Source of the DNA: Vulcanimicrobiota bacterium
GTDB lineage: Bacteria; Vulcanimicrobiota; Vulcanimicrobiia; Vulcanimicrobiales; Vulcanimicrobiaceae
Assembly (NCBI GenBank): GCA_013036315.1
Contig: JAAXMC010000080.1
Location: 1 to 39,140 of the forward strand
DNA: 39,140 nucleotides
Direction: 5' to 3'
The position numbers and the translations under genes were made by a program. Position 1 is the stretch's first letter. Each line of letters begins with the position of its first letter. Positions 1 to 39,140 of the stretch are shown piece after piece. A model generated the notes under the pieces. That model was not told where the DNA came from and made no database searches. It saw only the letters and a program-made list of their open reading frames with translations.

Positions 1-494
1 CGCAGGCCCCTGCGCAAATAACTGCGCGAAAAGCGCGTCTTGCAGGGTCCGTGAAGAATCGAACGGCTGCGCTGCGGCAACCACGGCGCTGTCCTGCGCG
101 GCAATTTTCATGCCGGCCGCAGTGATGGCCGGATTGAAGAACGCGCTCGTCATCGCGCGCAGCACCGAAGCCGCCGACGACGCCGGCACGCTGGCGCCGA
201 CCATCGAAATATCCGGATACACTTCCAGCGAGAGCGATCCGCCCAGGCGGTTAACGATTTCGCTGAGCGACGATCCGCCGGTGGGGCGTGAAGCTGCGGC
301 CGCCGCGAGCGCTACGCGCGCGATGCCCGGCGATTTCAGATCGTAGCCCGCCGCGGGCACGCGATACCACAATTCAATTGCGGCGGTGCCGGCGGTTGGA
401 TCGACGCGCGCTGTAACGAGCTGCGCTTGCGCGGGTGCGCTCAGTGCCGATGCTAAGCACGCAACGGCCGCCGCACCGCGCACGGCCCCGGCAA

Positions 495-498
<4 letters not shown>
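1..498 (-). CDS. M16 peptidase-like exported protein, N-terminal part (runs off window)
   Basis: Open frame from ATG at 498 to the window edge, 166 codons. Residues 1-25 form a signal peptide ending AQAQ. The rest (ELWYRVPAAG, then a helix, SLSEIVNRLGGSLSLEV, then DISMVGASVPAS) follows the opening strand-helix-strand pattern of an M16 (insulinase/pitrilysin-like) domain. The helix that should carry the zinc motif HxxEH reads ALAAAAASRP, so no zinc ligands are present. This fits the non-catalytic partner subunit common in bacterial M16 pairs. Its ATG overlaps the ftsH stop as ATGA (498-495), so it is probably translationally coupled to ftsH. The rest of the gene and any catalytic partner lie outside. 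The family call rests on pattern only. Confidence 0.6.
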
Positions 499-2408
<1,910 letters not shown>

Positions 2409-2420
2409 TTAACAGGCGTA

Positions 2421-2484
2421 TCCGCGCTGCGCGCTCCACGCCCCCCATCGGCAAAGCCGACGGGGTCCCCCGGCCTTCGGCCCA
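2421..2484. repeat. Cluster of three small palindromes between hpt and ftsH
   Basis: Three inverted repeats in a row: GCGC-tgc-GCGC near 2424-2434; a 10-bp stem CCCCATCGGC / GCCGACGGGG with loop AAA at 2443-2465 (one A-G position, which is a G-T wobble in the minus-strand RNA); and GGCC-ttc-GGCC near 2473-2483. No T-tract follows, so it is not a textbook intrinsic terminator. It looks like a REP/BIME-type element or a processing/pausing structure between two co-directional genes. Confidence 0.55.
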
Positions 2485-2518
2485 TCTGCTGTTTTAAAAT
2501 CATTTGTTTGTAACGCAC

Positions 2519-3076
2519 TTATTCCGAAAATACCCAGGATTGCAGCTGTGCGAGGTATGGAAGGTTGCGGTAGTTTTCTTGATAGTCCAAACCGTACCCT
2601 ACGACGAACACGTCGGGCGCGACCAAGCCGACATAATCCACCGGAACCTCAACGCGCCGGTGATACGGCTTGTCGAAGAGCACACACGATCGAAGGCTCG
2701 CGGGTTCGCGCCCCGAGAGTAACGATCGAAGGTACTGCAGCGTGAGGCCGTTGTCGATGATATCCTCGATCACGAGCACGTTCCGGCCCGCAATCTTCTC
2801 GCTTGTGTCCTTCAGCAACCGCACCTCTCCACTCGACCGGCTCGAGTTTCCGTAACTGGAAACGACGATGAAATCGAGTTCGATTCTGCTCGGGCCGTCG
2901 GGTATGCGCGAAAGGGCTCGCACCAGATCGACGGTCACGTACAGCGCTCCTTTTAACACGCCCAGCACCAGCAGCGGTTGCCCGGCGTAGTCGCGCGCTA
3001 TTTCCTTTGCCAAACGCTCGATGGCGGCGGCGATTTCGGCGCCGGAAAAGAGCGCTTTCTCGATGGTCTCTTTCAC
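2519..3076 (-). CDS. hpt: Hypoxanthine phosphoribosyltransferase
   Basis: Purine salvage enzyme converting hypoxanthine or guanine plus PRPP to IMP or GMP in the cytosol. It has 185 residues, typical for bacterial Hpt. The PRPP-binding loop VIEDIIDNGLTL is at 102-113, the LKGA segment at 41-44, and the C-terminal VGYGLDYQENYRNLPY is the usual Hpt ending. The ATG (3076-3074) overlaps the tilS stop as ATGA. The tilS-hpt-ftsH order is a widespread bacterial arrangement, which supports all three calls. Confidence 0.96.
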   Translation of the reverse strand: MKETIEKALFSGAEIAAAIERLAKEIARDYAGQPLLVLGVLKGALYVTVDLVRALSRIPDGPSRIELDFIVVSSYGNSSRSSGEVRLLKDTSEKIAGRNVLVIEDIIDNGLTLQYLRSLLSGREPASLRSCVLFDKPYHRRVEVPVDYVGLVAPDVFVVGYGLDYQENYRNLPYLAQLQSWVFSE

Positions 3077-3957
3077 TTGCGCTGCACTACCAGAGCGCCG
3101 TCCGAGACTTCGATTTCAACCCCCGGCGCCATGAAAAACCGGCCCGACGCACCTTGCTGGAGCGCGCGGACGGCCGCCTCGATATGCTCGAAATCCACGC
3201 CACCCAGCGCTTCGTGCTCCCGCAGAGCTTCACGAACCTGCCTGCGGACGGCGGCCACCGGCGTCGCGTGGAACTCCGCGCCCACGACCTCGGCGGCGCG
3301 CGCGACCGCCGCGTCCAGGCCGGGGAAGAGCGGCCGGAGTGCTTGCAGCGCCACCCTCACCGCGTTGCGCCGCAGCGTCCGGTCCGCGTTGGTCGGATCG
3401 ATCGCGTACGGCAAGCCCATCGCCTGCGCGTAGGCTCGCAGATCCTCACGTTCCAGGCGCAGCAGCGGGCGCGCGAGGTCGATATCTTTGGCGAGTTGCC
3501 TGCGAGCGGGCATACCCGCCAGACCGTCGGCGCCGGTTCCGCGAAAAAGTGCGAGCAGCACCGTTTCGGTTTGATCGCTTGCGTTGTGCCCCGTTACGAC
3601 CGCACCGCATCCGGCCGCGCGCGCGAGCCGTTCGAGCGCTTCATAACGGGCTTCGCGCATCTCGGCCTCGCCCGCGCGCGCCAGCTGTAATCCGGCCACT
3701 TTAAATGGAAGGCCGAGCGCCGCGGCAACGCGCATCACGACCGCTTCGTCTTGCCATGCCGACGACCGCACTCCGTGATTGACGTGCGCGAGCGTCAGCC
3801 GTAAGCGCTGCGACTTGGAAAGCGCGCGCAGGATCGCAGCCAGCGCGACGCTGTCGGAGCCGCCGCTGCAAGCAATCAAAACGTGCTCACCCGCGCGAAT
3901 GACGCCTTCACGCTTGACGGCCTGTTCGATGGAACGCAACGGTTTGGCGCCGCGCAT
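3073..3957 (-). CDS. tilS: tRNA(Ile)-lysidine synthase
   Basis: Converts C34 of the tRNA-Ile CAU anticodon to lysidine using ATP and lysine, which is essential for AUA decoding. The PP-loop ATP site SGGSDS lies at about 31-36. VNHGVRSSAWQDEA and VTGHNASDQTET are the conserved TilS segments that follow. At 294 residues it is a short form, with only a small remnant (GRFFMAPGVEIEVS) of the C-terminal region. I place the start at ATG 3957, which shares one base with the smpB stop (TGATG). A TTG one codon upstream (3960) is the alternative. It belongs to the overlapping minus-strand operon. Confidence 0.94.
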   Translation of the reverse strand: MRGAKPLRSIEQAVKREGVIRAGEHVLIACSGGSDSVALAAILRALSKSQRLRLTLAHVNHGVRSSAWQDEAVVMRVAAALGLPFKVAGLQLARAGEAEMREARYEALERLARAAGCGAVVTGHNASDQTETVLLALFRGTGADGLAGMPARRQLAKDIDLARPLLRLEREDLRAYAQAMGLPYAIDPTNADRTLRRNAVRVALQALRPLFPGLDAAVARAAEVVGAEFHATPVAAVRRQVREALREHEALGGVDFEHIEAAVRALQQGASGRFFMAPGVEIEVSDGALVVQRK

Positions 3958-4442
3958 CAATGCGTGTGGCGGGCGATCTCGCGCTCCACGTCCCGCTTGG
4001 CGGTGTCGGCGCGTTTATCCCAGAGTTTTTTCCCGCGCGCCAGGCCGATTTCGATCTTCGCCCTGCCCCGCGTGAAGTAGAGCCGCAGCGGAACCAGCGT
4101 CAAGCCTTTCTCCGCCGCCCGGCCGCCCAAACGCACGATCTGTTCTTTGTGGAGCAGCAATTTGCGCGGGCGATCGGGCTCGACGTTTGAAAAACTTCCC
4201 TGTTTATAGGTCGGAACGTGCATGCCGAGCAGCCACAATTCGCCGTCGCGTAGACGCGCGTACGCCTGATTGAGGCTGATGCCGCCCTGCCGGATCGATT
4301 TGATCTCGGTTCCGGTGAGAGCGATGCCCACCTCGAGCGACTCCAAGATGTGAAACTCATGCCGCGCGCGCCGGTTGTCGACGGCAGGCGCAGCTTTCTT
4401 GACGACCTTCTGCGCGGCGCGTGCTTGTTTTGACTTAGCCAT
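3957..4442 (-). CDS. smpB: SsrA-binding protein SmpB
   Basis: Binds tmRNA and brings it to stalled ribosomes for trans-translation. It has 161 residues with a Lys/Ala-rich N-terminal extension of about 20. The OB-fold core is recognisable by RRARHEFHILESLEVGIALTGTEIKS-type sequence (24-49) and by the segment SLNQAYARLRDGELWLLGMH. The C-terminal basic helix RGKKLWDKRADTAKRD is intact. The start is ATG 4442, three bases after the upstream thioesterase stop. The tmRNA gene itself (ssrA) is not in this window. Confidence 0.97.
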   Translation of the reverse strand: MAKSKQARAAQKVVKKAAPAVDNRRARHEFHILESLEVGIALTGTEIKSIRQGGISLNQAYARLRDGELWLLGMHVPTYKQGSFSNVEPDRPRKLLLHKEQIVRLGGRAAEKGLTLVPLRLYFTRGRAKIEIGLARGKKLWDKRADTAKRDVEREIARHTH

Positions 4443-4445
4443 CCT

Positions 4446-4874
4446 TTAAGGCCTTAACAACTTGTCGTCTTCGTCTTCGACGCGGCCCTTCGCGACGAAA
4501 CGTCCTTCAGCTTCGACGAGCACGTTGCCGGCGCGGTCGCTGACGCGCGCTTCCATTTCCAGCACGTTGCGGCGCATCCACTTGACGCGCCCTTCGATCT
4601 CGATCGGCGCATTCAGCGGCACAGGTTTGCGGAAGCGCGCGTTCATGCTGCCCGTCACGCCGCGATAGCCCGCGTATCCGGCCGCGTGCGCCATCGCTTC
4701 GTCGAGCAGCGCGAGCGCGATTCCGCCGTGCGCGATGCCGCGCCAGCCCTGAAATTGATCGCCGAGCGTAGCGTGCGCGAGCGCACCGTTTTCGGTATGC
4801 TCGAACTTGAGATGCATCCCGATCTCATTCTCGGCTCCGCATGCGAAGCAGCGGCCGTCGTCGTACGTTCTCAC
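4446..4874 (-). CDS. PaaI-type hotdog-fold thioesterase
   Basis: Predicted acyl-CoA thioesterase of the PaaI/YdiI hotdog family; the substrate cannot be read from sequence. It has 142 residues. The hallmark WRGIAHGGIALALLDEAMAH (44-63) contains the HGG turn and the acidic residue on the long helix. The N-terminus carries a CFAC pair (about 9-12), seen in a subset of these proteins and possibly metal-binding. The start is GTG 4874, overlapping the metallophosphoesterase stop by four bases (GTGA). Its role in this operon is unclear. Confidence 0.85.
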   Translation of the reverse strand: MRTYDDGRCFACGAENEIGMHLKFEHTENGALAHATLGDQFQGWRGIAHGGIALALLDEAMAHAAGYAGYRGVTGSMNARFRKPVPLNAPIEIEGRVKWMRRNVLEMEARVSDRAGNVLVEAEGRFVAKGRVEDEDDKLLRP

Positions 4875-5596
4875 CGGCCTTGCTCCAGCCGCGTCGCCAA
4901 GACTTCAGGCAAACCGGCGTCACGAATTTTTTTCTGCACCGCCGCGATCGGGTATTCGTAGCGCACCCACTCGATCCGACGCTTCTCCGGTTCGTAGAAG
5001 ACGAACGACGGCTGTGGATTGAGATCGCGCGGCTGGCCGACGCTGCCGACATCGATGATGTATCGCTTGGCCGGATCCAGTTCGAGCTCGCCGCCGTGCT
5101 GGCGGTGTTCGTGGCCGATGCTGCCGCCGGCGTCCAGCGAATAGTATTCCGCGACGTGCGTATGCCCGATAAAGATCAACGGCGCGTCCGTCCGTTGGAA
5201 TGCCGCCTTCGCCTGCCGCTTGTCCAAGATATACTCGAAGTAGTTGACCGGCGCGCCGTGCACCAGCAAAAACTCGGGCAAACGCACTTCGTATCCTAAC
5301 CCGTTGAGCCAGTCAATATTTTCGCGATCGATCTTGCCTTGCGTCCATTCAATCGCGGTGCGCGCCGCCGGATTGAAATACTCGACGCCAAAGTTGTCGA
5401 CGGCCGCAACTTCGTGGTTTCCGAGCACACACTCGGCCGCGCGTTCGCGGATCATCCGCACGCATTCGTTGGGGTCGGGCCCGTAACCGACCGTGTCGCC
5501 CAAGCAGAGGACCGAATCGTCAGGCTTCATCAGCGCGAAAGCCGCCTGCAGCGATTCCAAGTTGCCGTGAATGTCGGAGACGATCGCGTATCTCAT
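4871..5596 (-). CDS. Calcineurin-like metallophosphoesterase (YfcE/MJ0936-like)
   Basis: Small cytosolic dimetal phosphoesterase, 241 residues. All the metal-binding blocks are visible: SDIHGN (7-12), GDTVGYGPDP (33-42), GNHE (59-62), VHGAP and GHTH. The frame stays open about 200 bases upstream, but that stretch lies in hisC and is arginine-rich. The true start is ATG 5596, because MRYAIVSDIHGN is the normal N-terminus and it overlaps the hisC stop as ATGA. The substrate (phosphodiester, nucleotide or diadenosine polyphosphate) cannot be assigned. Confidence 0.9.
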   Translation of the reverse strand: MRYAIVSDIHGNLESLQAAFALMKPDDSVLCLGDTVGYGPDPNECVRMIRERAAECVLGNHEVAAVDNFGVEYFNPAARTAIEWTQGKIDRENIDWLNGLGYEVRLPEFLLVHGAPVNYFEYILDKRQAKAAFQRTDAPLIFIGHTHVAEYYSLDAGGSIGHEHRQHGGELELDPAKRYIIDVGSVGQPRDLNPQPSFVFYEPEKRRIEWVRYEYPIAAVQKKIRDAGLPEVLATRLEQGR

Positions 5597-6702
5597 GCGA
5601 TCTCCCGCCACAGCACGCGCAGGCGCGCTGCAAACTCGTCGCGCTCCGCCGGCGTGCCGACGCTGACGCGCACGAAACGGTCCAGCGGCGGCGCGCTGGG
5701 CTTGCGAACAAAAACGCCGCGCGCGAGCAGCGCGTTCATGATCTGCGTAGCGGTCTCTTTGCTCCCGAAGTCGATGCACACGAAATTCGCGCACGATTCC
5801 AGATATGGGCGGCCGAGCGAGCCGGCCAGTCTGTAATAGTCTTCACGGCCGCGGCCGGTTTCGGACACGACGTGCTGCGCGAATTCCGGATCGGCCAGCG
5901 AGGCGAGCGCGCCGATCTGCGCGTTGCGGTTGACTCCGTAATGCAAGCGGATCTTTTGAAACGTCGTGACGTTGCGGGGCGTCGCGATCGCATAGCCGAT
6001 GCGCGCGCCCGCCATGCCATACGCCTTTGAAAAGGTGCGCACGCGCAGGAGCCGGCCGTGGATGAGCGCGGGAAACAGGCTGGATTCATCAACGAAATCC
6101 GCATAGGCTTCGTCGAGAAAAAGCAGCGACTCATCGGGCAAGGCCTCGAAAAGGCGCACCATTTCAGCGGCGGGCAACAGCGTGCCGCTCGGATTGTCCG
6201 GATTAGCGGCGTAGACTATTGACGGGCGCAGCTTTGTGGCCGCGGCAATCAGCGCGTCGACGTCCAGAAAACCGTCCGCGCGGTAATCGACGGTCGCGAG
6301 CTGGGCGCCGAATCCCATCACGTGGTAGTTGAAGGTCGGATACGTTCCGCGCGTAGTCAATGCGACTGCGCCGGGCGCTGCAAAAGCGCGCACCGCGAGC
6401 CCCATCAAATCGTCGATGCCCGAACCGACGCTGATGTTTTCGATCGCGCAGCCGTGGCGCAGCGCCAGCGCTGCGCGCAGGTCGTACGATTCAGGATCGC
6501 CGTACCACGAAATGTGCGGTAACTCCGCGCTCATGGCTTCAACCGCTCGCGGCGACGGCCCGAACGCGCTCTCGTTCGCTCCCAGACGCAGGAGCGAGGC
6601 GTGGCCGCCTTCGCGCATCAATTGCTCGGGGCCGATGAACGGCGTCATCGGCGGAATCGCTTCGATGTGCGGCGCCGCCAAGAACTCGACGTTCTGCGTC
6701 AT
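5593..6702 (-). CDS. hisC: Histidinol-phosphate aminotransferase
   Basis: PLP enzyme of histidine biosynthesis (imidazole acetol-phosphate to histidinol-phosphate), 369 residues. Family marks are RLGANESAFGPSP (39-51), NPDNPSGT (167-174), FLDEAYADF (195-203) and the PLP lysine in FSKAYGMAGARIGY (K226). The longer open frame upstream is arginine-rich and lies inside moeA. I start at ATG 6702, preceded by a good AGGGGG ribosome-binding site. It begins nine bases after the moeA stop. No other his genes are in the window, and HisC-like enzymes can also transaminate aromatic precursors. Confidence 0.88.
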   Translation of the reverse strand: MTQNVEFLAAPHIEAIPPMTPFIGPEQLMREGGHASLLRLGANESAFGPSPRAVEAMSAELPHISWYGDPESYDLRAALALRHGCAIENISVGSGIDDLMGLAVRAFAAPGAVALTTRGTYPTFNYHVMGFGAQLATVDYRADGFLDVDALIAAATKLRPSIVYAANPDNPSGTLLPAAEMVRLFEALPDESLLFLDEAYADFVDESSLFPALIHGRLLRVRTFSKAYGMAGARIGYAIATPRNVTTFQKIRLHYGVNRNAQIGALASLADPEFAQHVVSETGRGREDYYRLAGSLGRPYLESCANFVCIDFGSKETATQIMNALLARGVFVRKPSAPPLDRFVRVSVGTPAERDEFAARLRVLWREIA

Positions 6703-6710
6703 CTTCCCCC

Positions 6711-7952
6711 TTATAAAAAGCGCGTCGCGAGGACCGTTTCGCCCGCCGCAACGGATTCTACGGTTTCGCCCAAAGTGAGAAATCCGCTTGCGCGCGCGAG
6801 CAGGCTGACCGAAGCGGATTGCATGTCTAAAGGAAACGCGGTGCAAATTCCCGCGGTTTCATCCAAACGCACGGGGACGTAGTGCGTCCATCCGAGGCGC
6901 TTGCGCAACGGGCGCGCGAGCTCGGCTTCGACCTGCGCGGCTCGCACATACGCGCCGACGCACTGCGCGACGATCGGCGCGGCTACGGCCTCGAGGATCA
7001 TCAGCGCCGAAGTGGGATTTCCGGGTAAGCCGATCACCGGCTTGCCGCCGGCTGAGGCGAGCAGCGTCGGTTTCCCGGGTTTGACTCGCAGCCCGTGCAC
7101 GATCACGCCGGGCGGTCCGCGGCGATCGACCAGACGGGGCGTGAGATCGCGCTGGCCGACCGAGGAGCCGCCGCTGAGAATCACGCCGTCGCATTCTGCG
7201 ATTGCGGCGTCCAGCAGCCGGCCATACTCCGTTTCATCGTCGGGCGCGATCGGATACTGTTTGAAAGCCGCGCCGAGCGCTGCGATTTTTCCGGCCAGCG
7301 CCCAGCGATTCGAATCGCGGACCTGTGCCACACCCGGCCGGCTGCGAATATCGACGAGTTCGTCGCCGCTCGACACGATCGCAAAAACGGGGACGGCGTA
7401 CACCGGCACGTTCACTATTCCGAGTGCGGCGAGCACTCCGAGCTCGGCGCCGCCGATGCGCCGCCCTTCTTCTACTATGGTTTCGCCCGCGCGCATGTCC
7501 GAACCGGCCGGCACGATATGCCCGCCCGGAGCGCATGCATTCGCGATCCGAACGCGCTCGCCGGAAATCTCTGCGTCTTCGATCGGCACGACGCAGTCCG
7601 CGCGCGGCGGCAAAGCGCCGCCCGTCGGGATGCGGACGGCGGTTTTCGGCGCGAGCTCGCGCTCCCACGCGCGGCCCATCCGGATCTCGCCGGCGACGTC
7701 GAGTTCGCCCGGCGTATCCTGCGATCGCACCGCAAAACCGTCCATCGCCGAGCGCGCGGCCGCCGGATGCGCTTGCTCCGCGATCGCGGGCCGCGCGAGT
7801 ACGCGGCCAAGCGCGGCTTCAAACGGGACGGTCTCGGTTTTCGGCATTCGCAGCTGCGCGCGCGCAAAAAACAGCGTCAGCGCCTGCTCGGGCGCGAGCA
7901 ATGCTTCGTTCTGAAATCCTCCCGTTTGCAGGTCGCCTTGCAAACCTCGCAT
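6711..7952 (-). CDS. moeA: Molybdopterin molybdenumtransferase MoeA
   Basis: Inserts molybdate into adenylated molybdopterin, the last step of molybdenum cofactor synthesis. It has 413 residues from ATG 7952. Conserved blocks are RSAMDGFAV, IPTGGALPPRADCVVP, SSGDELVD, SGGSSVGQRDL and KPGKPTLLA...GLPGNPTSA, which together define MoeA domains I-IV. I prefer ATG 7952 over 7970 because an AAGGAA ribosome-binding site lies nine bases before it. The 7970 ATG would abut the serS ATG with no leader. No other moa/mob genes or molybdoenzymes are present. Confidence 0.95.
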   Translation of the reverse strand: MRGLQGDLQTGGFQNEALLAPEQALTLFFARAQLRMPKTETVPFEAALGRVLARPAIAEQAHPAAARSAMDGFAVRSQDTPGELDVAGEIRMGRAWERELAPKTAVRIPTGGALPPRADCVVPIEDAEISGERVRIANACAPGGHIVPAGSDMRAGETIVEEGRRIGGAELGVLAALGIVNVPVYAVPVFAIVSSGDELVDIRSRPGVAQVRDSNRWALAGKIAALGAAFKQYPIAPDDETEYGRLLDAAIAECDGVILSGGSSVGQRDLTPRLVDRRGPPGVIVHGLRVKPGKPTLLASAGGKPVIGLPGNPTSALMILEAVAAPIVAQCVGAYVRAAQVEAELARPLRKRLGWTHYVPVRLDETAGICTAFPLDMQSASVSLLARASGFLTLGETVESVAAGETVLATRFL

Positions 7953-7970
7953 AATGCGGCGTTCCTTCAT

Positions 7971-9254
7971 ATGTTGGATGTTGGTTTCATTCGTCGCGAT
8001 CCGGAGCGCGTTCGGCGTTCGGCGAAGCGCCGCGGCCTCGATCCTGCGTTTGTCGACGAAGTTCTGCGCTTGGACGAGGAGTACCGCTCCGCGTTAACGG
8101 CTGCTGAGAAAGCGCAGGCAGAAAAGAATCGCCTCTCGGCCGAGATCGGGAAAGCCGCCGACAAAGCCGCCGCCGCCCGCGAGCTGCGGCCGAAGCTTGA
8201 CGAACTCGGCCGGCGGATCGACGAGGCGGAAACGCGCGCGCGCGAGTTGGCGCCCGACGAACGAAGCTCGCCGCTTGCGGAGCTGCTTACGCAGACGCCG
8301 AATATTCTCGACGATTCCGTGCCGGATGGGAATGACGAATCGAAAAACGTCGTGCTGCGTTCGAGCGGCGAGCCGCCGAAGTTTTCGTTCGAACCGGTGC
8401 CGCACTGGGAGCTCGGCGAGCGCTTGGGCATTCTGGATTTTCAGCGCGCCGTCAAACTATCCGGCACGCGTTTCTCGATCTTCGTGGGACCGGGCGCGCG
8501 GCTGGCGCGCGCGCTGACGCAGTTTTTTCTCGACCGCGCGTTTGACAAAGGGTACGTGGAAGTGAATCCGCCGGTGCTGGTTTCGCGCGCGACGATGTGG
8601 TCGACGGGTCAATTGAGCAAATTCGCCGACGCGATGTTTCACGACGCCGATGCGGACCTGTTCTTGATTCCGACTGCGGAGGTTCCACTGACGGCCATGC
8701 ACGGCGACGAAATACTCGCGGCTGAAACGCTGCCGCGCAAGTACGCGGCATTCACGCCGTGCTTTCGCAAGGAAGCCGGCGCCGCCGGCAAGGACACGCG
8801 CGGCATCGTGCGCCAGCATCAGTTCGAAAAAGTGGAGCTCGTCTGGCTGACGGCGCCGGAAAAATCAGACGAAGCGCTCGAGCAATTGACGCGTGACGCC
8901 GAAGCGCTCTTGCAAGCATTGGAGTTGCCGCACCGGGTCGTGGCGCTGTGCGCCGGCGAGGTCGGCTTCAACACCGCTAAGACGTACGATTTGGAAGTAT
9001 GGGTTCCAAGCGCAAAGACCTATCGCGAAATCAGCTCCTGCTCGAGCTGCACCGACTTTCAGGCGCGCCGCGCATCGATTCGTCTCCGGCGCGATCCAAA
9101 AGCCAAACCGGAGCTCGTGCATACGCTCAACGGGTCGGGCTTGCCGATCGGGCGTACGCTGCTCGCGATTCTCGAAAACTTTCAGCAGCCCGACGGTTCC
9201 GTTCGCATTCCACCGCCGCTGCAGCCTTACATGAAGGCCGAAACGATCAGTTAA
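7971..9254 (+). CDS. serS: Seryl-tRNA synthetase
   Basis: Charges tRNA-Ser with serine, 427 residues. The N-terminal antiparallel coiled coil runs from about 30 to 105 (EEYRSALTAAEKAQAEKNR and on). Class II motif 2 is near FRKEAGAAGKDTRGIVRQHQ and motif 3 is SGLPIGRTLLAI. The TREISSCS-type serine pocket appears as YREISSCSSCTDFQARR. The start at ATG 7971 is fixed by the standard N-terminus MLDVGFIRRDPERVR. It has no Shine-Dalgarno sequence, and its promoter must lie inside the 5' end of divergent moeA. Confidence 0.98.
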   Translation: MLDVGFIRRDPERVRRSAKRRGLDPAFVDEVLRLDEEYRSALTAAEKAQAEKNRLSAEIGKAADKAAAARELRPKLDELGRRIDEAETRARELAPDERSSPLAELLTQTPNILDDSVPDGNDESKNVVLRSSGEPPKFSFEPVPHWELGERLGILDFQRAVKLSGTRFSIFVGPGARLARALTQFFLDRAFDKGYVEVNPPVLVSRATMWSTGQLSKFADAMFHDADADLFLIPTAEVPLTAMHGDEILAAETLPRKYAAFTPCFRKEAGAAGKDTRGIVRQHQFEKVELVWLTAPEKSDEALEQLTRDAEALLQALELPHRVVALCAGEVGFNTAKTYDLEVWVPSAKTYREISSCSSCTDFQARRASIRLRRDPKAKPELVHTLNGSGLPIGRTLLAILENFQQPDGSVRIPPPLQPYMKAETIS

Positions 9255-9543
9255 TCAGGTAATCCGCTAGCGCTTTCACGTAAGGCGAAGGCGCGTTCGG
9301 TGCGGCTTGCGCGCCGCGCCGCGTTTCGATAGTGACGCGCGTATGCGTGCCGTCGATCCCGGCGACCGTGCACGTCAGCCGGTCCGAGTAAATCAAGCCG
9401 AACGTCGCTTCGAGCGTTCCTTCGGCGCGATGCTCTTCGCGCACGACGCCGCCCAGCACGTGCTCGATGCCGTAACGGCAGCGATCGAACGCAGCGTCCT
9501 TTGCAAGCTCGAGTTCGACTGTGCGCGACGGGTGCAGCGCCAC
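9247..9543 (-). CDS. Small hypothetical protein
   Basis: 98 residues, not recognised. It has alternating polar/hydrophobic stretches (TLEATFGLIYSDRLTCTVAG, HTRVTIETRR) suggesting a small beta-rich fold, possibly ligand-binding or cyclase-like, but this is only an impression. The start is GTG 9543. The frame stays open upstream through LRRLIAWLGIDAPKS, but no standard start codon is found there. It follows the MgtC gene by 32 bases on the same strand, and its last eight bases overlap the serS end (convergent). Confidence 0.55.
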   Translation of the reverse strand: MALHPSRTVELELAKDAAFDRCRYGIEHVLGGVVREEHRAEGTLEATFGLIYSDRLTCTVAGIDGTHTRVTIETRRGAQAAPNAPSPYVKALADYLIN

Positions 9544-9575
9544 CGACTTGGGCGCATCGATTCCCAGCCACGCGA

Positions 9576-10244
9576 TCAGCCGCCGAAGAACGGTTCGCTC
9601 GCCTCGACGCGCTGTACGCCCGACAGCGCGCTGATGCGCTCCGCAATGGCGATCAACTCTCCGCCGATCGCTAGTTCCAAGCTGTAGCGGATTTCAATGC
9701 AATCGCCGGTCCCATCGGCAACGATCGAGATCACATCCCGCTCGAAGGGAACCTTTTCGGATGTGAACACGTCCGCAATTGCATCCAGCGATGCACGGCC
9801 CGGAACGCATTTCACGAGCAATGCGACCTTGCGATGCATGTGAAAAATCCGCATCAGGAGATCGTCGGAGATACAGAGGGCACCCAGCGTGATCGCGGTT
9901 GCCAGCAAACCGGCCGACAGACCAAACCCGTTGGAATACCCAAGGAGCAGTCCAACCGCCGCGGCCATCCAAATACTGGCCGCCGTCGTCAATCCATGCG
10001 CGGTTGCGCCTTGCCGGATAATCGCACCCGCGCCCAAGAAGCCGATCCCGACGACGATGTAGGACGGAATGCGCGTGTCGTGCAGGTGCGCGCCCATCGC
10101 CGTGAACGCCGCCGCCGCCGCGGCGACCAGGAGATGCGTGCGGAAGCCCGCAGCTTTCTGCGCCGCCTGCCGCTGCAGACCGATCGCGCCGCCCAGAATC
10201 GCCGCGCCGACGATCCCAAGCAGCGGCGAGAACGTGAAATCCAC
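9576..10244 (-). CDS. MgtC/SapB family membrane protein
   Basis: 222 residues. The N-terminal part holds about four to five membrane helices with the family pattern GGAIGLQRQAAQKAAGFRTH, GIGFLGAGAIIRQG and GLTTAASIW. The C-terminal 80 residues form a soluble ACT-like domain. MgtC proteins are linked to growth at low Mg2+ and to control of ATP synthase or phosphate uptake; they are not simple Mg2+ transporters. The start is GTG 10244, 13 bases after the solute-binding protein stop, so the two are probably co-transcribed. A separate Mg2+ unit lies at 26.0-28.9 kb. Confidence 0.9.
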   Translation of the reverse strand: MDFTFSPLLGIVGAAILGGAIGLQRQAAQKAAGFRTHLLVAAAAAAFTAMGAHLHDTRIPSYIVVGIGFLGAGAIIRQGATAHGLTTAASIWMAAAVGLLLGYSNGFGLSAGLLATAITLGALCISDDLLMRIFHMHRKVALLVKCVPGRASLDAIADVFTSEKVPFERDVISIVADGTGDCIEIRYSLELAIGGELIAIAERISALSGVQRVEASEPFFGG

Positions 10245-10257
10245 GATGGTGCCTTCG

Positions 10258-11844
10258 CTACCCGGCGGACGTATCCCAGGATTCGGGCGCGACCGGAAAA
10301 CGGAGCATGTTGCGCCGGAAGTTATGAACTCGGGCGCTCACGCCGTCGAAATAGATCTCATAGTAGATCGGGATCACCGGCAGCGCGGCTTGGATCGCGC
10401 GCTGCATGGCCAGGAAATCTCGTTCACGCTGTGATGCGCTGCGCGTCGCATGCTGATCCGCGAAGAGCGCGTCGAACCGCCCATCGCAGTAGCGCGAGAT
10501 ATTATCGCCGTCCGCCGCTTGCGAGCACGTGAATACGATCGATTGCTCCGGATCGGCGCCGCCCAGCCAGCCGTTGATCGCGATCGTAAAACGCGCGTTG
10601 CGAATCGGGCCTCCGGGCGCGTTGAAAAGCGTGATTGGAAATGTCTTTATGGTGACGCGAATTCCAGCCGCGGCAAGTTGGCGCTGCACGACGGTCGCCA
10701 AGCGCAGCCAGACCGCGTTGCCCGACGCCAGCACGAGCAGCGCGTCGATCGTTTTACCGCCCAGCAACGCTCGCGCGGCGGCCATATCGTGCACGTACGG
10801 ATGAATGTTCGAATCGTGCCACCGCAGCACCGGCGGTAGAAATGCGGCGGCCGCGGGATACACGTCTTGATATGCCTTGTGCAACCCCGCCATGTCCAGC
10901 GCGAGCGCAATGGCCCGCCGGACTCGCAAACTGTTCGCAGGCGGGCGCGACGATTGCAGCGTTAGCCACTCGGTCGCATTTTCGGGCGTACGCACGACGC
11001 GCAATCCCGGCACGCGCGCCGTTTGCGCGATCGTCTGCGGCAAAAGCGGAACGATGTCCACATCGTGCGACTGTAGCGCCACCAGCGCGGAGCCCCGATC
11101 GGGAATCATGCGCAGTTCGATCCGCGCGAGCTTTGGTTTGGGCGAGAAGTATGGGTTGGACTCGAGAATGACGCGGTCGCCGCGCCGCCAATCCACGACG
11201 CGGAACGGACCGGTGCCGAAAGGGCGCTGTTCCCAAGGCGCATGCTCCAACTCGGTGCCGGCGAACGCGTGCGCCGGCAAAATGCCGAAAGCGAAATCGG
11301 ATTGCGCGAACAGATCGCTGACCGCCGCGTTCCACGGACGTTTCAGACGAATCGCCACAGTGTAGCGATCCGGAGTGCGCAAAGAAGCGATGCGCTTGTA
11401 GGCAACCTGGGATAGCACGTTATTGCGCGAATCCAAGATCGCGCGATAGGTGAATGCCACGTCCGCCGACGTCAGCTCGACGCCGTCTGCAAAGCGCACG
11501 TGCTTGCGCAAGCGGTAGACGATGGTCTTTCCGTCAGCGGAGACGCCGCCGTTTGCCCGGGTCGGAATGCGCGTAATCAACACCGGAGTTAACCGGTTGC
11601 GCTCATCCATTCCCACGAGCGTCTGGCAGACGAGCAGATCGTAGCCAATCGTATCCTGATCGTGCGCCAGCAACGGATCGAGCGATGACGGATCGGAAAG
11701 GTCGGCAATACGCAAGACATGCGCGGCTCCGCCATGCGTCGCGAGCGGCGTACACGACGCCAGGCCCACGACGAGGGCCAGGGCCTTCCAGCGCGGTAAC
11801 AGCAGATCGATGATCCGCCTTTTGACGCGCTCGCTTTTTGCCAT
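10258..11844 (-). CDS. Peptide/oligopeptide-type ABC transporter substrate-binding lipoprotein
   Basis: SBP_bac_5 (DppA/OppA-like) periplasmic binding protein, 528 residues from ATG 11844. A basic N-terminus and hydrophobic stretch end in the lipobox LASC (about 28-31), so it is lipid-anchored. Typical family segments are FADGVELTSADVAFTYRAIL, FGTGPFRVVDW and NPYFSPKPKL. No permease or ATPase gene is nearby, so it either works with distant subunits or is an orphan. Longer open sequence upstream lies inside the porin gene. Downstream codons offer no ATG, GTG or TTG before the signal, so the start must overlap the divergent porin gene. Confidence 0.88.
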   Translation of the reverse strand: MAKSERVKRRIIDLLLPRWKALALVVGLASCTPLATHGGAAHVLRIADLSDPSSLDPLLAHDQDTIGYDLLVCQTLVGMDERNRLTPVLITRIPTRANGGVSADGKTIVYRLRKHVRFADGVELTSADVAFTYRAILDSRNNVLSQVAYKRIASLRTPDRYTVAIRLKRPWNAAVSDLFAQSDFAFGILPAHAFAGTELEHAPWEQRPFGTGPFRVVDWRRGDRVILESNPYFSPKPKLARIELRMIPDRGSALVALQSHDVDIVPLLPQTIAQTARVPGLRVVRTPENATEWLTLQSSRPPANSLRVRRAIALALDMAGLHKAYQDVYPAAAAFLPPVLRWHDSNIHPYVHDMAAARALLGGKTIDALLVLASGNAVWLRLATVVQRQLAAAGIRVTIKTFPITLFNAPGGPIRNARFTIAINGWLGGADPEQSIVFTCSQAADGDNISRYCDGRFDALFADQHATRSASQRERDFLAMQRAIQAALPVIPIYYEIYFDGVSARVHNFRRNMLRFPVAPESWDTSAG

Positions 11845-12955
11845 GCTTGCGGCCATGCTGTACGCGGCGCCGGCGCTTGCCGATCCCGTACCGCCGCCCA
11901 CTCCTTCACCGCCGCCAGCCCCGACAGTAACGGTTTCCGGAGTTTTCAGCGGGTTTACGTTCAGCTCGAATAATCCCAATGCGACCGGCGCGCTCGACAC
12001 GCCGAGCGGCGCGGATCTATCGTCGCGCGCGCAGCTTTCCAACGCACTGCTCACCGTCGCGCGCACCACCGGCACGTTTCGCTTCAGCCTCATCGCCGGC
12101 GCGTATGCATTTCCGGTGGTCGGGCAAGCGATCAATCCGACGTTTCAGCAGTTTGCGAACACGAATCTCTACGGTTATCTGCCCAACGCGTACGTGCAGT
12201 ACGTGCCGAATGCGAATTGGACGATCAGCGCGGGAATATTGCCTACGCTGCTCGGCCAAGAAAACGCTTTTACGTTTCAGGACGTCAACATTCAGCGCGG
12301 CTTGCTTTGGAATATGGAACCGGTCGTAAGCCGCGGCGTCCGCGTCGCATACACGGGTTTAAAAGTAAACGCGGCGCTCGAGTACAACGACGGATACTAC
12401 TCGCGCAATCACGGGGCGCTCGAAGGATCGCTGGGCTGGAACCCGAGCGCGACCAGCAGCCTGCAATTCGTCTTCATCTTGCCCGATCCCAATACACCGT
12501 CCAATCCAACGGCTGCAGTCGCCAATAAACGCGAGTACGATTTGATGTATACGCAGCAAATCGGCAAGCTGCAGCTCCTTCCGTATGCGCTCTGGGCGCA
12601 GTCGCCGGCCGGCGCCGCCGCGGGGTTCGTCAAAAACGAAACAGCTTTCGGCGGGGCGCTCATCGCGAATTACGCTTTTAACGGTGCGTTCTCGCTCGGC
12701 GGCCGCTTTGAAGCGCTTGGAAATAACAGCGCCTTCACCGATTTCAGCGGGAACTCCGACTTCTTGGGATACGGTCCCGGCAGCAGCGCGACGACGCTCA
12801 CGCTCACGCCGGCCTACAAGAGCGCGCACCTCTTCGCGCGCGGCGAATGGTCGCACGTCACCGTCAACGGCGTGCTCGCCGGATTCGGATTCGGACCCGG
12901 CGGCACGCGTACCAATCAAACGCGCGCAGGCTTAGAGCTCGGCGCGCAGTTCTAG
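11810..12955 (+). CDS. Outer-membrane beta-barrel porin (BBP2/OmpL-like)
   Basis: 381 residues. A classical Sec signal (1-24, ending PALA) is followed by a Pro-rich linker. After this come repeated amphipathic strands with aromatic girdles (YVQYVPNANWTISAGILPTL, GVRVAYTGLKVNAALEYNDG and similar). It ends in the strand TRAGLELGAQF, whose terminal Phe is the BAM-recognition signature. Best fit is the beta-barrel porin-2 family; the solute is unknown. Its stop touches the amt stop (convergent). The first 35 bases overlap the 5' end of the divergent binding-protein gene. It is direct evidence for an outer membrane. Confidence 0.8.
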   Translation: MIRLLTRSLFAMLAAMLYAAPALADPVPPPTPSPPPAPTVTVSGVFSGFTFSSNNPNATGALDTPSGADLSSRAQLSNALLTVARTTGTFRFSLIAGAYAFPVVGQAINPTFQQFANTNLYGYLPNAYVQYVPNANWTISAGILPTLLGQENAFTFQDVNIQRGLLWNMEPVVSRGVRVAYTGLKVNAALEYNDGYYSRNHGALEGSLGWNPSATSSLQFVFILPDPNTPSNPTAAVANKREYDLMYTQQIGKLQLLPYALWAQSPAGAAAGFVKNETAFGGALIANYAFNGAFSLGGRFEALGNNSAFTDFSGNSDFLGYGPGSSATTLTLTPAYKSAHLFARGEWSHVTVNGVLAGFGFGPGGTRTNQTRAGLELGAQF

Positions 12956-14182
12956 TTAAAGCCCGACCGGATAAGCTTCCTCGCCGTGCAAAGTGATATC
13001 GAGGCCGGTTTCTTCGGCGTCACGATCGACGTGCGTCACCGTTATGCGGCTGATCAGCCACAGGAATCCGTACGTGAAGACGAACGCCCACGCGCTGCAG
13101 ATGATCGCCGACGCAACTTGCACGAAGAAGAATCTGCTGCCGCCGTAAATGAGGCCGTTCGAACCGGCCGGATTCCACAGCTGCGATCCGAAGATGCCGA
13201 GCATGGTTATGCCGAGGAAACCGCCGACACCGTGCACGCCCCACACGTCGAGCGCGTCGTCCCACTGCAAGCGATTCTTCAGCGCGACCGCGTAGTAGCA
13301 GACAACGCCCGATGCTATGCCGATGATGATCGCCGTTAGCGGCGAGACGTAACCGGCAGCCGGAGTAATCGTCGCAAGGCCGGCGACTGCGCCCGTTAAC
13401 AAGCCGACGAACTTGGGTTGACGGCCGCGCGCCCATTCGACCATCAGCCATGTGATGGCCGCGAACGATGCGGCGATGTCGGTGTTGAGAAATGCCGACG
13501 CGGTCACTGCGTCGACGCGCAACTCCGAGCCCGCGTTGAAACCGTACCATCCGAACCACAAGAGTCCAGTGCCGAGCGCGATGAGCGGGACGTTGTGCGG
13601 TTTGTTTTCGATGACGTACCGCCGCCCGATGAACAGCACTGATGCCAGCGCCGCAAAACCTGCCGACGCGTGGACGACGATGCCGCCCGCAAAATCTTCC
13701 GCTCCCCATTTTGCGAGCAATCCGTTTGGACTCCACAACATGTGTACGAACGGGAAGTACACGAAGATCAGCCATCCGGTGAGAAAAATGAAATATGCTT
13801 TGAAGGTCACGCGGTTGGCAAATGCGCCGGTAATCAGCGCGGGCGTGATGATCGCGAACATCATCTGATACGCGATGTGCACGATCAGCGGAATGCCGGC
13901 GTCGTTGCCCAGGAACATCGTGTGCAGGGTTACGCCGTTGAGCATGAAGTACGTCGCCGGGTTGCCGATGAGGCCGTGCCAATCCGGGCCGAAGCACATC
14001 GAGTAGCCAAAGACGACCCACAAAACGGTCGTCCACCCTAACGACATGAAGCTCTGTATCATGATCGTGAGCACGTTCTTGCGCCCAACGAGCCCGCCGT
14101 AAAAGAACGCGAGCCCCGGCGTCATGAGCATCACCAGGCTGGCGCAAATGAGCATGAATGCGGTATTGCCGATGTTAAGCAT
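12956..14182 (-). CDS. amt: Ammonium transporter Amt
   Basis: Channel-like ammonium importer with 11 membrane helices, 408 residues. TPGLAFFYGG (21-30) is the Amt signature. The pore twin histidines are H171 (VVHASAG) and H317 (WGVHGVGG). A cytosolic tail of about 25 residues ends the protein. There is no cleavable signal peptide; the protein starts directly at the first helix. No glnK/PII gene is adjacent, so partner regulation must come from elsewhere. It probably supplies nitrogen to the glutamine synthetase encoded at 30.0 kb. The start is ATG 14182 with no visible ribosome-binding site. Confidence 0.96.
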   Translation of the reverse strand: MLNIGNTAFMLICASLVMLMTPGLAFFYGGLVGRKNVLTIMIQSFMSLGWTTVLWVVFGYSMCFGPDWHGLIGNPATYFMLNGVTLHTMFLGNDAGIPLIVHIAYQMMFAIITPALITGAFANRVTFKAYFIFLTGWLIFVYFPFVHMLWSPNGLLAKWGAEDFAGGIVVHASAGFAALASVLFIGRRYVIENKPHNVPLIALGTGLLWFGWYGFNAGSELRVDAVTASAFLNTDIAASFAAITWLMVEWARGRQPKFVGLLTGAVAGLATITPAAGYVSPLTAIIIGIASGVVCYYAVALKNRLQWDDALDVWGVHGVGGFLGITMLGIFGSQLWNPAGSNGLIYGGSRFFFVQVASAIICSAWAFVFTYGFLWLISRITVTHVDRDAEETGLDITLHGEEAYPVGL

Positions 14183-14205
14183 AAGCGGCCGTTCGGCAGC
14201 CGGGG

Positions 14206-15942
14206 TTACTCTTCTTTTCGGGCCAGCCGCAGGCGCGCGGCCGGCAAATCCATCATGCCCGAGGTCAGCGCGCTGAGTATTTCGGCCTTCTCGCGCGAGC
14301 GAATGGCGTGGAGTTCGACGCCGATTTCATGGGTGACGTTGCGCAGCAGCGCCATCTCGTCGGGCGCAAACGTCTCGCCGTTTATACGCGGCCCGCAGAT
14401 GAAGGCGCCGGTCAGCTGCCCCCGCACCGACAATGCGAACGCAATCGCATCGCTTCCCAGCGCGCTGTTGACATCGTATAAATCGATCTGCGAAAGATGT
14501 TTGCGTAAGCGGACAAATGCGGGGTCATCCACGCCGATATCGGCGGGCAGCGTTCCCAATCCCGTCGCCGAGGCCAGCGTATAACGGTCATCCACCCGTT
14601 CGTAGATCGCCGCTCCGCGCGCGCCCATCACGCGCGGAATCTCCCGCGTCGCCGATTCCAAGAGCGTCTCCGGGTTCTCCATGTAGGCGGCGTCCTCGGC
14701 GAGCTGCTGCAGCGCGACGGCCGCTTCGTACTTGCCGCGAAAGAGCGTGCGGTCGAGAAATTGTTCCGTACGCTTGTGCACCGCATTGAACGAAAGCCCC
14801 AGCGCCAGTGCAACCGCGAGCTCGACCGCGAGACTGCCTTCCCGGCTGACGGCAAGCGAATTGAGGAAATGCTCGAGCAACACGAAGATGCCGACCGCGA
14901 CCGACGTCAGGATCGTGTAGATCAGCGTGCGGTTCAAGACGAAGTTCACGTCGATGATGCGGTGGCGCAGGATCGCATACGCGCAGCCCAGCGGAAAGAT
15001 CATGACCGTAAGCCACTCTGCGCCGGAGAGATGGATCGGGTGAACGAGAAGGCGGTTGAAAAGATTGAGCAAGACGCCGAAGCGGCTGATCATGAACGCC
15101 CAGAATACCCAGCGGATGCGCTGCCGGGCGATGCCCGTCGTACGCACGTAGCTGATCGCGAAAAAAGCGATGATGACCAGTTGCGCCGCCGAGAACGCTC
15201 CGTTGACGAGCCATGGCGTCAGGTAGACGAACGAGCAGCCCGTCTGCGCCTGCTGCGTGGCATTGATCGTATTGAGAATCAATGCTGGCAGAACCGTTAC
15301 GAGCATCGCAACGCGGGCGATCGCAATCGTGTTGCGAGATAATCCGGTGGCGATCGACTCGACTACCAGGTAAAGCATCAGCGGCGAATACGTCCACAAT
15401 GCGGCCGTGAGAATACCGCCGAAGATCCGGCCGCCCGGCGGCAACGCACCCCACCATGCGTCTGGCAGCGCGACGGCAACACCTAGGCACCAAATCCCGA
15501 GCATTGTAGCCGCGCGGGCACGCCCGCGCCACAAGACAAAAATACCGACCGCAACGATGACGAACTTGAACGCAAGTTGAGCGGCGAACGAGGCCGCGGA
15601 TTGCGAGTGGCGTAACGTGTACGGCAGAGTGAAGCGAAAAGCTCCGCGCTGAACCGGCAGCGCAATCGTTTCGCCGGCGCGTCCCGATTGTGTGGGCGTA
15701 TAGTGGTAGACCAGCGCAGTGCGCGCGGGAACGCGCATCGGCGGCAGCCACAACACATCTCCCTCGCGCAAACCGGCTGCCCGATCGGCCGGAGTTACGG
15801 CCGTCACCTGCAACGAGCAGCGAGTGATCGGCTCGGTGGTCGAATTGAAGCGCGCGCTCGCCGGCCACGACTGGATTTCGATGCCGACCAGCACCAAGGC
15901 GGTCAAAGTGGCGGCGGCCACGGCTACACCGCGAGCGTTCAC
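14206..15942 (-). CDS. Membrane sensor: PDZ-like, multi-TM, GAF; no output domain
   Basis: 578 residues. One N-terminal membrane helix (8-23) precedes an extracytoplasmic PDZ-like stretch (VTAVTPADRAAGLREGDVL). About seven more helices span 120-365, including RHRIIDVNFVLNRTLIYTI, a segment typical of membrane sensor kinases and phosphatases. The cytosolic part is a short helix plus a GAF-like domain (about 415-555). No histidine kinase, GGDEF or phosphatase domain follows; the protein ends about 25 residues after the GAF. It may act through a partner or be a receptor whose kinase is encoded elsewhere. It lies just upstream of amt on the same strand (23 bases), so a nitrogen-related role is possible but unproven. 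Confidence 0.75.
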   Translation of the reverse strand: MNARGVAVAAATLTALVLVGIEIQSWPASARFNSTTEPITRCSLQVTAVTPADRAAGLREGDVLWLPPMRVPARTALVYHYTPTQSGRAGETIALPVQRGAFRFTLPYTLRHSQSAASFAAQLAFKFVIVAVGIFVLWRGRARAATMLGIWCLGVAVALPDAWWGALPPGGRIFGGILTAALWTYSPLMLYLVVESIATGLSRNTIAIARVAMLVTVLPALILNTINATQQAQTGCSFVYLTPWLVNGAFSAAQLVIIAFFAISYVRTTGIARQRIRWVFWAFMISRFGVLLNLFNRLLVHPIHLSGAEWLTVMIFPLGCAYAILRHRIIDVNFVLNRTLIYTILTSVAVGIFVLLEHFLNSLAVSREGSLAVELAVALALGLSFNAVHKRTEQFLDRTLFRGKYEAAVALQQLAEDAAYMENPETLLESATREIPRVMGARGAAIYERVDDRYTLASATGLGTLPADIGVDDPAFVRLRKHLSQIDLYDVNSALGSDAIAFALSVRGQLTGAFICGPRINGETFAPDEMALLRNVTHEIGVELHAIRSREKAEILSALTSGMMDLPAARLRLARKEE

Positions 15943-16036
15943 GGGCGCTGGCTTCGCCCAAGCGCTAGGGGCTTCCTAAAGGGCAGGGAAATTTAGCGGC
16001 CCGTTCGCCCTTGTTGTGAGGAAGGAGCCTTCACCG

Positions 16037-16741
16037 ATGTCTCTCTCAAGAAAGCAGTTCGTTTCCGCTACGGCGCTGGGTATTTCGGCTGCCGCCATCG
16101 GCCTGGAACCCGCTGTCGCCGACGCGCAGGGGCGCGCCCCGGTGGCTTTTCACATCCTCAAACCCACGCAGTACGATCGCGCGGCCGTGCTGCGCACGCT
16201 GAAAAGCGGCGGCGCGAACAAACAGGTTTTCCAATCGGTTTCTCCGCTCGTCATCGCGCCCGGCATTGCGAGTCTCTATCTTCACATGCAGAATTCGATG
16301 AACGCATTCGAATTTTCGATGGGAACCGGCAAGCTGTCGACGCTGGCCGTAGTGCTCGGTCCTTCGATCATTTTAGCGCTCAACGACAGTATGTGGAACA
16401 AATACGGCATAGGAACAGCGTTCAACCTCGATGCGACCAACGATTATTACAAGGCAAGTTCAAATCTAAATTTAGGCGCCTCCCCCGACGATCCCAACGG
16501 CATGTATCAAGACTGGAGCGCGCAAGCGGTGCTCAAACGCGGCGGAAAGTTTTTCGTCTGCCACAACGCGATGACCGCCGTAGCCATGGTTATTGCCTCA
16601 AAGATGCCGGGCGCAACTCCCGGCGGCGTGTTGGCCGATTTCGAAAAAAACATCCTGCCGGGATTTCTCGTCGTGCCGGCCGGCGTTGCATCGGTGCAGC
16701 AAGCGCAGGAGTACGGCTGGAAACCGTTCCCGATTATTTAA
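16037..16741 (+). CDS. Exported DsrE-fold protein with Tat-like signal
   Basis: 234 residues from ATG 16037, preceded by AAGGAG with nine-base spacing. The N-terminus MSLSRKQFVSATALG resembles a twin-arginine signal with RK in place of RR. The C-terminal part KFFVCHNAMTAVA (C175) followed by ILPGFLVVPAGVASVQQAQEYGWKPF is the pattern of periplasmic DsrE/DsrF-like proteins, where the cysteine handles sulfur and a G(V/F)xVVPxGV strand precedes a Gln-rich helix. The region 75-165 is longer than in usual members. The substrate is unknown. It is divergent from the GAF sensor gene across 94 bases. Confidence 0.65.
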   Translation: MSLSRKQFVSATALGISAAAIGLEPAVADAQGRAPVAFHILKPTQYDRAAVLRTLKSGGANKQVFQSVSPLVIAPGIASLYLHMQNSMNAFEFSMGTGKLSTLAVVLGPSIILALNDSMWNKYGIGTAFNLDATNDYYKASSNLNLGASPDDPNGMYQDWSAQAVLKRGGKFFVCHNAMTAVAMVIASKMPGATPGGVLADFEKNILPGFLVVPAGVASVQQAQEYGWKPFPII

Positions 16742-16745
16742 CGCG

Positions 16746-16767
16746 GTAGCAGCCCGCGGCGGGCTAC
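16746..16767. terminator. Weak GC hairpin after the DsrE-like gene
   Basis: AGCCCG-cgg-CGGGCT (51-56 and 60-65 of the 16700s) five bases or so past the stop at 16741, between two convergent genes. No T-tract follows on either strand, so it may be a pause or 3'-end protecting structure rather than an intrinsic terminator. Confidence 0.3.
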
Positions 16768-17457
16768 AGCGGAAACTGCCGGATGAGCTGGTGCCGTTGT
16801 AGATCGCCCGGCGCGCGCGTGCCTATTGCGAAAATAGCCAGGCTGCCATCGCGCTCTTTCCGCCAGGGAACGTCAAATGTCCGGCGATCCGTGCCCTTCA
16901 CGTAGACCACTTGCAACCGAACGGTCAACGTCGAATTTTCCATGGGGCACCCCAAACGTAATCGGCGGAATTTGGTGAAGGTCGCCGCCCACCGCGATCG
17001 TTACGTTTCGGTCGCCGTGCCCGCTGGCCGCGAAGAGATCGGCGGTGCTTCGCAGCAGCTCGGGCGGCGTGGTATCTAGCGTGCGAAGCTCATCCCTCCA
17101 CCCCTGGTACCCGGCGTGCGTATCGGTGCGAGGGTGAACGGATTTGTCAAATCGCAACCCGTAAGCGGAGACCGAAATGCCGACCAGCCGCACCTCCGCA
17201 GTGCCGATGTTTTTCAAGTTGGCGTCAATGGATACGAATTCCTGACCGGACGCCGTGAGGGTGTGCGATACAAAAGTATTGAGCTCCAACTGCGCGGGCG
17301 CATACGCGGGCTTTATGCGTTCCTGATAGACAAAAACGTAGAGGCCCCAGGCTGCCGCGACGATGAGCGCGGCAATTTCAAAGCCTATCCGCCAATGCTC
17401 GACGCGCGAGAGGCGAGTTTCGATCCTATAATCGACGTCGTTTTTGTGTTTAGTCAT
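16764..17457 (-). pseudogene. Single-pass membrane protein, unknown function, frame broken near 16950
   Basis: Starts at ATG 17457 with a cytosolic, charged N-terminus, one membrane helix (about 25-45, IGFEIAALIVAAAWGLYVFVY) and a beta-rich outer domain. In the starting frame it runs to 16873 and ends in a low-quality tail (RSVASGLREGHGSPDI). In the next frame, from 16955 to 16764, the sequence STLTVRLQVVYVKGTDRRTF... continues plausible beta strands and a proper end (HQLIRQFPL). A one-base excess near the TTTGGGGTGCCCC stretch explains the switch. Either a recent mutation or an assembly error; the intact protein would be about 230 residues. It starts ten bases past the tRNA-Ser end and may share its transcript. 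Confidence 0.6.
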
Positions 17458-17467
17458 ACGAAGACTT

Positions 17468-17554
17468 CGGAGAGGGTGAGATTCGAACTCACGGAACCCG
17501 CAAAGGTTCGGCGGTTTTCAAGACCGCTGCATTCAACCGCTCTGCCACCTCTCC
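17468..17554 (-). tRNA. tRNA-Ser (anticodon UGA)
   Basis: 87 bases. Acceptor arm GGAGAGG pairs with CCTCTCC, with discriminator G. The D arm is around GCAGAGCGGTTGAATGC. The anticodon stem-loop CGGTCTTGAAAACCG has anticodon TGA. A long variable arm (CCGAACC...GGGTTCCG region) is typical of class II serine tRNA, and the T arm is GTGAGTTCGAATCTCAC. The 3' CCA is not encoded (GAA follows), so it is added post-transcriptionally. It would be charged by the SerS encoded at 7971. Confidence 0.97.
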
Positions 17555-17609
17555 ACCGGCGTGCTTTGGGCCGCGCGGAGGGCGTCCCTTTACGCGGGAG
17601 TAAACTCAC

Positions 17610-18191
17610 GTGATGGATTGGGTAGCCGTTAGCGCGATCGCGACTGCATTCACCGGACTCGTGATCATGTTCACCGTGATTATCGGCGTGCGCCAGGCGC
17701 GAGCGGCGCTCGATCAGATTGGCGAAACGCATCGGGCGACGCAGCTCGACGGTATGATGCGCATCTTTGAGAAATTTGACGACCCGAAATTCGTTGCGGC
17801 CAGGTTGTACATCATGAAAGAACTGCCGGCTCGAATTCACGATCCCGGATTCGAAGACTATCTGCGCAATACTCCGTATGCCGACTTGCCTTGGCACAAG
17901 GCATTGAGCACACTCGAACGCATAGGGGTTTTCGTCAGGATGGGCCTGCTCGAAGGCGAGCCGTTTTATTACAACTGGGGCAACATGATCGTCGGCACGT
18001 GGAGCGATCTGGCGCCGCTCGTCGAGCTGGATCGCAAGACCAGCGATAATCCTTACCTTTGGAAAGACACCGAGTGGCTGGCCGCCGACGCCGCCAGGTT
18101 CGTGCGCGAATACATCGCCCAAAATCCACGGACGCTCCCCAGCACGGGCGAGCCATTTACTCTCGAAGCTTATGAAAAACGGCGTCGCTAG
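17610..18191 (+). CDS. DUF4760-like membrane-anchored protein
   Basis: 193 residues with one N-terminal membrane helix (about 5-27) followed by a helical cytosolic part. Segments such as RATQLDGMMRIFEKFDDPKFVAARLYIMKEL and the later ALSTLERIGVFVRMGLLEGEPFYYNWGNMIV resemble the DUF4760 family. These proteins have no established function. GTG 17610 has a GGGAG site nine bases upstream; ATG 17613 is the alternative. It faces away from the tRNA gene. Confidence 0.7.
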   Translation: MMDWVAVSAIATAFTGLVIMFTVIIGVRQARAALDQIGETHRATQLDGMMRIFEKFDDPKFVAARLYIMKELPARIHDPGFEDYLRNTPYADLPWHKALSTLERIGVFVRMGLLEGEPFYYNWGNMIVGTWSDLAPLVELDRKTSDNPYLWKDTEWLAADAARFVREYIAQNPRTLPSTGEPFTLEAYEKRRR

Positions 18192-18194
18192 AAG

Positions 18195-18389
18195 CTACGG
18201 CTGTGCCGAAGGATCGTTTGCGGGAAGCGAATCCATTTCAGATCTCTCCGGCACGCACTCGACGAGCGCGAGCGCCCAGCCGCCGTCGGTGCGTAAGCGC
18301 GCCAGATAGCCACGCTCGCTTCTTCCATAGATATGATAGCCCGCGTTCAAGGCTTCGCGCAGCGACGTAAAAACGACCAAACCGCTCAT
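18195..18389 (-). CDS. Small conserved-looking protein (64 aa)
   Basis: From ATG 18389 with GGGAG six bases before it. Sequence MSGLVVFTSLREALNAGYHIYGRSERGYLARLR, followed by DGGWALALVECV, looks like a compact alpha/beta fold and is not Arg-rich in the manner of shadow frames here. A TTG at 18407 would add six residues. It converges on the preceding gene with three bases between stops. Function unknown. Confidence 0.55.
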   Translation of the reverse strand: MSGLVVFTSLREALNAGYHIYGRSERGYLARLRTDGGWALALVECVPERSEMDSLPANDPSAQP

Positions 18390-18479
18390 GCAGCGCTCCC
18401 AATCCAAGAGAATAGCGGCCCTCGTTTAAGCGGCGCGAGCTTGTGAGTCCCTGTCGAGAGCGGGGATAAACGCATGAAA

Positions 18480-18502
18480 GTTGTGCATAAGCCGTGCACA
18501 AC
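18480..18502. repeat. Perfect 8-bp inverted repeat GTTGTGCA-N7-TGCACAAC
   Basis: Lies in the 130-base gap between two minus-strand genes. On the minus strand it would form an 8-bp stem followed by only TTTC, so it is a poor terminator. Spacing and symmetry suit a dimeric regulator operator as well. One arm matches a DnaA box by chance (TTATGCACA). Confidence 0.5.
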
Positions 18503-18519
18503 CGTGAAAATGGCCGCCT

Positions 18520-19149
18520 TTAGCGGCGAACGGCGTCGACGATCACGATTCCGCGCGAATTTCGCTGTTCGAAATCGCTTAACGCGGCGAGCGTCGCGCC
18601 GATCGGGCTGGCTGGATCCATGGCGTCGGAGAGGGTAACGCCTACCCGCGCCTTCACCTGTTGGTCGATTGGGCCGCGCATAAACGCGGGCAGCGATCGG
18701 TAGTTGCCGATCATTCCCAGCACCGAGCCGAGTTGGCGATCGACCATCTTCGGATCCATCACGATAACGAGTATGCCGTGCGTGGCTTTGCCGCTGCCGC
18801 GCTCAAAAACGGCATAGTCAAAACCATATTCTTGCACCGTGCCGGCCGAATGCGTTCCGAAATGATGCACCCACGACGAGAGCTTACTAAACGATGCATC
18901 GCTTGCTGCGACGACTTCCGTTCCGTCGTACGTGCCCGCGCCGTCCGCGAAGACGGTGCCGGTGGTTTGCTGGGCCGTGACAGTTTGTTTGAACGAATGA
19001 ACGCCGATAACGGTCGCGCGGGGGTACAGCGCAACGTTCAAGGGATTTCGAACCGGACTCGGCGTCGGACTTGGGGCGGCGGCCTGTTGGCCGGAACACG
19101 CCGCCAGCAGCAGCGCGCCGAATAAGGCGCAGCGCGAAACGAGACGCAC
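18520..19149 (-). CDS. Lipoprotein of unknown function
   Basis: From GTG 19149: MRLVSRCALFGALLLAACSG is a short lipoprotein signal with lipobox LAAC. A Thr/Pro linker follows, then a mixed alpha/beta domain of about 170 residues with no cysteine ligands or motif I recognise (LYPRATVIGVHSFKQTVTA, DYAVFERGSGKATHGILVIV). An upstream TTG at 19200 would bury the signal behind 17 charged residues. About 210 residues. It is divergent from kynA with 62 bases between starts. Confidence 0.65.
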   Translation of the reverse strand: MRLVSRCALFGALLLAACSGQQAAAPSPTPSPVRNPLNVALYPRATVIGVHSFKQTVTAQQTTGTVFADGAGTYDGTEVVAASDASFSKLSSWVHHFGTHSAGTVQEYGFDYAVFERGSGKATHGILVIVMDPKMVDRQLGSVLGMIGNYRSLPAFMRGPIDQQVKARVGVTLSDAMDPASPIGATLAALSDFEQRNSRGIVIVDAVRR

Positions 19150-19211
19150 GCGGCGGTTTTCGCGCAGGCGCGCGGCGGGCCCCGCGGACTCGCCCGGCAA
19201 AGCGTCCGTAG

Positions 19212-19994
<783 letters not shown>

Positions 19995-19997
19995 GAA

Positions 19998-21137
19998 ATG
20001 TTAGCGACAGTTCCGGTGCTGCGCGATCGGTTTCCGATTCTGGCCAACTCCACGTACCTGGTCAGCCATTCGATGGGCGCAGCGCCGCACGGCGCAAAAG
20101 CCGCGCTCGATCGCTACTTCGACGAATGGGCGGCCGATGGCCCGGAGGCCTGGGAACAGTGGTTGCCGCGCATTGCCGAAATCGCGGACGGCATCGGCGC
20201 GATCATCGGCGCTCCGCCCGGCAGCGTTTTTCTAGGACCGAATGTTTCGGTGCTGCAGGCCGCACTCGCTACGTCGCTGCGATTCGAGGCGCCGCGCAAC
20301 GAAGTCGTCTACGAAGCGCTGCAGTTTCCGTCGCTGACCTACGTCTGGACCGAATGGCAACGCTTCGGTGCGCAGCCGCGCATCGTTCCGTCCGAGGACG
20401 GGCGCACGGTTCCAACCGAACGCATTATCGCAGCTATTACCGAACGCACCGCGATCGCCGTGCTGTCGCACGCATACTATATTTCAGGCGCGCTGTGCGA
20501 CGTGCGCGCGGTCCAAGCGCATTGCCGCAAGACGGGAACGCTGCTGTGCGTCGACGCCTATCAAACGACCGGCGTCTATCCCTACGACGTGACGGAGTGG
20601 GACCTCGACATCGTCACCGGGGGAAGCCACAAGTGGCTGTGCGGCTCGGCAGGCTGCGGGTGGATCTACGTGAAGCCGGAGCTGCGCGAACGCTTAGAGC
20701 CGGCGGTCACGGGCTGGATGGCGCACGCACGGCCCTTTGCATTCGAACCGGCGCCGATGGTTTGGGCGCCCTCGATGTACCGCTGGGGAACGGGCACGCC
20801 GACAATTCCCGGATACATGGCGGCCAAGCCGGGCCACGATGTGATTCGCGAAGCCGGCGTTCCAAAAATTCGCGAACACAACGTTCGGCTGACCAGTTCG
20901 ATTGCGGAGCTCGCGCTCGAGCGAGGCTTGCGCGTCAATACGCCCTTAGAGCCCGCGAAACGCGCTGGCTGGATCGCGATCGATTTTCCCGAATCGCAGA
21001 AAGCGTATCGCGGCCTGATCGAGCGCCGCGTCTTCGTGGACTACCGTCCAGGTTGCGGCATCCGCGTAGGACCGCACTTTTACACGACCGACGATGAGAT
21101 CGGCGCGCTCTTCGAAGCGCTCGACGCCCTTCGTTGA
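19998..21137 (+). CDS. Kynureninase-like PLP enzyme (aminotransferase class V fold)
   Basis: 379 residues. The N-terminus YLVSHSMGAAPHGAKAALDRYFDEW (20-44) matches the kynureninase opening block. D186 (CVDAYQTTG) and the PLP lysine K212 (GGSHKWLCG) are in place. It starts three bases after kynA, which makes cleavage of kynurenine to anthranilate plus alanine the natural reading. It is shorter than typical KynU (about 410) and could be another class V lyase. Function is thus inferred from the neighbour. Confidence 0.75.
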   Translation: MLATVPVLRDRFPILANSTYLVSHSMGAAPHGAKAALDRYFDEWAADGPEAWEQWLPRIAEIADGIGAIIGAPPGSVFLGPNVSVLQAALATSLRFEAPRNEVVYEALQFPSLTYVWTEWQRFGAQPRIVPSEDGRTVPTERIIAAITERTAIAVLSHAYYISGALCDVRAVQAHCRKTGTLLCVDAYQTTGVYPYDVTEWDLDIVTGGSHKWLCGSAGCGWIYVKPELRERLEPAVTGWMAHARPFAFEPAPMVWAPSMYRWGTGTPTIPGYMAAKPGHDVIREAGVPKIREHNVRLTSSIAELALERGLRVNTPLEPAKRAGWIAIDFPESQKAYRGLIERRVFVDYRPGCGIRVGPHFYTTDDEIGALFEALDALR

Positions 21138-21142
21138 CCCAA

Positions 21143-22483
21143 ATGCTGGTCGACCACCGCAACATGGGCGCCGCGATTCGGCGCCTTTCGCTTCCCATTG
21201 CGTTTACGATGCTCGGCGATCAGTTGTTGGGCGTCGTCGATACGATCGCGATCGGCAGTCTCGGGGCCGTCGCACTAGCCGGCGTGACGGGTGCGGCCAC
21301 CGTCTTCACGGCGGTAGCTTTTGCGATCTTCGGATTCTTCAGCGGCATGTCGATCATCGCCGCGCAGCGCATCGGCGCGCGCGATTTGGAGAGCTTCGGG
21401 AAAACGGTGCGCGCCGGTTTCGTCGTGCCGTTCGTCAGCGCGATTGTGTGCGCGCTGCTAAGCCTGCCGCTTGCGTCGCTCGTCATCAGCGCCATGGTCG
21501 GACACCTTGCGAGCGCGCACCAAAGCTCGCTCTACCTGATTTTACGCTGCTTTTCGCTCTTACCGATCGCGATCTCCGGAACGCTAATCGTCGGCTTGGG
21601 AGCGGCCGGCAACCGCGTGCTGGGCGTGCTCGTGCTGGCAGTCGTCAACGTCGTACACATTCCGCTGTTATTGATTTTGGCTTTAGGCTGGGGAACCCAT
21701 CATCCGCTCGGCATCGTCGGCGCCGGCATTTCCTCATTGCTTTCCGAAACGATCGCCTGCGTCTGCGCCCTCGTCTACGCGTGGCGGCGGCCGATTTACC
21801 AAATATTCGCTTCGTTTGACGTGAATGTGCGGCTGGCGCTGGAATGTGCGCGCCTCGGACTGCCCGAGGTCGTGTTCCTGTTTGCGGTCATCGCGCCCGA
21901 TTCGTTCATCGTGGCAATGCTCGCCCCGCTCGGCCCGATCGCAATCTCGGCTTTTCGCGCGCTCAACGTCGTCTCCGATCTCACGTTCACGGTCCCAAGC
22001 CCGCTGCAATCTGCGGCGCAAACCGTTATCGGACAGCGGCTCGGCGCCCGCGATATCGAGGGCGCGCGATCGTTTTTCGCGCGCGCGCGTACCGTTTCTT
22101 TTTGGCTGACGACACTGACGGGCGCGGTCTGCGCGGCATTGGCGTGGCCTTTGGCATACATCTTTACGCTCAACACGGTTGTCGCATCCGCGGCTGCCTT
22201 GCCGCTCGCGCTCCACATGCTGACCCTTCCGCTCAAGGGTTACGCGATGGTCTCCATGTCGCCGATTCGCGCTTCCGGCGACACGCGCTTTTCACTGACC
22301 GTCGGAATCCTCACCGGTATCCTGGTGGTGCCCGTTTCGTATCTCTGCATTCGGGTGTTTCACATCGGATTGTACGGCGTACCGATCGCGTGGATCGTCG
22401 CATGGAGCGCGCGCACCATTGCGACCGCGATCAAATTGCGCGGCGAAGCCTGGACGCGTCGCGCCCTCATCGCGGCGGGTTAA
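21143..22483 (+). CDS. MATE family efflux transporter
   Basis: About 446 residues and 12 membrane helices in two homologous halves. The family segments LSLPIAFTMLGDQLLGVVDTIAIG and the repeat-half RLGLPEVVFLFAVIAPDSFIVAML are recognisable. These are Na+- or H+-coupled exporters of organic cations and aromatics. Starts at TTG 21134, ATG 21143 or ATG 21164 are possible; I use 21143. It overlaps or nearly abuts the kynureninase-like gene, so export of a tryptophan-breakdown product is an attractive but untested idea. Its 3' end overlaps the convergent phosphatase gene by four bases. Confidence 0.88.
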   Translation: MLVDHRNMGAAIRRLSLPIAFTMLGDQLLGVVDTIAIGSLGAVALAGVTGAATVFTAVAFAIFGFFSGMSIIAAQRIGARDLESFGKTVRAGFVVPFVSAIVCALLSLPLASLVISAMVGHLASAHQSSLYLILRCFSLLPIAISGTLIVGLGAAGNRVLGVLVLAVVNVVHIPLLLILALGWGTHHPLGIVGAGISSLLSETIACVCALVYAWRRPIYQIFASFDVNVRLALECARLGLPEVVFLFAVIAPDSFIVAMLAPLGPIAISAFRALNVVSDLTFTVPSPLQSAAQTVIGQRLGARDIEGARSFFARARTVSFWLTTLTGAVCAALAWPLAYIFTLNTVVASAAALPLALHMLTLPLKGYAMVSMSPIRASGDTRFSLTVGILTGILVVPVSYLCIRVFHIGLYGVPIAWIVAWSARTIATAIKLRGEAWTRRALIAAG

Positions 22484-23256
22484 CGCAGGCGCGTGAAAAG
22501 CTCGCTCGCCTCGATGTGAACGCGGCCGTTGCTCGCAAGCACCGACTCGCTGTCGAGCGTCCACGCATCGTTCTCAATAGTTGAAACCAGTCCGCCGGCT
22601 TCGCGCACCAACAGTGCTCCCGCCGCCGTATCCCATTGGTGCAGATCGAACTCCCAAAACAGATCGAATCTGCCGGAGGCGACATACGCAAGATTTAACG
22701 CGGCCGATCCGTCGCGGCGCACGCCCTGCGTCATCTGCGATGCTGCATCGAAATAGCGCATGTTTCGCTCATAGCGAGCCGGCTGAAAACCGGTGCAGAC
22801 GAGCGACGCCGACATGGTGTCGATCGCGGATACGTGAATCGAGCGTTCGTTCATTGTTGCGCCGCCGCCGCGCTGCGCGACGAAACACTCATTCATGGCC
22901 GGCGCGTAGATCACGGCCGCAATCACTTCGCCGTCGCGCTCGAACGCGATCGAGACGCAGAAAATGGGATAGCCGTGCGCAAAATTCGTCGTGCCGTCGA
23001 GCGGATCGATGATCCAGCGTTCGCGCGACGTACCGGTTTGCAGGCCGCTCTCTTCTCCCAAGAACGTCGCGTTTGGAAAATCCGCGCGCAAGCGCTCGAC
23101 CACCGCGCGTTCGCTGGCTCCGTCGGCCAACGTTACCAGGTCGGCGCGGCGGCCCTTTTCCCGGATCTCGAGCGGCGCATCGATATGCTTCATCAGAATA
23201 TCGCCGGCTATCCGCGCGGCTTCGAGCGCTGCCTTTAGAGGATCGGGAGACGGCAT
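22480..23256 (-). CDS. Inositol monophosphatase family protein
   Basis: 258 residues. Metal and phosphate motifs GEESG (67-71), DPLDGTTNF (84-92) and C-terminal WDTAAGALLVREAGG are all present, defining the Mg2+-dependent FIG superfamily. Substrate may be inositol-1-phosphate, histidinol phosphate or PAP; HisN-type activity is possible because hisC is in this window, but there is no linkage. I start at ATG 23256 (MPSPDPLKAALEAAR); a longer frame to 23295 adds only basic residues. Confidence 0.9.
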   Translation of the reverse strand: MPSPDPLKAALEAARIAGDILMKHIDAPLEIREKGRRADLVTLADGASERAVVERLRADFPNATFLGEESGLQTGTSRERWIIDPLDGTTNFAHGYPIFCVSIAFERDGEVIAAVIYAPAMNECFVAQRGGGATMNERSIHVSAIDTMSASLVCTGFQPARYERNMRYFDAASQMTQGVRRDGSAALNLAYVASGRFDLFWEFDLHQWDTAAGALLVREAGGLVSTIENDAWTLDSESVLASNGRVHIEASELFTRLR

Positions 23257-23400
23257 GGGTCTTGGCTTCTGGCGCTTTCGTTCCAGGCCATGCAAGAAGG
23301 TATTGATTCATACCGACCGCAATCGTACGGAACATTATCATCAAGCCCGCTCGTATCGGCACGAGCCATTTTTACTTTCACGACCGAAGGCGCACTTATA

Positions 23401-23727
23401 ATGACAATCAGCGTCGTAAAACTAGACGGCGATCTGGATTTCTCGCGAAAAGCGCAAATTGAAGCAACTCTGGCCGAGGCCGACCATGCTGATATTGCGG
23501 TCGTGGATCTCTCCGAAGTTTCCTACATCGATTCGAGCTGCCTGAGCTCTTTGGCTGTGTTAAAAAAGCGCATGCAAGAAAACGGCACCGCGGCGATTCT
23601 GCGCATTGCCGGCGCAAACGAATCGCTGAGCCGGATTTTTCAAATATGCGGCCTGGACAAAACATTTGAAATGTGCGCCTCTGTGGAGCAAGCACGGAGC
23701 GGCGCGATTTCTCTCTCCCAAGCGTAG
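23401..23727 (+). CDS. STAS-domain anti-sigma factor antagonist
   Basis: 108 residues, a single STAS domain of the SpoIIAA/RsbV type. VVDLSEVSYIDSSCLSSL (34-51) is the conserved strand-loop-helix with the phosphorylatable serine at S45. It would bind a partner switch kinase in its dephosphorylated form and free a sigma factor. The true start is ATG 23401 with GAAGG about ten bases upstream; upstream open sequence is not protein-like. No anti-sigma kinase is adjacent; the next gene is a Crp/Fnr regulator. Confidence 0.9.
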   Translation: MTISVVKLDGDLDFSRKAQIEATLAEADHADIAVVDLSEVSYIDSSCLSSLAVLKKRMQENGTAAILRIAGANESLSRIFQICGLDKTFEMCASVEQARSGAISLSQA

Positions 23728-23753
23728 AGCGCCCGTTGCCCTAAGTATCGTGT

Positions 23754-23759
23754 TATACT
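23754..23759 (+). promoter_or_regulatory. Possible -10 box TATACT upstream of the Crp/Fnr gene
   Basis: Near-consensus -10 hexamer 27 bases after the STAS stop. No good -35 hexamer sits 16-18 bases upstream (TTGCCC is only 12 bases away). It would place a transcription start near 23766, just before the hairpin at 23787. Confidence 0.35.
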
Positions 23760-23786
23760 AAGGCGTCAGGCAGGCCCGCGCACTAG

Positions 23787-23810
23787 CGAGCGTCCACTTG
23801 CTCGATTTTT
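23787..23810 (+). terminator. Hairpin with T5 tail in the Crp/Fnr leader
   Basis: CGAGCG (23787-23792), loop TCCACT, TGCTCG (23799-23804; last pair G-T), then ATTTTT. It can end STAS transcripts or act as an attenuator for the regulator, whose ribosome-binding site begins about seven bases later. Confidence 0.5.
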
Positions 23811-23827
23811 GAAAGAGCAGGTGTCCC

Positions 23828-24529
23828 CTGATTCCCATTTCTAACCCCACGGGGAATCGAATCCTCGACGATTTGCCGCAGCTCGAACTCGCGGCGCTGC
23901 AGCCGCATATGCGGGAGGTATCGCTCAAGTCGGGCGAAGTGCTATACAACCCGAGCGAGACTCTCTCGCACATTTATTTTCCCTTGTCGTGCGTTCTTTC
24001 CGTGATTGCGCTCATGCAAGATGGTTCCGGAGTCGAAATCGGTACGACCGGACGCGAAGGATTGTCGGGAAGCGTCGCGCTGATGCTCGGCACGTTAAAG
24101 GCGCCGAGCCAAACGATCTGCCAAGTTCCGGGCGAGGCAAAATGCGTTCCGCTCGAAGCTTTTCAAGCGGGCATACAAAACGGTTCGCAGCTGCATTCGT
24201 TGACGCAGAATTATGCGCGGAGTTCCGTTGCCTTGATGGGACAGTCGATCGCGTGCAACCGTTTGCACACGCTGACCGAACGTTGCGCTCGCTGGCTGCT
24301 CCTCACGCACGATCGCGTAGGCGCCGATCAGTTTTCGCTCACGCAGGAATTCCTGGCAATGATGCTCGGCGTGCACCGCCCCGCCGTCAGCATCGCCGCC
24401 GGGGCGTTGCAGCAAGCCGGATTCATCCGGTACCGCCGCGGGCATTTGAGCGTGGTCGATCGCGAAGGGCTCGAATCCGCTTCGTGCGAGTGCTACCGCG
24501 TCGCAATGGGTCAACTCAACGGTCGTTAA
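23828..24529 (+). CDS. Crp/Fnr family transcription regulator
   Basis: About 233 residues. The cyclic-nucleotide-type beta barrel spans roughly 15-125 (LKSGEVLYNPSETLSHIYFP, IGTTGREGLSGS). A helix follows, then a winged helix-turn-helix (LTQEFLAMMLGVHRPAVSIAAGALQQAGFI). The effector is unknown; no Fe-S cysteine cluster pattern is evident at the N-terminus. The first standard start, TTG 23873, would remove the family's usual N-terminus ISNPTGNRILDDLP. That segment is open upstream back to CTG 23828, which has GCAGG six bases before it, or ATT 23831. I therefore place the start at CTG, flagged as unusual. Confidence 0.8.
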   Translation: MIPISNPTGNRILDDLPQLELAALQPHMREVSLKSGEVLYNPSETLSHIYFPLSCVLSVIALMQDGSGVEIGTTGREGLSGSVALMLGTLKAPSQTICQVPGEAKCVPLEAFQAGIQNGSQLHSLTQNYARSSVALMGQSIACNRLHTLTERCARWLLLTHDRVGADQFSLTQEFLAMMLGVHRPAVSIAAGALQQAGFIRYRRGHLSVVDREGLESASCECYRVAMGQLNGR

Positions 24530-24626
24530 CCCCCGGGATTGACCGCAGGGCCTGATGTCGCCACCCTAATCTCAAGACATCTAGACTAACCTCAATTCGG
24601 CCCATTTTCATGGCCGTAACGAGTGT

Positions 24627-24640
24627 GCCATACATATGGC
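24627..24640 (+). repeat. Left-end hairpin of the TnpB element
   Basis: GCCATA-CA-TATGGC, a perfect 6-bp stem 29 bases before the tnpB ATG. A weaker 4-bp stem GGCC...GGCC spans 24599-24615. Subterminal hairpins like these are recognised by the HUH transposase TnpA in IS200/IS605 elements. The exact left boundary is not visible; TTGAC at 24538-24542 resembles the target motif seen for some members. Confidence 0.4.
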
Positions 24641-24668
24641 GCTCAGCGTTGGTAAGCTAGGGTTCGTT

Positions 24669-25933
24669 ATGAAGCGTGTTGAGCGCATTCGCCTCTATCC
24701 GACCACGAGACAGGCTACAAGGCTTCAGTTTGCTCTCGATATAACTCGGGAGCTTTTTAATGCGCTCCTGGAAGAACGACGTGACGCGTGGAGACGCCGG
24801 CGCATCAGCATCTCCGCGAAACAACAGTACGCCGAAATCACTGCTTTACGGTCGCATGGGCAACGCTTGGACGGTCGAATGAGTGCCGTGTACAGGGAGT
24901 GCGAAGATGCGGTACTACACAGACTGGACCTAGCGATGCGCGCTTCTTTTCGGCGCATCCGACTTGGAGAGAAACCGGGTTTTCCGCGGTTTAAGCCACG
25001 CTCACGTTGGCATCAACTCGAGTTTCCGCACGGTAGCCGCGCTTTGATCTTCGATTCGATGCAGAAGCGTGTCAAAATTCCCAAGATTGGCCTAGTTCGT
25101 CTTCGCAAAGGACGACGAATCCCGGAATGCTTTGGGAGAGCCTGGGTTGTCGAGCGCAATGATCGTTGGTATCTCTGCGTCGAGCACGAAATACGCGTCA
25201 AACCCAAGCGCGCAACCACCCATATCGTCGGTATAGATCGAGGTGTTCATGTGCTTGCGGCGACAAGCAACGGAGATCTGATCAAGAATCTGGCGGTAGG
25301 CGAGAAGCGGAAGGTGGCTGTAGGCCGTCTACAACGCGAAGTAGATCACGCACAAAGAAAGACGCTGCCGGGCGGTGTATCAATCGCAAAGATCCATCGC
25401 GAATTGCGTCAGTTAAGCGATTCGCCCGAGCGAAGGAACACGAAGCCAATGCAAGACGTGACTATGCGCACAAGAAATCTCGGCACATCGTGGATAACTT
25501 TGATTGCATTGGCTTGGAATCGCTTAATCTCAGGCGGATGACACGCAGTGCACGAGGAACAGCTGCACGCCCGGGAAGGTCTATACGGGCAAAGTCAAGT
25601 CTTAATCGCGTCCTATTGGACGCAGGTTTTGGTCTGCTGCGACAGATGATCGAAAGCAAAGCGGAAGAGGCTGGCGTTACGATCGTCACGGTAGACGCAC
25701 GATTCTCCTCACAAACCTGCAGTCGATGCGGGAACTGTGAAAGGGGAAACCGGCGAAGAAGGCGCTTCCGATGTCTCCGTTGTGGTTTCGCAACGCATGC
25801 GGACATCAACGCGGCGCTGGAGATTCGCAGGCGAGCAGAGTTGAAACTGCTCTCGAGTGAGCCACATCCGGCCGAGGAGGCCGGTCGCAGCGCCTTCGCG
25901 CGCGGCGTAGGCTCACACAACGAGGCTAGGTGA
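24669..25933 (+). pseudogene. tnpB: TnpB (IS200/IS605-type RNA-guided nuclease), frameshifted
   Basis: ATG 24669 has AGGG six bases upstream. The N-terminal part KRVERIRLYPTTRQATRLQFALDI-type sequence is the TnpB helix-turn-helix region, followed by the OB/REC-like part. RuvC residues are all present: D in VGIDRGVHVLA, E in CIGLESLNL, D in THADINAALEI. The zinc finger is CSRCGN...CLRCGF. The frame changes at AGA-AAG (25356-25361): the first frame goes on to a meaningless tail ending at 25541. The second carries all remaining TnpB sequence to TGA 25933. One missing A, or a -1 slip at A_AAG, joins them. No tnpA is adjacent. Base composition is lower in GC than the neighbours, consistent with acquisition. 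Confidence 0.88.
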
Positions 25934-25970
25934 GGCGTCCTTTTTTCCGATGGAGGGGAAAGCGACTGCC
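25927..25970 (+). other. Possible partial M-box copy overlapping the tnpB stop
   Basis: AGGTGAGGCGTCC (25928-25940) then GATGGAG and GACTGCCC follow the order of the M-box 5' domain. The 11 bases GTGAGGCGTCC recur at 26053-26063 in the real riboswitch. The conserved GAAA...GAGAGACGCCAA core is missing here. It could be a decayed tandem riboswitch or part of the TnpB guide-RNA scaffold. Confidence 0.35.
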
Positions 25971-25984
25971 CGTAGGCGGCCCGT

Positions 25985-26001
25985 CTCTTGGTGGCCGAGA
26001 G
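25985..26001 (+). repeat. Hairpin downstream of tnpB
   Basis: CTCTTGG-tgg-CCGAGAG, seven pairs with one G-T. Lies between tnpB and the riboswitch promoter. Candidate for the 3' end of the omega-RNA or right-end palindrome of the element. Confidence 0.35.
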
Positions 26002-26023
26002 TGTTACGCTTGACGATAGAGTC

Positions 26024-26029
26024 TATACT
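26024..26029 (+). promoter_or_regulatory. Putative -10 box TATACT for the M-box transcript
   Basis: Near-consensus hexamer placed so that transcription would begin at about 26036, four bases before the P1 helix of the riboswitch. The -35 position (26001-26006, GTGTTA) is poor; TTGACG at 26010 is too close. Confidence 0.5.
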
Positions 26030-26039
26030 TAGAAGAAGG

Positions 26040-26206
26040 ATACCTCGCTGTAGTGAGGCGTCCACGCGATACACAGGCCGCTGCCCGGAAACGTCGAGAG
26101 ACGCCAAGCGGGTAGACCAGACTTCGCCGAGTTAAGGCGTCGTTTAAGGCGGCTAAGCCTCCGGGCTTTACGGCGCGTGGTGCCAAAGCAGTCGCGACTG
26201 GGGTAT
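26040..26206 (+). promoter_or_regulatory. M-box (ykoK) magnesium riboswitch
   Basis: P1 forms from ATACC (26040-26044) and GGTAT (26202-26206). In order the sequence shows GTGAGGCGTCC (26053-26063), CTGCCCGGAAACGTCGAGAG then ACGCCAA (26081-26107), a GGGT partner, TTAAGGCGTCGTTTAAGGC-like (26132-26150), CTAAGCCT and GTGCCAAAGCAGTC (near 26179-26192). These are the conserved blocks of the M-box class in the right order and spacing. With bound Mg2+ it should favour the downstream terminator and switch off 26286-28865. This is RNA homology by eye; a covariance search would settle it. Confidence 0.88.
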
Positions 26207-26231
26207 AGAACGCGTTAGCCGTTCCACGCCA

Positions 26232-26266
26232 CGACCGGTCGCTCAGCGAGCCGGTCGTTTTATTTT
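26232..26266 (+). terminator. Intrinsic terminator of the M-box expression platform
   Basis: CGACCGG + TCGC, loop TCA, GCGA + one bulged G + CCGGTCG, then TTTTATTTT (26258-26266). A strong 11-bp stem with a T-rich tail, located between the aptamer and the ribosome-binding site at 26274. Confidence 0.88.
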
Positions 26267-26285
26267 GCGCGAAAGGGGGTGCAAG

Positions 26286-27584
26286 ATGGCGTTTCAGGAC
26301 GGATTCATTTCCGAGCTGGTCGGACGGCGCGCGACCGTCAACGAATTGCCGATCGGCAAAGTCACCGACTTTCTCGTCAACAACCCCGATCAAACGTTTC
26401 CCGAAGTCGACGGGCTGATCATCAAGACCAGCCAAGGCGCGCGATTTGCGTCGATGGATACGGTGTCCGACGTCGATGCCGATGGATACGTAGCGCTGAA
26501 CGCGGCTCCGAAAGTCGCCGCTCCACCGGATGAAGAGGCTCTGTACCTCGTCCTCGATCTGCTCGATAAACAGATCGTGGACGTCGACGGCCGCAAGGTC
26601 GTACGCATCAACGATATCGAGTTGGCGAACACGGGCGGAAAATTGCGCGTCGTCGCCGCCGACGTCGGCGTCAGCGGACTCCTGCGCCGGCTCGGGCTCA
26701 AAAGCATCGGAAAACGTTTCACTCCGTGGCTCTACCACAACGTGCCGCGCACGATGATCGCATGGGATTCGGTCGCGCCGATTCGCGAAAAAAACCCCAC
26801 GCAGATCCGGCTGGCAGTGAAAGAAAGCAAGCTTACGCGCCTCCACCCGAGTGAACTGGCCGAAGTTATCAGCGATCTCTCCGCGCGCGAAGCAGCGGCG
26901 CTCATCCATTCGCTCGACGACGAAACGGCTGCCGACGCCCTCGAGCATCTCGAACCGGTAAAACAACGCGCGATCATTGAAGACATCGGCAGAGAGCGCG
27001 CCGCCGATATCATCGAGGAGATGGACTCGGACGACGCCGCCGACCTTCTCGGCGAACTTCCTGAGGAGCAACAAAGCGAGCTGCTCGCCGAGATGAATCA
27101 GTCCACTGCCGGAGAGTTGCGCGAGCTCGTCAAGTATGAGGAAGACACGGCCGGCGGCCTGATGACTACCGATTACGTGTGGATTTATCCGCACCGCACC
27201 GCGGAGCAGACAATCCACAAGATTCGCGAGATGGCGCCCGAGTCGGAGTTCATCTATTACCTCTACGTCGTCGACAAAGACGAGCGGCTGCTGGGGGTTT
27301 TGACGCTGCGCGCGCTGCTGCTGGCTCCTCCCGAAAACGTGATCGAACGGATCATGGCAGGCGAAGTCGTGACCGTTCCGCCCGAGATGCAGTCGCGCGA
27401 CGTAGCCGCAACGATCGCACGCTACGATCTGCTGGCCGTTCCGGTCGTCGGTCGCGAAGGCAACATGCTCGGCATCGTCACCGTCGACGACGCGATCGAC
27501 GCGATCATGCCCGAGGATCTCGCGAAGGAACTTCCGCGCATCACGCCCCCGCGACGAACGGCTCGCCCGGCGGTCAAAGGCTAG
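26286..27584 (+). CDS. Soluble MgtE-like magnesium sensor (PRC barrel, MgtE-N, CBS pair)
   Basis: 432 residues from ATG 26286 with AGGGGG six bases upstream. PRC-barrel-like strands occupy about 5-135. An MgtE N-domain superhelix covers about 180-280 (MDSDDAADLLGELPEEQ). The linker YEEDTAGGLMTTD (284-296) is the MgtE signature, followed by two CBS motifs (about 290-345 and 355-415). In true MgtE these cytosolic parts bind Mg2+ and gate a five-helix membrane pore. That pore is absent here: the protein stops at KG with no hydrophobic segment. It is preceded by the M-box and followed after three bases by an NRAMP-like transporter. Role as a gating subunit for that transporter is inferred. Confidence 0.88.
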   Translation: MAFQDGFISELVGRRATVNELPIGKVTDFLVNNPDQTFPEVDGLIIKTSQGARFASMDTVSDVDADGYVALNAAPKVAAPPDEEALYLVLDLLDKQIVDVDGRKVVRINDIELANTGGKLRVVAADVGVSGLLRRLGLKSIGKRFTPWLYHNVPRTMIAWDSVAPIREKNPTQIRLAVKESKLTRLHPSELAEVISDLSAREAAALIHSLDDETAADALEHLEPVKQRAIIEDIGRERAADIIEEMDSDDAADLLGELPEEQQSELLAEMNQSTAGELRELVKYEEDTAGGLMTTDYVWIYPHRTAEQTIHKIREMAPESEFIYYLYVVDKDERLLGVLTLRALLLAPPENVIERIMAGEVVTVPPEMQSRDVAATIARYDLLAVPVVGREGNMLGIVTVDDAIDAIMPEDLAKELPRITPPRRTARPAVKG

Positions 27585-27587
27585 CTC

Positions 27588-28865
27588 GTGGTGCACGCGG
27601 TGATGCGCAGGCGAAACTGGTGGCGTTCGCTTCTGTTGCTGATGGCCGTCTTAGGCCCGGGCTTTATCACCGCGTCCGCCGGAAACGACGTCGGGGGCAT
27701 AACGACCTACTCGCAAGCCGGCGCGCAATTCGGTTACAGCATCCTCTGGGTGCTGATTCCGCTCGCGCTCGCTTTAATCGTCGTTCAGGAAATGGCGACG
27801 CGCATGGCCGCCGTCACCGGCAAAGGCCTCGCCGCATTGATCCGTGAGAACTTTGGCGTCCGCGTTTCGTTTCTCGCGATGGCGGCGCTGTTTGCAATAA
27901 ATCTCATCATCACCGCGACTGAGTTCGCCGGCATCGCGGCCGCCTCGGAGATGTTCCATGTCTCCAAATACATCGCGGTCCCGATCGGCATACTGCTCGT
28001 TTTGATTTTCGTATTCGGCTTCAACAGCAAGAGCATCGATCGCGTGTTCGTAGGCTTCTCGCTCATCTATTTCTGTTACATTGCTTCGGCGATACTGGCG
28101 CATCCCGACTGGAAAGCGGTCGCGCATGGCACGTTCGTGCCAGCTCTGAACTTCGGCAACCACCTTTATCTCGTGATGGTCGTGGGATTGATTGGCACCA
28201 CGATCTCGCCGTACATGCAGTTTTTCTTGCAGTCCGCGGTCGTCGAAAAAGGTTCTGACGAACGCGAGCTCGGGCTGGCGCGCGCCGACGTTATCAGCGG
28301 TTCCATTTTGGCAATCGCGATCGCGGGTTTCATGATCATCGCCAATGCGGCTACCATTTTCGCAGCCAACCGGCACGGCGCGCATCTCGCACCATCGCAA
28401 GCAGCGGATTTTGCCGCCGCACTGCGGCCGCTCGCCGGAGAGTGGGCTTCGATCATCTTTGCATTCGGAATACTGAACGCCGGACTCTTTACCGCCACAG
28501 TCCTGCCGCTTTCTACCAGTTACGTTATCTGCGAAGCGTTTGGCTTCGAGGCGGCGCTGGATCGCAAGTTCTCCGAAGCCCCGGTCTTTTTTACGTTGTT
28601 TGCCGTCACTCTGATCGCGGGCGCGGCACTGGTTCTGCTTCCGCACCTTCCTTTGCTCAAGCTGATCTTTTACGCACAGGTAGCGCAGGGCATTTTGCTG
28701 CCACCCGAGCTGGTGCTGATGCTCATCATCATCAACAAACGCACCGTCATGGGCAAATTTACAAACGGCTGGTTCGGCAATACGGTGGCGTGGGCTACGG
28801 TCGCGCTCGTGGGCGCGCTCTCGATCTATTACGTCGTCGTGCAAGTCTTCGGCGGAACGGCCTAG
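27588..28865 (+). CDS. NRAMP-like (SLC11 fold) transporter, probably for Mg2+
   Basis: 425 residues and about 11 membrane helices. GTG 27588 has AAAGG seven bases upstream; ATG 27603 is an alternative. TM1 reads GPGFITASAGNDVGG (23-37) where manganese/iron NRAMPs have DPGN. TM6 reads GTTISPYMQ (203-211) where they have the A-x-x-MPH metal site, so the methionine that selects transition metals is replaced. NRAMP-related magnesium transporters are known to have lost these residues. With the M-box and MgtE-type sensor upstream, Mg2+ is the likely cargo. Direction and coupling cannot be read from sequence. Confidence 0.85.
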   Translation: MVHAVMRRRNWWRSLLLLMAVLGPGFITASAGNDVGGITTYSQAGAQFGYSILWVLIPLALALIVVQEMATRMAAVTGKGLAALIRENFGVRVSFLAMAALFAINLIITATEFAGIAAASEMFHVSKYIAVPIGILLVLIFVFGFNSKSIDRVFVGFSLIYFCYIASAILAHPDWKAVAHGTFVPALNFGNHLYLVMVVGLIGTTISPYMQFFLQSAVVEKGSDERELGLARADVISGSILAIAIAGFMIIANAATIFAANRHGAHLAPSQAADFAAALRPLAGEWASIIFAFGILNAGLFTATVLPLSTSYVICEAFGFEAALDRKFSEAPVFFTLFAVTLIAGAALVLLPHLPLLKLIFYAQVAQGILLPPELVLMLIIINKRTVMGKFTNGWFGNTVAWATVALVGALSIYYVVVQVFGGTA

Positions 28866-28886
28866 CAAGCGGCGAACCCTCCCGGC

Positions 28887-30033
28887 ATGACGGCCGACGA
28901 ATTGGTCGCATTTGCCGAAGATCTCGCGCGTATCGCGGCGGGGGGGCGGCGGCGCGAAAGCGCTGGCCGGCCACCTTGCCAAGCGCGCCAGCGTCGGCGT
29001 GCTTGTGGAAGACGCACAGTGGCGGCACCTCGCGGCCGCCGGCAGTACGGGCATGCCCAGCAGCGTGCAAGCGCATCTGCAAGACAATACGCCGGATTTT
29101 CAAAAGCTGCGCAACGGTTATGCGGGGCGGACCGTCGCGATCGTCACCGGCGACACGCGTTTGGGGCGCCTTTCGATTTTCGGAGCGAACGACCTCGATA
29201 CGCTCGAGCACGCCGCACGCTTGACCGCGAGCGCGATCGCCGTCGAACTGGCGCGCGAATCCGGCGCGCAGCCCGGGCGGCGCCGCACGTTCTGGGAGCA
29301 GCTCGTCGCGCAGACATATAACGACACGGTTGCCGCGCGTGACGACGCGGCGTCGCGCAGCATCGCGCTCGCGACGCATTATGTAGCCGTCGCGTTGGAA
29401 GCCGAGAACGCCGATGCGGTCGCGTTTCGAGTTGCCGTGCTGGAAGCGTTTCGCGGGGGCGAAGGGGATGCCGGATTTCTCGAGCGCAGCGGCGCGCTGA
29501 TCATTTTCGTTCCGGCTTCACGCGAAGTCGATGCGTCCAATACGCGCGCCGCTGCGGCGCTGTTGCAGCGAAATCTTCAGAAGCAGCAGCTGGAGGTTCG
29601 CATCACGGGCGGAGTCGGCTCGCGCGTCGCTGCCTTGTCGCTGCAGCGTTCGCTGGCCGAAGCCGAAGCCGCATTGACGATCTCCCGGCGTCTATACGGT
29701 TCGGGCCGCGTTGCAATCTATGAAGAGCTCGGCGGGTATCCGCTGCTGCTCTCGGGTGGGGACAGTAACGCGATGCGTGATTTCGCGCGCCGCATTCTCG
29801 CGCCGCTGCGCGCGTACGACGAAAAGCACCAGACCGAACTGGAAAGGACGCTGCGCCTGTATTTTTCGGTCGGCGAAAATGTAAAGACGGTGGCCGCTGA
29901 ACTCAACGTGCACCGTCACACCGTCTTCTACCGGCTTCGGCAAATCGGCGAGATCTGCGGCTGCAAGCTGGACGACCCTCACGACCAGCTCACGCTGAGA
30001 ATGGCGATCGCGATCGATGCACTTACCGCTTAG
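28887..30033 (+). CDS. PucR/CdaR-type helix-turn-helix regulator, frame broken at a G7 tract
   Basis: The natural N-terminus MTADELVAFAEDLARIAAGG starts at ATG 28887. It is joined to the rest (GGAKALAGHLAKRASVGVLVED...) only if one G of the seven at 28940-28946 is removed. Otherwise translation from a TTG at 28912 gives 373 residues with a short arginine-rich start. The body has a GAF-like region (about 30-110), a GGDEF-like/CdaR middle region and a C-terminal PucR HTH (VKTVAAELNVHRHTVFYRLRQIGEICG). It overlaps glutamine synthetase by 17 bases, suggesting joint expression and nitrogen-linked control. Confidence 0.82.
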
Positions 30034-31327
30034 CGACTCCCGGCGCGCGGCCGGCAAGCGCGAAGTCTTGCGCCTGGCCAAGGATGGCAACGTCCGGTTT
30101 GTCCGGCTGTCCTTTGTCGACGTGCTCGGCGTCGCAAAGAACGTCTCGATTTCGGCGACCGAACTCGAAGCGGCTCTCGACGGCAAGGTGACGTTCGACG
30201 GCGGATCGATCGACGGATTCGTCCGCGGCGAAGAACTCGACATGGTGCTGCGCCCCGATCCCTCAACGTTCGCGCTGTATCCATGGTCCACGCCGGACCT
30301 GCCCGAAGCGCGTTTGCTGTGCGACATTGCGATGCCGGACGGATCGCCGTTCGAAGGCTGTCCGCGCACCACGCTCAAACGTGCGATCGAAGAGGCCAAA
30401 GGATCGCTCGAAGGCATCGCGGTTGCACTCGAAGTCGAATTTTATTTATTCGAAGCGCTGGACAGCGAATACGGTTCGACCAAGACATCTGACGTCGGTT
30501 CGTACTTCGACTCTTCCGCCAACGATCGCGGTGAAGACGCGCGAAGCGCGATCGTGGCAGCGCTGCAAACAATGGGCGTCGCGGTTGCGAGTTCGCATCA
30601 CGAGCACGGCCCGGGGCAGCACGAGATCGATTTCCCGCACGGCGATCCGCTCGCCGCTGCCGACGCGCTGCTGACGCTCCGCTCGATCGCCAAACATGTC
30701 GCAGCCGCGCGCGGCCTGGAAGCGACCTTCATGCCCAAGCCGATCGAGGATCGCGCCGGCAGTGGACTACACGTCAACTTCCGCGTCTCCGCCGAGCAGC
30801 AGCCCGAAACACTCTACATGATCGGCGGGTTGCTCGCGCACGCGCCCGCGCTGACCGCGGTCTGCAATTCGACCGTCAATTCATACAAACGGTTGGTCAA
30901 CGCATGGGATGCTCCGATTTATACGGTGTGGTCCGAGCGCAGTGCTAATGCGCTCGTGCGAGTTCCGCGGGAGCAGCCTCCCCAGCTCGAAATGCGCAGT
31001 CCCGACGCGGCCGGCAATCCGTATCTTTCGCTCGCCGTCTTACTGGGAGCGCTCGCCGACGGCGTCGCGCAGCATCTTCTTCCCGGCGATCCGCTTGTCG
31101 GCTCCACGTACGACTTGGCCGAACGGGAACGCCACGAACGCGGGATCGGCACGCTTCCGAAATCATTACGCCAAGCAATCACCGAACTCGACAACGATCC
31201 TGTCATCCGCGCTGCGCTCGGCGATCACATTTATCATGCGTTCCGCGATGCGAAACTGGCGGAATACGAACGGTACCGCCGCGCGGTTCACGCGTGGGAG
31301 CATCGCGCGTACCTGCGGCTGTACTAG
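30017..31327 (+). CDS. glnA: Glutamine synthetase, type I
   Basis: ATP-dependent amination of glutamate. 436 residues, close to the GSI-alpha length (about 444) and lacking the adenylylation loop of GSI-beta. Blocks seen: VDVLGVAKNVSISATELE, FDGGSIDGFVRGEELDM, metal-site EVEFYLFE, SSHHEHGPGQHEIDF, ATFMPKP, GSGLHVN, NSTVNSYKRLV and EMRSPDAAGNPYLSLAV. ATG 30017 lies inside the 3' end of the PucR-type gene. It may be the main ammonia-assimilating enzyme together with Amt. A GlnA-like paralogue acting on another amine cannot be excluded because the loop NRSPLIR reads RSANALVR. Confidence 0.87.
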   Translation: MHLPLSDSRRAAGKREVLRLAKDGNVRFVRLSFVDVLGVAKNVSISATELEAALDGKVTFDGGSIDGFVRGEELDMVLRPDPSTFALYPWSTPDLPEARLLCDIAMPDGSPFEGCPRTTLKRAIEEAKGSLEGIAVALEVEFYLFEALDSEYGSTKTSDVGSYFDSSANDRGEDARSAIVAALQTMGVAVASSHHEHGPGQHEIDFPHGDPLAAADALLTLRSIAKHVAAARGLEATFMPKPIEDRAGSGLHVNFRVSAEQQPETLYMIGGLLAHAPALTAVCNSTVNSYKRLVNAWDAPIYTVWSERSANALVRVPREQPPQLEMRSPDAAGNPYLSLAVLLGALADGVAQHLLPGDPLVGSTYDLAERERHERGIGTLPKSLRQAITELDNDPVIRAALGDHIYHAFRDAKLAEYERYRRAVHAWEHRAYLRLY

Positions 31328-31328
31328 C

Positions 31329-31491
31329 TAGGCGCGGACGGGACACATTGCCCGGAAACCCCTGGCGAAAAAACCTCCATGTTTTTTCGCCGTTTGAGCG
31401 CATTTTCGAGAAAACAAAAGTTTTGAAGTCGACATCCTGTCGAGCTCGAAAATGTCGCACATTTCCGGACAATGTGTCCCGTCTGCGCCTA
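31329..31491. repeat. Cloverleaf palindrome with 30-bp inverted arms (MITE-like or structured RNA)
   Basis: Arms 31329-31358 and 31462-31491 are inverted repeats with two mismatches in 30 (TAGGCGC...GGAAA against TTTCC...GCGCCTA), both tolerable as G-T pairs in RNA. Inside are a perfect 11-bp hairpin GGCGAAAAAAC / GTTTTTTCGCC (31364-31391) and a stem GCGCATTTTCGAG / CTCGAAAATGTCGC (31398-31410, 31445-31458) with one bulge. That stem encloses two hairpins, AAAAC-aaaa-GTTTT (31411-31424) and TCGACA-tcc-TGTCGA (31429-31443). It fills the whole gap between two convergent genes. The ends are TA, as after insertion by a TA-targeting transposase. Confidence 0.85.
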
Positions 31492-32895
31492 TTTCTTTGA
31501 AGCCCCACGCAACAGGCGCCAAGCCACAGCGACATCCTCGCGCGCCGTCTGCAGGTTTCCGATAGCGAGCCGCAGCGCATAGCGATCGCGGATCTTTGTG
31601 TGCGATAGGAATACTTCGCCCGTTGCGTTGACGTCTTCCAGGATTCGGGCGTTGAGTTTTTCGATGCCGCTTTCGTCCAGCCCCAGCGGCGCATAGCGAA
31701 AGCAAACGACCGAAAACGGGTGCGGCGCGAATATCTCCCAACCAGGCTCGGCCTCGATCCAGCTTGCAAACTCCTGAGCGAGCGCTATATGACGGCGCAG
31801 GTGCTCGCGTATGGCTTCGGCGCCGTAATAACGCAACACGAACCACAGCTTTAGCGCGCGGAAACGGCGGCCCAGCTGTAGCCCGTACTCCATGTAATTG
31901 CGCCCCGATTCTTCGCCGGCGTCTAAGATAAATTCGGGAACCAAACTGAATGCGCGGCGCAGCATTTCGGGATCGCGAACGTAGAGCGCGGAGCAATCCA
32001 TCGGCACGAATAGCCACTTATGCGGATTGACTACAATCGAATCAGCGTGTTCGGCGCCCGCAAGAATCGAACGGAACTCGGGCATGATGGCGGCAATGCC
32101 CGCATAAGCGGCATCTACGTGAAGCCAAATATTTCGTCCGCGGGCGATCGCAACGATCTCTTCCAAGGGGTCGCGCGTGGTCGTCGAGGTCGTACCGACC
32201 GTCGCAACGATCGCCATCGGCCGCATGCCGGCGGCTACGTCGGCATCGAGCTGCGCAGTCAGCGCATCGGGCCGCATGCGCAGTTCGCCGTCGGTTTCAA
32301 TGCGCACCACGTTCTCGCGACCGATTCCGAGCGCGATGCAGGCTTTTTCAACGTGCGAATGCGTCTCGCTCGTAATATACACGCGCAGCCGCGGGAGCTC
32401 GCGCGCCGTCATCCCGCGTTCGCGAATCTCCAAATCCAACGATTCGCGCGCCGCGGCGAGCGCCGTGAAGCCGCCGATCGATGCGGTGTCGTAAATGATT
32501 CCCGTAAACGTATCGGGCAGACCCATTAGGCGCGCCAGCCAGCGCATGACGACTTCTTCGAGCTCGGTCGCGGCCGGTGAGGTACGCCAGAGCATCGCTT
32601 TGACGTCGAGCGCGGCGGCCAGCGCTTCGGCGGAAATTCCGATCGGCGCGGCGCTGGTGGCAAAGTACGCGAAGAAACGCGGGCTGTTCCAGTGCGTGAT
32701 GCCCGGCAGAATCACCGATTCGAAATCCGCCATCAGCGACTCGAACGCTTCGGGGTGCTCGGGCGCGCTCGCCGGCAAACGGGATGCTACCTCTCCGGGC
32801 GAAACCTTCGAGAGCACCGGATAATCGCGCGCATTCGAAAGGTAGCGATCGATCCAGGCCCCAACAGCGGCAAACTCGGCAGCGAAGTCGCTCAC
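31489..32895 (-). CDS. Pyridoxal-dependent amino acid decarboxylase (aromatic type, group II)
   Basis: 468 residues. ITHWNSPRFFAYF (66-78) is the aromatic-L-amino-acid decarboxylase N-terminal block. The PLP-stacking His region is SETHSHVEK, D261 (HVDAAYAG) binds the ring nitrogen and K293 (NPHKWLFVPMDCS) forms the Schiff base. Likely substrates are tryptophan, tyrosine, phenylalanine or DOPA, giving the amine; the specificity loop cannot be read by eye. The start is GTG 32895, 19 bases from the divergent aldo/keto reductase ATG. Its TAG stop lies at the end of the palindromic element. Confidence 0.9.
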   Translation of the reverse strand: MSDFAAEFAAVGAWIDRYLSNARDYPVLSKVSPGEVASRLPASAPEHPEAFESLMADFESVILPGITHWNSPRFFAYFATSAAPIGISAEALAAALDVKAMLWRTSPAATELEEVVMRWLARLMGLPDTFTGIIYDTASIGGFTALAAARESLDLEIRERGMTARELPRLRVYITSETHSHVEKACIALGIGRENVVRIETDGELRMRPDALTAQLDADVAAGMRPMAIVATVGTTSTTTRDPLEEIVAIARGRNIWLHVDAAYAGIAAIMPEFRSILAGAEHADSIVVNPHKWLFVPMDCSALYVRDPEMLRRAFSLVPEFILDAGEESGRNYMEYGLQLGRRFRALKLWFVLRYYGAEAIREHLRRHIALAQEFASWIEAEPGWEIFAPHPFSVVCFRYAPLGLDESGIEKLNARILEDVNATGEVFLSHTKIRDRYALRLAIGNLQTAREDVAVAWRLLRGASKK

Positions 32896-32914
32896 GACGG
32901 AGTATATTAAGGCA

Positions 32915-33946
32915 ATGCGATACCGGACCTACCCCAACAGCAGCGTGACAGTCAGCGAAGTCGGCTTCGGCTTGTGGACCACCGGCACCGATTGGTGGGG
33001 CAAGAAGACCGAAGCCGAATCAGTTGCTCTGCTGCACGAAGCGTTCGATCTCGGGGTCACGCTCTTCGATGCCGCCGACGTCTATGGAAACGGGCGCAGC
33101 GAAGAACAGCTCGCGGCCGCATTTGGCGATCGCCGCGATCGCGTGGTTTACGCAACCAAATTCGGATACGACTTCTACAATAATCCTGGGGAGAAACGCG
33201 GCGAGCGCGAGCTGCCGCAAGATACCTCGCCGAAATTCGTGCGCTTCGCTTTGGAACAGTCCCTGCGCCGGCTGCAAACCGATTGCATCGACATCTATCA
33301 GCTGCACAATGCGCGCCTCGCGCAGATCGATAACGACGAGCTCTTCGCGCTGCTCGAGGCGTTGAAAGCCGAAGGCAAGATTCGCATGTACGGCGTCGCA
33401 CTTGGCCCGGCGATCGGCTGGCTCTACGAAGGTATCGACGCGGTGCAGAAGCGCAACGTCTCCTCGCTGCAGATCATTTGGAACATGCTCGAGCAGTATC
33501 CGGGGAACGAGCAGATCAAAGCCGCGCGCGACGCCGGCGCAGACACCGGATATATGATCCGCGTGCCGCACTCCAGCGGCATGCTCGAAGGCAAGTATAC
33601 GGCGGATACCGTGTTTCCCGAAGGCGACCACCGGCGCCATCGTCCGCGTTCGTGGCTCGTCAATGGCGTACAGAAAGTCGAACAGCTGCGCTTCCTGGAA
33701 TCACCGGAACGCACGCTGGGGCAAGCCGCCATACAGTGGCTCTTAAACGAGCCACGCGTCATGACCGTGCTGCCGAACATTTACAACCGCGAACAGCTGG
33801 TGGAATTCGCGAAGGCCGTTGATACTCCGCAATTAACGCGCGAAGAACTCGACCGGATTGCCGAACTCTATGCGCGCAACTTCGGCATCGAAGAGCCGCC
33901 GATGTCCTTCAAGGGCACAATGACGCGTGAGGGAGCCACAGTTTAA
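32915..33946 (+). CDS. Aldo/keto reductase
   Basis: NADPH-dependent carbonyl reductase, 343 residues, TIM barrel. The catalytic tetrad is visible: D52 and Y57 in FDAADVYGNG, K82 in YATKFGYD and H131 in IYQLHNA. It falls in the YajO/YhdN-like group. Substrate unknown. Divergent to the decarboxylase, so reduction of the aldehyde derived from its amine is conceivable. AAGG lies just before ATG 32915. Its stop and the RidA start share one base (TAATG). Confidence 0.93.
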   Translation: MRYRTYPNSSVTVSEVGFGLWTTGTDWWGKKTEAESVALLHEAFDLGVTLFDAADVYGNGRSEEQLAAAFGDRRDRVVYATKFGYDFYNNPGEKRGERELPQDTSPKFVRFALEQSLRRLQTDCIDIYQLHNARLAQIDNDELFALLEALKAEGKIRMYGVALGPAIGWLYEGIDAVQKRNVSSLQIIWNMLEQYPGNEQIKAARDAGADTGYMIRVPHSSGMLEGKYTADTVFPEGDHRRHRPRSWLVNGVQKVEQLRFLESPERTLGQAAIQWLLNEPRVMTVLPNIYNREQLVEFAKAVDTPQLTREELDRIAELYARNFGIEEPPMSFKGTMTREGATV

Positions 33947-34329
33947 TGGCCGAAGCGATTCACTCCGACAAAGCGCCGGCGCCCATCGGGCCGTATAGCC
34001 AAGCGATTCGCACCAGCAATTCTACTGTCTTTGTCAGCGGCATGATCGCGCTCGATCCGCAAAGCGGGGAGCTCGTCGGATCGGATGCGGCGACGCAAGC
34101 CGATCAAGCCTTGAAAAACTTAGGCGCCGTGCTGGTAGCCGCGCATATGACTTACGCGAACGTCGTGAAAACGACCGTCTTTCTCATCGATATGAACGAC
34201 TTCGCGGCGGTCAACGCCGTGTACGCTAAGTATTTTGACGCCAGCAAGCCTGCGCGATCGACCGTCGCCGTTGCGGGCCTACCCAAAGGTGCGCGCGTCG
34301 AAGTCGACGCGATCGCCGCTCCTCTCTAA
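33946..34329 (+). CDS. ridA: RidA family enamine/imine deaminase
   Basis: Hydrolyses reactive 2-aminoacrylate and related enamines made by PLP enzymes. 127 residues, full length. APIGPYSQAI (12-21), SGMIALDP and KPARSTVAVAGLPKGARVEVDAIA with catalytic R104 and E119 are all present. It is translationally coupled to the aldo/keto reductase and close to the PLP decarboxylase, a sensible place for a damage-control enzyme. Confidence 0.94.
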   Translation: MAEAIHSDKAPAPIGPYSQAIRTSNSTVFVSGMIALDPQSGELVGSDAATQADQALKNLGAVLVAAHMTYANVVKTTVFLIDMNDFAAVNAVYAKYFDASKPARSTVAVAGLPKGARVEVDAIAAPL

Positions 34330-35516
34330 GGCGTTACTCTCAAACCCGTACGCTGCAGCGCCGCAACGCGTTCCTTGGCAAGCGTAACGACCGTCGGATC
34401 GTAAGAATCGGCGGCCAGCTTGAATTGCGTGGCGGCCATCGCCTGATTTCCCTGGCGAGCGTACACGTCGCCGAGCACGAAATGCAAGCGGCCGTCTTCG
34501 GGCGCAACGACGAGGCCTTTGAGCAGCGCGGACTGCGCCATCTCGTAAAATCCATGTTGAGTGTAATCGAGGCCTAAATTAATGTACGCTTCGGGCGCGT
34601 ACGGATAGACGGTCATCGACTGCACATAATACGTGACGGCGCGTTTCCAGTCGCCGTTGACGTCGGACAAAAAGCCGATATTCACCAACGCTTCGCCGCG
34701 TTCGGGCTGCAGCCGGTGCGCGATCGTCAGAATGTTCGCAGCCTCGGCGTAGCGCTTGCTCTCCAAAAAGGCCGCGCCCAAATTGTCGGCACAGGCGTAG
34801 TCGGTCGGATCTCTGCCCAGGCATCTTCCGAACGTGTCGATCGCGTTACTGTAGTCTTGTAAATCGAGATAGGCGCGCCCCAAATCGTTCATGGCCTTGA
34901 ACGACGTAGGATCTTCGTCGAGCGCGCGGCGGGAATATTTGAGCGCTAACTCCGGCTGGTGTATGCTGTAATAGAGTTCGCCAAGTTCGAGCTGCATCTC
35001 GGGGTCGGTCGGATAGTCTATCGCCCCTTTTTCAAGCTCGTACTTGTACTGGGCGAAGTCGCCTTTGCGAATATGCAGGCGCACCTCGTCGGGAATCGAG
35101 TCGGTTCCGGGCAGACTGCGGTCGAACTCCGCGATCGCCGCGTCGACCTTATTTTCCGTGGCGTACACCGAGCCTAACCGGTTGTGCGTCTCTTTATCTA
35201 CGGGCGCATAGGAGAGAATATGTTTGTATTGCTCTTCGGCGCGGGCGAGCTCGCCGTGCCGGTAATAGAGGTCGCCGAGCAAACGTTCCGGCCCGATTTC
35301 GCCGGGATGCCCCGAGACGTAGGTTGCCAGTTCCCGGATAGCCCCGTCGAGATCGCCCGCTGCGACGCGCTCGCGCGCGGCCTCAATCGCCGCTAGGGGG
35401 TTTGAAGGAAGGACGGCTCGGTCTTGCGGGTTGAGGTTCACCGTTCCAGCGCCCACGGCGGTGGCCGGCGCCAGCACGAAACAGATTACTAAAGCCGCAT
35501 ACAGGAATCGCTGCAT
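34326..35516 (-). CDS. Exported TPR-repeat protein
   Basis: 396 residues from ATG 35516, with GAGG eight bases upstream. Signal peptide 1-23 (MQRFLYAALVICFVLAPATAVGA is cut after VGA). About nine tetratricopeptide repeats follow, each with the W/Y-G-A-P spacing (for example ALKYSRRALDEDPTSFKAMN). TPR superhelices are protein-binding scaffolds; the partner is unknown. Sits in the periplasm or on the outer membrane. It is convergent with ridA (four-base overlap) and 41 bases upstream-facing from nuoN's end on the same strand. Confidence 0.88.
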   Translation of the reverse strand: MQRFLYAALVICFVLAPATAVGAGTVNLNPQDRAVLPSNPLAAIEAARERVAAGDLDGAIRELATYVSGHPGEIGPERLLGDLYYRHGELARAEEQYKHILSYAPVDKETHNRLGSVYATENKVDAAIAEFDRSLPGTDSIPDEVRLHIRKGDFAQYKYELEKGAIDYPTDPEMQLELGELYYSIHQPELALKYSRRALDEDPTSFKAMNDLGRAYLDLQDYSNAIDTFGRCLGRDPTDYACADNLGAAFLESKRYAEAANILTIAHRLQPERGEALVNIGFLSDVNGDWKRAVTYYVQSMTVYPYAPEAYINLGLDYTQHGFYEMAQSALLKGLVVAPEDGRLHFVLGDVYARQGNQAMAATQFKLAADSYDPTVVTLAKERVAALQRTGLRVTP

Positions 35517-35557
35517 GGTCTTGCCTCTTTTTGCGCCGCGCCTCCTATTGTATCGGT

Positions 35558-36976
35558 CTATTTGGCTAGCGGCAATACGTTGCTTGGTGTAAGCGGATAG
35601 AAAGTCATCGCGAGCACGAAAATCACACACAGGGCGACCCCCGCATAGGCGAGCGGCGCCCTGGTTCCAACGGTGGGGCCGGGCAGTTCGTGACGGTCGT
35701 ACATGAGCCGAATCACCTTAAAGTAGGCGTAGAGCGAGATGGCGGTGCCGGCTATGAGGAGCACGGCCAGCCAAGCGAACCCGGCGTTGACGTTGGCCGA
35801 GAGGATCAGAATCTTGCCCAAGAAGCCCGCCGTCGGCGGAAAGCCCGCCAGCGCCAGCAGAAAGAAACTCATCGCCGCCGCAAGCCCCGGCCGGCGCTGG
35901 GCCAACCCACGGAAAGCCGCGATTTGCGCGCCTTCCTCCCGGTCGGTCGAAAGCAGCGCGACGACCGCGAACGCGCCGAGGTTCATGAACATGTACGCGC
36001 CCAGGTAATAAATCGCATACCGGATGCCCAGGGCCGACGCTCCGGCCAGCGCGGCAACCATGTACCCGGCCTGCGCGACGCCGGAATAGGCGAGCAAGCG
36101 TTTTAAATCCGTCTGCGCGAGCATCGCGAGGTTGCCGCCGATCATCGAGATGCCGGCGATGATGAAAAACGGCAGCAGCAATGCGTGCCCGTTTGGAACG
36201 ACGTAAGCGAAACGCGCAAAGACCGCGAGCGTGCCGGCTTTGGTTACAACGCTCATAAACGCGGTTACCGGCAGCGGTGCGCCTTCGTAGACGTCCGGCG
36301 ACCAGACGTGGAACGGCATCAAACTGAGTTTGAACGCGATGCCGATTAAAAAGAATCCGCCGCCCAGCCAGTAGAGCGGATTCGAAATCAGTGCGGGCAA
36401 GGCTAGACTGGCGAGCGTGACGCTCCCGGTTGCACCGAAGAGCAACGCCATACCGAAGAGCAAGAAACCCGACGCGGTCGACGACAGAATCAAATACTTG
36501 AGCGCGGACTCTTGCGATGCAGGGCGATCTGCCAAGCCGCACAGACAATACAACGCGAGCGAAAGCAGCTCGAGCCCCAAGAAAATGGTCATCAAATTTG
36601 CGGCGCCCGCCATCAGCATGGCGCCGCTCGTGCTCCACAACATCAGCGCCGTGATCCCCGCCATGCGATCGGCGCGGCCGAACGTGGCGAAGAGCGCCAG
36701 CGAAAACATCGCGGACACCACGATGATCTCCTGAAACACGACCGCAAAACCGCCGAGCATGAAGCCGCCGTTGAACGCATTATAGCTGCGGCCGTATGTC
36801 GTTGCCGCAAACGTCCCGGCCACGAGCAGCACGGCTATCCCGATTGCGAGTGAAACATACCGCGGCGCATGCTTGGGCCACACCAAATCCACCAGCAGCA
36901 CAACCAGCGCGCCGCCGCCCACGATCAGCAGCGGCAAGATCGCGAGCCAATCCTCGTGGGTAATGAAGTTCGGCAC
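35558..36976 (-). CDS. nuoN: NADH-quinone oxidoreductase subunit N
   Basis: Antiporter-like membrane subunit of complex I, 472 residues with 14 predicted helices. TDLKRLLAYSGVAQAGYM holds the conserved TM8-linked lysine region, and LSLMPFHVWSPDVYEGAPLPV is the proton-antiporter family core. The start is GTG 36976, sharing one base with the nuoM stop (TAGTG). Last gene of the L-M-N series, followed by the TPR gene. Confidence 0.96.
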   Translation of the reverse strand: MPNFITHEDWLAILPLLIVGGGALVVLLVDLVWPKHAPRYVSLAIGIAVLLVAGTFAATTYGRSYNAFNGGFMLGGFAVVFQEIIVVSAMFSLALFATFGRADRMAGITALMLWSTSGAMLMAGAANLMTIFLGLELLSLALYCLCGLADRPASQESALKYLILSSTASGFLLFGMALLFGATGSVTLASLALPALISNPLYWLGGGFFLIGIAFKLSLMPFHVWSPDVYEGAPLPVTAFMSVVTKAGTLAVFARFAYVVPNGHALLLPFFIIAGISMIGGNLAMLAQTDLKRLLAYSGVAQAGYMVAALAGASALGIRYAIYYLGAYMFMNLGAFAVVALLSTDREEGAQIAAFRGLAQRRPGLAAAMSFFLLALAGFPPTAGFLGKILILSANVNAGFAWLAVLLIAGTAISLYAYFKVIRLMYDRHELPGPTVGTRAPLAYAGVALCVIFVLAMTFYPLTPSNVLPLAK

Positions 36977-38355
36977 TAGCGCAGCACCGCCGTCAGGATC
37001 GCGTGCGGATAGATTCCGATAAACAAGAGCGCCGCCAACAGTGGAGCCACGGCTAATGCTTCCGCAAACGTCAAATCGCGGCGCTGCGGGAGGGTCGCAA
37101 TCATGGGCCCGTTGATCGCGTCTTGCAGCAGCCGGAGCATGTAGGCCGACGCGATCACGATTGGAACCAGCGTGATCAGCGCCGGCCAGATGTAGCCGGC
37201 TTTGAACACTCCGGTCAGGATTACGATCTCACCGGCAAAGCCGGCTAGGCCCGGCAACCCGAGCGCAGCCAACGCGGCGATCGTAAACGCGCCCCCCAGT
37301 TTCGGATTATTCGCTCCCAGCCCGCCCAGCTTCGAAATCGATCGCGTCTCCTCGCGCTCTTCCATGTAACCCAGAATCAAGAAGAGCGCCGCGCTAAATA
37401 AGCCGTGCGCGACGATGTACACGACTGCACCCTGCAAGGCGATTGGGTTGAAGCTTGCGATGGCGAGCACGATGAGACCCAAGTGCGAGAGCGACGAATA
37501 GGCGACGATGCGTTTGGTGTCCGTTTGCGTCAGCGCGACGAACGCGCCGTAGAGCAACGACACCAGCGCGAGCGCAACGATGAGCCCGCGCCAATCAGCC
37601 ATTGCGGTGCGCAGAAACGGCAGCCCGATGACGATAAAGCCATACAACCCGGCCTTCGATTGTACCGCGCTGATCACCGCGACCATCGGCGGCGGCGAGT
37701 CCGCGTACGTAGCCGGCATCCAGGTGTGCAGCGGCCACAACGGCGTTTTCACCGCGAAGGCAAAGGCAAAGCCCGCGAAAATCCAAGGCGCCCAGGATCC
37801 GGCGAATTGGTGCGTGCTGCCGATGACGTCGGTCGAACCGCTCAAAATGCCGAACGCCGCGGTCGCGAGCAGCAGCGTGAGGCCGCCGGAAAAATTGTAA
37901 ATGAGGAAACGCCAGGCCGTTTCGCGATGCGTGCCCCACTCCACGAGCGCAAAAAACGGCGGAAGCAGCATCAGATCCCAAAAGAGCGCAAAAGCCAAGA
38001 TGTCGCGAGCCGTGAAAACGCCCATCATCGTGCCTTCGAGCAGCAGCAGCAGCGCGATCAGCGTGCGAGTCTGCGCAACGTTCGTCGCCACAATCGCGCA
38101 GAACGTGCAGAGCGCGAGCAGCAGTACGAGCCAAAGCGAGACGCCGCTCCATGCGAAGTGCAGCGACGCGGTGAAAGGACGCGACAGCCAGCGCACAGAG
38201 AACGCCCCGCCTGCATCGTCGCACAAGAACGGCACCGCAAATGTCGCCGCCGCTACGGCGCAACCGATCACGCGACTCCACAAGCGTTCGCCGCGCGGAA
38301 GCGCGAACAGCGCGCAGCCCGCGACGATCGGCAAGAGTATCAACATGAGAGCCAT
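36976..38355 (-). CDS. nuoM: NADH-quinone oxidoreductase subunit M
   Basis: Antiporter-like complex I subunit, 459 residues. The family core KTPLWPLHTWMPATYADSPPP and TQTDTKRIVAYSSLSHLGLI are clear. The frame is open to 38748, but that part is arginine-rich antisense-like sequence inside nuoL. The start MALMLILLPIVAG at ATG 38355 shares one base with the nuoL stop (TGATG). Slightly short for NuoM (about 490-510), mainly at the N-terminus. Confidence 0.96.
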   Translation of the reverse strand: MALMLILLPIVAGCALFALPRGERLWSRVIGCAVAAATFAVPFLCDDAGGAFSVRWLSRPFTASLHFAWSGVSLWLVLLLALCTFCAIVATNVAQTRTLIALLLLLEGTMMGVFTARDILAFALFWDLMLLPPFFALVEWGTHRETAWRFLIYNFSGGLTLLLATAAFGILSGSTDVIGSTHQFAGSWAPWIFAGFAFAFAVKTPLWPLHTWMPATYADSPPPMVAVISAVQSKAGLYGFIVIGLPFLRTAMADWRGLIVALALVSLLYGAFVALTQTDTKRIVAYSSLSHLGLIVLAIASFNPIALQGAVVYIVAHGLFSAALFLILGYMEEREETRSISKLGGLGANNPKLGGAFTIAALAALGLPGLAGFAGEIVILTGVFKAGYIWPALITLVPIVIASAYMLRLLQDAINGPMIATLPQRRDLTFAEALAVAPLLAALLFIGIYPHAILTAVLR

Positions 38356-39140
38356 CAGCGCATGGCTCCTTGAAGCGCGTAATAGATTGCGAAGCACGCC
38401 GCGCCGAAGACCACGATCAGCGCGTACGAACGGAGCAGTCCGTTTTGAAAGTAGCGTATGACCGCGGCGAGCTCCGTGTTGATCGTGACCAAGCCACGCA
38501 CCGCGCCATCGATGAAATCCGGGTCGAACCAGTTGCCAAAAAATCTTCCGAGCGCCTGCGACGGCTTCACGAACAGCCAGTCGATAATGTCGTCGAAGTA
38601 ATACAGCCTCACCAGCACGGCGGGCATGCGCTCCGATTCGAGGCGCAAGCGCGCCGGCGCGTTCGCAAGTGCGACCGGTGTCGCATAGCGCGCGTACGCG
38701 ATCGCGATACCCGCGGCCATGACGACGAACAGAATCGCAGTCGTCCAACCCTCGCTAATCGCGACGGGCGGCTGATTCGCAGACGGAAACGTTTGCGCGA
38801 ATAAGCGCGCCCAAGGCGAGTTCGGTCCGATCATCGCGTAGCCGGCGATTACCGAAAAAACGCCCAAAATCGCAACCGGCAAAGCCATTATCCACGCGGG
38901 CGCGTGGGAGCCACCGTGCTCGGGTTCGTGCGCCGCATCCACATCGCCGCGATACGTTCCAAAGAATGTCACGAAAAATAGGCGGAACATGTAGTATGCG
39001 GTTATGCCGGCCGTAACGATGCCGAGGACATACAACCACGGATGCCCATGTTCGAGAGCTCCGAAAACCACTTGGTCCTTGCTGAAGAAACCGGCGAAGC
39101 CCGGAAATCCGCTGATCGCCAGCACGGCTGCAAACATCGC
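38355..39140 (-). CDS. nuoL: NADH-quinone oxidoreductase subunit L, C-terminal part
   Basis: The last 261 residues of NuoL; the gene begins outside the window. SGFPGFAGFFSKDQV is the late antiporter-core segment. The region from about 175 (YYFDDIIDWLFVKPSQALGRFFGNWFD) forms the start of the long lateral helix that braces the antiporter subunits, and a final membrane helix follows. First of the overlapping nuoL-nuoM-nuoN run. Confidence 0.95.
   Translation of the reverse strand, partial: AMFAAVLAISGFPGFAGFFSKDQVVFGALEHGHPWLYVLGIVTAGITAYYMFRLFFVTFFGTYRGDVDAAHEPEHGGSHAPAWIMALPVAILGVFSVIAGYAMIGPNSPWARLFAQTFPSANQPPVAISEGWTTAILFVVMAAGIAIAYARYATPVALANAPARLRLESERMPAVLVRLYYFDDIIDWLFVKPSQALGRFFGNWFDPDFIDGAVRGLVTINTELAAVIRYFQNGLLRSYALIVVFGAACFAIYYALQGAMR

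Follow-up and report, generated by a model that had tools for sequence, protein, structure and literature searches.

The closest described systems are the NrmT operons of Shin et al. (2014, PLoS Genet; PMC4072509). That paper reports M-boxes upstream of NRAMP-related genes, demonstrates Mg2+ transport by C. acetobutylicum NRAMP-related proteins without an accessory protein, and finds that most members of the NRAMP-related group adjoin a gene for the N-terminal cytoplasmic domain of MgtE. The authors proposed an accessory role for this MgtE-like protein, either cytoplasmic feedback regulation or chaperone activity, and treated the riboswitch as a marker of Mg2+ specificity. In the A. capsulatum pair Acp2976/Acp2977, which lacks an M-box, the transporter acted as a Mn2+ importer: its rescue was complete for a Mn2+ transport defect but only partial for a Mg2+ defect, and co-expression of the MgtE-like protein made the rescue no better. 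A literature search, in which most subscription journals were not covered, turned up no later study that tests the accessory protein. Both the operon type and a feedback through cytoplasmic Mg2+ were thus put forward in 2014, ahead of a preliminary description of our locus that inferred such feedback from its sequence.

Two well-studied proteins are the references for the genes themselves. The MgtE channel of T. thermophilus closes when Mg2+ binds at sites Mg2-Mg7, with site residues D91/D247 (Mg4), D226/D250 (Mg5), D95 (Mg6), and E59 (Mg7) (PMC5882242). NRMTs (NRAMP-related Mg2+ transporters), of which EleNRMT from Eggerthella lenta has a solved structure (7qia), are marked by DxxG in TM1 and TxxA/T in TM6 (PMC8806188).

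We analyzed a stretch of 39,140 nucleotides (hereafter the window) from a 57%-complete genome that we place in the phylum Ca. Eremiobacterota on the strength of named contigs nearly identical to it. It holds an operon with the same parts as those of Shin et al., namely an M-box leader, a free-standing gene for an MgtE-N-like protein, and a gene for an NRAMP-related Mg2+ transporter, and the same feedback hypothesis applies to it. The 2014 operons come mostly from Clostridia and Deltaproteobacteria, and Ca. Eremiobacterota appears to be a new phylum for the type. New relative to that account are also a genus without CorA or the MgtE pore, genome-wide co-presence of sensor and NRMT even when they are unlinked, the occurrence of both gene orders, and the retention of gating residues. 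We read the window locus as an M-box-controlled Mg2+ uptake operon in which a free-standing MgtE-type sensor acts on an NRMT, and put the probability of this reading at about 60%.

The M-box (ykoK leader) Mg riboswitch aptamer lies at 26037-26209 on the forward strand, as do all features of the operon given below. It scored 118.5 bits against Rfam RF00380 (gathering score 44) over the full-length covariance model (positions 1-169 of 169), and it is the single M-box detected in the source genome. Folding recovered a Rho-independent terminator just behind it (26231-26266): a GC-rich hairpin with one bulge (26231-26258; -19 kcal/mol) and then the U-run TTTATTTT (26259-26266). A simple terminator scan overlooked this element because its stem is bulged. 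A comparable hairpin with a U-run follows 25 of 35 M-boxes in the window and its relatives versus 3 of 105 shuffled leaders. The M-box thus has an intrinsic terminator as expression platform, one that recurs in relatives, and the element at 26231-26266 is likely its off-switch. The preliminary description had placed an M-box at the head of the gene pair, which these results bear out. Directly 5' of the M-box, positions 24636-25933 hold an IS605-type TnpB gene that spans two reading frames, with the OrfB helix-turn-helix in one and the Cas12f1-like TNB domain in the other; the gene is apparently frameshifted.

The first gene of the operon (26286-27584) starts with ATG at 26286, behind a Shine-Dalgarno-like AAAGGGGG that we read at 26272-26279, and ends with a stop codon at 27582-27584. 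It encodes a soluble PRC-like/MgtE_N/CBS-pair protein of 432 aa, a putative Mg2+ sensor. Pfam detected the MgtE_N superhelical domain (26841-27146, residues 186-287; 1.2e-26) and a pair of CBS domains (27168-27515; 1.7e-18) that stops where MgtE continues into its plug helix and pore. The pore domain itself (PF01769) had no match in the protein or in the source genome, and the protein contains no hydrophobic segment of TM quality; it is therefore not an MgtE channel. Structure searches matched the MgtE cytosolic domain (2yvy/2yvx) with an E-value of about 1e-39, and the AlphaFold model (pLDDT 79) is that of a soluble protein that again matches this domain (E 1e-20). In the model, the N-terminus is predicted to form beta-rich PRC-like parts and the remainder superposes on the MgtE cytosolic domain. 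This fits the earlier identification of the gene as an MgtE cytosolic sensor without a membrane pore. The PRC domain included in that identification stands less firmly: a match is present, at an E-value (4.6e-4) just below the PRC cut-off.

Like the cytosolic domain of T. thermophilus MgtE, the window sensor has MgtE_N, the CBS pair, the EDTAGGLMT linker, and acidic residues for Mg4-Mg7. It differs in lacking the plug helix and pore, in some 165 additional PRC-like residues at its N-terminus, and in having R for E216. D91, D95, D226, D247, and D250 are retained and E59 is replaced by D, so that all six Mg4-Mg7 positions are acidic. Across 122 sensors these positions were acidic in 92-100%, versus a median of 54% at the other 45 acidic reference positions. 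Judged by domains and site residues, the protein would thus belong with the MgtE cytosolic sensors.

The second gene (27588-28865) lies on the same strand and encodes an NRMT-type carrier (Pfam Nramp PF01566, 1.1e-89). The two genes were previously said to be three bases apart. That spacing applies with GTG 27588 as the start codon; in most relatives, however, the conserved protein begins near the position of ATG 27603, and the gap may be 18 bases instead. The closest solved structure was EleNRMT (E 1e-96), versus 7e-24 for the Mn2+ transporter DraNramp of Deinococcus. The TM1 metal-site motif reads D-V-G-G (27687-27698), where EleNRMT has DAGG and DraNramp DPGN; the TM6 motif reads T-T-I-S (28197-28208), where they have TTIA and ATVM, respectively. 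The carrier thus has the NRAMP fold and DxxG in place of DxxN. In TM6 the Thr is present and the Met absent (TTIS instead of A/CxxM), the loss of the methionine being as first proposed, and the final residue is Ser rather than the Ala/Thr of the published signature; Ser is the commonest final state among NRMTs of the phylum. The preliminary description also had AGND replacing DPGN, a reading shifted by three residues. The alignment rules it out because EleNRMT (AGNDAGG) reads AGND as well as the window protein (AGNDVGG): the metal-binding Asp is conserved and the Asn has become Gly. The carrier further shares with EleNRMT the Glu on TM3 and the loss of both TM6 histidines that proton-coupled NRAMPs have. 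At these two positions it differs from EleNRMT, with Tyr for the Trp after the Pro and Leu for Asn. By its sequence, the carrier is an NRMT, that is, a member of the known Mg2+-transporting branch of the NRAMPs.

The M-box, the metal site, and the loss of other channels make Mg2+ the likely substrate. A carrier that moves mainly Mn2+ or another transition metal, with a sensor that responds to that metal, would agree with the rescue pattern of the A. capsulatum homologue in Shin et al. (PMC4072509), and some plasmid-borne pairs sit beside heavy-metal ATPases and ArsR-type regulators. The A. capsulatum locus, however, has no M-box, the element that those authors took to mark Mg2+ specificity, and the window locus has one. 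The window's metal site lacks the soft Met ligand, and CorA and the MgtE pore are missing from its genus, including, for CorA, four relatives that are 94-98% complete. We therefore consider a transition-metal carrier improbable. The A. capsulatum result forbids taking either selectivity or gating for granted in the window pair. Rescue in those experiments was scored at low Mg2+, a condition in which no help is to be expected from a closing gate, so that, as we see it, they did not probe gating.

We scored strong sensors and NRMTs in 118 genomes of Ca. Eremiobacterota, carrying out the genome-wide check that the preliminary description had suggested. Both were present in 88 genomes, the sensor only in 3, the NRMT only in 1, and neither in 26. 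Two of the three sensor-only genomes hold an NRMT truncated at a contig edge and the third is 61% complete; the NRMT-only genome is 67% complete. The genomes with neither gene include four near-complete ones from the window's own family and class (families f1 and f3). Since the genomes are related, the counts are not independent and are to be read as a pattern, not as a probability, and the same applies to Fisher's test on them. Among 93 sensor loci, the NRMT was directly downstream in 48 (in 32 cases behind an M-box), convergent in 3, and unlinked in 42; thus, about 45% of the sensors are unlinked, yet co-presence holds at the genome level. A further 34 M-boxes stand immediately before an NRMT. 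M-box calls were also obtained upstream of five unlinked sensors: one clear (G054), one borderline (G019), two below the Rfam cut-off (G088 and G094), and one (G098) at a sensor that really belongs to a pair split by a contig end. G054 is truly unlinked, so at least one unlinked sensor remains in the M-box regulon. None of six classical DPGN/Met NRAMPs examined from Eremiobacterota had an adjacent sensor, and no sensor-NRMT fusion occurred among the loci examined, the long frames being products of stop-to-stop reading. This part of the preliminary reading, a free-standing MgtE sensor kept together with a Mg-type NRAMP and an M-box, is thus supported.

These genomes also bear on what the sensor's partner is. 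Because it is an MgtE cytosolic domain without a pore, the sensor could be one part of a split MgtE, with the gene for the pore at some other genomic site. PF01769 was above cut-off in none of the 91 sensor-bearing genomes; fifteen others in the phylum do carry it, within frames of MgtE size (433-505 aa). This largely refutes a split MgtE, which we regard as very improbable. A more serious rival is that the soluble protein serves as an adaptor sensing Mg2+ or nucleotides, as a metal chaperone, or as a buffer, and acts elsewhere than on the transport cycle, for example on the folding or turnover of the carrier or on an additional partner recruited through the PRC domain. PRC and CBS domains both serve as general-purpose binding modules, and the many unlinked sensors would suit such a role. 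Chaperone activity is also the alternative that Shin et al. name (PMC4072509). Against this, a non-systematic look at the unlinked sensors noticed no other partner gene, nearly every sensor-bearing genome offers the NRMT as partner, and the conserved residues are those that make MgtE close. We consider this rival unlikely, though not to be dismissed lightly.

A protein search of plasmids returned full-length sensors from three other phyla: Gammaproteobacteria (Citrobacter, Serratia), Bacillota (Alicyclobacillus), and Actinomycetota (Streptomyces, Arthrobacter, Leifsonia, Cellulomonas, Rhodococcus, Mycolicibacterium). In all nine loci that we fetched, the sensor adjoins an NRAMP with DxxG/A and TxxA. 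The order of the genes varies, with the sensor first in some plasmids and the transporter first in others, which suggests repeated rearrangement while the pair stayed together. The association is not strict in the reverse direction: several NRMTs on plasmids stand without a linked sensor. In the eight plasmid sensors compared, D91 is present in seven and D95 and D247 are retained, and Mg5 is changed (D226 to N, D250 to E). On the Leifsonia, Mycolicibacterium, and Acidiphilium plasmids, genes of the MgtC/SapB family are found near those for the NRMT.

Taken together, these results are consistent with gating of the NRMT in trans by the soluble sensor. In its favour are the M-box with its terminator, the NRMT signature and the similarity to EleNRMT; the co-presence of sensor and NRMT in genomes without an MgtE pore and, in the window's genus, without CorA; the plasmid pairs in either order and the classical NRAMPs without an adjacent sensor; and the conserved Mg4-Mg7 residues. 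Against it we weighed the Mn2+-type transporter of A. capsulatum with no added rescue and the C. acetobutylicum NRMTs that transport alone (both from Shin et al., PMC4072509), the NRMTs without a linked sensor, the Mg5 changes in other phyla, and the relatedness of the genomes. Trans-gating, as the preliminary description had it, is plausible and is strengthened by the co-occurrence, the pore absence, and the residues.

In such a scheme, the M-box aptamer would be open at low Mg2+, the terminator would not form, and sensor and NRMT would both be made. At high Mg2+, transcription would stop in the M-box leader. Mg2+ would most likely also fill the MgtE-type sites between the N and CBS domains and compact the soluble sensor, which would then, most likely by direct contact, hold the NRMT in a low-activity state. 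The sensor would thus take over the gating that MgtE and CorA, both missing from the genus, have built in. This soil bacterium places a likely Mg importer under an M-box and, probably, also under protein-level control by a separate soluble copy of another channel's sensor. More tentatively, and at somewhat less than even odds, Ca. Eremiobacterota has largely replaced CorA and MgtE channels by an NRMT that a detached MgtE sensor gates in trans, alongside the M-box on the same genes; a LeuT-fold carrier would then be under a gate that arose in a channel. If true, such a transfer of a gate between unrelated transporter folds would show clearly that transport regulation can evolve by modules. It would explain how NRMTs, here without the fused cytosolic gating domain of MgtE and CorA, escape Mg2+ overload, in a lineage where the sensor-NRMT pair may be the main route of Mg2+ uptake.

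Several other loci carry related parts. In a distant family with large genomes, represented by G017 and G045, full-length MgtE and CorA are retained; both genomes have a divergent sensor next to a DAGG/TTIT NRMT, the two genes being convergent in one genome and co-directional in the other. In other Eremiobacterota, three M-boxes (L133, L121, and L129) stand before genes for proteins of about 700 aa that resemble one another at the C-terminus; L133 and L121, the two searched, gave no Pfam family match. Two more M-boxes head a longer NRAMP (open frame of about 585 aa, DAGA/TTxA) that has no sensor nearby and resembles the actinobacterial plasmid type. Finally, the source genome encodes two more NRAMPs with a third kind of signature, DPAG/VTIS (L002) and DPSG/TTIT (L003). 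Both replace the TM3 Glu by Asp and lack the methionine, neither has a sensor within the fetched stretch, and their relatives stand alone on plasmids of Variovorax and Microvirga.
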